DNA from: an uncultured Clostridia bacterium
GTDB lineage: Bacteria; Bacillota; Limnochordia; Darwinibacteriales; DTU012
Assembly (NCBI GenBank): GCA_900019385.1
Contig: FIZJ01000014.1
Span: forward strand, 1-53,617
Direction of reading: 5' to 3'
Length of the DNA: 53,617 nt
In this document: piece after piece, positions 1 through 53,617 of the stretch
How positions within the stretch are numbered: position 1 is the stretch's first letter
Layout of the letters: each line of letters opens with the position of its first letter
The notes under the pieces: model-generated
Told to the model about the DNA's origin: nothing
Databases searched by the model: none
What the model saw: only the letters and a program-made list of their open reading frames with translations
Made by a program: the position numbers and the translations under genes

Positions 1-1272
1 CAGGTAGAACCCCCATGGAGCTGTAATTATACCACAAACATCAACTTGGAGATGAACTACTGGCCGGCGGAAGTGTGCAACCTGGCCGAATGCCACCAGC
101 CGCTCTTCGACTTAATCGAGGACCTGGTGATCACTGGAGGGAAAACCGCCCGGGTGCACTACAACGCCCGGGGTTGGACAGCGCACCACAATGTTGATAT
201 ATGGCGCCATTCCGCTCCAGTATGTGGTTCGGCCAAATGGGCCTTTTGGCCGATGGCTGGAGCGTGGCTCAGCCGGCATCTGTGGGAGCATTTTGCTTAC
301 AGTGGCGATGTAGATTTCCTGCGCACCAGAGCATATCCAATTATGAAAGGTGCAGCTTTGTTTTGCCTTGACTGGCTGATGACCGACAGCGAAGGGAATC
401 TGGTGACCTGTCCCTCGACATCGCCAGAAAACGAGTTTATTTATGACGATGGTCGCAAAGCCGCTGTGTCCTATGGTTCTACCATGGACATGTCGCTGAT
501 CTGGGATTTGTTCACCAACTGCATTGAGGCTGGCGCCGTCCTCAACACAGACGCCAGCTTCCGCAGGGATTTGGAGGCGGCCAGGGAACAGCTGCTGCCG
601 CTGCAGGTAGGCAGCAGCGGCCAACTGCAGGAGTGGAATGAGGACTTTGAGGAAGCGTCGCGGGGACACCGCCACTTTTCTCATTTGTTTGGGCTTTATC
701 CCGGGCGCCAGATTCTCAAGCATAAACATCCATGCTTGAGCAAAGCCTGCGAAGTGTCTATCAGGCGCAGGTTGGAGCACGGCGGCGGAAGCACCGGTTG
801 GAGCTGTGCCTGGCTTGTTTGCCTTCTGGCTCGGCTGGAAGATGGCGACCAGGCATGTCATTACCTGGGCACACTCCTTAGGAACTTCACCTATGACAAT
901 CTCTTCAACGCTCATCCACCTTTTCAAATCGACGGCAACTTCGGCGCAGTCGCCGGGATCGCCGAAATGCTGATTCAGAGCCATGCTGGCGAATTGAATC
1001 TGCTGCCGGCACTGCCGAGGCAGTGGACTACAGGCTCCGCTGCCGGGCTTAGGGCGCGCCAAGGATTCACAGTGGATCTTGCCTGGGCAGACGGGAGGTT
1101 GACCACTGCCGTTGTTAAGGCGAGCCTGAAAACAGAGTGCAAAATCCGCTACGGATATCCGCTGGAGGTGTTTTCTGGAGGCCGAAAAATCGCTGTGGAA
1201 ATAGATGGTGAACTCATTAGCTTTACTGCCGAAGCAGGCGGGGTCTATGAGGTGAAGCGCAGCAAAAAGTAA
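1..1272 (+). CDS. Glycoside hydrolase family 95 (alpha-L-fucosidase-like), 3' part
   Basis: The reading frame is open from the first base of the window, so the gene starts upstream; about 423 C-terminal residues are visible. GH95 enzymes are inverting alpha-L-1,2-fucosidases, with some members acting on alpha-L-galactosides, and have an (alpha/alpha)6 catalytic barrel. The family signature YTTNINLEMNYWPAE lies at the very start (around bases 30-75). The STSPENEF stretch near 420-440 carries the expected acidic catalytic residue, and FQIDGNFG near 925-945 carries the partner Asp. The C-terminal beta-sandwich appears complete. No signal peptide can be judged because the N-terminus is missing. 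The convergent AraC-type regulator just downstream probably controls this locus. Fucosyl or L-galactosyl residues of plant cell-wall side chains are plausible substrates, consistent with the L-fucose isomerase further along. Family assignment is firm; the exact glycosidic specificity is not. Confidence 0.9.
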   Translation, partial: QVEPPWSCNYTTNINLEMNYWPAEVCNLAECHQPLFDLIEDLVITGGKTARVHYNARGWTAHHNVDIWRHSAPVCGSAKWAFWPMAGAWLSRHLWEHFAYSGDVDFLRTRAYPIMKGAALFCLDWLMTDSEGNLVTCPSTSPENEFIYDDGRKAAVSYGSTMDMSLIWDLFTNCIEAGAVLNTDASFRRDLEAAREQLLPLQVGSSGQLQEWNEDFEEASRGHRHFSHLFGLYPGRQILKHKHPCLSKACEVSIRRRLEHGGGSTGWSCAWLVCLLARLEDGDQACHYLGTLLRNFTYDNLFNAHPPFQIDGNFGAVAGIAEMLIQSHAGELNLLPALPRQWTTGSAAGLRARQGFTVDLAWADGRLTTAVVKASLKTECKIRYGYPLEVFSGGRKIAVEIDGELISFTAEAGGVYEVKRSKK

Positions 1273-1290
1273 GCTCCCATTCGGGAGCTT
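1271..1290. terminator. Bidirectional hairpin between GH95 and the AraC-type gene
   Basis: Perfect 8-bp inverted repeat AAGCTCCC / GGGAGCTT with an ATTC loop. It overlaps the stop codon of the upstream gene and touches the stop codon of the convergent one. The flanks (AAAAAG upstream, TTATTTCTT downstream) give modest U-runs in both directions. Confidence 0.65.
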
Positions 1291-2173
1291 ATTTCTTGTC
1301 CTTGCGGTAGGCCAGAGGCGATATACCGGTGTACTTCTTGAAGACACGGCCGAAATGGGTGACACTGTCAAAGCCAACCCGTTCGGCGATTTCCGAAACT
1401 GTAAGATCAGTACCGCGCAGCATGTATTGGGCGTGTTTGATTCTTAAGTTGTTCAGGTATTCCACAAATGTGAAGCCGGTGGCCTCTTTGAATGTCTTGG
1501 TGAAGCAGCTGGTGCTGATAAAGAATTTTTCCGTGATCAGCGGCAGGGACAACCGCTTCATGTAATTGTCGTTGAGAAAGGCGATGATATCGGAAATCTT
1601 GGCCATCTTGGGGTTGGCAACCTGCGGAACCGCTGTCAATGAGTCGGAAATGCAGCGTTTGAGATAAAACAGCAATTCGATGAAGAGCACTTCCAGATAA
1701 CTCTCGTGGTTTTCCGGCCGCTCCAGGCACTCCTTGGCAATTTTGAGGATCTGCTCGTTGACAAACTGCTGATCTTGCTCGCTCAAGCTGAACACATGCA
1801 GATCCAGGTTGAAGACTGAAAACAAGCGCGCGTTGGGATAACGCCGATTGATTTCCTCTTCAAATTCCTTCTCATAGTAAAACAGAGCCCGCTCATAGCC
1901 CTTTGGGCTAGATCCGATCGTGCGGTGGATCACGCCGCGGTTGATCAGGACAATGTTCCCCGGTTTAACATGATAAGTCCTGTTGTCAATGAAGTAATCC
2001 CGCTCTCCCGATACCAGGTAGTAGATCTCATAGTAATCATGGAAATGGAAAATCTGCATGTCGTGCTGTTTCTGGAGGCGGTTAAACTCAAAAGCAAATT
2101 TATCGAATTTGTTAATGAAAGATGAAGGAATATCCTTCATGGAGAAGCTCTTTTCCATCGTTATCAACGGCAT
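1289..2173 (-). CDS. AraC-family transcriptional regulator with N-terminal cupin domain
   Basis: Predicted sugar-responsive DNA-binding regulator. The N-terminal part (about residues 30-120) is a cupin-like sensor with HFHDYYEIYYLVSG and a Pro-Gly-Asn turn (VKPGNIVLINRGVIHR). The last 100 residues form the double helix-turn-helix of the AraC/XylS family, including TVSEIAERVGFDSVTHFGRVFKKYTGISPLAYR. A GTG at 2189-2191 would add six residues, but the ATG at 2171-2173 is preceded by GAGGT at a good distance, so I chose it (294 aa). The gene converges on the GH95 gene and is the nearest regulator to it, so control of fucoside use is the simplest guess. The inducer cannot be read from the sequence. 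Confidence 0.88.
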   Translation of the reverse strand: MPLITMEKSFSMKDIPSSFINKFDKFAFEFNRLQKQHDMQIFHFHDYYEIYYLVSGERDYFIDNRTYHVKPGNIVLINRGVIHRTIGSSPKGYERALFYYEKEFEEEINRRYPNARLFSVFNLDLHVFSLSEQDQQFVNEQILKIAKECLERPENHESYLEVLFIELLFYLKRCISDSLTAVPQVANPKMAKISDIIAFLNDNYMKRLSLPLITEKFFISTSCFTKTFKEATGFTFVEYLNNLRIKHAQYMLRGTDLTVSEIAERVGFDSVTHFGRVFKKYTGISPLAYRKDKK

Positions 2174-2344
2174 TGTGACCTCATTCCCCACAGGTGTGTC
2201 CCTGCTTTCGTTACTATCAGCTTATCATATTTGCCATGACCTGTAAAGCGGGAACAGGAAGGAAGCAGGGAAGAACGAGCCGCGAATCGAACCTATATTC
2301 TATATCACGCTGTGCCCCTATGGGTCAAAGTGGAGGTCTAAGTC

Positions 2345-4627
2345 ATGATCGGGCAGGTATTGGAGCAGTTTCGCAAAAGCCACCTGGCAAAAAACGTAAC
2401 CTTTTGGCAGACTATACCGGAAAAGCCGGCACAGTACCGGCCTTTTCCATCCAGCCTGAATCCACAAATCGCGGATCTGCTGCGGGACAAAGGCATTGAA
2501 CAGCTCTATACGCATCAAGCGCAGGCATTTGAGCTGGTAAGCTCCAGCAAAGATATTGTGGTCGTCACTCCCACCGCATCCGGAAAGACATTGTGTTACA
2601 ATCTGCCGGTATTGAACCACATCTTGGCAAATCCTGCCAGCCGCGCCCTGTACTTGTTTCCGACCAAAGCATTGGCTCAGGATCAGGTTGCGGAACTGAT
2701 GAGCATGGGCGAGCGGCTCGGCCACGCCATCAAGACCTACACCTACGACGGCGACACAGCCAGCGACGCCCGCCAGGCGATCCGGTCAGCGGGAAATATC
2801 GTGGTGACAAACCCGGACATGCTCCATTCCGGGATTCTGCCCCATCATACCAAGTGGATGGGCTTGTTTGAGAACTTGATGTATGTGGTCGTGGATGAGC
2901 TCCATATTTACCGCGGTGTTTTCGGCAGCCACGTGGCCAATGTCCTGAGAAGGCTGCAGCGCGTCTGCCGGTTTTACGGTTCTAATCCGGTTTTCATCTG
3001 CGCTTCGGCGACCATCGCCAATCCCGGCGAGCACGGCCGGCGCCTGATAGGGCGAGAGGTGGAGGTTGTCGACCAGAACGGGGCGCCTTCCGGGCCCAAG
3101 GAGGTTATTTTTTACAATCCACCAGTTGTCAATCAGTCCTTGGGCATCCGCCGCAGTTCCCTTCTGGAGACTCAGCGCATCGCGGAAGAATTCATCGCCA
3201 ACAAGATCCAGACAATTGTCTTTACAAGAGCCCGGGTGGACCTTGAAGTCTTGGTCTCGTACCTGCAGCGTTCATTCAAGCGGTTGGGGGATCTTGCGGA
3301 AAAGATCAGGGGCTACCGCGGCGGCTATCTTCCCAAGCAGCGCCGGGAGATCGAACGGGACCTGAGAGAAGGTAAGGTGCTGGGCGTTGTCAGCACCAAT
3401 GCTTTGGAGCTGGGGGTGGATATTGGGAGCCTCCAGGCAGTGGTGATCAACGGCTATCCGGGAACCATAGCCAGTCTGTGGCAGCAGATCGGACGGGCAG
3501 GACGCAAGCATGAACTGGCCGCCGCTGTCTTGGTGGGCAATTCCAGCCCCCTTAACCAGTACATCATCACCCATCCAGAGTTTGTCCTGGGCCAAGGGGC
3601 GGAACGGGCTTTGATCGATCCTGACAATATGTACATCTTGCTCAGCCATCTCAAGTGCGCCGCCTTTGAGCTTCCTTTCCAAGCGGGAGAGCTCTTCGGC
3701 GGGAAAGATGTGGCAGAATACTTGAGTTTCCTTGTGGATGAGGGGATTCTCCGCTTTGTGGAAGGGCGTTACTACTGGATGAGCGAAGTGTACCCGGCCA
3801 ACGACATTTCACTGCGGAGCGCTTCCTCGGACAATTTTGTGATCATCGACACCACCGATGGGGCAAGCTCAGTCATCGGCGAGGTGGATCGCTTCAGCGC
3901 CCCGATGCTGATTCATGAAGGAGCCATCTATATGCACGAAGGCAGGCAGTACCATGTGGATCAGCTCGATTGGGAGCGGCAAAAAGCCTATGCGCGCCGG
4001 GTGAAAGTTGATTATTACACTGATGCCAATCTGGATGTTGACTTGAAAGTGCTCAGTGTGAGCGAGAGCCTGCAGCCTGGCACCAAACCGGCTGCCCAAT
4101 CCTGGGGAGAGGTGTTGGTCTCGGCCAAGACCCACCTGTACAAGAAGATCAGGTTTTACACACATGAGAACATTGGCTGGGGACCCATATCCCTGCCGGA
4201 GCAGGAGATGCACACCACAGCCTTTTGGTTTGCCCAAAAGCTGGACCTTGAACCTTCTGTCCCGTCGGAGGTTGTTCAGAACGCCCTCAACGGAGTGGCC
4301 CATTTGCTGTTGAACACAGCGCCGCTGGAACTGATGTGCGAGCCGGGGGATCTGGGCGTGGTCGCACAGGTTAAATCGCCTTTCACCAAGCTGCCTACTA
4401 TCTACATCTATGAGAAATATCCAGGTGGTGTCGGCTATGCCAAGCAGCTGTTCGACCTTTCCCGATTAGTTTTGGAACGGGCTTACCAGCTGCTGCAGGG
4501 ATGCCCGTGCGAAGCTGGCTGCCCATCCTGCATCGGCCCTCAGGTAGACATAGATCAGGAAGCGAAGCAGTATGCGCGGTTGTTCTTGGAGGAGGCGCTG
4601 AAACATGGAACTGAACCAGAAGCTTAG
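2345..4627 (+). CDS. mrfA: MrfA/YprA-type DEAD/DEAH DNA helicase with C-terminal zinc cluster
   Basis: ATP-dependent 3'-5' DNA helicase, 760 aa. Walker A TPTASGKT is at about residues 75-82, the DELH box at 184-187, motif III SAT near 221 and the arginine-finger motif QQIGRAGR near 380. The C-terminal DUF1998 region ends in a four-cysteine cluster (GCPCEAGCPSC, around residue 720), the metal-binding feature of this family. In Bacillus subtilis the pair MrfA/MrfB (YprA/YprB) performs excision repair of mitomycin C damage independently of UvrABC. Here the next gene is the MrfB homologue, overlapping by 23 bp, so the two are probably translated together. The start has GGAGGT a few bases upstream. 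Confidence is high for the family and good for the repair role because of the partner. Confidence 0.92.
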   Translation: MIGQVLEQFRKSHLAKNVTFWQTIPEKPAQYRPFPSSLNPQIADLLRDKGIEQLYTHQAQAFELVSSSKDIVVVTPTASGKTLCYNLPVLNHILANPASRALYLFPTKALAQDQVAELMSMGERLGHAIKTYTYDGDTASDARQAIRSAGNIVVTNPDMLHSGILPHHTKWMGLFENLMYVVVDELHIYRGVFGSHVANVLRRLQRVCRFYGSNPVFICASATIANPGEHGRRLIGREVEVVDQNGAPSGPKEVIFYNPPVVNQSLGIRRSSLLETQRIAEEFIANKIQTIVFTRARVDLEVLVSYLQRSFKRLGDLAEKIRGYRGGYLPKQRREIERDLREGKVLGVVSTNALELGVDIGSLQAVVINGYPGTIASLWQQIGRAGRKHELAAAVLVGNSSPLNQYIITHPEFVLGQGAERALIDPDNMYILLSHLKCAAFELPFQAGELFGGKDVAEYLSFLVDEGILRFVEGRYYWMSEVYPANDISLRSASSDNFVIIDTTDGASSVIGEVDRFSAPMLIHEGAIYMHEGRQYHVDQLDWERQKAYARRVKVDYYTDANLDVDLKVLSVSESLQPGTKPAAQSWGEVLVSAKTHLYKKIRFYTHENIGWGPISLPEQEMHTTAFWFAQKLDLEPSVPSEVVQNALNGVAHLLLNTAPLELMCEPGDLGVVAQVKSPFTKLPTIYIYEKYPGGVGYAKQLFDLSRLVLERAYQLLQGCPCEAGCPSCIGPQVDIDQEAKQYARLFLEEALKHGTEPEA

Positions 4628-5819
4628 GCGGTTTGCCGCCGGCCCGAAGCTGGACAAAGGCCTGGAGGCGGCAGAGCTCGGCTTTGCCAATGGGAGGGAA
4701 GTCTCCAACCCATTCGGAAGATACTATATGGTGGAACACACTTACCCGCTGGACTCATATCACGGCAGGCTGCGGCTGGACTCCATCTTGACGGTGGATT
4801 GGAGCCGACTGGCTTTTATCGCCAAGGATGAATCTGTAAAGACCCTGGATCTGAGAAAGGCACTTTTTTTGGACACCGAAACCACAGGGATCGCCGGAGG
4901 GGCGGGGACTTGCGCCTTTTTAATCGGTGTCGCCTTTGTCAGGGACGATGACGTTGTTGTCCGTCAGTACCTGATGCGGGACTATCATGAAGAGGCGGCC
5001 ATGCTCTTCGACCTGTACAGGATGATCCAAGAGTTCGACGCCATTGTTTCCTTTAACGGCAAGTGTTTTGACTGGCCGCTGTTGAGAGACCGCTTCACTT
5101 TGGCGAGGTTCGAACCGCTGCGGAAGAACTATGTCCATCTGGACTTGCTCCACGCTGCCAGAAGGTTGTGGCGGGCCAGCCTGCCCAGCTGCAGCCTGGA
5201 CAGTCTGGAAGCACATGTGCTCAAGGTGGCGCGGGAACAGGACATCCCCGGAAGCCTGATCCCTCAGCGGTACTTCGATTTTCTCCGCACCAAACGGGCT
5301 GAACTCTTGATCGATATTCTGGAGCACAACCGGTCCGACGTACTGTCCTTGGTGACGCTGGTGGGCACACTGGATCTGATGGCTGGGAAACCGGCGGCGG
5401 AAATCAAGTCTGATTCCCTGTGCTGGGCGATTGCCAGACTGTATGTCCAGGACCGGCAGTGGCACCGGGCGATCGAGTTTTTACAGCAGGCCGCCAGCCT
5501 TAATCAGTCCAAGGCTGTTCGCTCCGCTGCCTGCTCACAGCTTGCCTTGATCTACCGGCGCTTGAATCTGTGGGATCAGGCTCAAGCGATCTGGTTGATG
5601 CTGGCGCAGGAAAACGGGGATATTCAAGCCTGTGAGGAACTGGCGAAATTCTATGAACATATATGCAAAGACTTGGGCAAGGCCAGACAGTTTGCCAAGC
5701 AGGGGCTGGCCTTGGCGATGGCGAAGGATCGTTTGCGAGCGGCAGCGTTTGAGCACCGTCTTGAACGGCTGGAGCGAAAGCTGGCGCGGCAGGAGAAAAC
5801 CACATTGAGTGTCCATTAA
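4605..5819 (+). CDS. mrfB: MrfB/YprB-type RNase H-like exonuclease with C-terminal TPR
   Basis: Predicted metal-dependent exonuclease partner of MrfA, 404 aa. The catalytic DEDD-type domain (about residues 85-260) shows FLDTETTG, which supplies the first Asp/Glu pair, then SFNGKCFDWPLL, and the final Asp in HNRSDVLSL. From about residue 285 to the end, helical TPR-like repeats follow (AIARLYVQDRQWHRAIEFLQ and similar), matching the MrfB layout. The ATG lies inside the 3' end of mrfA and is preceded by GGAGGAGG at about 9 bases, so coupled translation is expected. In B. subtilis MrfB degrades DNA near mitomycin lesions after MrfA has bound. No direct SOS box is visible upstream of the pair. 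Confidence 0.9.
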   Translation: MELNQKLRRFAAGPKLDKGLEAAELGFANGREVSNPFGRYYMVEHTYPLDSYHGRLRLDSILTVDWSRLAFIAKDESVKTLDLRKALFLDTETTGIAGGAGTCAFLIGVAFVRDDDVVVRQYLMRDYHEEAAMLFDLYRMIQEFDAIVSFNGKCFDWPLLRDRFTLARFEPLRKNYVHLDLLHAARRLWRASLPSCSLDSLEAHVLKVAREQDIPGSLIPQRYFDFLRTKRAELLIDILEHNRSDVLSLVTLVGTLDLMAGKPAAEIKSDSLCWAIARLYVQDRQWHRAIEFLQQAASLNQSKAVRSAACSQLALIYRRLNLWDQAQAIWLMLAQENGDIQACEELAKFYEHICKDLGKARQFAKQGLALAMAKDRLRAAAFEHRLERLERKLARQEKTTLSVH

Positions 5820-5833
5820 AGGAGATGAACGAT

Positions 5834-6373
5834 ATGTCGGATAACAATCGGGAGCAGGCAACCTTGGGTGGAGGATGTTTCTGGTGTCTGGAAGCTGTTT
5901 TCTCGGATTTAAAAGGTGTGGAACAGGTATTGCCGGGGTATTCTGGAGGCACGGTGCCGAACCCAAGCTATGAATTGGTCTGCACCAATACCACCAATCA
6001 TGCTGAGGTGGTGCAGATTACTTACGACCCAGCTGTTATCTCTTATGAAGAACTGCTTGATGTCTTTTTCAGCATCCACGATCCCACGACCCTGAACCGG
6101 CAGGGTGAAGATGTGGGGACCCAGTACCGGTCAGTGATCTTTTACCACGATGAAAAGCAAAAAGCCGCCGCTGAAAAGGCGGTCAAGCATCACCAGCAGT
6201 ATTGGAGCGATCCAATCGTTACTGAGATCACACCTCTCGATGTGTTCTACCCGGCGGAGGAATATCACAGGGAGTACTTTCGCAATCACCCTGACAAGCC
6301 TTACTGCCGCCTGGTGATCAACCCTAAAGTGCAGAAGTTCAAAGCCAAGTTCAAAGACAGACTGAAAGGGTAG
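5834..6373 (+). CDS. msrA: Peptide-methionine (S)-S-oxide reductase MsrA
   Basis: Reduces the S-epimer of methionine sulfoxide in proteins and as free amino acid; cytoplasmic oxidative-damage repair. The active-site motif GCFWCLE is near residues 14-20, with the nucleophilic Cys15. Other MsrA landmarks follow: GYSGG, NHAEVVQITYDP, FFSIHDPTTLNRQGEDVGTQYRS and AEEYHREYF. At 179 aa it is a stand-alone MsrA with no fused MsrB. An ATG at 5825 directly abuts GGAG and cannot be used well; the ATG at 5834 is 9 bases from AAAGGAG and is the chosen start. It begins 14 bases after mrfB and may be co-transcribed with the repair pair. Confidence 0.95.
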   Translation: MSDNNREQATLGGGCFWCLEAVFSDLKGVEQVLPGYSGGTVPNPSYELVCTNTTNHAEVVQITYDPAVISYEELLDVFFSIHDPTTLNRQGEDVGTQYRSVIFYHDEKQKAAAEKAVKHHQQYWSDPIVTEITPLDVFYPAEEYHREYFRNHPDKPYCRLVINPKVQKFKAKFKDRLKG

Positions 6374-6383
6374 GTTCAAACAA

Positions 6384-6411
6384 AACAGGCTGCCGAGGGC
6401 GGCAGCCTGTT
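6384..6411. terminator. Bidirectional terminator hairpin between msrA and the DUF1015 gene
   Basis: An 11-bp perfect stem (AACAGGCTGCC paired with GGCAGCCTGTT) with a 6-base loop. It is followed by TTGATTATAT on the plus strand and by TTTGTTTGAA on the minus strand. It sits exactly between two convergent stop codons. Confidence 0.8.
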
Positions 6412-6413
6412 GA

Positions 6414-7652
6414 TTATATCAGGTGGATGAACAACCCGCTCAACAGTTTTGGCTCAAACCAGGTTGATTTGGGGGGCATGACCAGGCCGGCGTCGGCCAC
6501 CCGCATCACATCCGCGATGGAAGTGGGGAAGAGGGAAAAGGCGATCTGCATGTCTTCCTTCACCCGGCGCTCCAATTCCCCAAGGCCGCGGATACCGCCG
6601 ATAAACTCGATCCTCTTGTCAGTGCGGGGATCATTGATGCCTAAGGCCGGGGCCAGGAGATTGTTCTGCAGGATGGCCGCATCCAGGCTGTTTACCGGAT
6701 CCTGCTCAGGGACATATTCTCTTTTTGCGGTGAGTTTGTACCATTTGTCCCTGAAGTACATTCCGAATTGATGGGGCGCTTCCGGGGCATAGGGCGAAAC
6801 AGGAGCCTGCTCCAGGTCGAAGCGCTCTTGAATGCGGGCAAGAAACTCAACGTCAGACAAACCACCCAAATCCCGGACAACGCGGTTGTAAGGCATGATC
6901 CTCAATTGGGAAGCGGGAAACAGTACAGAGAGGAAATAATTGAACGCTTCCGTACCGTTAAAGCCCGGGTTTTCCCGGCGTTTTTTCTGCGCAACCCGCA
7001 GAGCCGCGGCGCTTCGGTGATGGCCGTCAGCGATATAGAAATGGGGCACAGCGGCAAACAGTGCCTTAAGCCCGTCGATCACATCCGGGGCGTCGATCAC
7101 CCAGCAGATTTGCTCAACGCCGTAGGCGGTAAACTGATAAACCGGTTGGTTGGTGCTGATCCAGTTTTCAATTATTCCCGTGATCTGCTCCTGATCAGGG
7201 TACGTCTGCAGGATAGGCCCTGTGTGGGCGCCGACCGTTTCAATATGGTTGGCCCGGTCGATTTCTTTGTCAGGATGTGTGTGCTCGTGTTTCTTGATCA
7301 CGTCGTTAATGTAATCATCCACCGCGGTGGCGCAGACCAGGCCGGTCTGGCTTCTCCCATCCATGATCTGGCGGTAAATGTAAAAGCACTCGCTCAGCTC
7401 AAGCTGGTACAGCCCCTGTGTGATCATTTGCCGCAGGATGCTGCCGGCCTTTGCATACACCTGCGGATGGTGAGGATCGACAGGTTCAGGGAAGTTGATC
7501 TCCGCCCGGTCAATCCGGAGAAACGAATAGGGCTTGTCCTTCACCATCACCCTTGCTTCCGCGCTGCTCATCACATCGTAAGGCAAGTCGGCGATTTGAT
7601 CAGCATATGCCGGATTAGGCCTCAGGGCGCGAAACGGTTTGATTAATGCCAT
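6414..7652 (-). CDS. DUF1015 family protein
   Basis: A 412-aa cytoplasmic protein matching the DUF1015 family, beginning [28 protein letters not shown] conserved core reads [18 protein letters not shown], and the N-terminal half has [27 protein letters not shown]. The DGHHR motif resembles the ParB/SerK-like fold, in which free-serine kinases have been described, so a nucleotide-dependent kinase role is conceivable, but I cannot demonstrate it. serA and serC lie only 4-6 kb away. The start at 7652 is supported by GGAGGAGG just upstream; a longer open frame has no ribosome site and non-homologous sequence. The gene diverges from rhaA. Confidence 0.8.
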
Positions 7653-7680
7653 AGACAGTCCTCCTCCCTTGGATTGTTTT

Positions 7681-7686
7681 ATTATA
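7681..7686 (-). promoter_or_regulatory. Candidate -10 element for the DUF1015 gene
   Basis: Perfect TATAAT on the minus strand, 29 bases before the start codon. The matching -35 at normal spacing is poor, so this is a partial prediction. Confidence 0.4.
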
Positions 7687-7782
7687 TCACAGCCCAATTG
7701 TAAGTGGAAGCAGCAGGAAATAAAGGATTTGGGGGGAAGCATTATATTTAGTAAAAGAATTGTTTCGGAAAGGAGTAAGAAA

Positions 7783-9051
7783 ATGATGCCTGACGATCAA
7801 AAAGCGATTGAATCCAGCTATGAACAGGCGAAAGCGCTTTACGCCAAATGGGGTGTCGATACAGACCAAGTTCTGGATCAATTAGCCAGGATTAGGGTTT
7901 CAATCAACTGCTGGCAGGGGGATGATGTCCGCGGTTTCGAAGGATCGGACGAGCTGACAGGCGGGATTCAGGTTACCGGAAACTATCCAGGTGCCGCCCG
8001 CACACCCGATGAGCTCCGGCAGGACTTGGCGAAGGCGTTGTCTCTGATTCCAGGCAAACACAAAGTAAACATCCATGCCATGTATGCCGAAACCAAAGGG
8101 GCCAAGGCCGACCGCAACGAGCTTAAGCCCGAGCATTTCCAGAACTGGGTGGAGTGGGCGAAAACTCTCGGCATCGGCTTGGATTTCAACCCCACATACT
8201 TTTCCCATCCGTTAAGCGATGACGGTTTCACATTGAGCCACCAGGATCCCAAAATCCGCCAGTTCTGGATCGAGCACGGCATCGCCTGTCGGCACATCGG
8301 GGCTTATTTTGGGCGCGAACTCGGCGTCCCATGCGTCACCAACACCTGGGTGCCCGACGGATACAAAGACCTGCCGGCAGACCGCCTTGCCCCGCGCCGG
8401 CGTTTGATGGAATCGCTTGATCAGATTCTGGCGGCCGATGTGGATACCAGGCACAACATTGACGCGGTTGAAGGCAAGCTCTTCGGGATTGGCTCCGAGT
8501 CCTATGTGGTGGGTTCGAATGATTTCTACCTGGCTTACGCTGCGAAAAACAATGTCACACTGTGCCTCGACGCCGGGCATTTCCATCCCACCGAGTCCAT
8601 AGCTGACAAAATATCGGCGGCGCTTTTGTTTGTCGACCACCTTCTGCTGCACGTCAGCCGGCCGGTGCGCTGGGACAGCGATCATGTAGTGGTCTTCGAT
8701 GATGAGCTGCAGCGGATTATGGAAGAGATCATCCGCAGTGGTGTGAGCGACCGAGTCTTCATCGCTCTTGATTTCTTCGACGGCAGCATCAACCGGATTG
8801 CCGCCTGGACCATCGGAACACGCAACACTCTCAAAGCGCTGTTAAAGGCAATGCTGGAACCGACGGCAGTGCTCAAGGAATATGAGGCCAAAGGCGATCT
8901 AACTTCCAGGCTGGCGCTGATGGAAGAATTGAAGTCCTATCCTTGGGCTGCAGTTTGGGATTATTACTGCCTGCGCCAGAATGTGCCGGTGCGGGATCAA
9001 TGGCTGGCGGAAGTCAAGAGGTATGAACAAGAAGTTCTGCTGAAAAGATAA
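7783..9051 (+). CDS. rhaA: L-rhamnose isomerase
   Basis: Converts L-rhamnose to L-rhamnulose, the first committed step of rhamnose catabolism; a cytoplasmic metal-dependent TIM barrel. Length (422 aa) matches E. coli RhaA (about 419). Recognisable blocks are [65 protein letters not shown] and [18 protein letters not shown], then RWDSDHVV, which supply the His/Asp metal ligands. The open frame begins earlier, but the ATG at 7783 is 7 bases from AGGAG and gives the normal N-terminus. The kinase for the product (rhaB) is 17 kb away in a different operon, so the rhamnose pathway is split across loci. A Gfo/Idh oxidoreductase follows after 37 bp. Confidence 0.95.
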
Positions 9052-9088
9052 GTAGGCAAGACAAGTTCAGGCAAAGGATGGATGCACA

Positions 9089-10078
9089 ATGCGAGTCTGT
9101 ATCATTGGAGGCAGCGGCCATGCCAACTTTGTCTTTCAAGGTGTGGATCAGGATCCCAGCATTCAGGTAGTGGGTGTAGCTCCCGGCTCAGAAGGGGAAG
9201 ATGTGGGCAAGTTCCTGCAGGCAGCCCAGAAGCGGGGGCAGCAGCCGCAGCACTACGACGATTACCGCAGGATGCTTGATGAACTGAAACCGGATATTGC
9301 AGCAGTAAACTGCCATTTCGGCGACCACGGCAAGGCCAATTTCGAAGTGCTCAGCCGCAAAATACACCTATTCGCGGAAAAGCCCCTGGCCACCACCATG
9401 GAAGAACTGGCTGTCCTCAAGCAGGAATACGATCGGGCAGGGGTGGAGGTGGCGGCTATGTTTGGTCTCCGCTACAACCCGGCGTTTTACACCGCCTGGC
9501 AGGCGGTCAATGCAGGAGAAATCGGTGAAGTGCGGCTGATCAATGCCCAGAAATCCTACCGCCTGGGCAGCCGGCCTGAGTTTTTCAAGCACCGCAGAAG
9601 CTACGGGGGCACCATTCCCTGGGTGGGCAGCCACGCCATCGACTGGGTTTATTGGTTCTCCGGCCAAGAATTCGTCTCCGTGATGGCTCACCATTCCACC
9701 ATGGCCAACCGGGGGCTTGGGAATATGGAGATGACGGCACTTTGCCACTTTAAACTGACCAACGAGGTCTTCGCCTCGGTGAACATCGATTATCTTAGGC
9801 CCAGCACCGCTGAAACTCACGGCGACGATCGGGTGCGGGTGGCGGGCACTAAAGGTGTGATCGAAGTGCGGCACGGCAAAGCCTATTTGGTCAGCGAGGG
9901 CGAGCCGGGCACCCGTGAACTGCCGCTGATGGAAAACAAAGGTATCTTCTTTGATTTTGTCAGGCAGGTCCGTGGCGAAGGGAAGTGTCTGGTGAGCGCC
10001 AAAGACTCGTTTGTGGTGACCGAAGCCTGCCTAAAAGCCCGTGAAGCTGCGGACACCGAGGCGATCATCTACTTCTAA
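9089..10078 (+). CDS. Gfo/Idh/MocA family oxidoreductase
   Basis: Predicted NAD(P)-dependent sugar or polyol dehydrogenase, 329 aa. The N-terminal Rossmann fold opens with MRVCIIGGSGHANF. The EKP motif (HLFAEKPLATT, about residue 94) supplies the usual catalytic Lys. The C-terminal substrate domain carries GSHAIDWVYWF, matching the His/Asp position of the family. It follows rhaA closely on the same strand and likely shares its transcript. The substrate is unknown; an oxidised rhamnose or deoxysugar derivative is only a guess from position. It is shorter than, and clearly distinct from, the two family members at 21.7-24.1 kb. Confidence 0.85.
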   Translation: MRVCIIGGSGHANFVFQGVDQDPSIQVVGVAPGSEGEDVGKFLQAAQKRGQQPQHYDDYRRMLDELKPDIAAVNCHFGDHGKANFEVLSRKIHLFAEKPLATTMEELAVLKQEYDRAGVEVAAMFGLRYNPAFYTAWQAVNAGEIGEVRLINAQKSYRLGSRPEFFKHRRSYGGTIPWVGSHAIDWVYWFSGQEFVSVMAHHSTMANRGLGNMEMTALCHFKLTNEVFASVNIDYLRPSTAETHGDDRVRVAGTKGVIEVRHGKAYLVSEGEPGTRELPLMENKGIFFDFVRQVRGEGKCLVSAKDSFVVTEACLKAREAADTEAIIYF

Positions 10079-10101
10079 ACGAGAATACTGTTAGCATGAA
10101 A

Positions 10102-10153
10102 AAAGTGCACCACCGAATGGTAGATTTCATATCTGACATCCGGGGTGCACTTT
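10102..10153. repeat. 52-base imperfect palindrome, probable bidirectional terminator
   Basis: Outer arms AAAGTGCACC and GGTGCACTTT are perfectly complementary (10 bp). Inside, CCG/CGG, ATG/CAT and AGAT/ATCT continue the pairing around a TTCAT loop, with only a bulge and a few mismatches. It lies between the convergent oxidoreductase and htrA genes, with A-rich sequence on one side and TTTAAT on the other. It is longer than a usual terminator and could instead be a dispersed palindromic element. Confidence 0.6.
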
Positions 10154-10210
10154 AATGTGTAACAGCGCAGTGAACTTTGCCAATTCATGTCTCAACGAAC
10201 AAGAGAACTG

Positions 10211-11431
10211 TTAGTCGCGGTACTCAGCAGGTTTATTGCCAAAGGTGACCAACACCATCAGTGTTTGCCCACGACGGTAGATGGTGAGCATTACCTCGTC
10301 TCCCGGCTTGTGTTGGGAAATAGCGTTGGCTAAGTCGTCCTTGGTCAGGATATCAGTGTCGTTGATCCGGCGGATGACATCACCAGCCCTGATCCCCGCT
10401 TCTGCAGCCGGTGTTCCATCGTGCACTTCGGCGACGATAACACCCTTCTTGTCCGGCAAACGGTAATACCTTTGGATATCGTCGGTAATGACCAAATACT
10501 CAATGCCCAGCCACGCCCGCTGCACAGAACCTGTCTCAATAAGCTCCTGCAGCACTTCTTTGGCTACGTTGATCGGGATGGCGAAGCCGATTCCCTGAGC
10601 TTGGGCATGGACGGCCGCGTTGATGCCGATCACCTCGCCCTTGATGTTCAAAAGCGGGCCGCCGGAGTTGCCGCTGTTGATGGCCGCGTCAGTTTGCATT
10701 AGGTTCTTGTAAGTCTTGCTGGATCCATTGGCGTCGATAATCTCGATCTCCCGCCCTTTGGCGCTCAAAACACCAATAGTGACTGTATGGTCAAACTGCC
10801 TGCCGTAGGGATTGCCGATGGCAATCACGAATTCACCTTGGCGTGCTTTGTCCGAGTCTCCCAAAGGTACGGTGGGGAACGGCCCTTCCGCGCCTTCGAT
10901 CTGCAGCACCGCCAGATCAAGTGTGGCGTCGGATCCCAGGATCCGGGCTTGGAAATCGCCGCTTATCTGCGGGGATGTCACAGTGACGGTGATCTCTTGC
11001 CCTTCACCGGCATTGCCGACGACATGCTGATTGGTAAGGACAATGCCCGACTCATCGATGATAAACCCGCTGCCCTGTGTGATTCTTTCGCTGGGTCGCT
11101 GATACGGCTCAATTCCCCAGAAGAAGTAATCAAAGAAGAAGCTGAAAGGATCGCGGCTGTAATACCGCGAGGCCTGATCTTGAGTTTTCCATTTAACCTG
11201 GATATATACCGTGGCAGGATTGGCTGCTTCTGCTACGTCGGCAACCAGGTAAGGATTATCGAAAAAGAAGATTGCCGGTGCAGCAGAGCTGGATTCCACC
11301 TCTGAAGTGACAGTCCGGTCTCGTTCGTTTTGGGCCGATACAAAAATCTCTGGATATTGGCTAACTACAAACAACCCTGCTAGCAGCACCAAGGCTACAA
11401 CTACAATTGTCGACAACCGTCTGCGTTGCAT
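10211..11431 (-). CDS. htrA: HtrA/DegP-like membrane-anchored serine protease with PDZ domain
   Basis: Extracytoplasmic quality-control protease, 406 aa. A single hydrophobic anchor covers about residues 7-24. The trypsin-like domain carries the complete triad: His136 in TNQHVV, Asp172 in ATLDLAVL and Ser257 in NSGNSGGPL. One PDZ domain follows (about residues 300-395: KKGVIVAEVHDGTPAAEAGIRAGDVI). The linker between anchor and protease is rich in Ser, Phe and Tyr (DPFSFFFDYFFWGIEPY), the flexible region seen in many Firmicute HtrAs. A good promoter lies upstream, so it is probably monocistronic. No two-component system of the CssRS kind is adjacent. Confidence 0.93.
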   Translation of the reverse strand: MQRRRLSTIVVVALVLLAGLFVVSQYPEIFVSAQNERDRTVTSEVESSSAAPAIFFFDNPYLVADVAEAANPATVYIQVKWKTQDQASRYYSRDPFSFFFDYFFWGIEPYQRPSERITQGSGFIIDESGIVLTNQHVVGNAGEGQEITVTVTSPQISGDFQARILGSDATLDLAVLQIEGAEGPFPTVPLGDSDKARQGEFVIAIGNPYGRQFDHTVTIGVLSAKGREIEIIDANGSSKTYKNLMQTDAAINSGNSGGPLLNIKGEVIGINAAVHAQAQGIGFAIPINVAKEVLQELIETGSVQRAWLGIEYLVITDDIQRYYRLPDKKGVIVAEVHDGTPAAEAGIRAGDVIRRINDTDILTKDDLANAISQHKPGDEVMLTIYRRGQTLMVLVTFGNKPAEYRD

Positions 11432-11471
11432 TGTAAACCCCCTCTTTCTAGGTCATTTGATAGCCTCTACT

Positions 11472-11501
11472 ATTATATACGTCTGTATTCTTCCCAATCA
11501 A
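11472..11501 (-). promoter_or_regulatory. Sigma-A-type promoter for htrA
   Basis: Minus-strand TTGATT (11496-11501), 18 bases, then TATAAT (11472-11477). The -10 ends about 40 bases before the start codon. Confidence 0.6.
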
Positions 11502-11526
11502 GGGGTAATGTTCGCCCGCAATCTCC

Positions 11527-11562
11527 AAAAAAAAGAGCACCGGCCAAAACTTGCCTGGCCGG
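11527..11562 (-). terminator. Intrinsic terminator after serA
   Basis: On the minus strand CCGGCCA pairs with TGGCCGG around a 9-base loop, followed within a few bases by an eight-T run (plus strand A-run at 11527-11534). It begins about 20 bases after the serA stop. Confidence 0.8.
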
Positions 11563-11580
11563 CGCGAACACATATTTCAA

Positions 11581-13152
11581 CTAAAACTCGATCGCAGTGA
11601 TTCTGGTTACATCCTCGACTTTTGCCAGTTCCGCTTCCACGTCGGCAGTCACCGGCTTGTCGATGTTCAGGATCATCAAGGCCGCGCCGCCCTGCTGCTT
11701 GCGGCCCACCTGCATGGCCCCGATATTGATTCCGCTGCTGCCCAGGACCTGGCCGATCTTGCCGATGACGCCTGGTTTGTCCACATGCTCCACCACTAGG
11801 ACACTGCCGTATGGAGCCATGTCGATGTCGAAGCCGTCGATGTTCACAATCCGAGGGCCGTACTCCCGGATGCAAGTTCCTTCGAGAGTGAATTGGCCGT
11901 TGTCGGTCGCGGCCACAACTTTGATCAAGTTGGTGTAGATCGATCCGTTGTCGCAGTATTTCTCGCCGTAGACAATGCCGTATTCCTTGGCGATGATCGG
12001 CGCGTTGACATCATTGACGACAAAGTCCACCCTCGGCTGCAGGAACCCCGCCAAAAGCCCTCGAGTAATCAGGGATGTCTCCAAAGTGGTGATGGGCCCG
12101 CTGTAGTGTACATCCAGCGCTTTAACCGAACCCTGCGCCAATTTGGAAATCACTTTGCCCATGTATTTGGTTAGTTGGTAATAATGGCTGACCCTTTCCA
12201 TGACTTCGTTGGATACAGCCGGCAAGTTCACGCCGTTGAGGACCGCTTTGCCCTCGGCGAAGTTGCGCACTTCCTCGGCGACGATGATTGCCACATTCAA
12301 CTGAGCCTCTTTGGTGGAGGCTGCGATGTGGGGTGTGGCCAGCACATTGTCCATTTGGATCAGCTCATAATCCTGCGGCGGCTCCGATTCATAAACGTCA
12401 AGAGCCGCGCCGGCGATATGGCCGCTGCGCAGGTAATGCTTCAGTGCCTCTTCATCGACGATGCCGCCGCGGGCGCAGTTGACGATTAGCACTCCCGGCT
12501 TGGTGATCTTGAGCGTGTCCATGTTCAAAAGGCCCTTGGTTTCCTGTGTGAGGGGAGTGTGGATCGTAATGATGTCCGACTTGACCAAGAGTTCGTTGAG
12601 GCTTACTGGTTTGACGCCTCGTTTCTCCGCCCTGTCTTTAGTCAAGAATGGGTCATAGGCGAGCACCGTCATATCAAAGGCCAATGCCCGTTTGGCCACT
12701 TCCGAGCCAATACGCCCGAAGCCTATAATGCCCAGAGTCTTGCCCTTCAGTTCCACTCCTTGGAAAGCCGACCGGTTCCACTGGCCGCTCTTCAGCGAAT
12801 TGGCGGCCGGGCTGATTTTGCGGGCCAAAGCCAACATCATAGCGAAAGTGTGCTCCGCTGTGGAGATGGTGTTTCCTGCCGGAGCGTTGACAACCAGGAT
12901 CCCTCGTCTTGTAGCTGCGTCCACGTCGATGTTGTCCACTCCCACACCGGCTCTGGCGATGATCTTCAGCTTCGGCATTTTGGCCATCAGTTCATCGGTT
13001 ACTTTGGTGGCACTGCGGACCAAAAGCGCATCAAATGTGTCCAGGTCAGTGGTGTCGCTTACTTCCTGGATCACACATTCAATGCCGGGGCTATCCAGCA
13101 GGGGAGTTAAGCCTTCTTTGCGGATCTTGTCTGTGACCAACACGCGAAACAT
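11581..13152 (-). CDS. serA: D-3-phosphoglycerate dehydrogenase, long form with ACT domain
   Basis: Oxidises 3-phosphoglycerate to 3-phosphohydroxypyruvate, the first step of serine synthesis. At 523 aa it is the long type: substrate and NAD-binding domains (about 1-310, with GIIGFGRIGSEVAKRA), an intervening domain, and a C-terminal ACT domain (VLVVEHVDKPGVIGKIGQVL). The ACT domain suggests feedback control by an amino acid, probably serine. Catalytic-domain signatures ARAGVGVDNIDVDAA, NCARGGIVDE and TPHIAASTKEA are intact. The start is preceded by AAGGAG. It diverges from serC across about 200 bp, so the first two serine-pathway genes share a control region; no serB-type phosphatase is in the window. 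Confidence 0.95.
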   Translation of the reverse strand: MFRVLVTDKIRKEGLTPLLDSPGIECVIQEVSDTTDLDTFDALLVRSATKVTDELMAKMPKLKIIARAGVGVDNIDVDAATRRGILVVNAPAGNTISTAEHTFAMMLALARKISPAANSLKSGQWNRSAFQGVELKGKTLGIIGFGRIGSEVAKRALAFDMTVLAYDPFLTKDRAEKRGVKPVSLNELLVKSDIITIHTPLTQETKGLLNMDTLKITKPGVLIVNCARGGIVDEEALKHYLRSGHIAGAALDVYESEPPQDYELIQMDNVLATPHIAASTKEAQLNVAIIVAEEVRNFAEGKAVLNGVNLPAVSNEVMERVSHYYQLTKYMGKVISKLAQGSVKALDVHYSGPITTLETSLITRGLLAGFLQPRVDFVVNDVNAPIIAKEYGIVYGEKYCDNGSIYTNLIKVVAATDNGQFTLEGTCIREYGPRIVNIDGFDIDMAPYGSVLVVEHVDKPGVIGKIGQVLGSSGINIGAMQVGRKQQGGAALMILNIDKPVTADVEAELAKVEDVTRITAIEF

Positions 13153-13317
13153 CGGTTTCTCTCTCCTTGCGTCATGTGATATTCCAGACGTTATTTACCT
13201 AATTGTACTATTGTCCCACGAAAAAAGAAATAAAGAAAACGTAAAATCGCGAATATGGGTGTAAAGATCGTGAAAAAATAATCATTTCGTATTTTCTAAT
13301 CGTGCATTTTGTGATAG

Positions 13318-13323
13318 TATAGT
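13318..13323 (+). promoter_or_regulatory. Candidate -10 element for serC
   Basis: TATAGT 32 bases before the serC start, in an AT-rich part of the serA/serC divergent spacer. The -35 is poor, so support is weak. No riboswitch or T-box fold is recognised in this 200-bp spacer. Confidence 0.3.
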
Positions 13324-13355
13324 ACAAGATTTATCCAATGTAAAGGGGTGGGATG

Positions 13356-14438
13356 ATGAACAGGGCGTACAACTTCAATCCTGGCCCGGCAGCACTGCCG
13401 CTTCCTGTGCTCGAGGCTGTCCAGGCCGAGTTTGTGAATTTTAAGGGCACAGGCATGTCCATCGTGGAGATGAGCCATCGAGGTAAAGACTACGAAGCAG
13501 TTCACAATCATGCCAAAGAGATGCTCTATAAATTGATGTCCATACCCAGCGACTATGAAGTGCTGTTCCTGCAGGGCGGCGCCAGCCTGCAGTTCGCCAT
13601 GGTGCCGCTGAATTTCCTGGCTCCCGGCAAGACCGCCAACTACATTCTGACCGGATCCTGGTCGGAAAAAGCTCTCAAAGAGGCGGAAAAACTGGGCGGC
13701 ACCTTTGTGGGCGGGAGCAGTGAGGACCGCAACTACAGCTACATCCCTGAATTAGGCCGGCTGCAGATTGATCCGGATCATGCCTATGTCCACATAACTT
13801 CAAACAACACCATTTTCGGGACGCAGTGGCATGAGTTTCCCGACACCAAAGGCGTGCCGCTGGTGGCGGACATGTCCAGCGACATTCTTTCCAGGCCGAT
13901 TGACATCAATAAGTTCGCCTTGATTTATGCCGGAGCGCAAAAGAACCTAGGCCCTGCAGGAGTCACGGTAGTGATCATCCGCCGTGATTTGATGGAGCAG
14001 GCCAACGACAAGATTCCCACCATGCTCAAGTACACGACCCATGCGAACGCCAACTCATTGTACAACACTCCGCCGACATTCGCCATTTATCTGTTGGCCA
14101 AGGTTCTGGACTGGGTCGGCCAACTTGGCGGTGTCGAGGCTGTCCTTGCCCAGAATAAAGCCAAAGCCAAGCTGTTGTACGACGCAATCGACGAAAGCGG
14201 CGGCTTCTACGTGGGGCATGCGGAGCCCGGTTCCCGATCGCTGATGAATGTGACCTTCACTCTTGCCGATAAGGAACTGGAGGCTAAGTTCCTCGAGGAA
14301 GCGAAGGCCAAGGGGTTTGTGGGAATCGGCGGACACCGGTCAGTCGGGGGATGCCGCGCTTCGATCTATAACGCTGTGCCGATGGAAGCCTGCGAAGCGC
14401 TGCGTGATTTCATGAAAGAGTTCCGGTCGCGAAACTAG
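13356..14438 (+). CDS. serC: Phosphoserine aminotransferase
   Basis: PLP enzyme converting 3-phosphohydroxypyruvate and glutamate to phosphoserine; second step of serine synthesis. The N-terminus NFNPGPAALP is the family hallmark, as are FLQGGASLQFAMVPLNFL and HITSNNTIFGTQW. The PLP-binding lysine is in YAGAQKNLGPAG, near residue 197. Length about 360 aa is normal. Two adjacent ATGs (13353 and 13356) are possible; the second has slightly better spacing (7 bases) from AAAGGGG. A strong terminator follows, so the gene is probably transcribed alone, divergently from serA. Confidence 0.95.
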   Translation: MNRAYNFNPGPAALPLPVLEAVQAEFVNFKGTGMSIVEMSHRGKDYEAVHNHAKEMLYKLMSIPSDYEVLFLQGGASLQFAMVPLNFLAPGKTANYILTGSWSEKALKEAEKLGGTFVGGSSEDRNYSYIPELGRLQIDPDHAYVHITSNNTIFGTQWHEFPDTKGVPLVADMSSDILSRPIDINKFALIYAGAQKNLGPAGVTVVIIRRDLMEQANDKIPTMLKYTTHANANSLYNTPPTFAIYLLAKVLDWVGQLGGVEAVLAQNKAKAKLLYDAIDESGGFYVGHAEPGSRSLMNVTFTLADKELEAKFLEEAKAKGFVGIGGHRSVGGCRASIYNAVPMEACEALRDFMKEFRSRN

Positions 14439-14449
14439 AATCACCCTTT

Positions 14450-14483
14450 AGAGATGTTGGAATCCCAACATCTCTATTTTTTT
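14450..14483. terminator. Strong terminator after serC, shared with the GNAT gene
   Basis: An 11-bp perfect stem (AGAGATGTTGG / CCAACATCTCT) with an AATC loop and a seven-T run. The stop codon of the convergent acetyltransferase gene lies inside the right arm. Confidence 0.9.
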
Positions 14484-14905
14484 AGCTTTTTACGCATCAT
14501 GCGGTGGGGTATGCCGGCGTCGTCGAACAGCTCCCCTTCGGCAGCAAATCCAGCTTTTTCATAGAAGCCCACAGCCTGGATTTGGGCGCCCAAATACGCT
14601 TCGGAGAGGCCAAGTTCTGTCAGGTAGCCGACCATTGCCTCTAAGAGCTGCATTCCGATCCCTCTGCCTCTGTAAGGTTTGAGAACCGCCAAACGGCCGA
14701 TTTTCCCTTTTTCCCCGTGGATGACAATTCTGCCTGTGCCGACCATCTGCCCATGGTCGAACGCTCCGAAATGCACAGCTGTTTGGTCGTATTCATCTTG
14801 TTCAAGCTCGGGCGGCACATGCTGCTCATCCACAAAGACACGCCAGCGAATCGCCAGCGCCTGGGGAAACTCCGCGTCGCTGAGGCGGCGGCAGGTAATA
14901 CTCAT
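14474..14905 (-). CDS. GNAT family N-acetyltransferase
   Basis: A 143-aa cytoplasmic acetyl-CoA-dependent acyltransferase. The acetyl-CoA loop is LKPYRGRGIGMQLLEA (RGxGIG motif), preceded by KIGRLAVL and followed by AVGFYEKAGF, the typical order of GNAT motifs A and B. The N-terminal segment (IRWRVFVDEQHVPPELEQDEYD) resembles the ElaA/YjcF-like subgroup, whose substrates are largely unknown. A slightly longer frame exists, but the ATG at 14905 is about 8 bases from AAAGGA and is preferred. It diverges from luxS. Confidence 0.88.
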   Translation of the reverse strand: MSITCRRLSDAEFPQALAIRWRVFVDEQHVPPELEQDEYDQTAVHFGAFDHGQMVGTGRIVIHGEKGKIGRLAVLKPYRGRGIGMQLLEAMVGYLTELGLSEAYLGAQIQAVGFYEKAGFAAEGELFDDAGIPHRMMRKKLKK

Positions 14906-14963
14906 CGCTACCGTCCTTTCCATGCTTTTTGTTGCACAGATGGTGTCTGCCGAAATGATCGTC

Positions 14964-14969
14964 TATAAT
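14964..14969 (+). promoter_or_regulatory. Candidate -10 element for luxS
   Basis: Perfect TATAAT about 40 bases before the luxS start. The -35 at 17-base spacing (TGGTGT) is weak. Confidence 0.45.
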
Positions 14970-15008
14970 AAAAGGTGAGTTACATCCCATACCAAGGAGG
15001 CAAGAGAT

Positions 15009-15446
15009 ATGGACGGCGTGGTTGTGGAAAGTTTCACCCTCGATCACACCAAGGTGAAAGCTCCTTTTGTGCGCAGCTGCGGACAGATTGCCACACCGAA
15101 AGGAGATCTAATCCTCAAATTTGACCTGCGCTTCACACAGCCAAATGTGGAGATTATGCCGACCAATGCTGTACATGCACTGGAACACCTGTTGGCTGGA
15201 TTCATGCGGGAAGAACTCGACGGCATCGTGGACATCTCGCCCATGGGCTGCCGCACCGGCTTTTACCTGGTCAAGGTCGGCGAAGCCACCGTGGGGCAGG
15301 TGAAGGATGCCCTGGTCAATGCCTTGAAGAAAGTCTTGCAGGCTTCTGAGGTCCCCGCGGCCAACGAGGTTCAGTGCGGCAACTACCGGGACTTGTCCCT
15401 GGAAGAGGCCCAAAAGTATGCGAGGAAGGTGTTGGCTGCCCTTTAG
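15009..15446 (+). CDS. luxS: S-ribosylhomocysteine lyase LuxS
   Basis: Cleaves S-ribosylhomocysteine to homocysteine and DPD, the precursor of autoinducer-2, in the activated methyl cycle. The metal site is complete: His56 and His60 in HALEH, and the Cys in EVQCGNYRDLS; the second conserved cysteine is Cys81 in SPMGCRTGFY. At 145 aa it is slightly shorter than many LuxS proteins but has all core blocks. GGAGG lies 8-9 bases upstream of the ATG. The stop codon is only 2 bases from the stop of the convergent thrB. No pfs (nucleosidase) gene is adjacent. Confidence 0.95.
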   Translation: MDGVVVESFTLDHTKVKAPFVRSCGQIATPKGDLILKFDLRFTQPNVEIMPTNAVHALEHLLAGFMREELDGIVDISPMGCRTGFYLVKVGEATVGQVKDALVNALKKVLQASEVPAANEVQCGNYRDLSLEEAQKYARKVLAAL

Positions 15447-15448
15447 GA

Positions 15449-16369
15449 TCAATCAAGGCATTCCATGCACGAAACTCCTGTAGTGCAGATTTCAGTGATG
15501 AACGCCTTGCTTTTGACGCCGTGTTTGGCAAAAGCCGCCTGCATACCGGCGGCGATCGATGCTGTCTTCTTTGTGCCGGCGCGGTCCACAAAAGCGATGA
15601 CAGCAGGGCCGGCGCCGCTGAGGGCGGCACCGATGCCTCCAGCTTCGTAGCAGGCATCGATCACATCATTCAACCCGGGAATCAGCTTCGCCCGGTAAAT
15701 CTGGTGCAGTCTGTCTTCCATCGCGAAGCGCAGGTGGCGGTAATCGCCCGACGCGAAACAGTGCAGTAAAAATGCGGTGCGGCTGGTATTGTGGACAGCG
15801 TCTGCCAGCGGCACCGTCTTGGGAAGCACCTGCCGGGCTTTGGCTGTGGACAGGGGGAAATCAGGGCTGATCACCACTATGTGCGGTGGGTTGGCCGGTT
15901 TGATCTGGTACCAGATCACTTTGCCGGAGTCGACCCCGCTTGCCACGACAGCTCCCAACAGTGCCGGCGCCACATTGTCAGGATGTCCCTCAATCTCTAC
16001 CGCCAGCTGCAGCAAATCATCCTGCGTAAGCGGAGAGCCCAGCAGATGGTTGGCGGCTGTCAGCCCTCCGACAATCGCCGCCGCGCTGCTTCCCAACCCG
16101 GAAGCGACGGGAATCCGGTTGATCTGTCTAACCCTAAGCGGCGGCACTGGTTTACCCACCGCTGCGTACACTTTGGCGATGGCCTTGTAGACCAGGCTCC
16201 TCTTGTCCCGGGGCAGGCTGGCGCGGCCTGCTCCTTCCACCTCGATCGTAAACTCCGCAGCGTCAGTGTGGATTTCCAGTTCATTATAGATCTGCATGGC
16301 CAGCCCTAGTGTGTCAAAGCCCGGGCCTAGATTCGCACTGGTGGCTGGGCTTAGGACTTTGATCCGCAT
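15449..16369 (-). CDS. thrB: Homoserine kinase
   Basis: GHMP-family kinase phosphorylating homoserine to O-phosphohomoserine in threonine synthesis. The N-terminus [19 protein letters not shown] is typical and the ATP loop [16 protein letters not shown] is intact; the third GHMP motif is [14 protein letters not shown]. The start at 16369 has GGAGG 8 bases upstream and lies inside the end of thrC (19-bp overlap); a longer frame upstream is out-of-family. About 306 aa, the usual size. It is the third gene of a hom-thrC-thrB operon, the B. subtilis order. Confidence 0.95.
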
Positions 16370-17433
16370 GGTACGGCCTCCAGATCGAGAACACGGGTGA
16401 TTGCCCCAAGATCCGCAGCCACAGTTTTCGGTTTGACACCGATGGAGATCGCTGTGTCTGGATCCTTCAGACCGGTTCCGGTGAGAATGCACACGACTTT
16501 GCTGCCGGAACCGAAATATCCCGCTTTGGCCAGTTTGATCATGCCGGCCACCGACGCCGCCGACGCCGGCTCGGCGAATACACCTTCCGTCTGGGCTAGG
16601 AGCTGATATGCTTCCAATATTTCCTCATCGGCGACGCAGTCGATCAGGCCGCCGCTTTCTTTTTGCGCCTGGACAGCCTTCTCCCAACTGGCGGGATTGC
16701 CGATGCGTATGGCCGTGGCAATAGTTTCTGGATTGGGGATTGGATGCCCCTGCACGATAGGGGCGGCGCCGGCTGCCTGGAAGCCGCACATCCGCGGCAG
16801 TTTGTCAATCATGCCGGCTTGATGGTACTCACGGAACCCCTTCCAGTACGCGGTGATGTTTCCCGCGTTGCCCACCGGGATCACAAGATAATCAGGGGCT
16901 TCTCCCAACTGATCGCAGATCTCGAACGCTGCCGTTTTCTGGCCTTCGATCCGATCAGGGTTGATCGAGTTGACTATGGTGATAGGTTGGGTTTCAGCCA
17001 ACTGCCGCACCAGCTCAAGCGCCTGATCGAAATTGCCTTCCACTGCGATGACTTCGGCGCCGTAGGCAACCGCCTGCGCCAGTTTGCCCAATGCGATGGC
17101 GCCTTGGGGAATCAAAACCAGGCATTTAATCTGAGCCCTGGCCGCATAAGCGGCGGCAGAGGCGGAGGTGTTGCCTGTGGAGGCGCAGACAATAGCCCTG
17201 GCGCCCCGGGCAACCGCCTGGGTTACGGCCATGGTCATGCCCCGGTCTTTAAACGAGCCGGTGGGATTCTGGCCTTCGAACTTAAGATACAGTTCCAGAT
17301 CCAGCTTGAGCTTGGCCGGTAGGTTTACGGCTTTAAGCAGCAGTGTGTTGCCCTCGTTGAGGGTGATAATCTCCGCGTCTTCGTTCACCGGCAGGAAGCG
17401 GCGGTAACGTGTGATGATTCCCTGGTAGTGCAT
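16351..17433 (-). CDS. thrC: Threonine synthase
   Basis: PLP enzyme converting O-phosphohomoserine to threonine. The PLP lysine is in [10 protein letters not shown] (about residues 56-65); [18 protein letters not shown] and [15 protein letters not shown] bind cofactor and phosphate. At 360 aa it is the short bacterial type, without the extended plant-type regulatory N-terminus. It starts 3 bp after hom and its 3' end overlaps thrB, so the three genes form a tight translationally linked operon. Confidence 0.95.
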
Positions 17434-17436
17434 GAT

Positions 17437-18741
17437 TTAACCCCTTTCCAGCACACGGATCACATTGCTGATGTTGCGGATGGAATCCAGCTGTTTGATC
17501 CGTTCCAAAGCCTGATAGAAATTGTGCTCAACAACTTCGTGGGTGACCAGTACGATTTCCGCCAGATTCACATCCCGGCGTGTCTGGAGAATCATGTCCA
17601 GGCTGACTTGGGCATCGCCGAACACTGTCGCCACACTGCCAAAGACACCTGGCTGATCCTTCGCTTTTAGCCTGACGTAAAACTTGGATCGGCTCCGGGA
17701 CATGGGCACGACTGGCTTGGCGGCAAACGTCATTTCGATGGCATGATTCTCAATCCCATGGTGAATGTTGTGCACCGCTTCGATCACATCCGCCACTACA
17801 GCGCTGGCTGTGGGCAGAGAGCCCGCGCCGCGGCCGAAAAACATCAGCTCGCCCACGGCGTCGCCCACCAGGAACAGGGCGTTGAACTCATTGTGCACCG
17901 AAGCCAGGGGGTGATCCTTCGGAACCAAAGTGGGGTGCACCCGAAGCTTCAACCCTTCTTGTGTTTCCTCGCCAATGGCCAGAAGCTTGATCACGAAACC
18001 CAGTTCATCGGCGTACATGATGTCCCGCACGCTCATTTCCACGATGCTTTCGGTGGCTATATCGTCAACGTTGACCACACTTTGGAAAGCCAAACTTGCA
18101 AGGATGGCCAGCTTGTACGCGGCGTCCCTGCCTTCGAGATCATTTTTGGGATCCGCTTCGGCGAAACCTTTGGCCTGGGCTTCGGCCAAAGCGTCCTGAA
18201 AATCCTTCTTGGCAGCGGTCATCTGGGTGAGAATATAATTGGTAGTGCCGTTGATAATCCCCATGATGCTCCTGATCCTGTTTGCCGCAAGACAGTGCTT
18301 GATCGGCCGGATCAGAGGGATGCCTCCACCGACGCTGGCTTCATAGTATATGTTCTTATTGTGTTCTTGGGCGGCGGAGAACAGTTCATACCCGCAAAGA
18401 GCCATCAAATCCTTGTTGGCGGTCACCACATGCTTGCCGTGTTCTAGGGCGGTGGCGATATACTGTCTCGCAGGCTCGATACCGCCCATGACTTCCACAA
18501 TGATATCAATGGCGGGATCGGTTAGCACAGAACTGGCATCGGTTGTCAGCTCCACGGCAGGGTCTAGATGGGGGCGGGTTTTGCTGGGATCCCGCACCAA
18601 CGCCTTGGTGATCTTTAACTCACTGCCGGTTTTCGCGGCAATGTCAGCCCGGTTCTTGGCTAGGATTTGCATCACCCCGGTGCCAACCGTACCTAAGCCG
18701 AGCAGCCCGATATTAATCACCGATTTCCTTGAAGTCATCAT
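17437..18741 (-). CDS. hom: Homoserine dehydrogenase with ACT domain
   Basis: NAD(P)H-dependent reduction of aspartate semialdehyde to homoserine. The Rossmann motif GLLGLGTVGTGV is at the N-terminus. The catalytic core contains VVTANKDLMA, YEASVGGGIPLIRPIK, GIINGTTNYIL and AEADPKNDLEGRDAAYKL. A C-terminal ACT domain (about residues 350-430, KDQPGVFGSVATVFGDA) suggests threonine feedback. The frame is open from a GTG at 18750 that overlaps the ribosome site; the ATG at 18741 sits 6 bases from GAGGTG and is preferred. First gene of hom-thrC-thrB. No leader peptide or T-box is recognised in the short upstream gap. Confidence 0.95.
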   Translation of the reverse strand: MMTSRKSVINIGLLGLGTVGTGVMQILAKNRADIAAKTGSELKITKALVRDPSKTRPHLDPAVELTTDASSVLTDPAIDIIVEVMGGIEPARQYIATALEHGKHVVTANKDLMALCGYELFSAAQEHNKNIYYEASVGGGIPLIRPIKHCLAANRIRSIMGIINGTTNYILTQMTAAKKDFQDALAEAQAKGFAEADPKNDLEGRDAAYKLAILASLAFQSVVNVDDIATESIVEMSVRDIMYADELGFVIKLLAIGEETQEGLKLRVHPTLVPKDHPLASVHNEFNALFLVGDAVGELMFFGRGAGSLPTASAVVADVIEAVHNIHHGIENHAIEMTFAAKPVVPMSRSRSKFYVRLKAKDQPGVFGSVATVFGDAQVSLDMILQTRRDVNLAEIVLVTHEVVEHNFYQALERIKQLDSIRNISNVIRVLERG

Positions 18742-18816
18742 TTTCCACACCTCAGTCCGTCAGTTGTAGAACTTGGGAATTGGCAGGGAAATACCATTCA
18801 GGTATAGAATTAGATG

Positions 18817-19452
18817 CTAAAACGCTCCGACTGCCTCCAGCCAGGATTTGGCAATCAAGCCGTGGCCGGCAGGCGACGGATGCACACCGTCGGGGCCCCA
18901 GAAGCCAGGCCCCAGCTTATTCGCTGCTTCCTGCATGATACTGTCGATCGGTACAAAAATGGCGTCAAATTCTTGCGCGAGCCTTTTTACGATTTCCCGC
19001 TTCGGATCGAGATCCGGGCGCCACAAAGCCCGGTCTTCGCTGGTGTGCAGCACAAACGGTTCCATCAACAGGATCTGGGCATCAAGGTGATCCCGGATCA
19101 TCTGCAGTATTGTACGGTAGTTGTCTGCAAACTGTTCATGCGGCACCGTTTCTATGTTCTTGTTGAAGGCGTGCCAGACATCGTTGATGCCGATCATGAT
19201 CGAGACAAAATCCGGTTTCAAATCAATGCAGTCTTCCTGCCAGCGGGCCACCAGATGCTCTGTCCGGTTGCCGCTGATACCGCGGTTGAGAAACTTGACA
19301 TTGTGTTCAGGGTACAAGGCGGAGAACATCGCGGCGGTGATCAGCGGGTAGCCCCTGCCAAGGCTGTGTGGGTCATTACGGTCACGCCCGCAATCCGTGA
19401 TGCTGTCTCCTTGAAACAGAACAGTGGAATTTGGCTTGATGATTGTTGTCAT
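18817..19452 (-). CDS. SGNH/GDSL-family hydrolase, probable carbohydrate esterase
   Basis: A 211-aa serine esterase. All four SGNH blocks are present: GDSIT (Ser nucleophile, residue 16), the Gly in NRGISGNRTEHL, the Asn in IGINDVW, and DGVHPSPAGH with the catalytic Asp and His. Members of this family include pectin and xylan acetylesterases, and the surrounding pectin-sugar genes suggest deacetylation of an oligosaccharide. It has no signal peptide, so it would act on imported, already shortened material. GAGGGG precedes the ATG by about 8 bases. It diverges from the sugar operon starting at 19.6 kb. Confidence 0.85.
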   Translation of the reverse strand: MTTIIKPNSTVLFQGDSITDCGRDRNDPHSLGRGYPLITAAMFSALYPEHNVKFLNRGISGNRTEHLVARWQEDCIDLKPDFVSIMIGINDVWHAFNKNIETVPHEQFADNYRTILQMIRDHLDAQILLMEPFVLHTSEDRALWRPDLDPKREIVKRLAQEFDAIFVPIDSIMQEAANKLGPGFWGPDGVHPSPAGHGLIAKSWLEAVGAF

Positions 19453-19565
19453 GGCTGAACCCCTCTTTTTGGTTGATTTATCTACAAGCTATTCTCCACA
19501 ACTGGAGTATATCCTGCCATATTGCCCACAGTAGGGTTTAATTTTATAAAAGGAGGAGCAGGTGC

Positions 19566-20877
19566 ATGCAGCAGTTTAGGTTTAACTACAAAACGTTGGA
19601 AGATTTTACAGCTGATTTGGAAAGATTTAAGCTGGAGCTGCCAGTCTCAGAAGATTTATCCCTGTTGAAAGCCCCGGTCACTGTAGGAGGCAAGAAGATC
19701 CCCAACAGGCTCGGCATTCAGCCGATGGAAGGCTGCGACGCACTGGCCGACGGCTCTCCGGGAGAGCTGACCTTCCGGCGGTATCTGCGCTTCGCCCGGG
19801 GTGGGTCTGGTCTGATTTGGTTCGAAGCGACAGCGGCAAGTGAAGCGGGGCGGGGTAAGCCCACGCAGCTTTACCTCCATGAGGGGAATGTAGACAGCTT
19901 CGCCAAACTGGTGGATCAAACGCGCCAAGCCGGGCTGGAAGCTTCCGGCGAGGTTCCTTACCTGGTCCTTCAGCTCACCCACGCCGGCCGTTACGGCGAC
20001 GCCCGTGCACGAGCCGGAACTGGATCGGCGGGCAGGGGTCGATCCGCAAAAACCAGTGATCACCGACGAAGAACTCCAAGCCCTTGAGGATGATTTTGTC
20101 GCCGCAGCCAGGCTGGCAAAGCAGGCGGGGTTCGATGCGGTGGACATCAAGGCCTGCCATCGCTATTTGATCAGCGAGCTTCTGGGCGCGCACAACCGCC
20201 CGGGCAATTACGGGGGCAGCTATGAAAACCGCACCCGCTGGCTGAAGAATGTGATTGGCAAAATCAGAAATGCCGGGATTGACATCGATATTACCACCAG
20301 ACTCAATGCCTACGATGCAATTGCTTACCCCTACGGCTGGGGGAGCGACAGCACAGGGGGCATCGACCTTGCCGAACCGAAACGCCTGGTTCAGGAACTG
20401 GTGAGCCTGGGCTTGAGCATGATCAACATCACTATCGCCACACCCTATCTGACGCCCCACATCTCTCGTCCCTACGATCAGCCGGGCCGCAACGGCTATC
20501 CACAGCCGGAGCACCCGCTGGTAGGCGTGGCCAGGATCCTGAATGTGGCCAAAGAGATCCAGCTAACGGTCCCAGATTGTGTGATTGTCGGGACAGGGTT
20601 CAGCTGGCTGAGGCAGTTTGCCCCCTATGTGGCAGCCGGTATGATCAAGGAAGGCTGGGCTTCGATCTGTGGGTTCGGCCGAGGAGGGTTTGCCTACCCT
20701 GATTTCGCCAAAGATATTTTCACCACTGGAGCCATGTCTCCGCGGAAAGTGTGCATCAGCTGCAGCAAATGCTCCGAGCTGAAGGGGGCGGCTTGGCTGA
20801 CAGGGTGTGTGGTCAGGGATTCAGAAGTTTATGCCCCCATTTACCAGGATTTCATCAAAGCGACGGGAGGTAAGTGA
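19566..20877 (+). pseudogene. Frameshifted NADH:flavin oxidoreductase (Old Yellow Enzyme family)
   Basis: Two overlapping frames together encode one OYE-type protein of about 437 aa. The first (19566 to about 20100) has the FMN barrel start VTVGGKKIPNRLGIQPMEG, GLIWFEATA and LQLTHAGRYG. The second (from about 20100) resumes with VHEPELDRRAGVDP, DDFVAAARLAKQAGFDAVDIK, NRPGNYGGSYENR and the end of the barrel. A C-terminal cluster C-x2-C-x2-C-x11-C (CISCSKC...C) may hold an iron-sulfur centre, as in dienoyl-CoA reductase relatives. Restoring the frame needs one base removed or two added near 20101-20104 (a CCC run); about ten residues also seem to be missing there relative to typical relatives. 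Either a real inactivating lesion or a sequence error. It is the first gene of the operon, with AGGAGG 9 bases before its ATG. Confidence 0.8.
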
Positions 20878-20879
20878 GC

Positions 20880-21647
20880 GTGACAAAACCAATTCTAGCC
20901 GCCCAGCTTTACACGGTGCGGGAACACATGCGGACTCCAGAACAGATCGCCGAAGGGCTCGGCAAGATCCGGGCGATCGGCTATACATCGGTGCAGGTAT
21001 CGGGCATCGGAGCGATTGCCCCGGAACAACTTAAAGAAATCCTGGACCGGGAACAGCTCACAGTCTGCGCCACCCATGTGCCGTGGCAGCGTCTCAAGGA
21101 AGATCTGGACCATCTGGTTTCCGAGCATAAACTTTGGGGCTGCCGGCATATCGGGCTCGGCGCAATTCCCGGTGAATACCGCAAGGATCGGGAAGGCTGG
21201 GTGCAGTTTGCCCGAGATGCCAATGCCATTGCCAGGAAAATCAAAGATCGAGGCCTGCAGTTCATTTACCACAACCATGCTTTTGAGTTCCAGAAGTTCG
21301 ATGGGGTAACAGCCCTTGAGATCCTGATGGAGGAAACGGATCCCGATGCATTCCACTTTGAGCTGGATACATACTGGATCCAGGTCGGCGGCGGCAATCC
21401 GGTGACCTGGATTGAAAAGGCGGCCGGCCGGATGAAGGTGATCCATTTCAAAGACATGGGCAACACAGGGGCCAATGAGCCAGTAATGACCGAAGTCGGG
21501 GAAGGCAACTTGGAATGGCCCGAAATCATCGAAGCCTGCCGACAAGCCGGCGTCGAGTATGCCGCTGTCGAGCAGGATATCTGCCGGCGGGATCCGTTTG
21601 AGAGTCTGGCAATCAGTTACCGGAACTTGACAAAACTGGGGCTGTGA
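20880..21647 (+). CDS. Sugar phosphate isomerase/epimerase-like TIM barrel (AP_endonuc_2 family)
   Basis: A 255-aa xylose-isomerase-like TIM barrel, cytoplasmic. Likely metal-site blocks are YHNHAFEF, FHFELDTYWIQVGG, VIHFKDM and YAAVEQD. Relatives act as epimerases, isomerases, dehydratases or 3-keto-glycoside lyases, so the family alone does not set the reaction. A GTG at 20874 overlaps the preceding stop but is only 3 bases from GGGAGG; the GTG at 20880 is 9 bases away and was chosen. It is embedded between a flavin oxidoreductase and two Gfo/Idh dehydrogenases, a grouping that suggests oxidised sugar intermediates. Confidence 0.82.
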   Translation: MTKPILAAQLYTVREHMRTPEQIAEGLGKIRAIGYTSVQVSGIGAIAPEQLKEILDREQLTVCATHVPWQRLKEDLDHLVSEHKLWGCRHIGLGAIPGEYRKDREGWVQFARDANAIARKIKDRGLQFIYHNHAFEFQKFDGVTALEILMEETDPDAFHFELDTYWIQVGGGNPVTWIEKAAGRMKVIHFKDMGNTGANEPVMTEVGEGNLEWPEIIEACRQAGVEYAAVEQDICRRDPFESLAISYRNLTKLGL

Positions 21648-21663
21648 AAGGAGAGAAAGGATT

Positions 21664-22821
21664 TTGGAACAAGTACGGGTAGGAGTTATCGGGATCGGCA
21701 ACATGGGATCACACCATGCCCGGAGCTTCGCTGCCGGTAAAGTCCCGGGAGCGGTGCTGACAGCTGTATGTGATACCAATCCCCAAAGGCTTGAGTGGGC
21801 CAAAGCCAACCTTGGGCAGGATGTGCAGCTGTTCTCCAGCGCTGCTCAGCTCTATGAGGCCAATTGTGTCGATGCTGTGGTCATCGCCACCCCCCATTAC
21901 GATCACCCACCTTTGGCCATCGCCGCCTTTGAGCGGGGGCTGCATGTGCTGGTGGAAAAACCGGCGGGGGTGTACACCAAGCAGGTGCGGGAGATGAACA
22001 ACGCCGCGGCAAAGAGCGGCAAGGTCTTCAGCATGATGTACAATCAGCGCACTAAGCCGCTGTATCAGAAAGTGCGGGAGTTGGTTCACAGCGGCGAAAT
22101 TGGCGAACTCAAGCGAGTGATCTGGATCATCACCGATTGGTACCGTTCCCAAAGCTACTATGATTCAGGCGGCTGGCGCGCCACTTGGGCGGGGGAAGGA
22201 GGCGGAGTCCTTTTGAACCAGGATCCGCACCAACTGGACCTGTGGCAGTGGATCTGCGGGATGCCCAAGCGGGTGCGGGCTTTTTGCTATTACGGCAAGT
22301 ACCACGATATTGAAGTGGAAGATGATGTGACGGCCTATGTGGAATACGAAAACGGCGCCACCGGCTTGTTTGTCACCTCCACCGGAGAAGCGCCGGGGAC
22401 CAACCGCTTGGAACTGTCGGGCGACCGGGGCAAAATTGTGGTGGAAGATGACCGCCTTGTATTCTGGCGGCTGAGGGTTTCGGAGCGGGAGTTCAATGCC
22501 ACATACAAGGGCGGGTTCGGCAGTCCTGAGGCTTGGAAATGCGAAATACCGGTGACAGGTGAAAACAGCGGGCACCTCGGGATCTTGCGCAACTGGATCG
22601 ATGCCATCCTGAAGGGCACACCGCTTCTGGCCCCGGGATGTGAAGGAATCTACGGACTTGAGATTTCCAACGCCATGCACCTATCCAGCTGGACTGACGC
22701 ATGGGTGGAACTACCAATCGACGAGGACTTGTTCTATGAAATGCTGCAGGACCGGATCCGGACTTCCACATTCAAGAAAAAAGCGGACGGACGTACATTG
22801 GACGTGTCCGGAACGTATTGA
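21664..22821 (+). CDS. Gfo/Idh/MocA family oxidoreductase
   Basis: A 385-aa NAD(P)-dependent dehydrogenase. The dinucleotide motif GVIGIGNMGSHHARSF is at the N-terminus; the catalytic Lys is in VLVEKPAGVYT; the substrate domain has LLNQDPHQLDLWQWICGMP, with the usual Asp-x-x-x-Asp/His pattern. The start codon is TTG, just after AAAGGA. The gene sits 16 bp downstream of the TIM barrel and 30 bp upstream of a second, only distantly similar Gfo/Idh gene. A pair of such enzymes can oxidise and later re-reduce a sugar carbon, for example C3. The actual substrate is unknown. Confidence 0.87.
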   Translation: MEQVRVGVIGIGNMGSHHARSFAAGKVPGAVLTAVCDTNPQRLEWAKANLGQDVQLFSSAAQLYEANCVDAVVIATPHYDHPPLAIAAFERGLHVLVEKPAGVYTKQVREMNNAAAKSGKVFSMMYNQRTKPLYQKVRELVHSGEIGELKRVIWIITDWYRSQSYYDSGGWRATWAGEGGGVLLNQDPHQLDLWQWICGMPKRVRAFCYYGKYHDIEVEDDVTAYVEYENGATGLFVTSTGEAPGTNRLELSGDRGKIVVEDDRLVFWRLRVSEREFNATYKGGFGSPEAWKCEIPVTGENSGHLGILRNWIDAILKGTPLLAPGCEGIYGLEISNAMHLSSWTDAWVELPIDEDLFYEMLQDRIRTSTFKKKADGRTLDVSGTY

Positions 22822-22851
22822 GAATAACAATACAAGATAGGAGTGAATCAA

Positions 22852-24069
22852 ATGGTACGGTTTGCCATCGTTGGCGTCAGAAACTATGCGCATTCTCATT
22901 ACCGCAAGGTTAAGCAGTTGGAGGAGCTTGGGGAAGGCAAACTGGTGGCTGTCGTGGTCAGCGACCAAGTGAGGAATGCCAAACGCGTCGAGGAACTGAA
23001 AGCGGAAGGTGTCACCATCTACGACAGTTTCGAACAACTGCTGCGGGAAGGCCGCGGCAAGGTGGATATTATCACTCTGCCCACATCGATTCCGACTCAT
23101 GGAGAACTGGCGGCCAAGGCCATGCTCGCCGGTTACAATGTGATTATGGAAAAACCTCCAGTGCCCACTGTCGACGAGTTGGATTATCTGCGGCAGGTGG
23201 AGAGGGAAACCGGCAAGTTCTGCTCTGTGGGCTTCCAGTTCATGCACAGCGTCACCATTCACAGGCTTAAGAAGATGCTGCTGGAAGGGCAGCTCGGCAC
23301 TCTGGAGAAGATAACTTGCCGTGGGTATTGGCCGCGGCTTGAGGCCTATTACAAGCGCAACGGCTGGGCTGGGCGGGTGATCTGGCGCAGTCAGCTGGTG
23401 CTTGACGGCCCAGTGCACAACGCGTTGGCCCACTACCTGCAGAACATGATTTTCCTCGCCGGCCGGACATCACAGGACAGTGCCGAGTTGAAAACAATCC
23501 GGGCGGAGATGTACCGGGGCCACACCTACATTCAATCAGATGACACGACCTGTCTGGAGATCGAGACAGTCGACGGTATCAAGATCTATTTCTATGTCAC
23601 CCACTGCTCCGATGTCAACTGGGGCCCGATTATGGAGATCCATACCGATAAAGCGGTGGTCACCTGGGATAACAAGGAAAACACTAAGATTGCCTGGAGT
23701 GACGGCAGAGTGGAGGAGTTCGACAGCGGTGGAAACGATCCGTACCTAGAAGTGTTCCGGATGCCGATCCGCAAATTCCGCGGCGAGCTCGACAAGCTGC
23801 CTTCGACTCTGGACAACACTCGGTCCTTCCAGGTCGCCGTCAACGGTATGTACCTCTCGGCACAGAAAATCCGGGAGATTCCCCTCGAGTACGTCAGTGA
23901 GTTTCCTGAAGGAAAGGACGGCCTGCGCACCATCGTGAAAGACATCGTCCAGATCATGGACCGGGCTTGTGCCGAGGGCAAACTGCTGTCGGATATAGGC
24001 GTCGAATGGGCCCATCCCACTGCGGCTGTCAATGTTGAGGGGTTGACTGAGTTTAACCCATTTAAATAG
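22852..24069 (+). CDS. Gfo/Idh/MocA family oxidoreductase, divergent
   Basis: A 405-aa protein with the family N-terminus (VRFAIVGVRNYAHSHYRK) and the EKP motif (NVIMEKPPVPTVDE). At the position where most relatives show a Gly-x-His-x-x-Asp block it reads LDGPVHNALAHYLQNMIFL, so the catalytic His may be kept while the Asp is replaced; activity may differ from the preceding enzyme. The frame is open from a GTG at 22843, but the ATG at 22852 is 8 bases from AGGAG and gives the usual N-terminus. Co-directional with the rest of the operon; 80 bp to the GH51 gene. Confidence 0.83.
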   Translation: MVRFAIVGVRNYAHSHYRKVKQLEELGEGKLVAVVVSDQVRNAKRVEELKAEGVTIYDSFEQLLREGRGKVDIITLPTSIPTHGELAAKAMLAGYNVIMEKPPVPTVDELDYLRQVERETGKFCSVGFQFMHSVTIHRLKKMLLEGQLGTLEKITCRGYWPRLEAYYKRNGWAGRVIWRSQLVLDGPVHNALAHYLQNMIFLAGRTSQDSAELKTIRAEMYRGHTYIQSDDTTCLEIETVDGIKIYFYVTHCSDVNWGPIMEIHTDKAVVTWDNKENTKIAWSDGRVEEFDSGGNDPYLEVFRMPIRKFRGELDKLPSTLDNTRSFQVAVNGMYLSAQKIREIPLEYVSEFPEGKDGLRTIVKDIVQIMDRACAEGKLLSDIGVEWAHPTAAVNVEGLTEFNPFK

Positions 24070-24133
24070 AAAAAGACAGCAAAATGCAGGAATTCAGGCC
24101 CATGTTTCGGAATAGATTGTGAAGTATAGGTAG

Positions 24134-25654
<1,521 letters not shown>

Positions 25655-25671
25655 AAGCGAGGTTGTGCCCC

Positions 25672-26097
25672 ATGTTGAAGACAAAGCTGATCCACCCGGA
25701 CATGCTCCGGGTTCTGGCAGCGGCAGGCCACGGTGCGCAGGTGTTGATCACCGACGGCCACTATCCCGCGTCCACCAAGACGCCGCCTGATGTGGAAAAG
25801 ATCTATCTCAATATTAGCCCGGGTTTGGTATCGGTGACAGATCTGCTGCAGGTGCTGGCGGACACGATCGAGATCGAAGCGGCTTATGTGATGGCTCCGG
25901 AGGCGGGCCCGATGCCGGAGATCTTCGCAGACTTCGCCAGGATCCTACCGGAAAGTGTGGAACTGAACAAACTAGGGCGGTTTGAGTTCTATGACCGTAT
26001 TGTAAAGAATGAAGACCTCTGTTTGGTTTTGGTATCGGGAGATACGCGGAAGTACGCCAATATCCTGATTACGATTGGAGTATGCGAACACAACTAG
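25672..26097 (+). CDS. fucU: RbsD/FucU-family sugar mutarotase
   Basis: Interconverts anomers of a sugar so that the next enzyme receives the right form. At 141 aa it has the length of E. coli FucU (140) and its blocks: HPDMLRVLAAAGHGAQVLITDGHYP (with the conserved His and Asp) and the C-terminal RKYANILITIGV. The start at 25672 is 9 bases from GCGAGG; an in-frame TTG nine bases earlier is less likely. Although it resembles the L-fucose mutarotase, it is directly upstream of rhamnulokinase, so it may serve L-rhamnose in this organism; no RhaM-type mutarotase is visible. The fucose isomerase gene is 9 kb away. Confidence 0.85.
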   Translation: MLKTKLIHPDMLRVLAAAGHGAQVLITDGHYPASTKTPPDVEKIYLNISPGLVSVTDLLQVLADTIEIEAAYVMAPEAGPMPEIFADFARILPESVELNKLGRFEFYDRIVKNEDLCLVLVSGDTRKYANILITIGVCEHN

Positions 26098-26111
26098 GCC
26101 GAGGTGATAAT

Positions 26112-27542
26112 ATGGCGTCAAAACTTAACTTGCTCGCCTTTGATTTGGGCGCGTCCAACGGCAGAGCGATCGTAGGCCAATATGACGGGGAACGCCTGAA
26201 TCTGATCGAAGTCCACAAATTCCCCAATGGGCCGCAAACCATCCACGGACACATGTACTGGAATATCTTGGATCTGTTTGCCCAAATCAAGACGGGAGTG
26301 ATCAAAGCCTGCGCCGCTGTGGACGGCAGAATCGACAGCATGGCCATCGACACCTGGGGTGTCGACTACGGCCTTTTGGATGCCAACGACACGCTGCTTT
26401 CCAACCCGTACCATTACCGGGACAAACGCACCGACGGGCTTTTGGATGAGATTTTCGCCGCAATCGGATCCGATATGATTTATGACGCGACCGGGATCCA
26501 GTTCATGCAGATCAATACACTGGTGCAGTTATATGCGGACCGCCGCTGGCGGCCGTGGGTTTTGGACAATGCCCGGACACTGCTGTTTATCCCGGATCTC
26601 CTCAATTTCTTCCTCACCGGGCAGAAGTACAACGAATACACGATCAGTTCCACATCACAGCTGCTTAACGCCACAACCTTGTCCTGGGTCGAACGGATCT
26701 TCACCGCCCTTGACCTGCCCATCGGCTTGATGCAGTCCTTGGTCTTTCCTGGAGCGGTCATCGGGACCGTCACGGAACAGATCAAAGCGGAAACGGGTAT
26801 TGGATGGGACATACCAGTGATTGCCGTAGGCAGCCACGACACAGCTTCAGCGGTGGCCGCCGTGCCCCTTGTTTCCAGTGAAGACAGCGTCTACATCAGC
26901 AGCGGCACATGGTCGCTCTTAGGTATGGAGCTGGAAAAACCGGTGATTAACGAGCACTCCCGCCGTGAAAACTTCACAAATGAGGGCGGCGTGGGCAAAA
27001 CAATCCGGTTTTTGAAGAACATCAGCGGGTTGTGGCTGATTCAGGAATGCCGGAGAATTTGGCAGCGTGATGGGTTGACTTTGAGCTGGGATCAGATCAG
27101 CAAGGCGGCAGAAGCGGCTCCGCTCAAGGCACTGATCAATCCTGACGACCCGAGATTCCTAAATCCGGACAATATGCCGGAAGCGATTGTGGCATACTGC
27201 CGCGAAACCGGTCAGGACGTGCCGGCCAACTACGGCGAGATTGCCCGCTGTGTCTACGAGAGCCTGGCCGTAAGTTATGAGAAAACCATCGCAAAGCTGG
27301 AAGCCATGCTCGGCCGCCGAATCGAGACAATCCACATGGTAGGCGGCGGGATTCAGGCGGAAATCCTCTGCCAGTTCACCGCCAATACCACCAGGCGCAC
27401 AGTCGTCACTGGCCCGATTGAGGCCACGGCCATGGGCAACATGCTCGGCCAGCTGCTTGCAAAAGGAGAAATCAACAGCCTTGAGGAAGGGCGGGAGCTG
27501 ATCCGCAGGTCAGTTGAGCTTAAGACCTATCTGCCGCAGTGA
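26112..27542 (+). CDS. rhaB: Rhamnulokinase
   Basis: FGGY-family kinase phosphorylating L-rhamnulose to L-rhamnulose 1-phosphate. Colinear with E. coli RhaB: AFDLGASNGRAIVGQYD, IDTWGVDYGLLD, HYRDKRTDGL, GIQFMQINTLVQL, VGSHDTASAVAAVPL (with the catalytic Asp), YISSGTWSLLGMEL, NEGGVGKTIRFLKNISGLWLIQECR and VGGGIQAEILCQ. 476 aa, normal. The chosen ATG is 5 bases after GAGGTG; an upstream in-frame start lies in the previous gene. Last gene of the 19.6-27.5 kb operon, followed by a terminator. The aldolase needed to finish the pathway is not in the window. Confidence 0.94.
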   Translation: MASKLNLLAFDLGASNGRAIVGQYDGERLNLIEVHKFPNGPQTIHGHMYWNILDLFAQIKTGVIKACAAVDGRIDSMAIDTWGVDYGLLDANDTLLSNPYHYRDKRTDGLLDEIFAAIGSDMIYDATGIQFMQINTLVQLYADRRWRPWVLDNARTLLFIPDLLNFFLTGQKYNEYTISSTSQLLNATTLSWVERIFTALDLPIGLMQSLVFPGAVIGTVTEQIKAETGIGWDIPVIAVGSHDTASAVAAVPLVSSEDSVYISSGTWSLLGMELEKPVINEHSRRENFTNEGGVGKTIRFLKNISGLWLIQECRRIWQRDGLTLSWDQISKAAEAAPLKALINPDDPRFLNPDNMPEAIVAYCRETGQDVPANYGEIARCVYESLAVSYEKTIAKLEAMLGRRIETIHMVGGGIQAEILCQFTANTTRRTVVTGPIEATAMGNMLGQLLAKGEINSLEEGRELIRRSVELKTYLPQ

Positions 27543-27564
27543 CGGGTCATGTATGATTCATCGG

Positions 27565-27609
27565 CACCATTTGCTTGGGTAGAGACTATCCGGCAAATGG
27601 TGTTTTTTT
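27565..27609 (+). terminator. Intrinsic terminator of the sugar operon after rhaB
   Basis: A 10-bp perfect stem CACCATTTGC / GCAAATGGTG with an inner GGGTAG-AGA-CTATCC hairpin, followed by a seven-T run. Confidence 0.9.
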
Positions 27610-27665
27610 ATTCCCCATTAATGGCACACTAAAAAGAACGAGTGAACAGTGGGGGATGGTGGCAG

Positions 27666-29636
27666 ATGCAAGCGGTACAGCTCAGTTTTTCCAGCCCGGG
27701 ATTCGCCGAGAAATATCATTACAACGGTGACGACTTGGGTGTTACCTACAGACCGGAAGGCTGCAGCTTCAGGGTGTGGGCGCCTACAGCTGAAAACGTG
27801 ATCCTGATTACCTATCCCACCGGCCATGATTCCGCGGGCGAGTATCACCCGATGCAGAAAAGTGATCTGGGTACCTGGCACCTGGAATTACCGGGAGATC
27901 TTCACGGTACATACTACAATTATCTTGTCACGATCGACGGAATCAGCGCCGAAGCCGTAGACCCATATGCCAAGGCCTGCGGCGTCAACGGCATGCGGGG
28001 CATGGTGGTGGATCTGGAGCGGACCAACCCGGAGGGATGGCATCAGCTGAAAACACCGCCGCTTGTGCACTTTACCGATGCCATCATCTATGAGCTGCAC
28101 ATCCGGGATTTCACCATCGACCAGAACTCAGGAGTCACCAACAAAGGGAAGTACCTGGGCTTGACAGAACACGGCACTTACAGTCCACAAAAGCTCGCCA
28201 CCGGTCTGTATCACTTAAAGGAACTAGGTGTCACCCACGTCCAGCTTATGCCGGTTTTTGATTTTTTCACCGTCGACGAAAGCAAGTCAGCCAATCCGGA
28301 GTACAACTGGGGCTATGATCCGCAGAATTTCAACGTTCCAGAGGGCTCATACTCCACCGATCCATACAACGGGGCAGTGCGGATCAGGGAGCTGAAACAG
28401 ATGATTAAGGCCTTGAAAGAGCAAGGCTTGAGAGTGATCATGGATGTGGTGTACAACCATACATATTTGAGCCGTGATTCTCACTTGAACATCATCGTTC
28501 CAGGGTATTACTACCGCCAGGATGCCCATGGGAATTTTCACAACGGTTCCGGCTGCGGCAACGAACTGGCCACAGAGCGGTTCATGGTCCGGAAACTGAT
28601 CGTCGATTCTGTCTGTTACTGGGCCAGGGAATATAAAATCGATGGATTCCGTTTCGACTTGATGGGGCTGTTCGACATAGCCACCATCAATGAAATCCGC
28701 AGCCGCCTGAATGAAATTGACCCTGGGATCATTATGTTTGGCGAGGGGTGGGTCGGAGGCCACTCGCCTCTTCCGGATTGCCAAAAGGCGATCAAAGGCA
28801 ATGTGCGGCAGCTGCCGGGAACAGGTGTGTTCAACGACGATTTCCGGGACGCCATCAAAGGCCATGTGTTTTTCCACGAACAGCCGGGTTTCGTCAACGG
28901 AGCCACCGGCATGGAGGAGAGCATCAAATGTGGGATCGTGGCTGCCACTGACCACGATCAGGTCGATTACTCCCAGGTCCTGTACTCCCACTTCGCCTGG
29001 GCGGCGGAACCAGCCCAGTCTATCAACTACAATTCTTCCCACGACAATCTCACCTTGTGGGACAAACTGCAGAAGACCCATCCCGGTGAAAACCAGGAAA
29101 CCTTGGTGGCCATGCACAAATTGGCTTTGGCCATTGTCCTCACTTCGCAGGGGATTCCATTCCTCCATTCCGGCTCAGAGTTTTTGCGCACCAAACACGG
29201 CAACCACAACAGCTACAACGCTGGCGACAGGATCAACAAAATCGATTGGCAGCGCAAAGCGCGCTATTTCCATGTCTTCCGTTATGTCCAGGGCTTGATT
29301 CTGCTTAGGAAATCCCATCCGGCCTTCCGGATGCGGACTGCGGCGGAGATCAGGGAACAGCTGCGGTTTTTGCCCATGCCCGCAGGCCACATGGTCGGAT
29401 ATACGATCACTGACGCCGAAGGTGATCCCTGGAGACAGATAGTGACCATCTTCAACGCCAATCAGATTCCCAAAACCGTATCCCTCCCCGGCGACAATTG
29501 GGTCGTGGTGGTCAACAAGGAGCAGGCGGGCGTCTTGCCCCTGGAAATGGTCAATGTGCCTTATGTGACCGTACCGGCGCTGTCTGCGTATATCCTGGTG
29601 GACGCAGCCAGTTTCGAGGAGGAAAACGGTCAATAA
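27666..29636 (+). CDS. pulA: Type I pullulanase (GH13, intracellular)
   Basis: Hydrolyses alpha-1,6 branches of pullulan, glycogen or amylopectin fragments. An N-terminal CBM48-type domain (CSFRVWAPTAENVILITYP) precedes the GH13 barrel. The type I pullulanase signature YNWGYDPQNFNVPEGSYSTDP is present. Catalytic residues are the Asp in GFRFDLMG (about residue 331), the Glu in MFGEGW (about 360) and the Asp in NSSHDNLTLWD (about 460). About 656 aa with no signal peptide, so it works on cytoplasmic glucans. The frame is open from a GTG at 27642 but that leaves no room for a ribosome site; the ATG at 27666 lies 9 bases after GGGGGAT. Flanked by terminators or spacers, probably a single-gene unit. 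Confidence 0.92.
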   Translation: MQAVQLSFSSPGFAEKYHYNGDDLGVTYRPEGCSFRVWAPTAENVILITYPTGHDSAGEYHPMQKSDLGTWHLELPGDLHGTYYNYLVTIDGISAEAVDPYAKACGVNGMRGMVVDLERTNPEGWHQLKTPPLVHFTDAIIYELHIRDFTIDQNSGVTNKGKYLGLTEHGTYSPQKLATGLYHLKELGVTHVQLMPVFDFFTVDESKSANPEYNWGYDPQNFNVPEGSYSTDPYNGAVRIRELKQMIKALKEQGLRVIMDVVYNHTYLSRDSHLNIIVPGYYYRQDAHGNFHNGSGCGNELATERFMVRKLIVDSVCYWAREYKIDGFRFDLMGLFDIATINEIRSRLNEIDPGIIMFGEGWVGGHSPLPDCQKAIKGNVRQLPGTGVFNDDFRDAIKGHVFFHEQPGFVNGATGMEESIKCGIVAATDHDQVDYSQVLYSHFAWAAEPAQSINYNSSHDNLTLWDKLQKTHPGENQETLVAMHKLALAIVLTSQGIPFLHSGSEFLRTKHGNHNSYNAGDRINKIDWQRKARYFHVFRYVQGLILLRKSHPAFRMRTAAEIREQLRFLPMPAGHMVGYTITDAEGDPWRQIVTIFNANQIPKTVSLPGDNWVVVVNKEQAGVLPLEMVNVPYVTVPALSAYILVDAASFEEENGQ

Positions 29637-29765
29637 ATAAAGTGTTTGGAAGGCAAAACGAAAGCCAAAGTTGTTAACTAAGCGTTAGAATTGCCGATCA
29701 CTGCAGGATTTGATCAGACGAAAAGCCAATAACCAAGTAAAACTCAACGGAAGGGACTTGGCGTT

Positions 29766-31703
29766 ATGGGCTTGAACCTGACACAAAAGTTGATCAAATC
29801 GCATTTGGTAGAGGGGACTATGGTTCCGGGAGCGGAAATCGGGATCCGGATCGACCAGACCTTGACCCAGGACTCTACCGGGACCATGGCCTATCTGCAG
29901 CTTGAGGCTATGGAGATCGATCGGGTCAAAACCAAACTTTCGGTGGCATATGTCGATCACAACATGCTTCAGGAAGGATTCGAAAACGCCGACGATCATC
30001 TGTACATTCAAACAGTGGCCGCCAAATACGGCATCTTCTTTTCCCGGCCGGGCAACGGCATCTGCCATCAGGTGCACCTGGAGCGCTTTGGCGTTCCCGG
30101 CCAGACACTGCTGGGTTCCGACAGCCATACTCCGACCAACGGCGGCCTGGGCATGCTGGCGATTGGAGCAGGCGGCCTGGATGTGGCCGCGGCCATGGCT
30201 GGACAGCCCTACTTCCTAACCATGCCCAAAGTGGTCAAAGTGGAGCTGACAGGGAAACTCGCCGCTTTTGTGACGGCTAAAGATATCATCCTGGAACTGC
30301 TGCGCCGCCTGACGGTCAAGGGCGGTGTGGGAAAGATCTTTGAGTACACAGGCGCTGCCTTGGCGGATCTTACGGTTCCGGAGCGGGCCACCATTGCCAA
30401 TATGGGCGCTGAGCTAGGCGCCACCACTTCCGTCTTTCCAAGCGACGAGGTGACCCGGGCTTTTCTCCGGGCTCAAGGCCGAGAAGAGGCTTGGATAGAG
30501 TTGAAGGCGGATCCTGATGCAGAATATGATCAAGTCATTGTCATCGATCTTAATGAGCTCGAACCGCTGGCGGCAAAGCCTCACAGCCCGGACAATGTGG
30601 CAAAAGTACGGGAGATCGGGCCGATCAAGGTTGACCAGGTGGCCATCGGCAGCTGCACCAACAGCTCTTACCAAGATCTGATGAAGGTTGCCCGGATTCT
30701 GAAAGGGAAAGCCGTGCATTCCGGCGTCAGCCTGGTGATCTCGCCGGGATCGCGGCAGGTGCTTGCCATGTTGGCGGAAAACGGAGCTTTGGCGGACTTG
30801 ATCAACGCAGGAGCCCGGATTCTGGAAGCAGGCTGCGGGCCCTGCATCGGCATGGGCCAGGCTCCGGCAAGCAATGCTGTATCTTTACGCACTTTCAACC
30901 GCAATTTCAAAGGGCGCTGCGGCACCCTTTCGGCCGATGTGTACCTGGTGAGCCCTGAAACGGCGGCAGCCAGCGCGGTTTTTGGCGTACTGGCCGATCC
31001 CCGCGGCCTTGATGTGGATCTGGACGTACCCATGCCGGAAAAGTTCCTGATCAACGACAATATGATTATCCCACCTGCGCTTGAGCCCGAACAAGTGGAA
31101 ATAATCAGGGGCCCGAATATCAAGCCGTTTCCGCAGAACACGCCCCTAAAGGGCAGCCTGGAAGGGAAGGTTTTGATCAAGCTCGGCGATCACATCACAA
31201 CCGACCATATCATGCCTTCCAACGCCAAATTACTGCCGTTTCGCTCCAACATACCCTATCTGGCTCAATACTGCCTGACCCCGTGCGACCCGGAATTCCC
31301 CCGGAGGGCGGAAGAGAACGGCGGCGGGATTATCGTCGGCGGCGAAAACTATGGTCAAGGTTCCAGCCGGGAGCATGCGGCGCTGGTTCCGCTCTATTTG
31401 GGCATCAAGGCGGTTATCGCCAAAAGTTTCGCCCGAATCCACCGGGCGAATCTGATCAACAGTGGGATCATCCCATTGACTTTTACTGATCCGTCGCAGT
31501 ATGATCAAGTGCGGGAGTCGGATCTATTAGAAATCGAGGATGTCGAATCACAGCTTGGTTCCGGCTCTGAGATCGTATTGCACAACCGTACCCAAGGCCG
31601 TGTTTTGCCGCTGCGCTGCGAATTGACCGCCAAGGAGCGGGCGGTGCTCTTGATGGGGGGCAAGATAAACCTCATCAAAGAACAGTTGAGGCAGAAAAAC
31701 TGA
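29766..31703 (+). CDS. Aconitate hydratase (compact ~645-aa type)
   Basis: Fe-S enzyme interconverting citrate and isocitrate. The cluster cysteines are in IGSCTNSSYQD (about residue 297) and EAGCGPCIGMGQ (about 357 and 360). LLGSDSHTPTNGGLGMLAIGAGG and the C-terminal swivel-domain blocks GDHITTDHIMPSNAK and GENYGQGSSREHAAL show one complete chain. At 645 aa it belongs to the shorter putative aconitases found in thermophiles and anaerobes, not the ~900-aa AcnA type; a homoaconitase-like activity cannot be excluded. No citrate synthase or isocitrate dehydrogenase is adjacent. The 129-bp upstream spacer shows no clear promoter. Confidence 0.9.
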   Translation: MGLNLTQKLIKSHLVEGTMVPGAEIGIRIDQTLTQDSTGTMAYLQLEAMEIDRVKTKLSVAYVDHNMLQEGFENADDHLYIQTVAAKYGIFFSRPGNGICHQVHLERFGVPGQTLLGSDSHTPTNGGLGMLAIGAGGLDVAAAMAGQPYFLTMPKVVKVELTGKLAAFVTAKDIILELLRRLTVKGGVGKIFEYTGAALADLTVPERATIANMGAELGATTSVFPSDEVTRAFLRAQGREEAWIELKADPDAEYDQVIVIDLNELEPLAAKPHSPDNVAKVREIGPIKVDQVAIGSCTNSSYQDLMKVARILKGKAVHSGVSLVISPGSRQVLAMLAENGALADLINAGARILEAGCGPCIGMGQAPASNAVSLRTFNRNFKGRCGTLSADVYLVSPETAAASAVFGVLADPRGLDVDLDVPMPEKFLINDNMIIPPALEPEQVEIIRGPNIKPFPQNTPLKGSLEGKVLIKLGDHITTDHIMPSNAKLLPFRSNIPYLAQYCLTPCDPEFPRRAEENGGGIIVGGENYGQGSSREHAALVPLYLGIKAVIAKSFARIHRANLINSGIIPLTFTDPSQYDQVRESDLLEIEDVESQLGSGSEIVLHNRTQGRVLPLRCELTAKERAVLLMGGKINLIKEQLRQKN

Positions 31704-31785
31704 CACCGGCTTAGATATTGGCAGGATAATTTTGGTTTATGACGAATAGATCGACATATTTGAGGTTGGCAGGAGGCATGTGATA

Positions 31786-32811
31786 ATGGCAAAAAAAGTA
31801 GTCACCATGGGAGAAATCATGATGCGGCTGTCCCCGCCGGACCACCTTCGCTTTGTCCAGGCCGATTCTTTCGATGTGGTTTACGGCGGCGGCGAGGCGA
31901 ATGTGGCAGTGTCCCTGGCCAATTACGGTTTGGATGTGTACTATGTCACGAAACTGCCCAAGCATCAGATTGGGCAGGCTGCTCTGAACAGTTTGCGCCG
32001 CTATGGTGTGCGCACCGATTTTATAGCCAGAGGCGGAGACCGCCTGGGTATCTACTTCGCGGAAACAGGAGCGTCGGTCCGGGCGTCGCAGGTGATTTAC
32101 GACCGGGCAAACTCCGCGATCGCAGAAGCTGATGTTTCTGACTTTGATTTTGACGAAATTTTCACCGGCGCCGAGTGGTTCCACTGGACCGGAATCACCC
32201 CAGCTCTTAGCGACAAAGCGATTGAGCTGACACGGGCTGCGCTGAAGGCAGCAAAGAAACATGGCGTAACAGTCAGCGTCGACCTAAACTACCGGAAAAA
32301 GCTCTGGTCTCCTGAAAAAGCGCGCAGAGTGATGACAGAGCTGATGGAATACGTGGATGTGTGCATCGGCAACGAGGAAGACGCAGAGACGACATTGGGC
32401 TTCAAACCGGGCAAGAGCGATGTCACTAAGGGCGAGCTGGATATCGAGGGCTATAAAGAGATTTTCAAACAGATGAAGGATAAGTTCGGCTTCAAATATG
32501 TGGCGTCAACATTGAGAGAGAGTTACTCCGCATCAGACAACGGATGGTCCGCCCTGATTTACAACGGGGAGGAATTCTACCGGTCCCGGATCTACAAACT
32601 GCATATCGTCGATCGCGTCGGCGGCGGCGATTCATTCTCCGCCGGGCTGATTTACGGGTTGATTTCCGGGAAATCCATGGCCGATGCCTTGGAGTTCGCG
32701 GTTGCGGCCTCTGCTTTGAAACACACCATCCCCGGCGACTTCAACCACGTCAGTATAGGCGAGGTTGAGACACTCGCGGGCGGCGATGCATCTGGGCGGG
32801 TTCAACGGTGA
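31786..32811 (+). CDS. kdgK: PfkB-family sugar kinase, probable 2-keto-3-deoxygluconate kinase
   Basis: Ribokinase-fold kinase, 341 aa. The N-terminus VVTMGEIMMRLSPPDHLRFVQADSFDVVYGGGEANVAVSLA is typical of KDG kinases. The ATP/anion-hole motif with the catalytic Asp is VDRVGGGDSFSAGLIYGLI, and DLNYRKKLWS is another KdgK-like block. KDG is the intermediate formed from pectin-derived galacturonate, so the gene fits the rhamnogalacturonan theme. The ATG at 31786 is 9 bases after AGGAGG; earlier GTG and ATG codons are too close to it. Followed immediately by a terminator. No KDPG aldolase is adjacent. Specificity is inferred from family resemblance. Confidence 0.82.
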   Translation: MAKKVVTMGEIMMRLSPPDHLRFVQADSFDVVYGGGEANVAVSLANYGLDVYYVTKLPKHQIGQAALNSLRRYGVRTDFIARGGDRLGIYFAETGASVRASQVIYDRANSAIAEADVSDFDFDEIFTGAEWFHWTGITPALSDKAIELTRAALKAAKKHGVTVSVDLNYRKKLWSPEKARRVMTELMEYVDVCIGNEEDAETTLGFKPGKSDVTKGELDIEGYKEIFKQMKDKFGFKYVASTLRESYSASDNGWSALIYNGEEFYRSRIYKLHIVDRVGGGDSFSAGLIYGLISGKSMADALEFAVAASALKHTIPGDFNHVSIGEVETLAGGDASGRVQR

Positions 32812-32814
32812 TTG

Positions 32815-32845
32815 AAGCCTGATTCCCAGCGAATCAGGCTTTTTC
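32815..32845. terminator. Terminator after kdgK, shared with the CPBP gene
   Basis: Perfect 11-bp stem AAGCCTGATTC / GAATCAGGCTT with a 5-base loop and a T-run (32840-32844). The stop codon of the convergent membrane-protease gene is inside the right arm. Confidence 0.85.
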
Positions 32846-33661
32846 CTTGACTCGGACTCCGTTTTTGCTCAGCATCCATCCGAAGACAATGGCTGCCGCG
32901 GTGCCTACGATGAGCGTAAGCGGGACTGATCCAAAGATTGTGTAGCTGCCGACGAGGACAGTGTGGGCTTTGCTGTCAGGAGCGCCCAATACCACGATGT
33001 GGGCCACATCCCAAACGGCGCGGAATAGAAGCACTCCGGTTATGCTGCCTTTAGTCTGGAAATAGCAGTATGAAATCGGAAAAGACGTGACAAACACCAG
33101 CGCGCCGTGGATCAGACAGGTGAGCCAAACATCTGCACTGCCTTTGTTTACCAGATAGTCTGCCGGGAGATGATACAAAGCCCAAACCAGGCCGACAACG
33201 ATGGTGGCCCGCAGCCGGCCGAAGCGCGCCGCGAGTGCCGGCAAAAGAAAGCCGCGCCAGCCGTATTCTTCACCAAAGGCCAAGACCATCCAGAGAAAGA
33301 TGATGACGAAGACAGCGGCAAGTTCAGTGAAAGCAGGGAGATTCCCGCTGTTGATGACTGCTTTCCCGCTTGCCACAGCGATGACAGCCACAAGGGCTAC
33401 GAATACCGCTGGATAAGCGACAGCGAAGAGAAGCGACCGCCTGGTTGTCCCGTAAAACACAGGTTGGTAGACATTAGAGACACCTTTGTGATGCAGGATG
33501 TTAAGGGTGATCGCCACTACGGCGGGAACGACATAGCCAATACTCGCGACCCCGATCAGTTTCGGGTTTGTGCCTGCGAGAACCGCGGCTCCGATACTGA
33601 TCAAGAGTGTTGCACTGATGAAAACTGTCAGTTGTAGATTTGAGGCATTTTTCGGCCACAT
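32834..33661 (-). CDS. CPBP-family intramembrane metalloprotease (CAAX/Abi-like)
   Basis: A 275-aa polytopic membrane protein with about eight hydrophobic segments. The family motifs are present: the Glu-Glu pair with Arg in AFGEEYGWRGFLLPAL and the His in ALYHLPADYLV; HGALVFVTSFPISYCYF carries a further His. CPBP proteins cleave or modify membrane substrates; in Firmicutes some give bacteriocin self-immunity or regulate signalling. No bacteriocin gene is seen nearby. AGGATGG precedes the ATG. It diverges from the Spo0B-like membrane protein across 85 bp, so the two could be functionally related, but nothing proves it. Confidence 0.87.
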   Translation of the reverse strand: MWPKNASNLQLTVFISATLLISIGAAVLAGTNPKLIGVASIGYVVPAVVAITLNILHHKGVSNVYQPVFYGTTRRSLLFAVAYPAVFVALVAVIAVASGKAVINSGNLPAFTELAAVFVIIFLWMVLAFGEEYGWRGFLLPALAARFGRLRATIVVGLVWALYHLPADYLVNKGSADVWLTCLIHGALVFVTSFPISYCYFQTKGSITGVLLFRAVWDVAHIVVLGAPDSKAHTVLVGSYTIFGSVPLTLIVGTAAAIVFGWMLSKNGVRVKEKA

Positions 33662-33708
33662 ATAGACACCATCCTGTCTGGAGCGTTTAATTAGTGATTC
33701 GGTTGGCC

Positions 33709-33724
33709 GCAGGAAAAATCCTGC
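33709..33724 (+). other. Small hairpin in the leader of the Spo0B-like gene
   Basis: GCAGGA-AAAA-TCCTGC, a perfect 6-bp stem ending 12 bases before the ribosome site of the next gene. No T-run follows, so it is not a terminator; it may be an operator or an RNA stability element. Confidence 0.3.
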
Positions 33725-33749
33725 CTGCGCTAGGTTAGGAGGTTCATTG

Positions 33750-34580
33750 TTGAAGATTGGTCACAACATTAAAGAAAGACTCTTGTCAAAAGAATTCGTA
33801 ATTCCAAGTGTATTGTCTATGCTCACAATCGCATATGTTGTCCTAAACATAGCTTATTTCAAAACAGGCACAGCCGCCGGTTCACTGACCGCCGCCCTGA
33901 TCAGCCTAAGTGTCTGTTTGCTGGCTTTTTTTGCCGGTATCCTGGCGCACCTCCACAGAGTTGAGCGCCAGCAGCGGCTGGAACAAGAACTGCAGGAAGC
34001 CAAGCTTGAACAGGTGGAGAAACTGCTGGCGGTTATGGAAGAGGAACGGAACGATATCCTCAATGCCATTTCGGTTGTCACAGTCTATCTGCAGCTTGGC
34101 AAATATGAACAGGCCCAAAAATACCTCGAGTTCATCGCAGCTGAGCAGATAGACAAAATCGATTACCACAAAAAAACCTGGCTTGACGATCCGTGGGAGG
34201 CCATCCTCGGCCATAAACGGCAGGAAGCCCTGGAATATGGGATCTTGTTTACGATCGAACAAAAAACAGCACCGCCTGAAGATAGCTCCAGAAGGCGTTT
34301 GATTGCCCGGTTGATGGCGAATCTGGTTGAAGAGGCTTTCCAGGGAGTGCGGGATCTGCAAAACCGCCGTGTTTGGCTGCGTTGGTATCTCGATGAAGGC
34401 AAGCCTGTCCTGGAAGTCAAAAGCAGCTGCCCAGCGCGGGATGGCGGATATAATATTCTCGAGCCGGAGGGGGCGAACTGGAGGCTGCCGATCTGCCAGC
34501 AAATCGCCTCGGAAGTAGGGGGCATGCTTAGTGTAAACCATTCCGGGCAGTCCACCACTTTCCGCTTTGAGCTTCAGTAG
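33750..34580 (+). CDS. Membrane-anchored, degenerate Spo0B/histidine-kinase-like protein
   Basis: A 276-aa protein with two predicted transmembrane helices (about residues 17-36 and 45-66) and a coiled coil (69-99). Next comes a helical hairpin like the Spo0B/sensor-kinase dimerisation domain: ERNDILNAISVVTVYLQLGKYEQAQKYLEFI. Relatives read R-H-D at the phosphorylated site; here it is R-N-D, with Asn at about residue 101. The C-terminal region aligns loosely with a GHKL ATPase (MANLVEEAFQGV for the N-box, LPICQQIASEVGGMLSV for the end), but the usual Asn and DxGxG motifs are absent. It is therefore probably not an active kinase and could be a scaffold, inhibitor or ligand sensor. Start is TTG at 33750 (7 bases after AGGAGG) or the TTG before it. 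No response regulator gene is adjacent. Confidence 0.68.
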   Translation: MKIGHNIKERLLSKEFVIPSVLSMLTIAYVVLNIAYFKTGTAAGSLTAALISLSVCLLAFFAGILAHLHRVERQQRLEQELQEAKLEQVEKLLAVMEEERNDILNAISVVTVYLQLGKYEQAQKYLEFIAAEQIDKIDYHKKTWLDDPWEAILGHKRQEALEYGILFTIEQKTAPPEDSSRRRLIARLMANLVEEAFQGVRDLQNRRVWLRWYLDEGKPVLEVKSSCPARDGGYNILEPEGANWRLPICQQIASEVGGMLSVNHSGQSTTFRFELQ

Positions 34581-34584
34581 GGAG

Positions 34585-35265
34585 TCAGTGAATGTTGGGA
34601 ATCTGCCAGTCGATGGGCTCAAGGCCGTTTTCATCGAGAAAGCGGTTGGCTTTGGAAAAATGCCTGCACCCGAAAAAGCCGTGACTGGCGGAAAAAGGGC
34701 TTGGGTGGGGGGCAGTGAGGATCAGGTGTCTTGGATTGGTGATCATCTGCGCTTTTTGTTTGGCATCATTACCCCAAAGGAGAAACACGATTGGGGTGTT
34801 TTTTTCGTTGAGAATCTCGATCACTCTGCTGGTGAACTGCTCCCAGCCGCGGTTGCGGTGGGATTTGGGCTGATTCGCCCTGACGGTAAGGATTGCGTTC
34901 AAAAGCAGGACCCCCTGTTTGGCCCAGGGAACGAGGTAGCCGTTGTCTGGAATTGTGCAGCCGAGATCACTTTGCAGCTCTTTGAAAATGTTTAAGAGCG
35001 ACGGCGGGATGGCCACACCCGGCTTGACAGAAAAGGCAAGCCCGTGAGCCTGATTGGGGCCGTGGTATGGATCTTGGCCGATGATCACCGCTTTGGTGTC
35101 ACTGTACGAAGTCAGCTTAAGGGCTGTGAAGATCTCGTACATGTCCGGATAGACTGTGCAGCTGCGGTACTCCTGGATCAGAAACAGCCGCAGCTTCTGG
35201 TAGTACTCTTTCTCAAACTCCTCCTGCAGAAGTTGATCCCAATCATTGTTCAAGACAACCGCCAT
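34585..35265 (-). CDS. ung: Uracil-DNA glycosylase
   Basis: Removes uracil from DNA in base-excision repair. Family 1 motifs are complete: GQDPYHGPNQAHGLAFSV (catalytic Asp65) and the DNA-intercalation loop APHPSPFSASHGFFGCRHFSKAN (catalytic His). PPSLLNIFKEL and LLLNAILTVRANQPKSH are also typical. 226 aa, the standard length. It is convergent with the Spo0B-like gene, with only 4 bp between the stop codons, and divergent from fucI. Confidence 0.97.
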   Translation of the reverse strand: MAVVLNNDWDQLLQEEFEKEYYQKLRLFLIQEYRSCTVYPDMYEIFTALKLTSYSDTKAVIIGQDPYHGPNQAHGLAFSVKPGVAIPPSLLNIFKELQSDLGCTIPDNGYLVPWAKQGVLLLNAILTVRANQPKSHRNRGWEQFTSRVIEILNEKNTPIVFLLWGNDAKQKAQMITNPRHLILTAPHPSPFSASHGFFGCRHFSKANRFLDENGLEPIDWQIPNIH

Positions 35266-35298
35266 AGCTCAGCCTCCTTGGTCTGTGTGCTGCAGGAT

Positions 35299-35326
35299 TT
35301 GCCAGTCCACTTCTCTAATATTATAG
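35299..35326 (+). promoter_or_regulatory. Weak candidate promoter for fucI
   Basis: TTGCCA (35299-35304), 16 bases, TTATAG (35321-35326). The same AT-rich stretch gives a perfect TATAAT on the minus strand (35320-35325) that could serve ung. Confidence 0.33.
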
Positions 35327-35359
35327 CAAAGATTGTTAAAATGCGGGAGGGAAGTTTAA

Positions 35360-37162
35360 ATGACAGATTCCAATCAGTGGCGCTGGAAAGGGCAGCTGCC
35401 GAAAGTAGGCATCCGACCGGTTATTGACGGCAGGCGCAAAGGTGTCAGGGAATCGCTGGAAGATCAAACCATGGGGCTTGCTAAAGCAGCGGCCAAGTTG
35501 ATCAGTGAGAACTTGAGATATCCTAATGGCAAGCCGGTGGAATGCGTGATTGCCGACACCTGCATCGGCGGTGTGGCTGAAGCGGCCATGGCGGCTGACA
35601 AATTCGCCAGGGAAGGTGTTGGTGTTTCCTTAAGTGTGACTCCCTGTTGGTGCTACGGCAGTGAGACTATGGATATGGATCCTTTCATGCCTAAGGCGGT
35701 TTGGGGCTTCAACGGTTCCGAACGCCCCGGGGCGGTGTATTTGGCTGCGGTGCTGGCGGCCCACAACCAAAAGGGACTGCCGGCTTTCGGCATATACGGC
35801 CGCGATGTTCAGGACGCCGCTGACGATACCATCCCGTCCGATGTGGCCGAGAAGATCCTGCGCTTCGTCCGGGCTGGGTTGGCCACTGCCATATTGAGGG
35901 GCAAATCCTATCTGTCTTTGGGTTCCGTCTCAATGGGTATCGCCGGATCGATGGTGAATGAGGATTTATTCCAATGTTATCTGGGTATGCGCAACGAGTA
36001 CGTCGACATGTCGGAATTCATCCGCCGGATCGAAATGGGTATCTATGATCAGGACGAATATGCCCGGGCGTTGGCATGGGTGAAAGCCAACTGCCAGGAA
36101 GGCCCGGACCTCAATCCGCCGGAGTGGAGGGCATCCCGTGAGCAAAAGGAGAAGGATTGGGAATTCGTGGTCAAGATGGCCATGATTGCCCGGGATCTGA
36201 TGATCGGCAATCCAAAGCTGGATGAGATGGGATATGGCGAAGAAGCCTTGGGGCGCAACGCTCTGGCTGCCGGATTCCAGGGGCAGCGGCAGTGGACCGA
36301 CTATTTCCCCAACGGCGATTTCATGGAGTCCATCCTCAATTCGTCCTTTGACTGGAATGGCATCCGCCAGCCTTTGATCATGGCTACGGAAAACGATACA
36401 CTAAATGGTATCTGCATGATGTTCGGCCACCTGCTGACCAATACAGCCCAGGTCTTCGCCGATGTCCGCACCTATTGGAGCCCGCAGGCGGTCGAGCGGG
36501 TTACGGGTATGAAGCTTACAGGCCTGGCAGCGGACGGAGTAATCCATCTGATCAATTCCGGTTCCGCCGCGCTCGATGGATCCGGCGAGCAGTCCCGGGA
36601 CGGACAGCCGGTGATCAAACCATTCTGGGAGATTACTGAAGAAGAAATGAAGAGATGTCTCGCGGCCACACCGTGGCGGCCGGCCAACCGCGGTTACTTC
36701 AGGGGCGGCGGGTTCTCCGCCAACTTCAAGACCAGGGGCGGTATGCCGATCACCCTCATCCGTTTGAATGTGGTCAAAGGATTAGGGCCGGTTCTGCAGA
36801 TTGCCGAGGGATGGACTGTGGATCTGCCGGATAATGTGCACCAGATCCTCAATGACCGCACCGATCCTACCTGGCCCACCACCTGGTTTGTGCCGAACAC
36901 AACCGGCAAGGGCGCATTCAAGGATGTATATTCAGTGATGGCGAACTGGGGCGCGAATCATGGTGCCTTCAGTTACGGCCATATCGGAGCAGATCTGATC
37001 ACACTCGCGTCGATCCTGCGGATTCCGGTTGCGATGCACAACGTGCCGGAGGAGAAGATCTTCAGGCCGAGTTACTGGTCGGCGTTTGGCACGGAGGATC
37101 TTGAGGGGGCGGACTTCAGAGCGTGCAAAGCTTTGGGAGCGCTGTACGGCCAGTATCGGTAG
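35360..37162 (+). CDS. fucI: L-fucose isomerase
   Basis: Mn-dependent ketol isomerase converting L-fucose to L-fuculose (and D-arabinose to D-ribulose); normally a cytoplasmic hexamer. At 600 aa it matches E. coli FucI (591). The metal ligands fit in order and spacing: the Glu in [10 protein letters not shown] (about 344), the Asp in [11 protein letters not shown] (about 368) and the His in [14 protein letters not shown] (about 534), against E337, D361 and H528 in E. coli. Other blocks are [22 protein letters not shown] and [11 protein letters not shown]. It is a lone gene with its own terminator. With the GH95 gene and a mutarotase, fucose uptake is likely complete apart from transporter, kinase and aldolase. 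Confidence 0.94.
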
Positions 37163-37173
37163 GAGAAAAAATT

Positions 37174-37205
37174 AAGCCGGTGCCGCAAGAGGCACCGGCT
37201 TTATT
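37174..37205. terminator. Terminator between fucI and the convergent transglutaminase-like gene
   Basis: Perfect 11-bp stem AAGCCGGTGCC / GGCACCGGCTT with a 6-base loop, flanked by an A-run upstream and TTTATTG downstream; works in both directions. Confidence 0.85.
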
Positions 37206-37210
37206 GTCTT

Positions 37211-39142
37211 TTACCAATGAATGTGAATGCTGTCCAAAACTTGCTCAAAAGCAGGCTGGTAGTGTTCATAAAACATCGCCGGCACGGTGAAGGCTAACAT
37301 GTAACCCATGTCGTCGATGGTGAGAATAACCAGCTCCACATAGATCAAAACACCCTCAAAATCGATTCCAAGGCTGGCGGCCAAGGCTTCGTAGCCGTCA
37401 ATGATGCGGAATGCCGTTTCCTCCGGCGGGTAGAAGGTGAAACCAGGCATTTCCATCATCATTTCCTCGAGCTGTTGATACATCAGCCTGGTGATATCAA
37501 GGCCGGGGACTGTGTTGAACAACTGGGCGACAATATTCGCCAGTTGAGTGTCGGCCAGTGCCATAAAGGAGTAATCATCCATTTCGGTAATGGACCACTG
37601 ATCTGGTACCGTGATCGAAAAGGCATATTCCGCATTGGCGAAGGTTTGGCCTGACACGCCTGTCTCAAGCGGTGTTTTGGGAAGCTTGGACAGGGAATCT
37701 ATGAGCCTGATCGCGATATCCACATCAGACAGCATGAACGGCCCTTTGCCCAGCAGCCCAGTGGCGGAATCCAGATGGAACAGCTTGAGCAGAAGGGCAT
37801 CGGGAGCTATCTGGCCGTGGCTGGGATCGACGGCGATCCATTCGCCAAGCCAGACTTCGTTCCACATATGGCCGATCCAGACGCCGTCGAAATAACGTAA
37901 ACCAAGCGCCAATCTGGTGGGGATGCCGGCGGATCTGGCCAGGGAGGCGAAAAGAATGGCATATTCTTTACAGTTGCCGTCCGGGTTGGCTAAAATCTGG
38001 GCAGTGGTCTTGGGAATGATTGTAGGGGCGGGGTTCAGGTACCGGAATACCCATTTGACAAGCTTAGCGACACTTGTCCAGGCGTCAGTCTCGCCCTGCA
38101 GAATGTCAGCCGCAAGCGCCTGGATCTCCGGCAAACCGGGATCAATATAACGGTCTGAACCCAGATACACTTCCAGCTCAGGGACAACTATGGGCAGTTC
38201 GTATTGGCCCTGATGGCTGCGGCTGTCTTTGGTGATCTCCACCAAAACCTGTTCCCTACCGCCAATGGCCCGATGCTCAACTATCCTCTGCCGGTTGTCT
38301 TCCAACTGTACAGCGCCAAGGTCGGGGAGAGACAAGGAGATGCGGCTGCGGACACTTCGGAAAGGATAGGCGGTATACAGGTTCGCTTCTCTAGTAATAA
38401 GCTCAACCGGGTAACCGGTCAATTCGGGCAGTTCTTCATCACTGAGCCTGCGTGCGATCAATGTGGGCTGATCGGGACTGGTGGAGAAATGGATAGTCCC
38501 TGCCTTATCGGCATATAGATCGACGATGGTGTAGTCCTGGCCGTATTGGATATGATAGCCCTCAAACTGGTAATCGCCGATGGTGTGAGTTCCGTATTCG
38601 CCGATGGCGAACCAACCCGGAGCCAAGGTGAATTCCGATGACTCCAGAAACAGGAATTCGTATTCACTACCGGACACCAGCCCATCCTGAGCGACGATCA
38701 TGTACAAAGCCGCGTCGGGAAAGTACAGCTTCTGTCCCGGCTCAAGGACATGGATCTCTGTGCGCTGCCCATCCTGCTCGGTGATGGTTATCGAGACCAA
38801 AGGCTCGGGAGATTCGTAATCCACCGACATATCAAAAACGGTTGACGCACCGTACAAATTCTGTTCCATACTGGCGGAGGTCACCACATAGCTGTCGTCA
38901 AGTTCGACTGCGATGCTGTATTCCATGGTCAGTATTCTGCCCAGGAAGTGAGTCATAATGGTGAAATCGGAACCACAAATGTAACCGGTTTCAGTCTTGT
39001 AGAATACGTCCTTGGAAATGCCGATGGGTGTTCCGTTCTCCTCATACACATATTGGGACTCGCTGATCATAGTCTGGGCCATACCTGCGCCAGAGATTGC
39101 TAAAAGCAGAATCAACGCCACAGCAAAAAGCTTTTTAGCCAT
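37211..39142 (-). CDS. Secreted transglutaminase-like (cysteine peptidase fold) protein
   Basis: A 643-aa exported protein. Residues 1-22 form a signal peptide (MAKKLFAVALILLLAISGAGMA). About residues 25-310 are beta-rich and of unknown family. The transglutaminase core follows with an intact triad: Cys391 in GNCKEYAILFASLARSAGIPTR, His425 in HMWNEVW and Asp439 in AVDPSHG. After about residue 495 there is a separate domain (YAFSITVPDQWSITEMDDYSFMALAD...) resembling PsbP/DUF1795-like folds. Bacterial proteins of this type are mostly uncharacterised and may act as peptidases or cross-linkers at the cell surface. No partner such as a DUF58/MoxR system is adjacent. Confidence 0.82.
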   Translation of the reverse strand: MAKKLFAVALILLLAISGAGMAQTMISESQYVYEENGTPIGISKDVFYKTETGYICGSDFTIMTHFLGRILTMEYSIAVELDDSYVVTSASMEQNLYGASTVFDMSVDYESPEPLVSITITEQDGQRTEIHVLEPGQKLYFPDAALYMIVAQDGLVSGSEYEFLFLESSEFTLAPGWFAIGEYGTHTIGDYQFEGYHIQYGQDYTIVDLYADKAGTIHFSTSPDQPTLIARRLSDEELPELTGYPVELITREANLYTAYPFRSVRSRISLSLPDLGAVQLEDNRQRIVEHRAIGGREQVLVEITKDSRSHQGQYELPIVVPELEVYLGSDRYIDPGLPEIQALAADILQGETDAWTSVAKLVKWVFRYLNPAPTIIPKTTAQILANPDGNCKEYAILFASLARSAGIPTRLALGLRYFDGVWIGHMWNEVWLGEWIAVDPSHGQIAPDALLLKLFHLDSATGLLGKGPFMLSDVDIAIRLIDSLSKLPKTPLETGVSGQTFANAEYAFSITVPDQWSITEMDDYSFMALADTQLANIVAQLFNTVPGLDITRLMYQQLEEMMMEMPGFTFYPPEETAFRIIDGYEALAASLGIDFEGVLIYVELVILTIDDMGYMLAFTVPAMFYEHYQPAFEQVLDSIHIHW

Positions 39143-39271
39143 ATTGTCCTTCCTTTCACATAATCCTTACCAAATATTATTAGATTATAAACAGGGATTC
39201 CCTCTCCAATTGCGAAAAAACTCTGTAGGAATCAGAAACTTGATCCGATCAGAAAGGCGAAGGTGGTTTGC

Positions 39272-39955
39272 ATGCAGTTGGTTTACGAGGGGAAGACCAA
39301 GGTTGTTTATGCTTTGGAAGACGGAAACTATCTGTTGAAATTCAAAGATGACCTAACCGGCGCAGACGGTGTTTTTGATCCCGGCGCCAACACAGTGGGT
39401 CTCCAGATGGAGGGCGCCGGCAGAGCCGGATTGCGCCTGAGCCAGTATTTCTTTGAGCTCCTGCAGCGGCACGACATCCCAACCCACTATGTTGCAGTGT
39501 CCATTCCAGATGCAGCCATGACGGTCAAGCCGGCCGTTCCATTCGGCCAGGGCCTGGAAGTGATCTGCCGCTATAGGGCTTGGGGCAGTTTCCTGCGCCG
39601 CTACCGCCGGTATGTGAAGGAAGGGCAGCCGCTGCCGGCTTTTGTTGAGTACACAATCAAAGACGATGCCGCAGGAGACCCGCCCATCACCAAGGACGGC
39701 CTGGTGCTTTTGGGGATTCTTACGGAACAGGAATACGAGATAATCACAGCCCTCACCCGGCGAGCCGCGGATTTGATCAAGGCTGATTTGGCCAAGAGAC
39801 AGATGGAGCTTTATGATCTTAAGCTGGAATTCGGGCGGGTCGGTGCCGGTGGAGAAATCGCCGTGATCGACGAGATCTCCGGAGGCAACATGCGGGTGTG
39901 TTACGACGGCAGGTTCCTGGATCCGTTGGAACTGGCGGAAAAAGTGCTGGGATAG
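39272..39955 (+). CDS. purC: Phosphoribosylaminoimidazole-succinocarboxamide synthase (PurC), divergent type
   Basis: SAICAR synthase-fold enzyme, 227 aa. The N-terminus YEGKTKVVYALEDGNYLLKFKDDLTG matches the ATP-binding start of PurC, and later EVICRYRAWGSFLRRY, KLEFGRVG and VIDEISGGNMRV match substrate and metal regions. The stretch GVFDPGANTVGLQMEGAGRAGLRLSQYFFELL departs from the standard motif (FNG...KG) and is shared with a clostridial paralogous subgroup, as I recall it. The gene stands alone without other pur genes, so it may be a specialised paralogue. The ATG at 39272 follows GAAGGTGG; an in-frame GTG at 39263 overlaps that site. Confidence 0.82.
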   Translation: MQLVYEGKTKVVYALEDGNYLLKFKDDLTGADGVFDPGANTVGLQMEGAGRAGLRLSQYFFELLQRHDIPTHYVAVSIPDAAMTVKPAVPFGQGLEVICRYRAWGSFLRRYRRYVKEGQPLPAFVEYTIKDDAAGDPPITKDGLVLLGILTEQEYEIITALTRRAADLIKADLAKRQMELYDLKLEFGRVGAGGEIAVIDEISGGNMRVCYDGRFLDPLELAEKVLG

Positions 39956-39964
39956 GGAGAAGCC

Positions 39965-40159
39965 CTAGCAGGCCTCGCTTGATGACTGGCAGAGCAGCTG
40001 CTTAATCCGGTTGTGGACCAATTCCAGTTCCCTGATGGCATGTTCCAACTGCTCGTGTCTGATTTGATCAGACTCGATAAACAGTTTGAGATTGACCTGT
40101 TCATATTTCAATTCATGAATCCTGTCTCTGATTAATGATAGAATATCATGCTTCAGCAT
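39965..40159 (-). CDS. Small coiled-coil protein of unknown function
   Basis: A 64-aa ORF starting MLKHDILSLIRDRIHELKYEQ. It is almost entirely heptad-like helix rich in Leu, Ile, Glu, Arg and His, with the segment HEQLEHAIRELELVHNRIKQLL. It lacks the SQELD motif of Spo0E phosphatases, which are of similar size. AAAGGAG lies 8 bases upstream of the ATG, which is the main reason to accept it. It ends 9 bp from the convergent purC stop and lies just downstream of galM on the same strand (21 bp), so it may be co-transcribed with galM. Confidence 0.6.
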   Translation of the reverse strand: MLKHDILSLIRDRIHELKYEQVNLKLFIESDQIRHEQLEHAIRELELVHNRIKQLLCQSSSEAC

Positions 40160-40180
40160 ATTGCAGCTCCTTTTGATTAC

Positions 40181-41224
40181 TCACTTTACTTTGAAACGGT
40201 ATATGGTTGTGTGCCGGTAAACTGTGCCGGCCCTCAACACTGGAGACGGGAAATGGCTGTAGTTCGGTGAATTCGGGAAATACTGCGTCTCAAGGCAGAG
40301 ACCGCTGTGTTTCCCGTATTTTGCGCCTTTTTTCCCGGTGATCGGCCCGGCAAGGAAGTTGCCTGAGTAAAACTGAATACCAGGCTTGGTCGTATAGACT
40401 TCCATCAGCCGGCCTGACTGGGGCTCGAAGAGCTCGGCGGCGAGGTGGAGGTCGGCACCCGGTTCGCTGTCATAACCGACACTCTTGTTCAACACCCAGT
40501 TGTGGTCAAAGCCGCTGCCGTTGATGATTTGGGGGTGCTCGTAATCCAGATTCGCTTTGATTGGCCTAAGCTCCCGAAAGTCCATGGGAGTCCCGGCCAC
40601 CGGCGCGATTTCGCCGGTGGGGATCGTTTGCCTGTCGATGGGAGTGTAGAAATCAGCGTACAGCTTGAGCTGATGATCAAGGATGTCGCCTTCGCCGTGC
40701 CCCTTGAGATTGAAATAGGCGTGATTGGTGAGATTGACGATTGTATTTCTGTCGCCGACCGCCCAATAGTCGATCCGCAGCTCGTTGTTTTCAGTCAACG
40801 TATAAGTGGCCTGAACATACAAACGTCCTGGATAGTTTTCTTCCATGTCGGCGCTGATGTATTCCAGTTTAAGCTGATTTTCGCTGTAGGCGGCCGGTGT
40901 CCAGACAATTTTGTCGAAACCGCGCCTGCCGCCGTGGAGGTGGTTGGGGCCGTCATTTAAAGCCAGTTCGCATACTGTGCCGTCCAGCTGGAAACGCCCG
41001 TTGGCGATCCGGTTCGCGTACCGCCCGATCAGAGCGCCGAAGTAGTAGGTATCATTCAAGTATTCATCCACACTGTCATAGCCCAGCACCACGTCCTCAC
41101 AGCGCCCAGAACGATCCGGTGCCGACAGTGCGAGGACAACTCCTCCGTAGTTGGTGATCTCACATGCGATCTGACCGCAGCTCAGCTTGAAGCTTCTGAT
41201 TTCCTTCTTAATCATGTTATCCAT
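40181..41224 (-). CDS. galM: Aldose 1-epimerase (mutarotase)
   Basis: Interconverts alpha and beta anomers of galactose, glucose, arabinose or xylose. Conserved blocks are FGALIGRYANRIANGRF, NDGPNHLHGGRRGFDKIVW (His), NLTNHAYFNLKGHG (catalytic His), GSGFDHNWVL (Asp) and the catalytic Glu in GLCLETQYFPNSPN. The start is uncertain: the frame is open from a GTG at 41257 that overlaps GGAGGTG, while the ATGs at 41224 and 41215 lack a good ribosome site. The ATG at 41224 gives 347 aa, the normal family length, and was chosen. A perfect hairpin lies between the upstream GGAGG and this ATG. A consensus promoter lies upstream. Confidence 0.9.
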   Translation of the reverse strand: MDNMIKKEIRSFKLSCGQIACEITNYGGVVLALSAPDRSGRCEDVVLGYDSVDEYLNDTYYFGALIGRYANRIANGRFQLDGTVCELALNDGPNHLHGGRRGFDKIVWTPAAYSENQLKLEYISADMEENYPGRLYVQATYTLTENNELRIDYWAVGDRNTIVNLTNHAYFNLKGHGEGDILDHQLKLYADFYTPIDRQTIPTGEIAPVAGTPMDFRELRPIKANLDYEHPQIINGSGFDHNWVLNKSVGYDSEPGADLHLAAELFEPQSGRLMEVYTTKPGIQFYSGNFLAGPITGKKGAKYGKHSGLCLETQYFPNSPNYSHFPSPVLRAGTVYRHTTIYRFKVK

Positions 41225-41281
41225 CGAGGACCCGCAGCCTGCGGCTGCGAACTTCACCTCCAGGAAAGCTTTTCCACTATC

Positions 41282-41310
41282 ACAATATAAGTTTTTACTT
41301 CAAGTGTCAA
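41282..41310 (-). promoter_or_regulatory. Promoter for galM
   Basis: Minus-strand TTGACA (41305-41310, perfect -35), 17 bases, TATTGT (41282-41287). It predicts a transcript start near 41275, so the mRNA includes the GTG at 41257. The remaining spacer up to 41468 shows no clear promoter for the plus-strand EAL gene. Confidence 0.65.
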
Positions 41311-41468
41311 GCAATTTGAAATGAAGGATAATGATCTTTTTTGTATATTGAGCACAACTTTGTGACAGGCATTGGAGGATAATCAAGGTTATGGGCGAAT
41401 AGAGTAATTAAGCGGCAATCAGATGCAGATTAGACGAGGTTCTTGGACGTTAAGAAGGGCGGTGTACC

Positions 41469-42743
41469 ATGCTGAGCCTCTCCCAATGGCCAAAACGTGA
41501 TGATTTATATAAACATTTGGATTCCCTCTTGTCAACCTCTGCTGATCCATTAGCTCTCACAGCCCTGCTGATCATCAACTTGGATAATTTTCGAGATTTC
41601 TGTGAGCTGTTCGAATACCGGGACATCGAAGAGTTCCTGGCCATTGTCGGCCAAAGCATCAAGGACGCATGTCCGGAATCCAGCTACATAGCCTGGCTCG
41701 GATCCGATGAATTCGCCGTGGTGCCGGCGCTGCAGGCCGCGGCCGAAGTGAAAGAAACTGCCGAAACCATTTGTCAGAAGCTGGCGGAAGCCAAGGAATT
41801 CCGGGACAGGCAGGTGCACATCACCGGAAGTCTGGGATACGCACTGTTTCCCTACGATGCCCGGGATCGCTATGAACTGATCAGAAACGCCACCATGGCA
41901 ATGAACTGGGTCAAGAAACAGGGCAAGAATGGCTTTGCCAGGTTTGAACCGGCCATGAGCCAGCAGGTTAACCGCAAAATGAAACTGATCAGTGACTTCG
42001 GGCCGGCTTTGGAGCAGCAGCAGTTCAGGCTTCAGTACCAGCCGCAGGTGAGTGTGGCCAGCCGCGCGATTGTCGGCGCGGAAGCGCTGCTGCGCTGGCA
42101 GCATCCCGAGTACAACCTGATTCCCCCATTGGAGTTCATCCCCCTGGCGGAAGAATCCGGATATATCCATCAGATTGGTGAATGGGTCTTGTGCCAGGCC
42201 TGCCGCGACTTCAACACTTGGCTGGAGAAGGGCATTGTGCTGGAACGGCTGGCGGTCAATGTATCCATCGTCCAGCTTCAGAAACCGGACTTCGCCAAAC
42301 GGGTTCTCCACGCTTTGGAGGAAGCGCGGTTGGATCCGGCTTATCTGGAATTGGAAATCACGGAAAGCCAGTCGATGGACCTGCCTAAAGTCAAACCCCA
42401 GATTGAACAGCTGCGCAATCACGGAGTCAGGTTCGCCATAGATGACTTCGGAACTGGGTTCGCTTCTTTGAACCATCTGCGCTACATGGGCTTTGACACC
42501 ATCAAGATCGACAAGGCCTATATCCACAATATCCTCACCAACAACCGGGATCAGGTGATCGTCAATTCAATCCTGAACATGGCCAAGCATTTGCAGCTTG
42601 GGATTATTGCCGAAGGTGTCGAAACCGACGATCAGTGGCGGTACATCCAGCAGACGGCTATCAAGGAAGTCCAAGGGTATTACTGCAGCCCTCCGGTGGA
42701 TCGTCCTGTGTTTGAGGATCTGATACGGAAGAAGTGCTTGTAG
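41469..42743 (+). CDS. GGDEF-EAL protein, probable c-di-GMP phosphodiesterase
   Basis: A 424-aa cytoplasmic signalling protein with no sensory or membrane domain. The N-terminal GGDEF domain (about 1-160) has the altered signature GSDEF (78-82), so cyclase activity is doubtful. The EAL domain (about 175-424) is intact: GAEALLRW (205-207), NVSIVQL, LELEITES, AIDDFGTGFASL (Asp325 and Asp326), IKIDKAYI and AEGVET. It should therefore hydrolyse c-di-GMP, with the GGDEF part perhaps sensing GTP. High phosphodiesterase activity favours motility, which suits the nearby flagellins, though a direct link is not shown. The ribosome site is GAAGGGCGGTG just before the ATG. Confidence 0.9.
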   Translation: MLSLSQWPKRDDLYKHLDSLLSTSADPLALTALLIINLDNFRDFCELFEYRDIEEFLAIVGQSIKDACPESSYIAWLGSDEFAVVPALQAAAEVKETAETICQKLAEAKEFRDRQVHITGSLGYALFPYDARDRYELIRNATMAMNWVKKQGKNGFARFEPAMSQQVNRKMKLISDFGPALEQQQFRLQYQPQVSVASRAIVGAEALLRWQHPEYNLIPPLEFIPLAEESGYIHQIGEWVLCQACRDFNTWLEKGIVLERLAVNVSIVQLQKPDFAKRVLHALEEARLDPAYLELEITESQSMDLPKVKPQIEQLRNHGVRFAIDDFGTGFASLNHLRYMGFDTIKIDKAYIHNILTNNRDQVIVNSILNMAKHLQLGIIAEGVETDDQWRYIQQTAIKEVQGYYCSPPVDRPVFEDLIRKKCL

Positions 42744-42813
42744 GGTCAAGGAACATCAGTGTTTGGCTGGACTCATCCCAAGGTTATGTCCTGTTCATAA
42801 GGTTTTATAGTGA

Positions 42814-42845
42814 AGGCAGAGGTATGCTCGAAGTGTACCCTGCCT
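42814..42845 (+). terminator. Imperfect hairpin downstream of the EAL gene
   Basis: AGGCA...GGTA pairs with TACC...TGCCT around an 11-base loop, followed by CTTTATATAA. It is a weak terminator or an attenuator ahead of the lyase operon; the T-run is poor. Confidence 0.4.
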
Positions 42846-42862
42846 CTTTATATAACATTATT

Positions 42863-42891
42863 TTTACAAAACAAAAAAGGCATCATATCAA
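42863..42891 (+). promoter_or_regulatory. Candidate promoter for the HEAT-PL11 operon
   Basis: TTTACA (42863-42868), 17 bases, TATCAA (42886-42891), about 50 bases before the first lyase start. The -35 has one mismatch, the -10 two. Confidence 0.4.
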
Positions 42892-42943
42892 GGATAGGGA
42901 AATAGTTACAATGGATTACTATGAGATTTGGGAGGGTCGGATC

Positions 42944-45691
42944 GTGAGATTACGGTTCAGGATTCTAGCAGCAGTAATAACAGCTGTAGTAGGCGTGGGA
43001 CTATTCAGCTGCTGTGCTTTGGGGCAGTCGGATCTCGACGCTTTGATGCAAACATTCTTTTCCACCAATTTCGGAGAGTCTTTGAAAGCCCAGGATGCCT
43101 TGGTGGAATTGGGCGACGCGGCAGTGCCGAAAATGGCGGAAGTTCTACAGCGCAACCGCGATGCCTGGAACCGGGTCAAAGCGGTCAATGTTTTGGGCAG
43201 GATCGGGACACCCAGTGCCATTGAGGTTTTGGTCACAGGGATTGCCGACAGCGACGCCACCGTAAGAAACAGCACAGTCGGCGCTGTCAATAAGTTGGAT
43301 GAATCTGGCAAGGCGCTTGCAGCGGCGGGCCTCGCTCCGTACCTGGTGCATACACAGCTGATTGTCCGCACCACCACCGCCAAACTCCTTGAGGAACTGG
43401 GAGTGAGCAAAGCGGACATCGCGGTGGGATTGGTGGAAGTGATTGCCACCCGCGAAGGCCAGGAATGGGATTTAGCATTGAAGGAGCTTGCCAAACTAGG
43501 CCGAGAAGCCGGCAGCGTGGCAAAACAGCTGCTGCCCCTGGTCGATCTTGACAACCCCAATGCGCGCGATACATCGTTTCAGCTTTTGGAGGCGTTGACT
43601 TATATCGGCGCTAGTGATGATCAAGCCTTGATTGATGTTTTGACGCGCCTGCTCTTGACAGATGACTTTGATTTGCGGCAGGAAGCCATATGGGGCATGC
43701 GGCGCCTGCGCCTTGCCGGCAGCCAGATGGTGGAGCCGGTTGCGAACGAGTTGTTGGCCTCCGGCGATATGGAGGATCAGCGGCTTGCTGTTGAGATTTT
43801 GACACAGTTGGGGATTACCCAGCCGGAAGCAGTGGAGGTTTTGAAAGAACTTGCCGCCGACGTGAACAGGAACGAGGCTATCCGGCAGCTGGCAGCCTCA
43901 GGACTGAAGTCCTTGGTGCCCGGTCTGGAATATCACCTTGATCGGGGCCTGGTCGCTGTTTGGACAGACGACGGAGTGTTTTTGAGCTGGCGGCTGTTGG
44001 GGACCGAGCCTTTTGATCTCGGCTTTCATGTTTACCGCGGCGGAGTACGGATTACCGCTGAGCCGATCACCAACAGCACCAACTACCTGGATCGGGAAGG
44101 CACGATCGATGATCAATACTATGTGGCGCCGGTACTTGGCGGAGTGGAGCTGGCTCCGAGTGAAACCGTCCTTGTCTGGCAGCAGAATTACTTGAGCATA
44201 CCACTCTCCAGGCCTGCGGACGGTGTTACACCTGTTGGTGAACGGTATCGCTATTCCGCCAACGACGGCAGCGCCGCCGACCTTGACGGCGACGGACGCT
44301 ATGAGATCATTCTCAAGTGGGATCCGTCGAACTCCAAAGACAACGCTCACGATGGATACACTGGGAATGTCTATATCGACGCCTATACGTTGGATGGAGA
44401 AATGCTGTGGCGGATCGATCTTGGGAGGAATATCAGGGCTGGAGCCCATTACACGCAGTTTATCGTTTATGATCTGGATCTCGACGGAAAGGCGGAACTG
44501 GTGGTCAAGACCGCCGACGGGACGGTCGACGGGGAAGGCAATGTGATCGGCGATCCCAATGCCGATTACCGCAACGCCAACGGGCGCATCCTCACCGGCC
44601 CCGAGTACTTGACTGTGTTTGACGGCGAGACAGGCAGGGCATTGGCCACCATCGACTACAAGCCGCCGCGGGGCAGCGTAGGCAGCTGGGGCGATGGTTA
44701 CGGCAACCGCTCCGACCGTTTTTTGGCGGGAGTGGCCTACTTGGACGGTGTGCGCCCCAGTGTGATTATGGCCCGGGGATATTACACCCGCACAGTGCTG
44801 GTGGCTTACAATTGGGAAAACGGCGAACTGAAGGAAGTCTGGACCTTTGACACCAACGATGGGCTGTACACCTGGACCGGCCAGGGCAACCACCAGCTTT
44901 CGGTTGCGGATGTGGATTACGACGGCAAGCAGGAGATTATTTACGGCGCCATCACCATCGACCACGACGGCAGGGGATTGTACAACACCCGCCTCGGCCA
45001 CGGCGACGCCCTGCATGTGGCTGATCATGATCCGGATCGGGTGGGCCTGGAGATCTGGGCGGTTCACGAATCGGTGCCGCACCAGGCCGGCATGAACCTG
45101 CGGGATGCCCGTACTGGAGAAGTACTCTGGGGCAAACCCACCGACTATGATGTAGGCCGCGGCGTGGCTGCCAATATTGATCCGCGCTACAGGGGCAGCG
45201 AGACTTGGGCCTCCCGGTCGCTGCTGATGGACATTGACGGCAATGAGATCAGCCGGACAGTGCCCACCATGAATTTCGCCATTTGGTGGGACGGAGATCT
45301 GCAGAGGGAGCTTTTGGACGGCACCACCATCAGCAAGTACGACTGGGAGCGGGATGCGATTGTCACCCTGCTTTCACCTCGGGGGGTGGCCAGCAACAAC
45401 GGCTCCAAGGCTACTCCGACCCTGCAGGCGGACTTGTTCGGCGATTGGCGCGAAGAAGTGATCTGGCGGTCCGAAGACAGCAGCGAGCTTAGGATCTACA
45501 CCACGACAGACCTGACTGAGCACAGGCTGTACACGCTGATGCACGATCCCATGTACCGGGTGGCGATCGCCTGGCAGAATGTGGCCTACAACCAGCCGCC
45601 TCACCCAAGCTTCTATGTGGGCGAGGATATGGAGCCCCAGTTCTATCATCCGGGATCGATCAAAGTGTTCCTTATGGAATTGGACCGCTGA
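42944..45691 (+). CDS. Secreted HEAT-repeat / PL11 rhamnogalacturonan lyase, copy 1
   Basis: A 915-aa exported protein. It starts at a GTG 7 bases after GGAGGG, giving a signal peptide (MRLRFRILAAVITAVVGVGLFSC...); the open frame extends further upstream with no signal-like or related sequence. Residues about 28-322 are alpha-helical HEAT-like repeats (for example AQDALVELGDAAVPKMAEVL, KAVNVLGRIGTPSAIEVL). From about residue 326 (GLEYHLDRGLVAV) to the end it aligns with YesW-type PL11 lyases: SWRLLGTEPFDLGFHVYRGG, the calcium-type loop SAADLDGDGRYEIILKWDP, RAGAHYTQF, KTADGTVDG, GNRSDRFLAGVAYLDG, GQGNHQLSVADVDYDGK and LFGDWREEVIWR. PL11 enzymes cut the galacturonate-rhamnose backbone of rhamnogalacturonan I by beta-elimination. 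The HEAT fusion is unusual. First of three tandem copies. Confidence 0.9.
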   Translation: MRLRFRILAAVITAVVGVGLFSCCALGQSDLDALMQTFFSTNFGESLKAQDALVELGDAAVPKMAEVLQRNRDAWNRVKAVNVLGRIGTPSAIEVLVTGIADSDATVRNSTVGAVNKLDESGKALAAAGLAPYLVHTQLIVRTTTAKLLEELGVSKADIAVGLVEVIATREGQEWDLALKELAKLGREAGSVAKQLLPLVDLDNPNARDTSFQLLEALTYIGASDDQALIDVLTRLLLTDDFDLRQEAIWGMRRLRLAGSQMVEPVANELLASGDMEDQRLAVEILTQLGITQPEAVEVLKELAADVNRNEAIRQLAASGLKSLVPGLEYHLDRGLVAVWTDDGVFLSWRLLGTEPFDLGFHVYRGGVRITAEPITNSTNYLDREGTIDDQYYVAPVLGGVELAPSETVLVWQQNYLSIPLSRPADGVTPVGERYRYSANDGSAADLDGDGRYEIILKWDPSNSKDNAHDGYTGNVYIDAYTLDGEMLWRIDLGRNIRAGAHYTQFIVYDLDLDGKAELVVKTADGTVDGEGNVIGDPNADYRNANGRILTGPEYLTVFDGETGRALATIDYKPPRGSVGSWGDGYGNRSDRFLAGVAYLDGVRPSVIMARGYYTRTVLVAYNWENGELKEVWTFDTNDGLYTWTGQGNHQLSVADVDYDGKQEIIYGAITIDHDGRGLYNTRLGHGDALHVADHDPDRVGLEIWAVHESVPHQAGMNLRDARTGEVLWGKPTDYDVGRGVAANIDPRYRGSETWASRSLLMDIDGNEISRTVPTMNFAIWWDGDLQRELLDGTTISKYDWERDAIVTLLSPRGVASNNGSKATPTLQADLFGDWREEVIWRSEDSSELRIYTTTDLTEHRLYTLMHDPMYRVAIAWQNVAYNQPPHPSFYVGEDMEPQFYHPGSIKVFLMELDR

Positions 45692-45713
45692 ACCACACTA
45701 GGGAGCTGAGAAG

Positions 45714-48479
45714 ATGTCAAGACAGCGATGGTTTTGTATAGTATGGGCGTTGACCCTGGTTTGGATGCCCTTCGGTGCTTGTGCCCAGGAACTGCAGGAA
45801 GTGGATCAAGCTTACATTGCCAGGCTGATCGACGATCTCCGTTCCTCAAGCTTTGCCGCTGCTCTGGCAGCGCAGGATGCCCTGGCTGAAATCGGCGACC
45901 CCACTGTCCCGCAGCTTAGGATCCTGCTGAACCGCAGCCAGGACCGGATGGAAAAAACGAAAGCCATCTATGTGCTGGGAAGGATCGGTACCGAAGCGTC
46001 GATACGGGCGATGTTAAGCGCTGCCAGTGATCCAGATCAGAATGTCCGCAGTGCCATCGTCACTGCCGCAAAAAATCTGGATCCGGAGCAAGCAAAGACG
46101 GCGGCGCCGATCTTTGCCGAGTACCTGATCAGCGATCAAGCCGAGGCAAGGGCCACAGCTGCCCAGGCTCTGCAGGCGATGGGAACATCCAAGGCGGACT
46201 TGGCGGAGGTCTTGGCTGACGCGGCGCTGAGTTCTTCAGGACGCAAACGGGAGAACGCCCTGTCGGAAATCGGCAAGCTCGGGCCCGAAGCCGCTCATGT
46301 TGTGCCGCGGCTTTTACCACTGGTGGAGGATGCGGCGCTTGATGAGGCTTTGAATATCCTTGCAGCGTTAGCCGGGATCGGCGGCGAAGCGGTCCGCCCG
46401 CTCGTGCTTGAGCTTGTTGAACCGCTGATCCTGTCAGACGACTGGCAAACGCGTCAGGAAGCTGTCCGAGTGATGCAAAGGATGCGGCTGGATGGCGGAG
46501 AAATGATCGCGCCCGCAGTGAAGCTTCTGGAAAGCGGCGATCCAGCCCAACAGTCGCTGGCGGTGGATATCCTGGCTCATCTGGGCATTACCCAGGGCGC
46601 GGCAGTCATGAAGCTTGCAGAACTGGCGGCGGATGCCGATCATGACTATTCTCTGCGGCAAAAGGCCTTTCAGGCCTTGGAGAGCCTTTATTCCCAAATG
46701 GAATACCATATCGGCCGGGGATTTGTCGCCGTCGATACCGAGGCAGGCGTTTATCTCGGCTGGCGCCTTTTGGGGACTGATCCTTTCGATTTGGGGTTCA
46801 ATATTTACCGCGATGGGGAGAAGCTCAACCATGAGCCGATTACCGCCGGCACCAATTATCTTGATCCCGGCGGTGGCTCTGATTCCAAATACGTTTTGGC
46901 AAAGGTGGACTCGGACGGTGAGACGGTTCTGGCCGAGACGGTCCCATGGAAACAGAATTACCACACAATTCCGCTGCAGCGCCCGGAAGGAGGCGTGACG
47001 CCTGCCGGAGAGCGCTACGAATATACAGCCAATGACGCCAGTGCCGCTGACTTGGACGGTGACGGCGAGTACGAAATCGTTTTGAAGTGGGAGCCGACCA
47101 ACGCCAAGGATAACTCAATCCGTGGCTACACAGGGAATGTGTATATAGACGCCTACAAACTGGACGGAACCTTGCTCTGGCGCATTGATCTCGGGCGGAA
47201 TATCCGGGCCGGCGCCCATTATACTCAGTTCATCGTCTATGACTTGGACGGCGACGGGCGGGCGGAAGTCGCCATGAAAACCGGAGACGGCACCGTCGAC
47301 GGTACTGGAGAAGTGATCGGCGACCCAAATGCGGATCACCGCAATAGAGAAGGCTTGATCCTGACTGGACCCGAGTATCTCACCATCTTCGACGGGGCGA
47401 CCGGGGCGGCTTTGGCTACAGTGGATTATGAGCCGCCGCGTGGAAGTGTATCCAGTTGGGGTGACAATTACGGCAACCGTTCCGACCGTTTTCTTGCAGG
47501 AGTCGCCTATCTTGACGGAAGCCGGCCCAGCTTGATCATGTCCCGGGGCTACTATACCCGGACAGTGATCGTGGCATACAACTGGCGCGACGGCAAGCTG
47601 ACAAAGCTTTGGACCTTTGACACCAACCAGCCGGGTTTGTCTGGGTATGCCGGGCAGGGGAACCACCAGCTTTCCATCGCCGATGTGGACCAAGACGGAA
47701 GAGATGAGATCATCTTCGGCGCAATGACTGTCGATGATGACGGTAAGCCCTTGTACAGCACCGGATTTGGCCACGGCGACGCCCTGCATGTGGGGGACTT
47801 TGATCCGCTGCGCCCTGGGTTGGAAGTGTTCGGTGTGCATGAAGATCGGCCTCATCCGGCCGGGATAAATCTCAGAGACGCCCGGACAGGCGAAGTTATC
47901 TGGAGTATCCCTACGGATTACGACGTGGGTCGGGGGCTTGTCGCTGATATCGACCCCAACTATCCGGGCGCGGAAGCCTGGGCTTCGGGCACCGCAGGCG
48001 TTGTGCGCAGCGCTGCGGGGGAGCAGGTGACATCAACCAAGCCTTCAATCAATTTCGCCATCTGGTGGGATGGGGATCTTTTGCGGGAACTTCTGGACGA
48101 TGTGGCCATCACCAAATGGGATTGGGAGAAAAGGCAGATTGTGCAGCTTTTGTACGCCCAGGGCTGCGGCTCAAACAATGACACAAAGAAGACGCCGGCA
48201 TTGACAGCCGATTTGTTTGGCGACTGGCGGGAAGAAGTGGTGTTCCGGGCCAACGGCAGCCGGGAACTGCGGATCTATACCACGACGGATCTAACGGAGC
48301 ACCGGATTTATACCCTGATGCACGATCGGATGTACAGAGTGGCGGTGGCTTGGCAGAATGTGGCATACAATCAGCCGCCTCACCCCAGTTTTTATATCGG
48401 GCCGGACCAGCCGCCGCCTACGTACAATCCCGGGTTCATACATAATGTGATTGAACGATACGCTCATGAGTTCAAATAG
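45714..48479 (+). CDS. Secreted HEAT-repeat / PL11 rhamnogalacturonan lyase, copy 2
   Basis: A 921-aa paralogue beginning 22 bp after copy 1. The signal peptide is MSRQRWFCIVWALTLVWMPF followed by GACA, with cleavage likely after ACA. HEAT-like repeats fill about residues 28-325 (FAAALAAQDALAEIGDPTVP, KAIYVLGRIGTEASIRAM). The PL11 domain starts near residue 328 (MEYHIGRGFVAVDT), with ASAADLDGDGEYEIVLKWEP, RAGAHYTQFIVYDLDGDGRAEVA, KTGDGTVDG, GNRSDRFLAGVAYLDG and LFGDWREEVVFR. The catalytic domain is strongly similar to copies 1 and 3, while the HEAT part is more diverged. One small difference is MKTGDGTVDG where the others read VKTADGTVDG. GGGAG lies 9 bases before the ATG. Endo versus exo action cannot be decided by eye. 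Confidence 0.9.
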   Translation: MSRQRWFCIVWALTLVWMPFGACAQELQEVDQAYIARLIDDLRSSSFAAALAAQDALAEIGDPTVPQLRILLNRSQDRMEKTKAIYVLGRIGTEASIRAMLSAASDPDQNVRSAIVTAAKNLDPEQAKTAAPIFAEYLISDQAEARATAAQALQAMGTSKADLAEVLADAALSSSGRKRENALSEIGKLGPEAAHVVPRLLPLVEDAALDEALNILAALAGIGGEAVRPLVLELVEPLILSDDWQTRQEAVRVMQRMRLDGGEMIAPAVKLLESGDPAQQSLAVDILAHLGITQGAAVMKLAELAADADHDYSLRQKAFQALESLYSQMEYHIGRGFVAVDTEAGVYLGWRLLGTDPFDLGFNIYRDGEKLNHEPITAGTNYLDPGGGSDSKYVLAKVDSDGETVLAETVPWKQNYHTIPLQRPEGGVTPAGERYEYTANDASAADLDGDGEYEIVLKWEPTNAKDNSIRGYTGNVYIDAYKLDGTLLWRIDLGRNIRAGAHYTQFIVYDLDGDGRAEVAMKTGDGTVDGTGEVIGDPNADHRNREGLILTGPEYLTIFDGATGAALATVDYEPPRGSVSSWGDNYGNRSDRFLAGVAYLDGSRPSLIMSRGYYTRTVIVAYNWRDGKLTKLWTFDTNQPGLSGYAGQGNHQLSIADVDQDGRDEIIFGAMTVDDDGKPLYSTGFGHGDALHVGDFDPLRPGLEVFGVHEDRPHPAGINLRDARTGEVIWSIPTDYDVGRGLVADIDPNYPGAEAWASGTAGVVRSAAGEQVTSTKPSINFAIWWDGDLLRELLDDVAITKWDWEKRQIVQLLYAQGCGSNNDTKKTPALTADLFGDWREEVVFRANGSRELRIYTTTDLTEHRIYTLMHDRMYRVAVAWQNVAYNQPPHPSFYIGPDQPPPTYNPGFIHNVIERYAHEFK

Positions 48480-48493
48480 AAAGGAGTGTCGAC

Positions 48494-51154
48494 ATGCGCA
48501 AACTTACCGCGGTTCTGCTGATGATGGCCGTGTTGTTTGTAAGTTCAGCGGCGGTAAAGGCGGATTCTGAGCAAATCGCCGATTTGATCGATAAACTGCT
48601 CAGCTCGAATTATGTAGTTGCGACTCAAGCTTCCAAGGACCTGGTGGCACTGGGCGCCGATGTTATCCCGCATGTTGCAGAACGGGTTCTAGGCGATACT
48701 CAGTGGACCAACCGGTTGAAAGGAGTCACTGTTTTAAGAGAACTTGGTGTGGTGGAAGGTATCCCATATCTGATGCAGCTTCTGGGTGATGAAAACCAGG
48801 CGGTCCGCGATGGCGCCCGCAGCGCGTTGACAGGAATCCAGGCCGCCAAAGGCGTAGAGGCTGAGGAGGTGCTTGCTGAACTACTGGTTTCGGAGCGTCC
48901 TGTCGTCCGGAATACGGCGGAGCAGATGCTGATCAATGCAGGCTGGACTGAAACAGCGATTCAGGAGAAAATTACTGCCGCGCTCAAGGATCCTGATCCG
49001 GCCCGGAGAAAGGTCGCGGTGGAACGTTTAAGTTTGGCCAACTATCAAAAACGTGTGCTGTTCGAGGAGATTGCCCGGCTGATCAGTGATCCTGACTTGA
49101 CAGTGCGGAAGCAGGCGGTAAAAGGCTTGAGCACTCTCGGGTTTGTACCGGAAGAGATCTATGGGCAGATCCAGGAGCAGCTGCTTGCTGAGGGTAAGGC
49201 TGATGCTGCTGTGCTTTCCGGGCTCTTCGCCCAGATGGTGCAGAGCGACCAAAAAGCTGCTGTGGTATTAATGGAGATAATCACTGATCATAATCAAGAC
49301 CTGGTGCTGCGGCAGGCGGCATATGACGGGCTTGCCCAAGCGGTGCCGCAGCTTGAGTATCATCTCGGCCGAGGCCTGGTGGCCATCAAGATCGATGGGG
49401 GAGTGTACCTAAGCTGGCGCCTTTTGGGGACTGATGCTTTTAATTTAGGGTTCAATGTGTACCGAGACGGAATCAAGATCAACGCAGAGCCCGTCACAGC
49501 CGGCACCAACTTTATCGACTCAGAAGGGACGTTGGCGGCCGAGTATTATATAACTGCGGTCAAGGACGGGGTGGAGGTTGAACAGTCGGAGACTGTCCAA
49601 GTGCTGCCTCAGGCGTACATCGCCATTCCATTGGATCCGCCTCCCGGCGGCCGCACTCCAGACAATGTAAGCTATTCATACACTGCCAATGACGCCAGTG
49701 CCGCTGATCTGGACGGCGACGGTCAATTTGAGATTGTCCTGAAGTGGGACCCCACCAACGCCAAGGACAATGCCCACAGCGGTTATACAGGCAATGTATA
49801 CATCGATGCCTATAAGCTCGACGGCACCAGAATGTGGCGGATCGACCTCGGCCGCAACATCCGTGCCGGCGCCCACTATACCCAGTTCATGGTCTACGAC
49901 TTCGACGGCGACGGCAAGGCGGAGTTGGCCGTCAAGACTGCCGACGGCACAGTGGACGGCTTGGGCAATGTGATCGGCGATCCCAGTGCCGATTACCGGA
50001 ACTCCAGCGGGTATATTCTCGCTGGGCCTGAGTACTTGACGATGTTTGATGGTGAGACAGGAGCTGCTCTTGCCACTATCGACTATATACCGCCGCGGGG
50101 GAATGTGGCCGCTTGGGGCGACAGCTACGGCAACAGGGTGGACCGCTTCCTGGCGGGAGTGGCATATCTGGATGGAGTAAGGCCGAGTCTGTTGATGGCC
50201 AGAGGCTACTACACTAGAGCGGTGATCGCCGCCTTCAACTGGGTGGACAATCAGTTTGTCCCGGTTTGGGTGTTCGACAGCAATGATCCCGGGAATCACA
50301 TCGCCGCGGGCCAAGGCAACCACCAGCTTTCCATCGCCGATGTGGATGGAGACGGTCGGGACGAGATAATTTACGGTGCTGTGACCATCGATGATGATGG
50401 GACGATCATGTATGCCACCGGATTGGGCCACGGCGACGCCATGCATGTGACGGACATCGATCCCAGCCGTCCGGGGCTGGAAGTGTTCGCCGTCCATGAA
50501 TCGACGCCGAATCCAGCCGGCATCGAGCTGCACGATGCCCGCACTGGGGAAATCCTCTGGGGCATTCCCACCGACTACGATGTCGGCCGCGGGATTAGTG
50601 TGAATATTGATCCCAACCACTACGGCAACGAAGCATGGGCGTCCAGAAGCCCACTTTTCAACGCCAAAGGCGAGATTATCTCCACCAGTGTGCCGAACTC
50701 CATCAACCATGCCATTTGGTGGGATGGTGATCTGCTCCGGGAGCTTTTGGACCACACAGGAACCGGTGGCGCCGGCAAGATCGATAAGTGGGATTGGGAA
50801 CATCAGCGCACTGTCAATTTGGCCACCTTTGCCGGCACTGCGTCAAACAACGGCACCAAAGGCAACCCGGCGCTTACAGCGGATATCTTGGGAGACTGGC
50901 GGGAAGAGGCGATCTTTAGAAGAAGTGATAACAAAGAGCTGCGAATTTACCTGACGACCTATCCAACAGAACACCGCCTCTACACGTTCATGCACGACCG
51001 GCAGTACCGGGTGGCCATCGCCTGGCAGAACGTCGCTTACAACCAGCCGCCTCATCCCAGCTTCTATGTTGGTGACGACATGGAAATCCAGGACTTTAAC
51101 ATCGGGCAGGCGTATCGGGTGCTGGAGCAGTATAGGGAGGAACTGGGTAAATAA
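48494..51154 (+). CDS. Secreted HEAT-repeat / PL11 rhamnogalacturonan lyase, copy 3
   Basis: An 886-aa paralogue, 14 bp after copy 2. The signal peptide is MRKLTAVLLMMAVLFVSSAA followed by VKA, a likely cleavage site. The HEAT region (about 24-283) is roughly 40 residues shorter than in copies 1 and 2, about one repeat. The PL11 domain starts near residue 285 (LEYHLGRGLVAIKIDGGVYL) and keeps the calcium-binding loops (ASAADLDGDGQFEIVLKWDP, FDGDGKAELAVKTADGTVDG), GNRVDRFLAGVAYLDG, GQGNHQLSIADVDGDGRDEI and DILGDWREEAIFR. AAAGGAG is 8 bases upstream of the ATG. A strong terminator follows, so the three lyases form one operon. Three copies may give different endo/exo or side-chain tolerance. Confidence 0.9.
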   Translation: MRKLTAVLLMMAVLFVSSAAVKADSEQIADLIDKLLSSNYVVATQASKDLVALGADVIPHVAERVLGDTQWTNRLKGVTVLRELGVVEGIPYLMQLLGDENQAVRDGARSALTGIQAAKGVEAEEVLAELLVSERPVVRNTAEQMLINAGWTETAIQEKITAALKDPDPARRKVAVERLSLANYQKRVLFEEIARLISDPDLTVRKQAVKGLSTLGFVPEEIYGQIQEQLLAEGKADAAVLSGLFAQMVQSDQKAAVVLMEIITDHNQDLVLRQAAYDGLAQAVPQLEYHLGRGLVAIKIDGGVYLSWRLLGTDAFNLGFNVYRDGIKINAEPVTAGTNFIDSEGTLAAEYYITAVKDGVEVEQSETVQVLPQAYIAIPLDPPPGGRTPDNVSYSYTANDASAADLDGDGQFEIVLKWDPTNAKDNAHSGYTGNVYIDAYKLDGTRMWRIDLGRNIRAGAHYTQFMVYDFDGDGKAELAVKTADGTVDGLGNVIGDPSADYRNSSGYILAGPEYLTMFDGETGAALATIDYIPPRGNVAAWGDSYGNRVDRFLAGVAYLDGVRPSLLMARGYYTRAVIAAFNWVDNQFVPVWVFDSNDPGNHIAAGQGNHQLSIADVDGDGRDEIIYGAVTIDDDGTIMYATGLGHGDAMHVTDIDPSRPGLEVFAVHESTPNPAGIELHDARTGEILWGIPTDYDVGRGISVNIDPNHYGNEAWASRSPLFNAKGEIISTSVPNSINHAIWWDGDLLRELLDHTGTGGAGKIDKWDWEHQRTVNLATFAGTASNNGTKGNPALTADILGDWREEAIFRRSDNKELRIYLTTYPTEHRLYTFMHDRQYRVAIAWQNVAYNQPPHPSFYVGDDMEIQDFNIGQAYRVLEQYREELGK

Positions 51155-51177
51155 CGGTAAACATAGAGTCACTGTGG

Positions 51178-51207
51178 GAGCTCGGTTTGCGAACCGGGCT
51201 CTTTTTT
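51178..51207 (+). terminator. Terminator of the HEAT-PL11 operon
   Basis: GAGC-t-CGGTT paired with AACCG-g-GCTC around a TGCG tetraloop, followed by a six-T run, starting about 24 bases after the stop of copy 3. Confidence 0.85.
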
Positions 51208-51217
51208 ACAGCAAATC

Positions 51218-51245
51218 TAAAGCTCCGAATGACTCCCGCCGATAT
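51218..51245 (+). promoter_or_regulatory. Sigma-D (sigma-28) type promoter for flagellin 1
   Basis: TAAA (51218-51221), 16 bases, GCCGATAT (51238-51245): an exact match to the B. subtilis sigma-D consensus and spacing. It lies about 67 bases before the flagellin start. Confidence 0.85.
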
Positions 51246-51288
51246 AAGGGACAGAGAGATTTCCAAAGTGAGTTAGCGGGACTCGGCC

Positions 51289-51303
51289 ATATTTCAAGGA
51301 GGA
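51289..51303 (+). promoter_or_regulatory. Flagellin 1 ribosome site overlapping a CsrA-like motif
   Basis: ATATTTCAAGGAGGA is identical, base for base, to the segment before the second flagellin (53544-53558). CAAGGAGG resembles the CsrA consensus and covers the ribosome site, as in B. subtilis hag. AGGAGG is 10 bases from the ATG at 51312 and only one from the ATG at 51303, which decides the start. Confidence 0.6.
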
Positions 51304-51311
51304 TGGTTGGA

Positions 51312-52181
51312 ATGCGCATTAACAACAATATCAGCGCGATTAACGCTCAAAGGCGGTTGAACGCCAATCAAAAAGCAGGGGCAAAATCAATGGAAAAGCT
51401 CTCAAGCGGCCTGAGGATCGCCCGCGCTGCTGACGATGTAGCCGGTCTTGCGATTTCCGAAAAGATGAGGGCACAGATCCGCGGTTTGAGGCAGGCATCC
51501 CGAAATGCTCAAGACGGCATCAGTTTGGTCCAGACTGCCGAGGGAGCGTTGAATGAGACTCATGCGATTCTTCACAGACTGAGAGAACTTGCCGTTCAAG
51601 CAGCGACAGACACTAATACGCTGGAAGACCGAAAGGCAATTCAAAGAGAGGTCAACGAACTTATTGACGCGATAGATGAAATCGCGAACAATACAGAGTT
51701 CAACGCTACCAAGATTCTTGACGGCTCGTTTTCAGGCAAGATCCATATCGGTGCCAATCAAGATCAGAATATGGACATCAGTATCACGAGCATGAAATCA
51801 GCGGATTTGGGTATTGCAGGTGGCCAAACTCTGGCTGATCTGAAAGTGGATAATCTTGATGATGACACGACCGAAACCGGCGGTGTGCTGACATATGATG
51901 ACGCCAACTCAGCGATAGGTGTGATCGACGGAGCGATTAAACAAGTCTCGAACGAACGCGCTATGCTGGGTGCCATTCAAAACCGGTTGGAACACAGCAT
52001 TGCCAATCTCAACTCATCGGCGGAAAACCTCCAGGCTTCTGAATCACGGATCCGGGATCTCGATATGGAAGAAGAGTTCATGGAATTTGTCAAAAACACG
52101 ATTCTCCAACAAGCAGCTACCTCAATGCTGGCCCACGCCAATATGGCACCTCAGAGTGTGCTGCAGCTGCTCGGACAGTAG
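51312..52181 (+). CDS. hag: Flagellin 1
   Basis: Filament subunit, 289 aa, with no signal peptide (exported by the flagellar type III apparatus). The N-terminal D0/D1 helices are classic: MRINNNISAINAQRRLNAN, EKLSSGLRIARAADDVAGLAISEKMRAQIRGL and ELAVQAATDTNT. The C-terminal D1/D0 ends IRDLDMEEEFMEFVKNTILQQAATSMLAHANMAPQSVLQLLGQ. The variable centre is short (about residues 150-215), so this is a compact flagellin of the Bacillus type. A longer frame starting inside the lyase gene is rejected on ribosome-site grounds. Expression is predicted to depend on sigma-D and on CsrA/FliW-type translational control. Confidence 0.96.
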   Translation: MRINNNISAINAQRRLNANQKAGAKSMEKLSSGLRIARAADDVAGLAISEKMRAQIRGLRQASRNAQDGISLVQTAEGALNETHAILHRLRELAVQAATDTNTLEDRKAIQREVNELIDAIDEIANNTEFNATKILDGSFSGKIHIGANQDQNMDISITSMKSADLGIAGGQTLADLKVDNLDDDTTETGGVLTYDDANSAIGVIDGAIKQVSNERAMLGAIQNRLEHSIANLNSSAENLQASESRIRDLDMEEEFMEFVKNTILQQAATSMLAHANMAPQSVLQLLGQ

Positions 52182-52206
52182 AATCGCTATAAATAAAGAT
52201 ATACAG

Positions 52207-52242
52207 AAAAACGTGTACTCCAAACAGGGGTACACGTTTTTT
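52207..52242. terminator. Terminator after flagellin 1
   Basis: AAAACGTGTAC paired with GTACACGTTTT, with a CC/GG extension and a T-run. The A-run on the left arm also makes it usable for the convergent aldo/keto reductase gene. Confidence 0.88.
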
Positions 52243-52279
52243 GCTTTAGTGCCGCAAGGCTTGACTTAAGCAAAGCTGC

Positions 52280-53236
52280 CTACGCATCCAGGTTCCCGCC
52301 GAAGATATGTTCCCACGCCCGGTTAATTTGTTTAAGCTCAGCATCAGACAAAGTCCAGCTTCCGGCGCCGGCGTTTTCCTGAATCTGGGACGGACGCCTT
52401 GCCCCCACCAATGCGCAGGTAACCCCCTCCTGTTGGGTAAGCCAGTTGATGGCGATATGGGATACCGGTTTGCCGTGGTTTGAGGCGATTTCCCGCAGGA
52501 CATCGACTAGCCGCATGGCTTTGCTCCACATTGGTTCGTGGAAGAAGCGGTAGAAGTTATGGCGGGTATCGCCCGGCTTGAACACGGGTTTTTCATTATA
52601 TTTTCCAGCCAGAATCCCTGACCCTAAGGAGCCGTATGCGAGAATCCCGATTTGGTTTTTAACGCAGTACGGCAATATATCTTTTTCGATTTCCCGGTTC
52701 AGCAAGGAATAGTGGGGCTGAAGACTGGCTAGTTCGGTCATTCTGGTAACACTATCCATGAGTCCTGTGTCAAAATTGGATACTCCAAGGTAGCGAAATT
52801 TGCCTTCTTCCCGGAGTTTGACGAGTTCAGCAATGGAATCCTCGATTGGTGTGTCAGGATCAGGCCAATGAATCTGATAAAGATCGATTGTATCAACGTT
52901 TAGCCGTCTTAGAGAACCTTCAATCTGCTGACGGATGCTTGCAGGAGTGAGATCGCGCCATTTGCCGCCTGGTTTGCGGACAACCCCAACCTTGGTGGCG
53001 ATGATTACTTGATCGCGGCGCCCTTTGATTGCATTTCCCACAACTGTTTCGGCCCGTCCGTCGCCGTACGCCGGAGCAGTGTCGATTAGATTGATGCCTG
53101 CGTCCAAGGCTGCCTGAATGGTGGCGATGGACTCCTTGTTATCGACTTGTCCATATGTGGAACCGCCCATCGGCCAGGTGCCCAAAGCGACAACGGATAC
53201 TTGGAGATCGGATTTTCCCAACTGTTTGGTCCTCAT
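52280..53236 (-). CDS. Aldo/keto reductase
   Basis: NADPH-dependent TIM-barrel reductase, 318 aa. The catalytic tetrad can be traced: Asp in LIDTAPAYGDGRAE with its Tyr, Lys in VIIATKVGVV and His in YQIHWPDPDTP. The coenzyme-binding C-terminus includes GSLGSGILAGKY and CALVGARRPSQIQENAGA. It resembles the general-stress type (YhdN/IolS group) of Firmicutes. The frame is open much further upstream, but the ATG at 53236 is 6 bases after AGGAGG and starts the normal MRTKQLGKSDLQVSVVALGTW. It lies between two flagellin genes in the opposite orientation, with no obvious motility role. Confidence 0.92.
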   Translation of the reverse strand: MRTKQLGKSDLQVSVVALGTWPMGGSTYGQVDNKESIATIQAALDAGINLIDTAPAYGDGRAETVVGNAIKGRRDQVIIATKVGVVRKPGGKWRDLTPASIRQQIEGSLRRLNVDTIDLYQIHWPDPDTPIEDSIAELVKLREEGKFRYLGVSNFDTGLMDSVTRMTELASLQPHYSLLNREIEKDILPYCVKNQIGILAYGSLGSGILAGKYNEKPVFKPGDTRHNFYRFFHEPMWSKAMRLVDVLREIASNHGKPVSHIAINWLTQQEGVTCALVGARRPSQIQENAGAGSWTLSDAELKQINRAWEHIFGGNLDA

Positions 53237-53445
53237 CTGCATCCTCCTTTGGTTTTTTGTTATTCTTCCCTCTGGGACCGTGTTTGTCCTGCCGAGAAAT
53301 GGAAAACTCTCAGGCACGAGCAGTTCCTTGCAGGTATTTTTTGGAAACCGTCGAAATATATACCTGCTGGTATGGTTCTCCACCAAAATGGTCACTGGCG
53401 GGTCAAAAGACGGCGAAAAAAGTTTAGGTTATTGATAATTTGTGC

Positions 53446-53473
53446 TAAAGTAGGGAACTTGACTGTCCGATAT
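53446..53473 (+). promoter_or_regulatory. Sigma-D (sigma-28) type promoter for flagellin 2
   Basis: TAAA (53446-53449), 16 bases, TCCGATAT (53466-53473); one mismatch to GCCGATAT and the same spacing as the flagellin 1 promoter. In the 332-bp gap between the reductase start (53236) and flagellin 2, this promoter and the leader below are what I can identify; 53237-53445 holds no feature I can support beyond the reductase ribosome site. Confidence 0.8.
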
Positions 53474-53481
53474 AGATCTTA

Positions 53482-53558
53482 GCTAGTGATATTTCCTGCG
53501 CAGGAGGAGAAAGTACTAGCACAAAATGTTCAGGGATGAACAAATATTTCAAGGAGGA
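53482..53558 (+). promoter_or_regulatory. Structured flagellin 2 leader with CsrA-like sites
   Basis: The first stem-loop has arms GCTAGT (53482-53487) and ACTAGC (53515-53520) enclosing TCCTGCGCAGGA. The second is TGTTCA-GGGA-TGAACA (53527-53542), a perfect 6-bp stem with GGGA in the loop, the preferred form of a high-affinity CsrA site. A third motif, CAAGGAGGA, overlaps the ribosome site (to 53558). Together they resemble the two-site CsrA control of B. subtilis hag. Confidence 0.6.
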
Positions 53559-53568
53559 GTGTGTTGTT

Positions 53569-53617
53569 ATGCGGATTAACAACAACATCATGGCACTCAA
53601 CGCTCACAGGCAGTTGG
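53569..53617 (+). CDS. Flagellin 2, 5' end only
   Basis: Only the first 16 codons are in the window: MRINNNIMALNAHRQL, the classic D0 start of a flagellin. AGGAGG is 11 bases upstream. The promoter and leader resemble those of flagellin 1, so it is a second member of the flagellin regulon; the gene continues beyond the window. Confidence 0.88.
   Translation, partial: MRINNNIMALNAHRQL

Follow-up and report, generated by a model that had tools for sequence, protein, structure and literature searches.

HEAT-repeat arms on three tandem PL11 lyases and on other pectin enzymes of one Bacillota lineage

Three adjacent genes on a contig of an uncultured Clostridia bacterium (FIZJ01000014.1; 53,617 nucleotides, the whole stretch analyzed and hereafter the window) encode proteins that join an N-terminal signal and a long run of HEAT repeats to a PL11 polysaccharide lyase. 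The bacterium belongs to a little-studied group of anaerobes, and coiled helical arms of this type usually serve to hold other proteins. Proteins with HEAT_2/PBS-lyase-type repeats, such as CpcE/F, NblB, the QueG C-terminus and the alphaReps, resemble this arm in repeat sequence and solenoid fold. Those proteins are cytoplasmic or designed, whereas here the repeats sit on exported polysaccharide lyases. We ask what such an arm does on an enzyme of this kind.

Domains and predicted structure of the array proteins

The array consists of the following features:

42944-45691, + strand: HEAT-PL11 copy 1 (P0001, 915 aa), GTG start at 42944
43028-43933, + strand: copy 1 HEAT region, spanning roughly residues 29-330 (Pfam HEAT_2, three stretches; alignment A3)
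43934-45637, + strand: PL11 catalytic part of copy 1, RGI_lyase 331-412 and RGL11_C 416-898 (Pfam)
45714-48479, + strand: HEAT-PL11 copy 2 (P0002, 921 aa; Pfam, AlphaFold, Foldseek)
45798-46688, + strand: HEAT region of copy 2, residues 29-325, 18 helices or nine repeats (AlphaFold; HEAT/ARM folds in the PDB)
46695-48410, + strand: PL11 catalytic part of copy 2, RGI_lyase 328-408 and RGL11_C 416-899 (Pfam, Foldseek)
48494-51154, + strand: HEAT-PL11 copy 3 (P0003, 886 aa; Pfam)
48566-49354, + strand: copy 3 HEAT region, spanning roughly residues 25-287 and shorter by about one repeat (Pfam, A3 alignment)
49361-51088, + strand: PL11 catalytic part of copy 3, RGI_lyase 290-370 and RGL11_C 375-865 (Pfam)

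An earlier note, made from the letters of this DNA, had described three tandem proteins with a signal peptide, HEAT repeats and a complete PL11 domain, and Pfam analysis bears this out: the open reading frames lie where the note had placed them, and HEAT_2 scores over cut-off in all three. HEAT_2 scores were 54.5, 68.5 and 54.9 bits for P0001, P0002 and P0003 (cut-off 27.7), RGL11_C was matched over its full length at 828-847 bits, and RGI_lyase was complete at 86-102 bits. HEAT matches from NCBIfam were weak and far under its cut-offs. Each protein has the same order, with the HEAT region followed by the RGI_lyase beta-sheet domain and then RGL11_C. Only HEAT-type and other helical families of Pfam matched the N-terminal region, with no known carbohydrate-binding module family among them. 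A hydrophobic N-terminal signal was recognized by eye in all three proteins. The genes are separated by 22 nt (copies 1 and 2) and 14 nt (copies 2 and 3). For P0001 a longer frame is also open from 42734; its orthologues begin at the counterpart of 42944. From these domains we predict that the cell exports P0001-P0003 as rhamnogalacturonan lyases and that their PL11 domain cuts the backbone of rhamnogalacturonan I (RG-I). Two sugar-utilization genes lie on the same contig:

7639-9051, + strand: L-rhamnose isomerase (RhaA)
26082-27542, + strand: FGGY sugar kinase

Together with a GH95 protein, a fucose isomerase and an arabinofuranosidase domain also encoded in the window, their predicted products are consistent with use of both the side chains and the backbone of RG-I.

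The catalytic parts align over their whole length, at approximately 60% identity, with YesW and YesX of Bacillus subtilis and with the PL11 enzyme of Bacillus licheniformis (4cag). When the AlphaFold model of P0002 was compared by Foldseek, its catalytic part superposed on the beta-propeller of these enzymes with a TM-score of the target of 0.87-0.90, again at approximately 60% identity. The likeness to these solved enzymes thus covers the entire catalytic part and its predicted fold, but they have no HEAT arm. The alignment of P0002 with YesW is poor in gaps, and P0002 lacks the YesX loop PGNDGMSYG, which has a role in the exo mode of action. Because this loop is missing, we infer that the PL11 domain of the array enzymes is probably endo-acting, like YesW.

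AlphaFold was run on P0002, the one copy modeled, with an alignment of 24 rows. Residues 29-325 were predicted as 18 helices, from which nine repeats were counted, and the beta fold starts after residue 338, with about a dozen residues separating the last HEAT helix from the PL11 domain. Folded by itself, the HEAT region reached a pLDDT of 91.6, compared with about 88 as part of the full-length model. In the A3 alignment P0003 has a 36-residue gap, equivalent to about one repeat. The closest solved structures to the P0002 HEAT region are alphaReps, the PP2A A subunit, importin alpha, AP-2 and similar HEAT/ARM solenoids. A Foldseek search of the PDB with the full protein placed YesX, YesW and 4cag on top, followed by alphaRep, armadillo and importin solenoids. 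VIA-align gave a Z of about 13, a value usual among helical repeats that names no function. Mean conservation in A3 was about 0.49 for first helices and about 0.54 for second helices, too close to carry meaning. We conclude that in the model the HEAT region of P0002 is an alpha-solenoid of paired helices, so that the structure prediction proposed in the earlier note upholds, for copy 2, the fold that note had assumed.

Conservation and distribution of HEAT-PL11 genes

Three other species of the same genus (G006, G008 and G009) carry the three HEAT-PL11 genes in identical order, and since all of these genes are open in the four species, the architecture is not a chance arrangement. A GGDEF-EAL gene lies upstream of the array in all four, with one extra gene between in G008 and the contig ending within the GGDEF-EAL gene in G009, and an aldose epimerase gene precedes it wherever the contig extends that far. 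On the far side, an aldo/keto reductase gene adjoins the third copy in G008 and G009; in the window genome a flagellin gene (51306-52181, + strand) sits between it and the array.

In a PL11 tree of 100 rows, the 15 HEAT-PL11 proteins fall on one side of a single branch whose support is low (36), so the tree is compatible with a single origin of the fusion rather than establishing one. Each array copy clusters with its own orthologues; the triplication is older than the split of the four species.

The two parts of these proteins have changed at different rates. Orthologues share 44-68% identity in the HEAT region versus 77-91% in PL11, and the HEAT dN between orthologues (0.21-0.51) is about two to five times that of PL11; synonymous sites are saturated, which makes dN/dS ratios unusable. 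That the HEAT regions are open in 12 of 12 array genes at such dN values, with synonymous sites saturated, argues that they are under selection. The HEAT region is retained yet free to change. Divergence is larger between paralogues within one array, at 24-40% identity for HEAT versus 66-68% for PL11, as expected if every arm has its own partner or if the fold alone is kept.

A RGL11_C match was present in 25 of 398 genomes sampled across the phylum. Among the sampled genomes, HEAT-PL11 was confined to this genus and to two genomes of one other family (G076, which is FIZI01, an uncultured Clostridia genome, and G117). In that distant family the genes are single and do not form an array. The remainder of the best 80 of more than 590 matches in the collection came mostly from Paenibacillus, Bacillus and their relatives and had no HEAT region. 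The earlier note had left room for this architecture to be already common and characterized; it was not common among the genomes sampled, and no description was encountered in the literature searched. A distant PL11-like gene without HEAT was also seen on contig C23 (L159 3239-4959, + strand), broken into two frames that are separated by stops and unreadable residues.

HEAT arms on other pectin enzymes

A HEAT_2 profile search of the whole window genome found, besides the array, a HEAT-PL4 rhamnogalacturonan lyase (contig C17), a HEAT-PL1-HEAT-CE8 protein of 1615 aa (C8), a HEAT-PL1 pectate lyase (C16) and QueG (C13), whose C-terminal HEAT region is ordinary for QueG. Further fusions are encoded by relatives: HEAT-PL4, HEAT-GH16 and more HEAT-PL1 in G008, where the closest solved relatives of the GH16 domain are laminarinases; a HEAT-beta-helix protein in G009; and HEAT-PL1 and HEAT-CE8 in G010, which belongs to another genus of the family. 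In the second family, G076 encodes, in addition to its HEAT-PL11, a HEAT protein that ends in a pectate lyase.

Five genomes of the family encode 38 HEAT proteins (G000, 7; G006, 6; G008, 11; G009, 8; G010, 6), a tally that mixes Pfam matches with phmmer finds, some of them near or under the Pfam cut-off (the C16-type PL1 of G009 and the PL1 on C56 of G010), and that leaves out a CE8 protein of G008 (L232) with a phmmer match alone in its N-terminal part. Pectin enzymes account for 29 of the 38. The others are one GH16 protein, one beta-helix protein, one HEAT protein without another domain, which carries an N-terminal signal, and six cytoplasmic proteins, namely a sigma factor and five QueG (two confirmed by Pfam and three assigned from size and profile range). 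In G007, from the same genus, a QueG-sized HEAT protein was the only one found, and no PL11, CE8 or PelZ-type PL1 was found. A HEAT-like N-terminus was seen at 4 of 30 pectinesterase loci sampled in the phylum, all four from this family. Because the arm is fused to PL4, PL1, PL1 plus CE8 and PL11 in the window genome and to pectin enzymes in most of the family-wide tally, and given the G007 pattern, we conclude that pectinases of this lineage share it as a reusable accessory module and that it is not a peculiarity of PL11. The new accessory module suspected in the earlier note therefore gains support from enzymes outside the array. The arm is not required for attack on pectin, since two pectinases of the window genome lack it: a PL1 that looks like a lipoprotein (C32) and a CE8 of 341 aa (C53).

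Several individual genes deserve description. The HEAT-pectate lyase-HEAT-pectinesterase protein of about 1.6 thousand residues occurs in three species, and G008 has separate, neighboring HEAT genes for its PL1 and CE8 parts (L156 3018-7862, + strand; L198 1316-6492, - strand). Either a fusion produced the long protein or it has been divided. A short thrombospondin-type-3-like motif, EEYLNG, ends the PL1 part of HEAT-PL1 proteins (L198 3847-6492, L201, L210 and L272) and scores under the Pfam cut-off. Compared with its G008 relative (L193), the HEAT-PL4 gene of C17 (L231 6885-9236, - strand) is missing the signal peptide and roughly the initial hundred residues of the HEAT region; this copy may be truncated, because the DNA ahead of it looks like the end of a different gene. 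The sigma factor of G008 (L196 1405-3387, + strand) is of ECF type, and its HEAT region is C-terminal. HEAT-only proteins with N-terminal signals are encoded at L203 (2596-3795, + strand) and L206 (1307-3220, + strand), and the L203 gene, a candidate partner, adjoins a HEAT-pectate lyase gene.

Possible roles of the arm and its cellular setting

We favor protein docking as the role of the HEAT arm, at a probability of about one half. The solenoid would be a non-catalytic N-terminal arm of the exported PL11 lyases that binds a partner protein, be it from the envelope or a second HEAT arm, thereby holding pectin enzymes together or at the cell; the same type of arm on pectate lyases, pectin methylesterases and PL4 lyases would most likely do the same job. 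Domain content, solenoid fold, array conservation and reuse across enzyme families are computed results; we infer the binding of protein, the partner and the location. Docking is favored because most known HEAT/ARM solenoids with a similar fold are protein binders, because the arm recurs on different enzymes that share one class of substrate, and because a signal-bearing HEAT-only protein adjoins a HEAT-PL1 gene in G010. Our searches yielded no partner, scaffold or shared binding motif for the arm. The earlier note had suggested that the arm may dock the enzymes to the cell surface, to one another or to the polymer. Both the fold and the paralogue divergence fit protein docking without showing it: a fold held in common does not reveal function, certain HEAT proteins have ligands that are not proteins, and the divergence of the HEAT region would fit a loosely constrained spacer too.

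That the arm binds substrate directly, as a new alpha-solenoid carbohydrate-binding module for pectin, would explain why it tracks substrate, given the 29 of 38 family HEAT proteins that carry pectin enzymes, and helical repeats can bind glycans, as in the glycan-binding SusD-type proteins. Several properties of the region make this doubtful. Aromatic residues are few (3-8 per 100 residues in HEAT regions, with the window proteins at 3.0-3.9), HEAT identity is only 24-40% between paralogues whose presumed substrate is one and the same polymer, and one relative joins HEAT to a GH16 domain that is closest, among solved structures, to laminarinases. The HEAT regions are also acidic (net charge -5 to -34), unlike typical binders of polyanions, a weak argument and not a decisive one because the PL11 part is acidic too. 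A rigid spacer, or an aid to folding or stability with no specific partner, would agree with the fast divergence of a region that keeps its fold and with a last helix that lies about a dozen residues ahead of the PL11 domain. We nevertheless consider it unlikely: the arm is long (260-700 residues), it is reused mainly on one enzyme class, and a signal-bearing HEAT-only protein is encoded next to HEAT-PL1 in G010.

Omp85, secretin and SLH genes were found in 7 of 7 genomes searched, which points to a two-membrane cell, and an 876-aa SLH protein resembles OmpM by eye. In such a cell, enzymes with signal peptides enter the periplasm and may or may not go further. As these enzymes must cross the outer membrane or stay behind it, the arm might direct export or retention, for instance as a signal used to pass a secretin. 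This we regard as quite improbable, since other exported enzymes do without the arm, the secretins may belong to type IV pili, and we know of no HEAT tag in type II secretion.

Returning to docking, a wider version of that proposal is that HEAT solenoids form a dockerin-free, lineage-wide system that assembles PL1, PL4, PL11 and CE8 enzymes into complexes or on the surface of this two-membrane Bacillota cell. We advance it tentatively and consider it less likely than not. By analogy only, one non-catalytic module is likewise common to several enzyme families in the dockerin-bearing cellulosomal pectinases of Clostridium thermocellum. That system is built from dockerins and scaffoldin; the window proteins have no dockerin, no scaffoldin was found, and the shared module is a HEAT solenoid. 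The cellulosome-like assembly imagined in the earlier note accordingly found no positive evidence: no dockerin was detected in P0001-P0003 (Pfam, E 0.1) and no cohesin over cut-off in the draft window genome. A RicinB-PL11 protein of G407 (L162), a modular pectinase with a lectin, likewise places an accessory module N-terminal to PL11, but its module is a beta-trefoil lectin and not a set of helical repeats.

Neither PL11 nor HEAT is new in itself, and CAZymes built from modules are common. Their combination appears to be new, and more so the way HEAT recurs across several families of pectin enzymes; no description of HEAT repeats on pectin enzymes or other CAZymes was found in the open-access literature searched. 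To our knowledge, nearly every accessory module on plant-cell-wall enzymes is a beta-rich carbohydrate binder, a dockerin or a surface-anchor repeat. Helical repeats that return as a module on unrelated pectin enzymes within one lineage would add another class. Pectin is the glue of plant cell walls, and the presence of the arm on at least four unrelated pectin-cutting families suggests an undescribed way of docking or organizing the enzymes that digest it. If HEAT arms assemble enzymes, they would provide a cohesin-free way to build enzyme complexes, and dockerin-free docking, if true, would have answered independently the same need that cellulosomes meet. The unit worth studying is the HEAT module across pectinases rather than the three PL11 copies, and the HEAT-pectinase set offers concrete proteins for a docking study.

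A cellulosome assembled by dockerin and cohesin was considered and set aside, as the window proteins have no dockerin and the cohesin-like domains of relatives occur singly in a separate protein. The window genome has, at L224, a gene pair whose cohesin domain scores under cut-off; the same pair in relatives encodes a protein with a single cohesin-like domain beside an SLH-domain protein (L225 12-1892 and 1888-3249, + strand).
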